DNA of 11,629 nucleotides from Deltaproteobacteria bacterium (GTDB lineage: Bacteria > Desulfobacterota > DSM-4660 > Desulfatiglandales > HGW-15): assembly GCA_019308525.1 (NCBI GenBank), contig JAFDIC010000093.1, forward strand, positions 1 to 11,629, written 5' to 3'. Made by a program: the position numbers and the translations under genes. The first letter of the stretch is position 1, and each line of letters opens with the position of its first letter. Shown piece after piece: positions 1 through 11,629 of the stretch. The notes beneath the pieces were generated by a model. It worked only from the letters and a program-made list of their open reading frames with translations, was not told where the DNA came from and ran no database searches.

Positions 1-1
1 C

Positions 2-1273
2 GAGCAGCAGGAGGTCTACGCAAACAGGAGGGGGAATGGTACCACCTTTTTCAGGCATGCGGAACTGGAGAAACTGGGTGTCCCCATCCTCGCAGGAATT
101 TACGGAACCAACCCTGCGGGTGGAGGATACCAGGGGATCAGCCCCACGTTGCTCATCGCCCACAAGGATGCCAATATAGCGGTTGGCGGGGGAGGTATCG
201 TGAGTGGTATGAGCCCCAAGGGTTACTTTGACGAGGAAGGAGCCGAGCAGCTCATAGAGGCCACAAGGCACTTCAAGGAGGTCCCTCCCGGGAGCGTTCC
301 CATCCATTACAATGAAACTGGTTTCTTTAAGGAGGTGTATGATACGGAAACAGAGGTCCTTGATGCCTTGAAGAAATACATGGACATGATGCCCGCCTAT
401 AATCCCGAGTTCTTCCGAGTTGGTGAGCCCAAGGAGCCAAAGTATTCGGGAGACGAGCTCAATTATATCGTTTCATTCAACCAAAAACGCAGTTATAACT
501 TCGACGAAGTGCTTGCCCGAATCTTCGACAACAGCGAACACATGGAGTTCAGGCCCGATTATGGCCCCGAAGTATATACGGGGTTGGCGAAAATAGACGG
601 CTTCCTCATGGGATTTATCGGTAACCGGCAGGGTTTCCTGCCTCCCAATTATCCTGAGTACGCTCCCTACCCGGGAATCGGGGGCAAGTTGTACCGCCAA
701 GGCCTGATAAAAATGAATGAGTTTGTCACCCTCTGTGGACGTGACAGGGTGCCCATAGTATGGTTCCAGGATACCACCGGTATTGATGTGGGAGATATCG
801 CGGAGAAGGCGGAACTTCTCGGGCTTGGACAGGCGCTCATATATTCCATAGAACAGACGGATGTGCCCCAGATGTGCATAGTGTTACGCAAGGGAACGGC
901 TGCCGCCCATTATATCATGGGGGGCCCGACTGCCAACAACCACAACGCCTTTACCCTGGGAACCCCCACGACGGAGATCTACGTGATGCACGGCGAAACC
1001 GCCGCAGCCGCATCCTTTGCCAGGCGACTCGTAAAGGAAAAGGATGCAGGCAGGCCGCTCCAGCCGGTCATAGACAAGATGAACGCCCTTGCCCAACAAT
1101 ACCATGAGCAGTCCAGGCCGTTGTACTGCGCGAGACGCGGATATGTGGATGAAATAGTCTCATTCGAGGATATGCGAAAATACATTGCTGCCTTTGCAGG
1201 GTGCTGTTACCAGAACCCTACTTCCATCTGCCCCCAGAATCACATGATGATACCCAGGATCATCAAAGGTTGA
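2..1273 (+). CDS. gcdA: Glutaconyl-CoA decarboxylase alpha subunit-like carboxyltransferase (5' partial)
   Basis: Biotin-dependent acyl-CoA carboxyltransferase. In the glutaconyl-CoA decarboxylase complex, this subunit moves the carboxyl group of glutaconyl-CoA onto a biotin carrier, and a membrane subunit then decarboxylates it with sodium export. The frame is open from the window edge, so the start lies outside; 423 residues are visible. Known GcdA is about 587 residues from memory, so roughly 160 are missing. Visible marks are the glycine-rich GGGGIVSGMSPKG near residue 60, the GGPTANNHNAF oxyanion-type segment near residue 305, and a C-terminus (TEIYVMHGETAAA, LQPVIDKMN, YQNPTSICP) that follows Acidaminococcus-type GcdA closely. 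Methylmalonyl-CoA decarboxylase or propionyl-CoA carboxylase beta fit less well because of this C-terminal pattern. No carrier or membrane partner is in the window. In anaerobes that degrade aromatics or glutarate, the enzyme converts glutaconyl-CoA to crotonyl-CoA. The substrate is inferred, not shown. Confidence 0.85.
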   Translation, partial: EQQEVYANRRGNGTTFFRHAELEKLGVPILAGIYGTNPAGGGYQGISPTLLIAHKDANIAVGGGGIVSGMSPKGYFDEEGAEQLIEATRHFKEVPPGSVPIHYNETGFFKEVYDTETEVLDALKKYMDMMPAYNPEFFRVGEPKEPKYSGDELNYIVSFNQKRSYNFDEVLARIFDNSEHMEFRPDYGPEVYTGLAKIDGFLMGFIGNRQGFLPPNYPEYAPYPGIGGKLYRQGLIKMNEFVTLCGRDRVPIVWFQDTTGIDVGDIAEKAELLGLGQALIYSIEQTDVPQMCIVLRKGTAAAHYIMGGPTANNHNAFTLGTPTTEIYVMHGETAAAASFARRLVKEKDAGRPLQPVIDKMNALAQQYHEQSRPLYCARRGYVDEIVSFEDMRKYIAAFAGCCYQNPTSICPQNHMMIPRIIKG

Positions 1274-1279
1274 AAAAAA

Positions 1280-1310
1280 CAGGGGGAGGGACTTCCTCCT
1301 TCCCTCTTTC
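1280..1310. terminator. Candidate intrinsic terminator between convergent genes
   Basis: The 47-bp gap between the convergent gcdA and serK-like genes holds an inverted repeat, GAGGGA at 1286-1291 and TCCCTC at 1301-1306, with a 9-nt loop. On the minus strand it is followed within about 7 nt by seven T residues (1279-1273), so it looks better suited to stopping minus-strand transcripts. On the plus strand only a short TTT follows. The stem is short, so this is a moderate call. Confidence 0.4.
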
Positions 1311-1320
1311 CCTTCACTGC

Positions 1321-2211
1321 TCATCTCCTGTCCTGAAATACCAGCAGGGGTTCGTCGTAGGTACGTCCTTTGAAGTCCCGGCCGGGCTCCAGTCTCATCA
1401 CTTCTTTTCTGTCCAAAAGTTCCCTGACCCTAGCGCTTATTTCCTCCAGGGCGATCTCTTCTTTGAACCATCCTATGGGGACATTCAAATTCACAGGCCT
1501 GACCGGAATCAGGTGGCGAGTCGACTTTGGGGCAAATATCTTTCCCGCCATTACGGCCTCGACCACCATCTCCTTGGTAATCCTGGGGGTCAAGATGATG
1601 ATCTCCTTGTCTCCCAGACAGGCAGGAAAGTCCTCCTCGTACACTTGACGACAGGGGACATATTCAAGCTCGACACCCGTCTTGATGAGTTTCCTCTGTA
1701 TGTCTTCCACCTTGTCGTAGGCACTGACTGCGTCCTTCACTACATCTCCGTCAAATATTACGCTTGCAAAGAAATCTCCCTGTTGAATACCGCAAGAGTA
1801 AGGATTTTCCAGCATTCTTTCCTCCAGGGATTTCAAGTCAGCAACCCGGCACAGGGTGCCGCCTGTCTCTTTGACCATGTCTGTCACTATGGCAAGGCTC
1901 TCGACCTTGCGAAGCAATCTGAACCAGTACCTGAGCTTGATATCTTCGTGGAAATAGTCCACCCTGCAAACGGTTATGAATCTCAGCCCCAGTTTTCTAA
2001 AGGCAAAGGTGCGGTGGTTTCCGTCCAACACAATGTTATTTCTCTCTATGATGACCGGGTCTTCCAGTGTCCCGCAACTTCTCAGTTCGGAAACCAGACC
2101 CTCCATGAACTCATTGACAACCCGTTCGTGCAAGAAAAGGGAATCTATTCCTGTAACCCCCAGCTCCAGTTCAAATCCCTTATTTCTTATGATCAATCCT
2201 CGTTTACACAT
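1321..2211 (-). CDS. SerK/SbnI-family free L-serine kinase-like protein (ParB/sulfiredoxin fold)
   Basis: Probable kinase that phosphorylates free L-serine to O-phosphoserine. Known members are archaeal ADP-dependent SerK and ATP-dependent staphylococcal SbnI. Residues are numbered from the ATG at 2211 (296 aa). The N-terminal domain has the pair HE at 28-29 and VLDGNHR at 62-67, then VDYF at 84-87. These line up with the catalytic Glu30 and Asp69 regions of Thermococcus SerK, which I recall from memory. Further on, KIFAPKSTRH (224-233) matches the conserved C-terminal SPKTTRH segment of SerK. There is no helix-turn-helix, so it is not a partition protein. About 45 extra residues follow the last shared segment. 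An in-frame GTG at 2259 would start 2 nt after the upstream stop and add 16 residues; neither start has a good ribosome site. ATG is chosen because it places the catalytic Glu as in the family. It lies directly downstream of the GcvT-SHMT fusion, which would supply serine. The nucleotide donor cannot be read from the sequence. Confidence 0.72.
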   Translation of the reverse strand: MCKRGLIIRNKGFELELGVTGIDSLFLHERVVNEFMEGLVSELRSCGTLEDPVIIERNNIVLDGNHRTFAFRKLGLRFITVCRVDYFHEDIKLRYWFRLLRKVESLAIVTDMVKETGGTLCRVADLKSLEERMLENPYSCGIQQGDFFASVIFDGDVVKDAVSAYDKVEDIQRKLIKTGVELEYVPCRQVYEEDFPACLGDKEIIILTPRITKEMVVEAVMAGKIFAPKSTRHLIPVRPVNLNVPIGWFKEEIALEEISARVRELLDRKEVMRLEPGRDFKGRTYDEPLLVFQDRR

Positions 2212-2261
2212 ACCCTCACTCTGAAAAAGATCACAATTCTCCGCCCCGCTAGGAACCACAG

Positions 2262-4913
2262 CTAAAGAAAATCCCGCAATTTGAACGCAAGATCCTGGAA
2301 TTCTTCTTCCTTAAAGCAAAACTTGAGATCCTGGAATCGGCCCCTCAAGGATTTGACTCTTTCCCGGACGTTTTTGCGCTTTTTTATCACTTCGTGCATG
2401 AGCCCGGCCAACTCTCGGAAACCGTCCTCCTCCATGCCGAAGCGGGTCATCTCCGCCACGCCGAGTCTCAAATAGCCCGCCGCTGAGAAACTCTCTTCCT
2501 CTGGCCCGGCCTGGAAATTACAAACAATATTGCTTTCTTCCAGCCTCCTTGCTATCTCCGGACCAACTCCGTAGCCGACCCTTACAAGCACCTGATGTGT
2601 CTCGGTAAAATCCAGGGACGGATCACCCGCAACCTCCAGTCCCTGATCCCACAGGGCCCTGGCAAAGGCCTTGGCATTTCCTATGACCTTCTCCTGATAT
2701 TCATCCTTGAAATGGTTCATCTCATATGTGGCCATCAGCAAGCCCAGGAGAGTCCCCAGGTGGTGATTGGACACCAAACCCGGGAAAGCGCGACGTTGCA
2801 CGGCCTCCCAGAGTTCGTACTTCTCTTCTTCTTCCTTGAATCGGCTCCCTATTATCCCCCTCTGTGTTCCGAAGAATGTCTTGTGTGTAGAACCCGTTAC
2901 CAGGTCGGCACCCTCCTTGAAGGGCTCTTGAAAGGAGGGCCCGATCAGCCCGAAGACATGGGCCATGTCATAAACAATGACCGCATCTATCCCCATATCA
3001 TCTAGAAATTGGCGGATTTCCCCTATTGGTTCCCTGTGCAAGATGACGCTCTTTCCGAAAACTACCAGCTCCGGCCTGAACTCATCGATCAGCTCCAGGG
3101 TCGCCTTGACATCCACCTTGTAAGGATTCTCGTGCATCACCGGAAAATTGATCACGGCCGGCCGCTCTGTCCTGGGGTCCCGGGCGACAAAGTCCCTCAG
3201 CGCCCCCATTGGCTGAGCGCTGAGGTGTCCCCCTTTGCCGATATGGTGATTCATTACCTGGCGAATTCTCCGTGGTTCACTCTTTCTGTCTGCACGGTTT
3301 ATGTAGTCCACCATTGCACTGAATACCGTAATATTTGCCGTCTGTCCGCTAATGAGTCTCGTCTCCGCCTCCTGAGAACCCATGAACACGCGCATCTCCT
3401 GTGCCAGGAGCTCTTCGCACTCCCTGATAAAATCTGTTCCCTGATAGTAATAGATATCCGTATCATAGAAGGCCTTCAGTTTCCTGTGTTCGGCGTACCG
3501 AAAGGCCGGATCCATTACTGAGAGGAGCCTTGACATGGGAGATATGGTCATCTCTGAAGGGATCAGGTTGACACACTCCTTCTGCCTCCAGCGTGTATTT
3601 TCCACGGCCTTCCCAAGCAACAGGCCGACCTTCTCGACTGTTTCACCCTCTGCTCTCCTCTTGGGTGGTGTCTCAAAATCGAAGAGGATGGGTCTCGAAT
3701 ATGGAGGCGCTTCACTCCGCAGATGGTAAGGTACGACCAGGGCTTCCACCCGCTTCCCCCGGATATCTATTTCCACCCTGTCCTCATCCACTATATCGCT
3801 GTCGATATATCCAAGGCCGATAGACCTGAGAATCCCTTCATCCCTAAAAACACAGTCAAGCCCCTCGCCCTCGGTTTTCCACATGGGAACCATGGTCCCG
3901 CTCGTAACGTATCCCACGTGTTTGCTCTCCTTGAAGATCCGGGCTCCCGGGCGGGCGACGCCTCTTCCTGAAACTGCTATGGGGTGTACAATCCGTGGCA
4001 GGTACCGGGTCATTGAATAGTCCCGCGCAAGTATTCTCTTGTAGGCCTCGAATTGCTTAAGAAGGGCGTCCTTCCCAATGAATTGTCCTTTCAGGGGAGA
4101 AAAACTTAATGCGATTCGAGCGCCTGGAGAGGCCAGGAGAGGGATCTCCCGCCCCTCGGGGTCTGTGCCGAGTTCGTGCCCATAAAGGGCCAAACCAGCT
4201 TCCAACCTCAGGGTATCCCGGGCCCCAAGGCCCACAGGGTTGGCCCCATGTTCAGTCAGCAGATCCCATAGCATCAGCCCGTGTTCACGGCGCGCAAACA
4301 ATTCAAAACAAATGGGTTCCCCGGTGTAACCCGTTCTTGCGATCATCACCCGGGCTCCGGAAATCCCGACCACCCTTACAGAGTTTCTGAAGGGTTCCGG
4401 GAGGTAACCTGAATCAATTATCCTCAGCAAAATCTCCCTGGATTTAGGGCCTTGGAGGGAAAGCATAACAATCTCTTCTGTTTGATCAGCAATTTCCAAG
4501 TCCTTGTATGCCTTTGAATTGTCCAGCAGATAATCCCAATCCTTCTCAGTGTTGGCCGCGTTGACCACCAGGAGATATTCGTCTTTCTTGAAGCGGTAAA
4601 GATATGCATCATCAAGGGCGCCCCCGTTCTCATTTTGAATAAAGGTGTACTGGGCCCCAGTGATCCTCGGGTCCAGGGCCTCTGCATTGTTGCTAAGCAT
4701 GCGTTGCAGGAAAAGTAATGTGTCATTTCCTCTGAAAGTGAACCGTCCCATGTGGGAAACGTCGAAAAGTCCGGCCTCTCTCCGAGTCAAAAGGTGTTCC
4801 GTGATTATCCCCGTGGGGTAGAAAATGGGCATTTCCCATCCCCCAAACATCTCTATCTTTGCTCCCAAGGAAAGATGCCTCTGATAAAACAGCGTTCTTC
4901 TTGGCTCACCCAT
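2262..4913 (-). CDS. Bifunctional GcvT (aminomethyltransferase)-serine hydroxymethyltransferase fusion
   Basis: This 883-residue protein joins two folate enzymes. Residues 1-410 are glycine-cleavage T protein, which moves the aminomethyl carbon from H-protein to tetrahydrofolate, giving 5,10-methylene-THF and ammonia. Its marks are GGWEMP (24-29), NGGALDD with the catalytic Asp at 101-102, VVNAANTEKD (116-125), GYTGE (195-199), GLGARDTLRLEAGL (228-241) and GYVTSGTM (334-341). Residues 425-865 are a divergent PLP-dependent SHMT, which converts glycine plus methylene-THF to serine. Its marks are IPSE with Glu454, SGQTAN (522-527), GGHL with His563, DMAH (649-652), STHK with the PLP lysine at 678, and YLRLG with Arg816. 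A short linker (411-424) joins the halves, with no stop or frame change. The ATG is preceded by AAGGAG at 6-nt spacing. The gene heads a two-gene unit with the SerK-like gene 50 nt or less downstream. H- and P-proteins must be encoded elsewhere. Both active sites look intact, so bifunctionality is likely but inferred. Confidence 0.9.
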   Translation of the reverse strand: MGEPRRTLFYQRHLSLGAKIEMFGGWEMPIFYPTGIITEHLLTRREAGLFDVSHMGRFTFRGNDTLLFLQRMLSNNAEALDPRITGAQYTFIQNENGGALDDAYLYRFKKDEYLLVVNAANTEKDWDYLLDNSKAYKDLEIADQTEEIVMLSLQGPKSREILLRIIDSGYLPEPFRNSVRVVGISGARVMIARTGYTGEPICFELFARREHGLMLWDLLTEHGANPVGLGARDTLRLEAGLALYGHELGTDPEGREIPLLASPGARIALSFSPLKGQFIGKDALLKQFEAYKRILARDYSMTRYLPRIVHPIAVSGRGVARPGARIFKESKHVGYVTSGTMVPMWKTEGEGLDCVFRDEGILRSIGLGYIDSDIVDEDRVEIDIRGKRVEALVVPYHLRSEAPPYSRPILFDFETPPKRRAEGETVEKVGLLLGKAVENTRWRQKECVNLIPSEMTISPMSRLLSVMDPAFRYAEHRKLKAFYDTDIYYYQGTDFIRECEELLAQEMRVFMGSQEAETRLISGQTANITVFSAMVDYINRADRKSEPRRIRQVMNHHIGKGGHLSAQPMGALRDFVARDPRTERPAVINFPVMHENPYKVDVKATLELIDEFRPELVVFGKSVILHREPIGEIRQFLDDMGIDAVIVYDMAHVFGLIGPSFQEPFKEGADLVTGSTHKTFFGTQRGIIGSRFKEEEEKYELWEAVQRRAFPGLVSNHHLGTLLGLLMATYEMNHFKDEYQEKVIGNAKAFARALWDQGLEVAGDPSLDFTETHQVLVRVGYGVGPEIARRLEESNIVCNFQAGPEEESFSAAGYLRLGVAEMTRFGMEEDGFRELAGLMHEVIKKRKNVRERVKSLRGRFQDLKFCFKEEEFQDLAFKLRDFL

Positions 4914-4976
4914 TGTTTCTCCTTGTTCTCACTTCCTGGAAGGATCATAAAGCTAAGGAATATTTGCGACACTGAA

Positions 4977-5003
4977 ATTATAGGATAGAAGCAGTTATGT
5001 CAA
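4977..5003 (-). promoter_or_regulatory. Sigma70-type promoter for the gcvT-SHMT/serK-like unit
   Basis: On the minus strand a perfect -35 TTGACA (5003-4998) is followed after 15 bp by a perfect -10 TATAAT (4982-4977). An alternative -10, TAATTT at 17-bp spacing, overlaps it. The predicted transcript would start near 4970 and leave a leader of about 55 nt ending in AAGGAG before the ATG at 4913. That leader is too short for a glycine riboswitch. Confidence 0.6.
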
Positions 5004-5011
5004 TTCCTAAC

Positions 5012-5023
5012 GGGCTTTTGCCC
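5012..5023. repeat. Small dyad GGGC-tttt-GCCC just upstream of the -35 box
   Basis: A perfect 4-bp inverted repeat with a 4-nt loop lies 8 bp beyond the -35 hexamer of the fusion-gene promoter. It might be a regulator site, or the stem of a weak hairpin. It is short enough to occur by chance. Confidence 0.25.
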
Positions 5024-5041
5024 AAAGATATCCGCTGCTTC

Positions 5042-5083
5042 CAAATCATTTTTTTCTTAATCCCTTGGTTTACTCATGATTTG
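5042..5083. repeat. 7-bp inverted repeat CAAATCA / TGATTTG
   Basis: CAAATCA at 5042-5048 and TGATTTG at 5077-5083 form a perfect inverted repeat with a 28-nt spacer, in the AT-richer part of the 298-bp gap upstream of the fusion gene. An operator or a long-loop hairpin is possible. Nothing else supports a function. Confidence 0.2.
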
Positions 5084-5148
5084 ATGTGCAAAATCCGCTA
5101 TCATGCACCCAACAGAAGAGGTGGGTTGGTATGGGGAAGGACACGGGC

Positions 5149-5172
5149 AAAAATTGGTGAAGCGGCCCCAAT
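5149..5172 (-). terminator. Candidate terminator downstream of thiM
   Basis: On the minus strand, ATTGG (5172-5168), a 10-nt loop and CCAAT (5157-5153) form a 5-bp stem running straight into a run of five T residues (5153-5149). It lies about 40 nt after the thiM stop, where the long thi operon should end. The stem is short and AT-rich at its base, so termination may be weak. Confidence 0.35.
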
Positions 5173-5211
5173 GTGTGAGCAGGGCGGCAAGCCCCATGAC
5201 TGCCAGGACGC

Positions 5212-6021
5212 CTACTGCTTGATCATTGCCCCTTGCTCCAGCCGCTTGCCGTCAATGGTGTAGAGGGCATCCAGCATGGCAACCTGGAAGCTTCCCGGCG
5301 CCTTTGCCTTTTCTGCCGCCACTTCCCCTGCAAGGCCGAAGTATGCGAGGCCGGCGGCACACGCCCGGGCAAGGTCATCATCTACCGCCAGAAATGCCCC
5401 GATGATCACGGTAGCCGTGCAGCCGGTACCGGTAACGTAGCCCATCAACTCGTGGCCGTTATGGACCATGTAGATCTGACCACCGTAGGTTACCAGGTCA
5501 ACTTTTCCTGTAATCGCCAGGGTGGTATCAAGCTCCCTGGCCAATGTGATGGCGGCATCTGCCGCCTCATCCACGCTGTGCAGGGAGTCGACTCCTTTGG
5601 TCCTTGAATCCTCCCGTGCCAGCGAGAGCACTTCTGAAGCATTCCCCCGAACCACTGAAATATCCAGTTCCTTTATCAGTCTCTTGGCAGCTTCGGTCCG
5701 GAGGCCGGTAGCACCTGATCCAACGGGGTCCAGGATAATGGGTATGCCCATTTCATTGGCTTTCTTGCCTGCCTTCAGCATTGAATCTATCCAGTATGGT
5801 GTCAGGGTCCCTATGTTCAATACGAGGGCGCCGGCCAGGGATACCATTTCTTCAACCTCTTCCAGGGCATGGGCCATTACCGGAGAGGCCCCACACGCCA
5901 AGAGCGCGTTGGCGGTGTAATTCATGACCACAAAGTTGGTGATGTTGTGAATCAAAGGCTTCTTTTCCCGGATCACATGAAGGTCCTTCGCTGCTCTTTT
6001 TGCAAGGCTCTGATCAAACAT
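5212..6021 (-). CDS. thiM: Hydroxyethylthiazole kinase ThiM
   Basis: ThiM phosphorylates 4-methyl-5-(2-hydroxyethyl)thiazole with ATP, a thiamine salvage step that feeds ThiE. Residues are numbered from the ATG at 6021 (269 aa, normal for the family). Marks are PLIHNITNFVVMN (22-34), the substrate-binding N-terminus; ILDPVGSGAT (96-105); VRGNASE (124-130); and VTGTGCTATVIIGAF (196-210), with the conserved ribokinase-like anion hole and Cys201. The frame is open for 25 more codons upstream, but those residues do not resemble ThiM, and GGAGG lies 9 nt before the chosen ATG. It is the last gene of the thiE-thiL-thiM run, separated from thiL by 93 bp that contains a hairpin. No thiD is visible beside it, so HMP-PP must come from elsewhere in the genome. 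Confidence 0.95.
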   Translation of the reverse strand: MFDQSLAKRAAKDLHVIREKKPLIHNITNFVVMNYTANALLACGASPVMAHALEEVEEMVSLAGALVLNIGTLTPYWIDSMLKAGKKANEMGIPIILDPVGSGATGLRTEAAKRLIKELDISVVRGNASEVLSLAREDSRTKGVDSLHSVDEAADAAITLARELDTTLAITGKVDLVTYGGQIYMVHNGHELMGYVTGTGCTATVIIGAFLAVDDDLARACAAGLAYFGLAGEVAAEKAKAPGSFQVAMLDALYTIDGKRLEQGAMIKQ

Positions 6022-6054
6022 TCTCTCTTTCCTCCATTGAAGCGTGATGGCTTT

Positions 6055-6074
6055 GCAGAAAGTCCAATTTCTGC
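6055..6074 (-). repeat. Perfect 7-bp hairpin in the thiL-thiM gap
   Basis: GCAGAAA and TTTCTGC are separated by 6 nt and form a perfect hairpin 34 nt upstream of the thiM start. No T-run follows on the minus strand, so it is not a standard terminator. It could be an mRNA stability or processing element, or it could reduce thiM expression relative to thiL. Function is inferred only. Confidence 0.35.
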
Positions 6075-6114
6075 GTTCCCCGGTGACCTTTTTCAATCCC
6101 TGTTTAGCCGGGAG

Positions 6115-7140
6115 CTATTCCGTGAAGTGATCCCACCCGCCAGGGACAAGCGGTTCTCGAGATCCATCCTCAAGGATCAATACTATGCCCCTCGATGAAT
6201 CCACGATCCTTCCCACCTCTGTCACAGGGTCACTGGTGATTTCTGCCAGGAGGCCTTTGATTTTGGCAACGTTTTCAGGAGCACAGGTTATGATAAGTTC
6301 ATAGTCATCACTCTCCTGCAACACCAGGTCATGAGGATCCATCCCGAAACCTCTTGCCGCAACCCGCAGTTCGTCACATACCGGCAAACTGTTCTGGTAC
6401 AACTCGGCCCCCACGCGGCTCTCTTCGCAGATATGCCCCAGATCCCCGAGAAATCCGTCACTTGTATCAATCATGGCAGACGCATAGCCGGAATCCGCCA
6501 CGGCTTTGCCCTCAAAGGCCCTGTGTGAGGGAGCCGTGTAAGCCCGGACCAGGGGGTGATCCCTGAGGTCCTCCCCGTCCCCGGCCTGAAGAAGGAGCTT
6601 CAATCCTGCCGCAGACCGTCCGGGAAACCCTGTTACGAGGATGGCGTCTCCTTCCCGGGCAGTGGATCTCCGCAATATCCTTCCATGTTCAACCTCCCCG
6701 ATCAACGTGATATCAATGAAGAGGCCGTCACCCGTCTTTGTAAGGTTTCCTCCCACTATGCACGCACCAAAGGGATTGAGCTCGGTCAGAAAACCCCGGA
6801 ACATGTCTTCAACATAGTCTACGGGGGTTTCTCCCTTGAGGCCCAAAGAAACAAGGGCATACAAGGGATGGCCGCCCATGGCGCCTATATCGCTGATATT
6901 CAGGGCCATGGCCCTCCGTCCCAAATCCAGCGCCGAGATCTTGTCCGGCAGGTAATGGCGTCCCTCTACTATGCAATCGCAGGTCACAAGTATTCTGAAC
7001 CCTTCCCTGGGCTTGAGGCATGCTGCGTCATCGCCGATCCCAACTTCCACGCCAGGAGCACTCGCCCCTTGCCTTCTAACCAACGAGTCTATTCTCCCTA
7101 TCAAGCCGAATTCACCAATTTCCCTCAGGGTGTCACTCAT
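6115..7140 (-). CDS. thiL: Thiamine-monophosphate kinase ThiL
   Basis: ThiL uses ATP to convert thiamine monophosphate to thiamine diphosphate, the active cofactor. The protein is 341 residues, the usual length for this PurM-like family. Marks from the N-terminus are GEFGLIGRI (9-17), VGIGDDAA (33-40) with metal/ATP-binding Asp37 and Asp38, the CDCIVEGRHY segment (54-63) at the usual TD-LVEG-HF position, ALNISDIGAMGG (79-90), GGNLTKTGD in the middle, and MIDTSDGFLGDLGHI in the C-terminal half. The GGN variant replaces the common GGD; I recall GGN in other bacterial ThiL, so loss of function is not implied. The ATG overlaps the thiE stop by 4 nt (ATGA), which indicates translational coupling. 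Confidence 0.95.
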   Translation of the reverse strand: MSDTLREIGEFGLIGRIDSLVRRQGASAPGVEVGIGDDAACLKPREGFRILVTCDCIVEGRHYLPDKISALDLGRRAMALNISDIGAMGGHPLYALVSLGLKGETPVDYVEDMFRGFLTELNPFGACIVGGNLTKTGDGLFIDITLIGEVEHGRILRRSTAREGDAILVTGFPGRSAAGLKLLLQAGDGEDLRDHPLVRAYTAPSHRAFEGKAVADSGYASAMIDTSDGFLGDLGHICEESRVGAELYQNSLPVCDELRVAARGFGMDPHDLVLQESDDYELIITCAPENVAKIKGLLAEITSDPVTEVGRIVDSSRGIVLILEDGSREPLVPGGWDHFTE

Positions 7141-7781
7141 TTCCGGTTTCCCTTCCCGTCAAGGCCCATGGCTTGATAGAGATCACGCGTGGCCCTCCTC
7201 GGGTCTTCCTGGCAGCAGACAGCCGATATCACCGCAATCCCGTAAGCGCCGGCCGACAGCACTTGCTCGACATTCTCGGGTGATATACCGCCAATAGCAA
7301 TGATCGGCAAGGATAGGGAGTCCACAACCCTCCTCAGGATTTCCACCCCGCTGACAGGGCCTGCATCATCCTTTGAGGAGGTAGGAAACACGGGCCCGAA
7401 GCCGATATAGTCTGCGCCCTCCCTGAGACACTTCTCCGCTTCTTCAAAGGTAGCAGCAGAACCTCCGATGATACCATCTCGACCGAGCAATTCCTTTGCG
7501 AGGGGGATTGGGAAATCTTCCTGTCCGAGGTGTACTCCGTCCGCTTTGGCTGCAATGGCAACATCTATCCTGTCATTGACGATAAAAACCACGCCTGCTT
7601 CTCTACACAATGTCTTCATCTCCCGGGCTACGGTGATCATCTCTCGTGTTGAACCCGTCTTTTGTCTCAGTTGAATAGTGTCCGCACCACCCTCAATGGC
7701 GAGACGGGCAAGCTCGATATGGGAAAACCTCGACTGTAATACCGTATCGGTTAATACGTGCAACTTTCCTATCCTTTTCAT
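7137..7781 (-). CDS. thiE: Thiamine phosphate synthase ThiE
   Basis: ThiE joins HMP-PP with thiazole phosphate to make thiamine monophosphate, releasing pyrophosphate. Numbered from the ATG at 7781, the protein has 214 residues, a typical TIM-barrel length. Visible motifs are QLRQK (37-41), VNDRIDVA (68-75), DGVHLGQEDFP (81-91), GFGPVFPTSSKDDA (127-140), IAIGGI (161-166) and AVISAV (183-188), all standard ThiE phosphate- and pyrimidine-binding loops. A GTG three codons upstream would extend the frame, but GAGGTG sits 6 nt before the ATG and makes that the better start. That ribosome site overlaps the stop of the Nudix gene, and the end overlaps thiL by 4 nt. The gene is therefore embedded in the operon. 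Confidence 0.95.
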   Translation of the reverse strand: MKRIGKLHVLTDTVLQSRFSHIELARLAIEGGADTIQLRQKTGSTREMITVAREMKTLCREAGVVFIVNDRIDVAIAAKADGVHLGQEDFPIPLAKELLGRDGIIGGSAATFEEAEKCLREGADYIGFGPVFPTSSKDDAGPVSGVEILRRVVDSLSLPIIAIGGISPENVEQVLSAGAYGIAVISAVCCQEDPRRATRDLYQAMGLDGKGNRK

Positions 7782-7791
7782 AACAAACACC

Positions 7792-8745
7792 TCAATACCC
7801 TACAGGCTTCCATATTCCGTCTTTCAGCCATAACCTTGAGAACGGCTCCCCAACAGGCAAGACCGCCTTTTCCAGTTCTTTGGGGTCAATTTCCATGGGG
7901 TCCGCATGTCGTTGAGGATCCCATGGTTGAAGAATCAGGGCCCCATCTTGCAGGCGGACCAGGCGGGGAAATCGGGGCTCCCCCCACGGCCTTGCATTCA
8001 GTTCTCTTTTCAGTTCTTCCAGACTCTCATAGGCCATAAGTTCATGAAGGGTCACCACGGTCGGGGGGCTCAAAGGGATCTCGGTCTCCAAGTTCATTCC
8101 TAGGGCCTTCTTCGGGCTGACCCATATTCCCTTCGTGGTTTCCCTGGAATCCGGAATGCATGTCTGGTCACCCGGCATGAGCGCAACGAAGAACCGCGTA
8201 TCAAAGTGATGGGTCATTAGCTCCGGGGTAAGCCAATGGGCCCACCTTGCCAGGAGTGAAAACCCAAGGATCCATCCCCCGCTCATCACAGCCTTCCAGA
8301 GCCACCCCTTCGTGAGTTCCTCTGAACGGCGTTTCTCCCATAGATTCTCCATTGCTGTGTCCCGGCCACCCATCTTTCTGTGCCCCAAGAACACGCCTGC
8401 CTCTTCAAAGGTTTCGCGGATCGCGGTCGCACAGTAAGCCATTATTGCCTCAAAGGATATGCCGTTGCCCAGTCTCCTCCATATCTCGAGGGCAGTTAAG
8501 TCCACGTAGTCTTCCCAACGATCCGGCATCCCATCACCAGTGTCTACCGCCCCTCCGGGGAATACGTAGCTCCCAGGGAAGAAGCCGCTCTTCCCGCTCC
8601 TTTGAAGGAGATAGACTTGGAGCTCCCCCTTCTCTTCCCTGGCAAGCACTACCGTTGAAGCAGGCCTCCAGGCAATCTTTGAGACTCTTCCTTCGTCTTT
8701 TTTCATTATTTGCGCCCCTTTGCTACAGAGAGAAAGCCCCTTCAT
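7792..8745 (-). CDS. NUDT19-like Nudix hydrolase
   Basis: Probable Nudix pyrophosphohydrolase of the NUDT19/RP2 type. The mammalian member hydrolyses coenzyme A and acyl-CoA diphosphate bonds. The frame codes for 317 residues. Marks are RPASTVVL (27-34), YVFPGGAVD (60-68), and the Nudix core RETFEEAGV (110-118). The core is separated from the FPGG part by a roughly 45-residue insertion typical of this subfamily. The hallmark WLTPELMTHHFDTRFF is at 171-186. The longest start overlaps the HAD gene stop by 4 nt (ATGA) but has no ribosome site. The ATG at 8706 (Met14) has AAGGGG 8 nt upstream and would give a more usual N-terminus, so the start is open. It sits between a HAD phosphatase and thiE. 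A role in clearing damaged or excess cofactor diphosphates is a guess from context, and substrate cannot be read from sequence. Confidence 0.85.
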   Translation of the reverse strand: MKGLSLCSKGAQIMKKDEGRVSKIAWRPASTVVLAREEKGELQVYLLQRSGKSGFFPGSYVFPGGAVDTGDGMPDRWEDYVDLTALEIWRRLGNGISFEAIMAYCATAIRETFEEAGVFLGHRKMGGRDTAMENLWEKRRSEELTKGWLWKAVMSGGWILGFSLLARWAHWLTPELMTHHFDTRFFVALMPGDQTCIPDSRETTKGIWVSPKKALGMNLETEIPLSPPTVVTLHELMAYESLEELKRELNARPWGEPRFPRLVRLQDGALILQPWDPQRHADPMEIDPKELEKAVLPVGEPFSRLWLKDGIWKPVGY

Positions 8746-9455
8746 GGCTTGGGTTGAGGAAAATAATCAGTGTCCCGGAGCTCGACCACACTGTTAATGA
8801 TGAGATCGGGTCCTTCCCTTTTCAGGGCCTCATAGGGATCCAGGCCGCTTAATACACCGATCGTACCCATCCCGGCCGCCTTACCTGCCCTGATGTCCGC
8901 CGTAGTGTCTCCAATGTATATGCTGCTTCTTGGTTCAATGTCCATCCGTCTCAGACATTCCAAGAGCGGATCAGGAGCCGGTTTCCTCCTCCGGGCATCC
9001 TCCGCTGTGATAATCGTGTCAAAGAGGTCGGCTATGCCGGATTGCCGTAAAGGATACAGCTTCACTTCCATCTGCTTCCTTGGTGTAGTCGTAGCAATGC
9101 CCACTTTAACTCCTCCGGCCTTCAGATCCTTCACCACCTCTCCAACGCCAGGGAACAGGCTTACATGGTCTCGAAAGATCCGGGGGTACAACGCATTTAT
9201 GACATTCCAGGCCTTTTCTATCAGGGCTCGTCTCTGGCTCGCATCTCCGGCAGGCAAGACGTCCTTCCAGTTGAAGTCCCCGTCCAATACGGCACCAAGG
9301 ATCTTTTCCCTGGATACGGGAGCGACACCAATCTCCTCGATCGTAATCTCCATAATCCTGAAATAGGCCTCTATGGAGTCTATGAGCGTCCCGTCCAGAT
9401 CAAACAGAATGGCTTCCAGGGAATTTTTCCGGTCTTCGTTCATGTCACTCGCCAT
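8742..9455 (-). CDS. HAD-superfamily phosphatase, Gph/PgmB-like
   Basis: Haloacid-dehalogenase-type phosphohydrolase of 237 residues with all four motifs: FDLDGTLIDS (18-27; nucleophile Asp19, acid/base Asp21), ATTTP (121-125) as the motif II threonine region, RKPAPDP (157-163) with Lys158, and GDTTAD (182-187) carrying metal-binding acids. A helical cap lies between motifs I and II, as in phosphoglycolate phosphatase and beta-phosphoglucomutase relatives. The start is taken at the ATG at 9455, which shares one base with the riboflavin kinase stop (TGATG); a TTG one codon earlier is unnecessary. The substrate is unknown. Its neighbours suggest a phosphorylated vitamin or nucleotide, but HAD enzymes of this type are promiscuous, so phosphoglycolate phosphatase is an equally fair label. 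Confidence 0.88.
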   Translation of the reverse strand: MASDMNEDRKNSLEAILFDLDGTLIDSIEAYFRIMEITIEEIGVAPVSREKILGAVLDGDFNWKDVLPAGDASQRRALIEKAWNVINALYPRIFRDHVSLFPGVGEVVKDLKAGGVKVGIATTTPRKQMEVKLYPLRQSGIADLFDTIITAEDARRRKPAPDPLLECLRRMDIEPRSSIYIGDTTADIRAGKAAGMGTIGVLSGLDPYEALKREGPDLIINSVVELRDTDYFPQPKP

Positions 9456-9877
9456 CAATTCTTCTTTATTCGAACTGTCAGTACGTCACCGTCTTTGAGG
9501 TTCAAGGCGATCCTCAGTCTTAGGGGGGCGATGATTTCCAGGACATTCTTTCCGTGAACCCGCGCGTCCTCTTCCGGTATTATTATAGCGCCCCGTACGG
9601 TGCCCATCCTAACCGGGAGTGTTTGCGCGGTACAGTACTCCTCGTTCGGAGGGGTCAAAAGTATGGAACCCTCACCCTTCACGCTCTCTAAGAGTTCCAG
9701 CACGTCATCCCCCACCTCCAGATTCAACGTGCCGGGATAGGGCCTGAAACCCAGCTTTTCAAGACACTGCCGTTGGACCCAATCCAGCCGGGTAAAACAA
9801 GAGGCCTTTCTGACGCCACCTACGACCTTACCCCTTACCAGCAGCTCTCTCCCTGTACTTGCGTCGCCCGCCGCCAT
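9455..9877 (-). CDS. ribK: CTP-dependent riboflavin kinase, DUF120 family (archaeal RibK type)
   Basis: Probable riboflavin kinase making FMN, using CTP rather than ATP in characterised archaeal members. From the ATG at 9877 it has 140 residues, close to the 136 I recall for Methanocaldococcus RibK. Shared features in order are VRGKVVGG (14-21), LGFRPYPGTLNL (42-53; the Thr and Asn of GTLN bind metal-nucleotide in the family), LPVRMGTVRGAIIIP (87-101), EIIAPLRLR (114-122) and NLKDGDVLTVRI (126-137). The usual GLGEGRYF segment reads GGVRKASCF here, the most divergent part. An in-frame GTG at 9976 would add 33 residues with no family resemblance and has no ribosome site, so the ATG is preferred, although its own purine-rich site is poorly spaced. 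The stop overlaps the HAD start by one base. Bacteria normally use unrelated RibF, so this gene points to transfer from archaea or to a bacterial DUF120 branch. Confidence 0.82.
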   Translation of the reverse strand: MAAGDASTGRELLVRGKVVGGVRKASCFTRLDWVQRQCLEKLGFRPYPGTLNLEVGDDVLELLESVKGEGSILLTPPNEEYCTAQTLPVRMGTVRGAIIIPEEDARVHGKNVLEIIAPLRLRIALNLKDGDVLTVRIKKN

Positions 9878-9932
9878 TTCCTTCGGGTCTTCCTTCAAAC
9901 CATTTCTTTTTTCGAAAATCCCCTGGTGATGC

Positions 9933-9949
9933 TGGCAATTCCCTTGCCA
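9933..9949 (-). repeat. Perfect 6-bp hairpin upstream of ribK
   Basis: TGGCAA and TTGCCA flank a 5-nt loop in the 107-bp stretch between the ferredoxin stop and the preferred ribK ATG. No T-run follows it on the minus strand. If translation began at the GTG at 9976, the hairpin would lie inside the gene. It may therefore be a leader element or chance. Confidence 0.25.
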
Positions 9950-9984
9950 TCTGGTCCCGCTTTGAAGATCAAGCACCAGCGGGA

Positions 9985-10866
9985 CTACAACAGAATTATC
10001 TGGTTCCTAAGAGATCTCGTCTCTCCGGCTGCAATAACCCTTATGGCCGGAAGTCCCCTGACCGGGCACTTGTTTTCGCATATCCCGCACCCCACACACC
10101 TTTGGATATCCACATGGGGGAGTTGCACGTCCATTATCTTGTCTCCCCGAACCGGGAGCCTCTCTTGCTTGAGATATATTGCCTTGGGTGAAGTGGGGCA
10201 ATGCTCTTCACACACGATGCACGGCGCGTTTCCAGACCAGGGCAGGCACCTGCCCCTGTCTATGTAGGCTGATCCGATCTTTATGGGCAACTCGATTTTC
10301 TCCTTTGCGCTAATCTCCCGGATGGCACCCGTCGGGCACACGCTGGTGCAGAGAGTGCAGGTGTATTCACAGTAACCCATGGTCATGATCAGCCGGGGGG
10401 TCCACAATCCCGCCATGCCTGCTTCCCCCAGTGTCGGGTTTATCACATTGGTAGGACAGGTTTTCATGCACAGCCCGCACCGCTGGCATAGTTCCAGGAA
10501 CTCCTTCTCCCCTATCGCTCCTGGGGGCCTGATGAGACGATAATCGGACGTCTTGTGGATATGTCCGTCCAGTCTCCCCAGGAAGGGGAGAGAGACGCCG
10601 GCCAGGAGACCCCCGAGAAGCGCTCTCCTGCCGATATCAGGGGCCCTGTTGTAACTTGGTGAGAGCGCAAACTTGAACTCAATGGCCTTTTCAGGGCACC
10701 CTTCAAAGCAATTGAAACACATCAGGCATTCTGCCGTCTCCCACTCAGTACCCGGCAGGGGGCTCGCCGCTCCCTGGCATTTTGCTTCGCACCTCATGCA
10801 CTGTGTACACTTCTCTTCGTGCTTTATGAGCTTGAGGATACTGAACCTGGAAAAGATACCCAACAA
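9985..10866 (-). CDS. Polyferredoxin half of a NapH/MauM-like membrane Fe-S protein (3' part of a frameshifted gene)
   Basis: Cysteine-rich electron-transfer protein. The open frame starts at a TTG and runs 293 residues, but it is best read as the continuation of the membrane gene upstream. It carries six likely [4Fe-4S] sites: Cys20-23-26-30, Cys47-50-53-57, Cys127-130-133-137, Cys166-170-173-177, Cys207-216-219-223 and Cys257-260-263-267. Between the second and third lies a twin-arginine-like stretch, GRRALLGGLLAGVSLPFLG (79-97), a possible membrane anchor or internal Tat-like segment that would place the last four clusters across the membrane. The first two clusters resemble the C-terminus of NapH/MauN, and the rest resembles NapG/MauM. 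The likely role is passing electrons between a quinone or cytosolic donor and a periplasmic acceptor; the partner is unknown. It precedes ribK by about 107 bp. Confidence 0.75.
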   Translation of the reverse strand: MLGIFSRFSILKLIKHEEKCTQCMRCEAKCQGAASPLPGTEWETAECLMCFNCFEGCPEKAIEFKFALSPSYNRAPDIGRRALLGGLLAGVSLPFLGRLDGHIHKTSDYRLIRPPGAIGEKEFLELCQRCGLCMKTCPTNVINPTLGEAGMAGLWTPRLIMTMGYCEYTCTLCTSVCPTGAIREISAKEKIELPIKIGSAYIDRGRCLPWSGNAPCIVCEEHCPTSPKAIYLKQERLPVRGDKIMDVQLPHVDIQRCVGCGICENKCPVRGLPAIRVIAAGETRSLRNQIILL

Positions 10867-11554
10867 GGCCCCGAGCGGAAAAGGCCAGACCTATGAACCA
10901 TGCCGTTTGATAGGCCCTGGCTTCGTATCCGAACACGGGGGCCAGAATGACTTCTGCACCGTAACTGAGCAGATTGAGGAGCTTGACCCCGCTCTCGGCC
11001 ATCAAATCAAACAGGGAGCGCAGGCCGATGCCTACTCCAGGGATGATGGCCAGGGCCAGTGACCTGAAAAGAAGGGAGATGGGATCTGCGATCCCTGCCA
11101 GGTTAAGCCCCAATACTGCCGAGATGAGCAGGAGGACGAGTATGAAATACTTGACCCTGTGGCCAGGTCTTTTTTGCCCGGCCGTCACCACAAAGCTGCC
11201 CCTGGCAGCACGTCCCGGCCACCCGGCAAGGTGATTTATGGTACCCAGGGGACAGACAAAACCGCAAAACACCCTCCCCAAAAGGACGGTCAGGACAAGG
11301 ACCCCTGCCCCCCAGATGAAGCCCTTGATCAGCCTGGAACCCGACAGCAGCGAGGTCACCCCCACCAGGGGATCCATCTTGAAAAACAGAGTTACCGGCC
11401 GGTTCAACCTCAAGTCTTCCCCCGGGGACACGGCAACGGAATAGTTCAAATAGACATCCTGTGGAAGGCGGCTTTCAACAAGGAGATAGACAAACAAGAC
11501 CAAGAAAAAGCACTGAGAGGTCCTTCTGAGCCACAGGAGATATCTTGCCTTCAC
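10745..11554 (-). CDS. NapH/MauN-like membrane Fe-S protein, N-terminal part (5' part of a frameshifted gene)
   Basis: Integral membrane protein of the NapH/MauN/NosR-C type. The start is a GTG at 11554 that overlaps the preceding stop by 4 nt (GTGA). The reliable part is residues 1-225. It has a first membrane helix around 12-27, a periplasmic-looking loop, a helix around 76-93, FCGFVCPLG (97-104) with the conserved CxxxCP pair, further helices around 134-156 and 159-180, and a last one near 215-225. After Phe225 the frame reads about 44 residues with no resemblance to the family, and this tail overlaps the start of the polyferredoxin frame by 122 bp. Moving one base forward at the T4 run (10879-10882) gives PLGALLGIFSRF and joins the two into one protein of about 522 residues. 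This is therefore the front half of a disrupted or recoded gene. Confidence 0.72.
   Translation of the reverse strand: MKARYLLWLRRTSQCFFLVLFVYLLVESRLPQDVYLNYSVAVSPGEDLRLNRPVTLFFKMDPLVGVTSLLSGSRLIKGFIWGAGVLVLTVLLGRVFCGFVCPLGTINHLAGWPGRAARGSFVVTAGQKRPGHRVKYFILVLLLISAVLGLNLAGIADPISLLFRSLALAIIPGVGIGLRSLFDLMAESGVKLLNLLSYGAEVILAPVFGYEARAYQTAWFIGLAFSARGLVGYLFQVQYPQAHKARREVYTVHEVRSKMPGSGEPPAGY
10879..10882 (-). other. Frameshift point in the NapH/MauM-like gene
   Basis: On the minus strand the two halves are separated by one base at a run of four T residues (GCC TTT T CCG). Skipping one T gives an uninterrupted protein of about 522 residues (Phe225 followed by PLGALL and the polyferredoxin part). 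A one-base insertion in the T run, a sequencing error, or +1 ribosomal slippage on UUU-U would each explain this. The first two are more likely. Confidence 0.65.
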
Positions 11555-11628
11555 AGGATAACCTTCCTGTTCTCTAGATCATGGTATTTGGAGGTTCCCA
11601 GTCCCCACTTCTCTGCCAGCCTTATGAA
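11551..11628 (-). CDS. C-terminal tail of an unidentified protein (5' partial)
   Basis: Only the last 25 codons are inside the window, ending in TGA at 11553-11551, which overlaps the GTG of the NapH-like gene. The tail (AEKWGLGTSKYHDLE near its centre) is too short to identify. DUF362-type Fe-S proteins often precede polyferredoxin genes and often end in a short LGLGT-like tail, so that family is a possibility only. The 4-nt overlap places it in the same operon. Confidence 0.5.
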   Translation of the reverse strand, partial: FIRLAEKWGLGTSKYHDLENRKVIL

Positions 11629-11629
11629 A

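Follow-up and report, generated by a model that had tools for sequence, protein, structure and literature searches.

The closest known system to the gene pair examined here is the serine assimilation route of Thermococcus kodakarensis and its kinase SerK (TK0378; Makino 2016, PMC5120207), a route that connects glycine, serine and phosphoserine, and possibly 3-phosphoglycerate and cysteine. That paper reported clear-cut SerK homologs to be absent from bacteria in 2016. SbnI of Staphylococcus (see PMC12704722) phosphorylates free serine for staphyloferrin B synthesis.

The reductive glycine pathway of Desulfovibrio desulfuricans and glycine cleavage with serine hydroxymethyltransferase (SHMT) involve the same reactions as those proposed below, linking glycine, methylene-tetrahydrofolate and serine. 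PMC7547702 lists T protein and SHMT separately for D. desulfuricans, and suggests deamination or transamination as the exit from serine. For Desulfovibrio vulgaris, PMC5764234 and PMC7311316 state that a phosphoserine phosphatase was not found, and call serine synthesis unresolved.

Our starting point was a window of 11,629 nucleotides, a contig of a Deltaproteobacteria bacterium (JAFDIC010000093.1), in which a GcvT-SHMT fusion gene precedes a serK-like gene. Unlike in the D. desulfuricans pathway, T protein and SHMT are fused here and a kinase is linked to them; unlike the archaeal SerK, the bacterial clade is coupled to this fusion and, in relatives, to a degenerate SerB-like gene.

The fusion gene and its SerK-like neighbor

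The locus contains the following features:

4977..5003, minus strand: promoter box of the sigma-70 type (TTGACA-15-TATAAT), an exact 12/12 sequence match
4913-2262, minus strand: GcvT-SHMT fusion, 883 aa, from the open reading frame, Pfam, NCBIfam and alignments to solved enzymes
2211-1321, minus strand: likely SerK-like free serine kinase, 296 aa, ATG start, from NCBIfam, PDB and a fold model
1282-1305, no strand given: terminator-like stem where serK and a carboxyltransferase gene converge

The promoter, fusion and kinase named in the earlier note are thus all present. Base composition predicts 0.004 exact promoter boxes (spacer 15-19) in the window; its spacer of 15 nt is on the short side, and the box is absent from a scan with spacers of 16-18 nt. 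The fusion ATG is preceded by AAGGAG, and a gap of 50 nt separates the fusion from the SerK-like gene. The kinase frame as listed begins with a GTG at 2259, but we prefer the ATG at 2211 (MCKRGLIIRNK...); the resulting protein is as long as that of P0122 (MSKRQMILRSE...), a relative with 88% identity. The earlier description of an isolated two-gene unit holds within the window, where thiM ends 298 nt upstream and the stem and a convergent gene lie at the other end, but relatives often have a longer cluster. The stem itself is a weak candidate for a terminator, such patterns being at chance level in the window (12 found, 11.7 expected).

The fusion comprises an aminomethyltransferase domain at about residues 5-396 and an SHMT domain at about residues 435-870, with Pfam matches to GCV_T (7e-71), GCV_T_C (7e-10) and SHMT (2e-32), each above its cut-off; the SHMT half scores 113 bits against PF00464, where the cut-off is 27. 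The GcvT half passes two NCBIfam models (TIGR00528, 241.7 against a cut-off of 235.85, and NF001567, 301.9 against 300). The SHMT half is under the NCBIfam PRK00011 cut-off (232 vs 335 bits) and also matches a fluorothreonine transaldolase model at 145 bits of 650. The closest solved SHMT is 4bhd/4uqv, and in the alignment to 4bhd the PLP Lys, catalytic Glu and carboxylate Arg line up with those of solved enzymes, as does the GcvT Asp with that of 1woo; we take these residues to have the roles that their names imply. At least 6 of the 12 genomes checked also encode a canonical GlyA, and there the fusion is accompanied by another SHMT.

The kinase has no Pfam match. It scores 71.4 bits (E 6e-20) against the NCBIfam model for the archaeal ADP-dependent SerK (NF053625), for which the cut-off is 380, and in the PDB its sequence matches the SerK entry 5x0b (E 1e-14). 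The nine top PDB fold matches (E 6e-16 to 4e-12) of the predicted structure (pLDDT 87.6, pTM 0.84) comprise eight SerK/SbnI entries and 1vk1, a Pyrococcus protein with the title conserved hypothetical, and the model resembles SerK and SbnI more closely than it does ParB. It supports placing the protein in the free-serine-kinase (SerK/SbnI) fold. SbnI entries rank 7 to 9 among these matches, but the sequence reaches only 22 bits of the 350-bit cut-off of the SbnI model, and no siderophore genes were seen among the window genes scanned.

All 26 sequences read (the window and 25 loci, the rows chosen by similarity alone and not by motif) carry HE, DG[NH]HR, the Trp and TRH, and an earlier reading found the catalytic Glu30, DG.HR and TRH in 24 of 24. 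Two regex-based readings missed 11 and 7 of the 25 loci respectively, and the second gave biased motif counts, since two of the motifs had served to choose its rows; the partial SerK of genomes G434 and G407 (L074-L076) are in neither this second reading nor the one by similarity. The conserved Glu is the residue mutated (E30A, E30Q) in 5x0e/5x0g/5x0j/5x0k. With the fold and active-site motifs of the T. kodakarensis SerK, the window protein is likely to be a kinase for free serine, and would belong to a bacterial clade of such kinases that scores well under the archaeal SerK cut-off.

Conservation of the pair and linkage to glycine cleavage

The neighbor relationship on which the earlier note's proposal depended recurs in other genomes. 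SerK is encoded in 27 of 85 genomes of one Desulfobacterota order; the fusion lies directly upstream of it in 16 of these 27, does not adjoin it in the other 11, and is found somewhere in the genome in 24. A separate, overlapping scan found the pair adjacent in 7 of 11 close loci, and we can rule out that the arrangement is an accident of one genome. Across the 85 genomes, 24 have both genes, 3 SerK alone, 15 the fusion alone and 43 neither (Fisher p 6e-8, without correction for kinship). The fusion count derives from 40 matched genomes, with G455 dropped (40% identity, GcvT part only) and the fragments in G451 and G454 scored as fusion. The deepest split in a SerK tree of 19 sequences (the window and 18 loci picked by two motifs) is weakly supported and has fusion-adjacent members on both sides. 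In a phylum-wide sample, full-length SerK was found in 4 of 395 genomes, all within the same order, suggesting that the full-length family is narrow in the phylum. The pairing of the fusion with a likely serine kinase, kept together in relatives, points to a candidate pathway by which bacteria would convert glycine, by way of serine, to phosphoserine.

The nearby genes also associate the fusion with glycine cleavage, as had been proposed. The gcv genes adjoin the fusion in 11 of 20 loci fetched, lpd, the fusion, serK and the SerB-like gene are consecutive in one locus (L150), and gcvPA lies 4-10 kb from serK on the same contig in five genomes. GcvP, which the earlier note had suggested looking for, is encoded in 31 of 33 genomes and in 21 of the 23 SerK genomes among them; it was not seen in G418, the one single-contig genome, which has masked stretches. 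Most of the relatives' genomes are drafts, and gene-content counts such as these come from relatives of the window organism.

A ParB-like relative of about 140 aa, in other Desulfobacterota, lies directly before gcvH in all eight genomes whose contig covers that side, and in some there is a double-ACT protein near it (at L135, 55 bits of 267 against the GcvR model). We considered the possibility that the SerK-like protein is not a kinase but a nucleotide-binding regulator of glycine cleavage, partnered by the ACT-HAD neighbor, which itself appears to be inactive. The catalytic Glu, DG[NH]HR and TRH are nevertheless kept in every one of the 26 sequences, the fold is not closest to ParB, and aminotransferase and phosphoglycerate dehydrogenase (PGDH) neighbors imply metabolism, so we regard a purely regulatory role as very improbable. 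If the protein is a kinase, the short kinase-like form before gcvH would hint that serine phosphorylation became tied to glycine cleavage on more than one occasion, by separate origin or by spread.

Genes bearing on the fate of phosphoserine

In relatives, the cluster order is sometimes lpd, then the fusion, serK, an ACT-ACT-HAD SerB-like gene and sometimes a class V aminotransferase. The SerB-like gene is downstream of serK in 24 of 27 SerK genomes, and at 92 bits or more it is found in 19 of 23 SerK genomes vs none of 10 genomes without SerK. Phosphatase motif residues are lost from the protein, including an Asp-to-Glu change (motifs were read for 17 of the 19 genomes, G285 and G418 giving no locus, and six canonical SerB loci missed by the first phosphatase-motif regex were read in a later pass). 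It probably senses serine or phosphoserine, or else is a slowed phosphatase or phosphotransferase; were it still a phosphatase, it could set up a futile cycle with the adjacent kinase. The Asp-to-Glu change presumably resembles that of ThrH, a phosphoserine:homoserine phosphotransferase. However, thrB is above cut-off in none of the 33 genomes, with or without SerK, so its absence does not single out the SerK genomes, and homoserine as an acceptor is only a possibility. Many of the best weak thrB matches lie near serA, and our guess is that they are ispE-like.

The class V aminotransferase gene is just 3' of the SerB-like gene in 5 of 23 SerK genomes searched; matches at E<=1e-20 occur in 23 of 33 genomes, none above the BhcA cut-off. 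Two distant SerK loci (L012 and L016) adjoin PGDH and an aminotransferase of this kind, and genes for PGDH and an aminotransferase are near serK in some archaea. The linked SerB-like and aminotransferase genes, which the earlier note did not have in view, point to an exit by way of phosphoserine and 3-phosphoglycerate.

The serABC route in relatives looks incomplete at serB, as canonical SerB is above cut-off in just 3 of 23 SerK genomes, but SerA is above cut-off in 20 of the 23 (28 of all 33 examined). Of the gaps that the earlier note proposed to look for, one is thus seen at serB and none at serA in most SerK genomes, and its suggestion that the module bypasses the 3-phosphoglycerate route finds no support, given the presence of SerA. 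The serine deaminase alpha subunit was not above cut-off in 19 of 23 SerK genomes, and likewise in 9 of 10 without SerK.

The presence of SerA with so little SerB would suit a pathway running the other way, in which serine is made from 3-phosphoglycerate by SerA and an aminotransferase, SerK stands in for SerB and transfers the phosphoserine phosphate to a nucleotide, and the fusion splits serine into glycine and a one-carbon unit. The loss of catalytic motif residues from the linked SerB-like protein, and the phosphatase gap described for D. vulgaris in PMC5764234 and PMC7311316, agree with this. However, 7 of the 10 genomes that lack SerK also have no SerB above cut-off, so SerK is not a general replacement for it. 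Phosphate monoesters, moreover, donate poorly for making ATP or ADP, and we think the reverse direction unlikely.

The earlier note had serine trapped as phosphoserine, which could feed cysteine synthesis. This fate is partly supported: it would fit the 8 of 23 SerK genomes with no serine acetyltransferase candidate (100 bits or more), and in the 15 that have one phosphoserine would not be needed for cysteine; 9 of those 15 also have a second CysK. In five of the eight (G001, G003, G417, G427 and G429) the only cysteine synthase match is a protein of the size of a cysteine synthase-CysRS fusion, G243 has such a protein and a second match cut by the contig end, and the cysteine synthase search gave no match in G002 and G437. 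In the two such proteins read, a CysM-like domain is fused to CysRS, an arrangement with no mention in the available text of PMC5424206. It could be that the CysRS-fused domain of this order accepts O-phosphoserine, given that one archaeal SerK locus (L014) adjoins cysK and that SerK serves cysteine synthesis in Thermococcus, according to PMC5120207. In view of the acetyltransferase candidates, and because 6 of the 10 genomes that lack SerK also encode a protein of the fusion size, we find this quite unlikely.

A candidate route from glycine to 3-phosphoglycerate

We consider it somewhat more likely than not that these two genes form the core of a conserved module leading from glycine to phosphoserine. 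The comparisons themselves give the order and linkage of the genes, their families, the predicted fold and the catalytic residues, and the direction, nucleotide donor, substrates and sinks are inferred from them. The GcvT half would transfer the aminomethyl group from lipoylated GcvH to give methylene-tetrahydrofolate, the fused SHMT half would add the methylene carbon to glycine to give serine, and the SerK-like enzyme would use a nucleotide donor to convert free serine to O-phosphoserine. With the SerB-like gene and sometimes the aminotransferase as the next genes, phosphoserine would most likely be passed via phosphohydroxypyruvate to 3-phosphoglycerate, a course already suggested for Thermococcus; cysteine synthesis is a second possible sink. 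The glycine-to-serine-to-phosphoserine reading of the earlier note is thus supported in its adjacency, kinase fold and glycine-cleavage linkage, but its cysteine fate is weaker.

More tentatively, the fusion, the SerK clade, the aminotransferase and PGDH might together carry carbon in bacteria out of glycine cleavage, or out of the reductive glycine pathway, into sugar phosphates without passing pyruvate, gated by a SerB paralogue that has lost its phosphatase site and acts as a sensor; we regard this as a possibility and do not expect all of it to be right.

Published work leaves open the way in which certain sulfate reducers produce and use serine, and the conserved kinase and SerB-like pair next to glycine cleavage in other Desulfobacterota supplies concrete candidate genes. 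As judged from sequence, free serine kinases would now extend to a bacterial lineage, and the forward route, if true, would give bacteria a connection to 3-phosphoglycerate from glycine cleavage or from the reductive glycine pathway.

The two-gene unit and its SerK-like protein

The GcvT-SHMT fusion gene and its SerK-like neighbour, which an earlier note read as a glycine-to-phosphoserine module, comprise the following features in the window.

5003-4977, minus strand: exact sigma-70-type box TTGACA-15-TATAAT, upstream of the fusion ORF
4913-2262, minus strand: fusion ORF, 883 aa, with a GcvT N-terminal half and an SHMT C-terminal half
ATG at 2211, minus strand: SerK-like gene, 296 aa, 50 nt downstream of the fusion ORF

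An exact box of this kind is expected 0.004 times in the window. Upstream of it, thiM, thiL and thiE are consecutive (5212-7790) and are ordinary thiamine genes. The N-terminal half of the fusion is a full GcvT, with TIGR00528 and NF001567 both over cut-off, while the C-terminal half matches the SHMT Pfam at 113 bits (cut-off 27) and falls below the NCBIfam PRK00011 cut-off (232 vs. 335 bits). The solved SHMT entries closest to this half are 4bhd and 4uqv, from M. jannaschii, and the next structure match is 7k34, an entry named threonine aldolase. Its PLP lysine, active-site glutamate and carboxylate arginine align with those of 4bhd, and the GcvT aspartate aligns with 1woo.

For the SerK-like gene, the ATG at 2211 is a likelier start than the GTG at 2259 chosen by the ORF list, because an 88% identical protein from a relative (P0122) is 296 aa long and opens at the matching point. 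A Pfam search of the protein returned no family; the best NCBIfam model is SerK, at 71 bits against a cut-off of 380, and a PDB sequence search found SerK at 1e-14. Nine PDB structures match the AlphaFold2 model (predicted from 24 sequences; pLDDT 87.6, pTM 0.84) best, with E from 6e-16 to 4e-12: five of SerK, three of SbnI, and 1vk1, a Pyrococcus entry whose title is "conserved hypothetical protein". ParB domains rank far below these. The family has an invariant glutamate at the position mutated in SerK structures (E30A, E30Q). HE, DG[NH]HR, a tryptophan and TRH stand in every one of 26 sequences: that of the window and those of all full-length kinase loci (25) in the Desulfobacterota order surveyed below, chosen by similarity and not by motif. 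Some JGI records of the family carry the name L-serine kinase (ADP). The family is thus already known as a kind, and we write "SerK-like" because this clade scores below the cut-off of the archaeal equivalog.

Free serine kinases (SerK, SbnI) and phosphoserine routes are already known. A tie between SerK and glycine cleavage through a GcvT-SHMT fusion was not found among the papers listed by literature searches, a weak absence because these covered open-access text only. The serine gap of Desulfovibrio vulgaris is described in two papers (PMC5764234, PMC7311316). Elsewhere in the window, on this bacterial contig, the product of 9455-9976 matches PF01982, the archaeal CTP-dependent riboflavin kinase domain, at 96 bits and stays below the NCBIfam cut-offs.

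Conservation of the pair and linkage to glycine cleavage

When genome contigs were scanned with the kinase alignment, 22 loci matched. Eleven of them are close (L001-L011), and seven of these 11 have the fusion, or as much of it as the contig contains, directly upstream of serK. SerK is present in 27 of 85 genomes of one Desulfobacterota order, a sample overlapping the first, as 10 of the 11 genomes with close loci are among the 27. According to tblastn searches of some 1.5 kb of flanking sequence, the fusion, serK and a gene for a SerB-like protein are adjacent in 13 of the 27 (in G434 across two contigs), the fusion and serK stand without an adjacent SerB-like gene in three, and serK and the SerB-like gene lack an adjacent fusion in 11. 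Most genomes are drafts of unstated completeness, and contig ends cut some neighbourhoods. The fusion is directly upstream of serK in 16 of 27 genomes (13 + 3), and the pairing, previously known from the window, is shared by other genomes.

With G455 excluded, 39 of the 85 genomes contain the fusion, whole or in part. SerK and the fusion occur together in 24, SerK alone in three, the fusion alone in 15 and neither in 43 (Fisher p 6e-8, genomes being counted as independent despite kinship). On a tree of 19 SerK sequences the fusion-adjacent label needs three changes, against a shuffled mean of 6.4. Fusion-adjacent sequences fall in both branches of the deepest split, itself weakly supported, and the arrangement may therefore have arisen early in the family. 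The window clusters with L066 (genome G001) at 100/100 support, and the gene order there matches, with thiM upstream and a carboxyltransferase gene downstream.

Compared with L001, the carboxyltransferase-family gene (PF01039, window 2-1273) is 98% identical, while thiM is 84%, SHMT 81%, GcvT 72% and serK 65% identical, a strikingly uneven gradient that perhaps reflects transfer, recombination or strong conservation. At L004:321-2752 a RACo-type protein and a ZIP transporter are encoded upstream of serK, and L011 has similar-looking genes in the same order.

We considered 20 fusion loci where SerK is absent or elsewhere in the genome. In 11 of these, gcvH, gcvPA or gcvPB was identified by eye near the fusion, and a GcvP search matched a few kb away on the same contig in nine of the 11; the other nine loci, several at contig ends, show no gcv gene near the fusion. 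In five SerK genomes (G003, G007, G429, G430 and G458), the contig with the fusion-serK pair also carries gcvPA, upstream of the pair. At locus L150 (G427), one strand carries lipB, gcvH and the gene of an Lrp/AsnC-type regulator, followed on the other strand by lpd, the fusion, serK and the SerB-like gene. Across the 33 genomes searched, GcvP is over cut-off in 31, G001 included (21 of 23 with SerK, G002 by one weak match, and all 10 with the fusion and no SerK); it is not over cut-off in G005 and G418. The 5.09-Mb single contig of G418 (L089, L144) contains SerK, the SerB-like gene, canonical SerB and the fusion; its GcvP search gave no match, and the genome holds masked stretches.

A ParB-like SerK relative of about 140 aa, with motifs HE, DGHHR and PKTS[RK]H, lies directly before gcvH in all eight genomes whose contig shows that side (seven loci and L047); the contig of a ninth (L138) ends there.

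L135:6693-7115, L136:6559-6981, L139:6162-6584, L142:2392-2937 and others: ParB-like SerK relative, before gcvH

No full-length SerK match was found in any of these nine genomes in a 395-genome sample. A protein search gave 477 homologs of this relative.

The SerB-like neighbour and the possible fate of phosphoserine

The SerB-like protein (about 415 aa) has two ACT domains and a HAD domain, and scores 93-121 bits against TIGR00338 (cut-off 144) in four proteins scanned. Canonical SerB of the same genome set has FDMDS as motif I and GDGAND as motif IV in six of six proteins. The SerB-like proteins of all 17 genome loci read have FD[VL]ES as the first of these and GDGS..., lacking ND, as the second; Asp-x-Glu is kept in all eight rows of the SerB-like alignment (A2). 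At 92 bits or more the protein is found in 19 of 23 SerK genomes and in none of the 10 fusion genomes without SerK. It therefore tracks SerK, and the changed motifs suggest that it is probably not an ordinary phosphatase; a sensor, a slowed phosphatase and a phosphotransferase are candidate roles.

Pathway content was read in these 33 genomes as stand-ins for the window's own. SerA is over cut-off in 20 of 23 SerK genomes and eight of 10 without SerK, canonical SerB in three of 23 and three of 10, and the serine deaminase alpha subunit in four of 23 and one of 10. Together with acetyltransferase and GcvP, these contents differ little with and without SerK. Since few genomes of either group have SerB, SerK running in reverse in its place is a possible but not the simple answer. 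None of the 33 genomes passes the cut-off for homoserine kinase (ThrB, TIGR00191).

The route to cysteine proposed earlier stands only in part. Candidate serine acetyltransferases that score 100 bits or more, one alone exceeding the model cut-off, occur in 15 of 23 SerK genomes (and seven of 10 without SerK), which speaks against a general need for it. A CysM-like synthase fused to cysteinyl-tRNA synthetase (about 775 aa; L175:1477-3801, L177:76-2403) is the only cysteine synthase match in five of the eight SerK genomes lacking a candidate, which speaks for it. Models name both domains in L175, and a frame of more than 700 aa surrounds the cysteine synthase match in 25 of 33 genomes, two such proteins having been read. 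Phosphoserine might reach cysteine through this fusion, which could couple cysteine synthesis to tRNA charging.

In five of the 23 SerK genomes searched (G285, G434, G435, G437, G458), the SerB-like gene is closely followed by a class V aminotransferase gene. Among distant relatives, SerK is beside PGDH and a similar aminotransferase in L012 and L016, and beside cysK in L014. Makino et al. reported that serK of Desulfurococcales has genes for PGDH and aminotransferase nearby, and proposed serine assimilation to 3-phosphoglycerate (PMC5120207). With the alpha-subunit deaminase rare, SerA common and the aminotransferase linked, an exit of phosphoserine to 3-phosphoglycerate would fit the gene content of these organisms.
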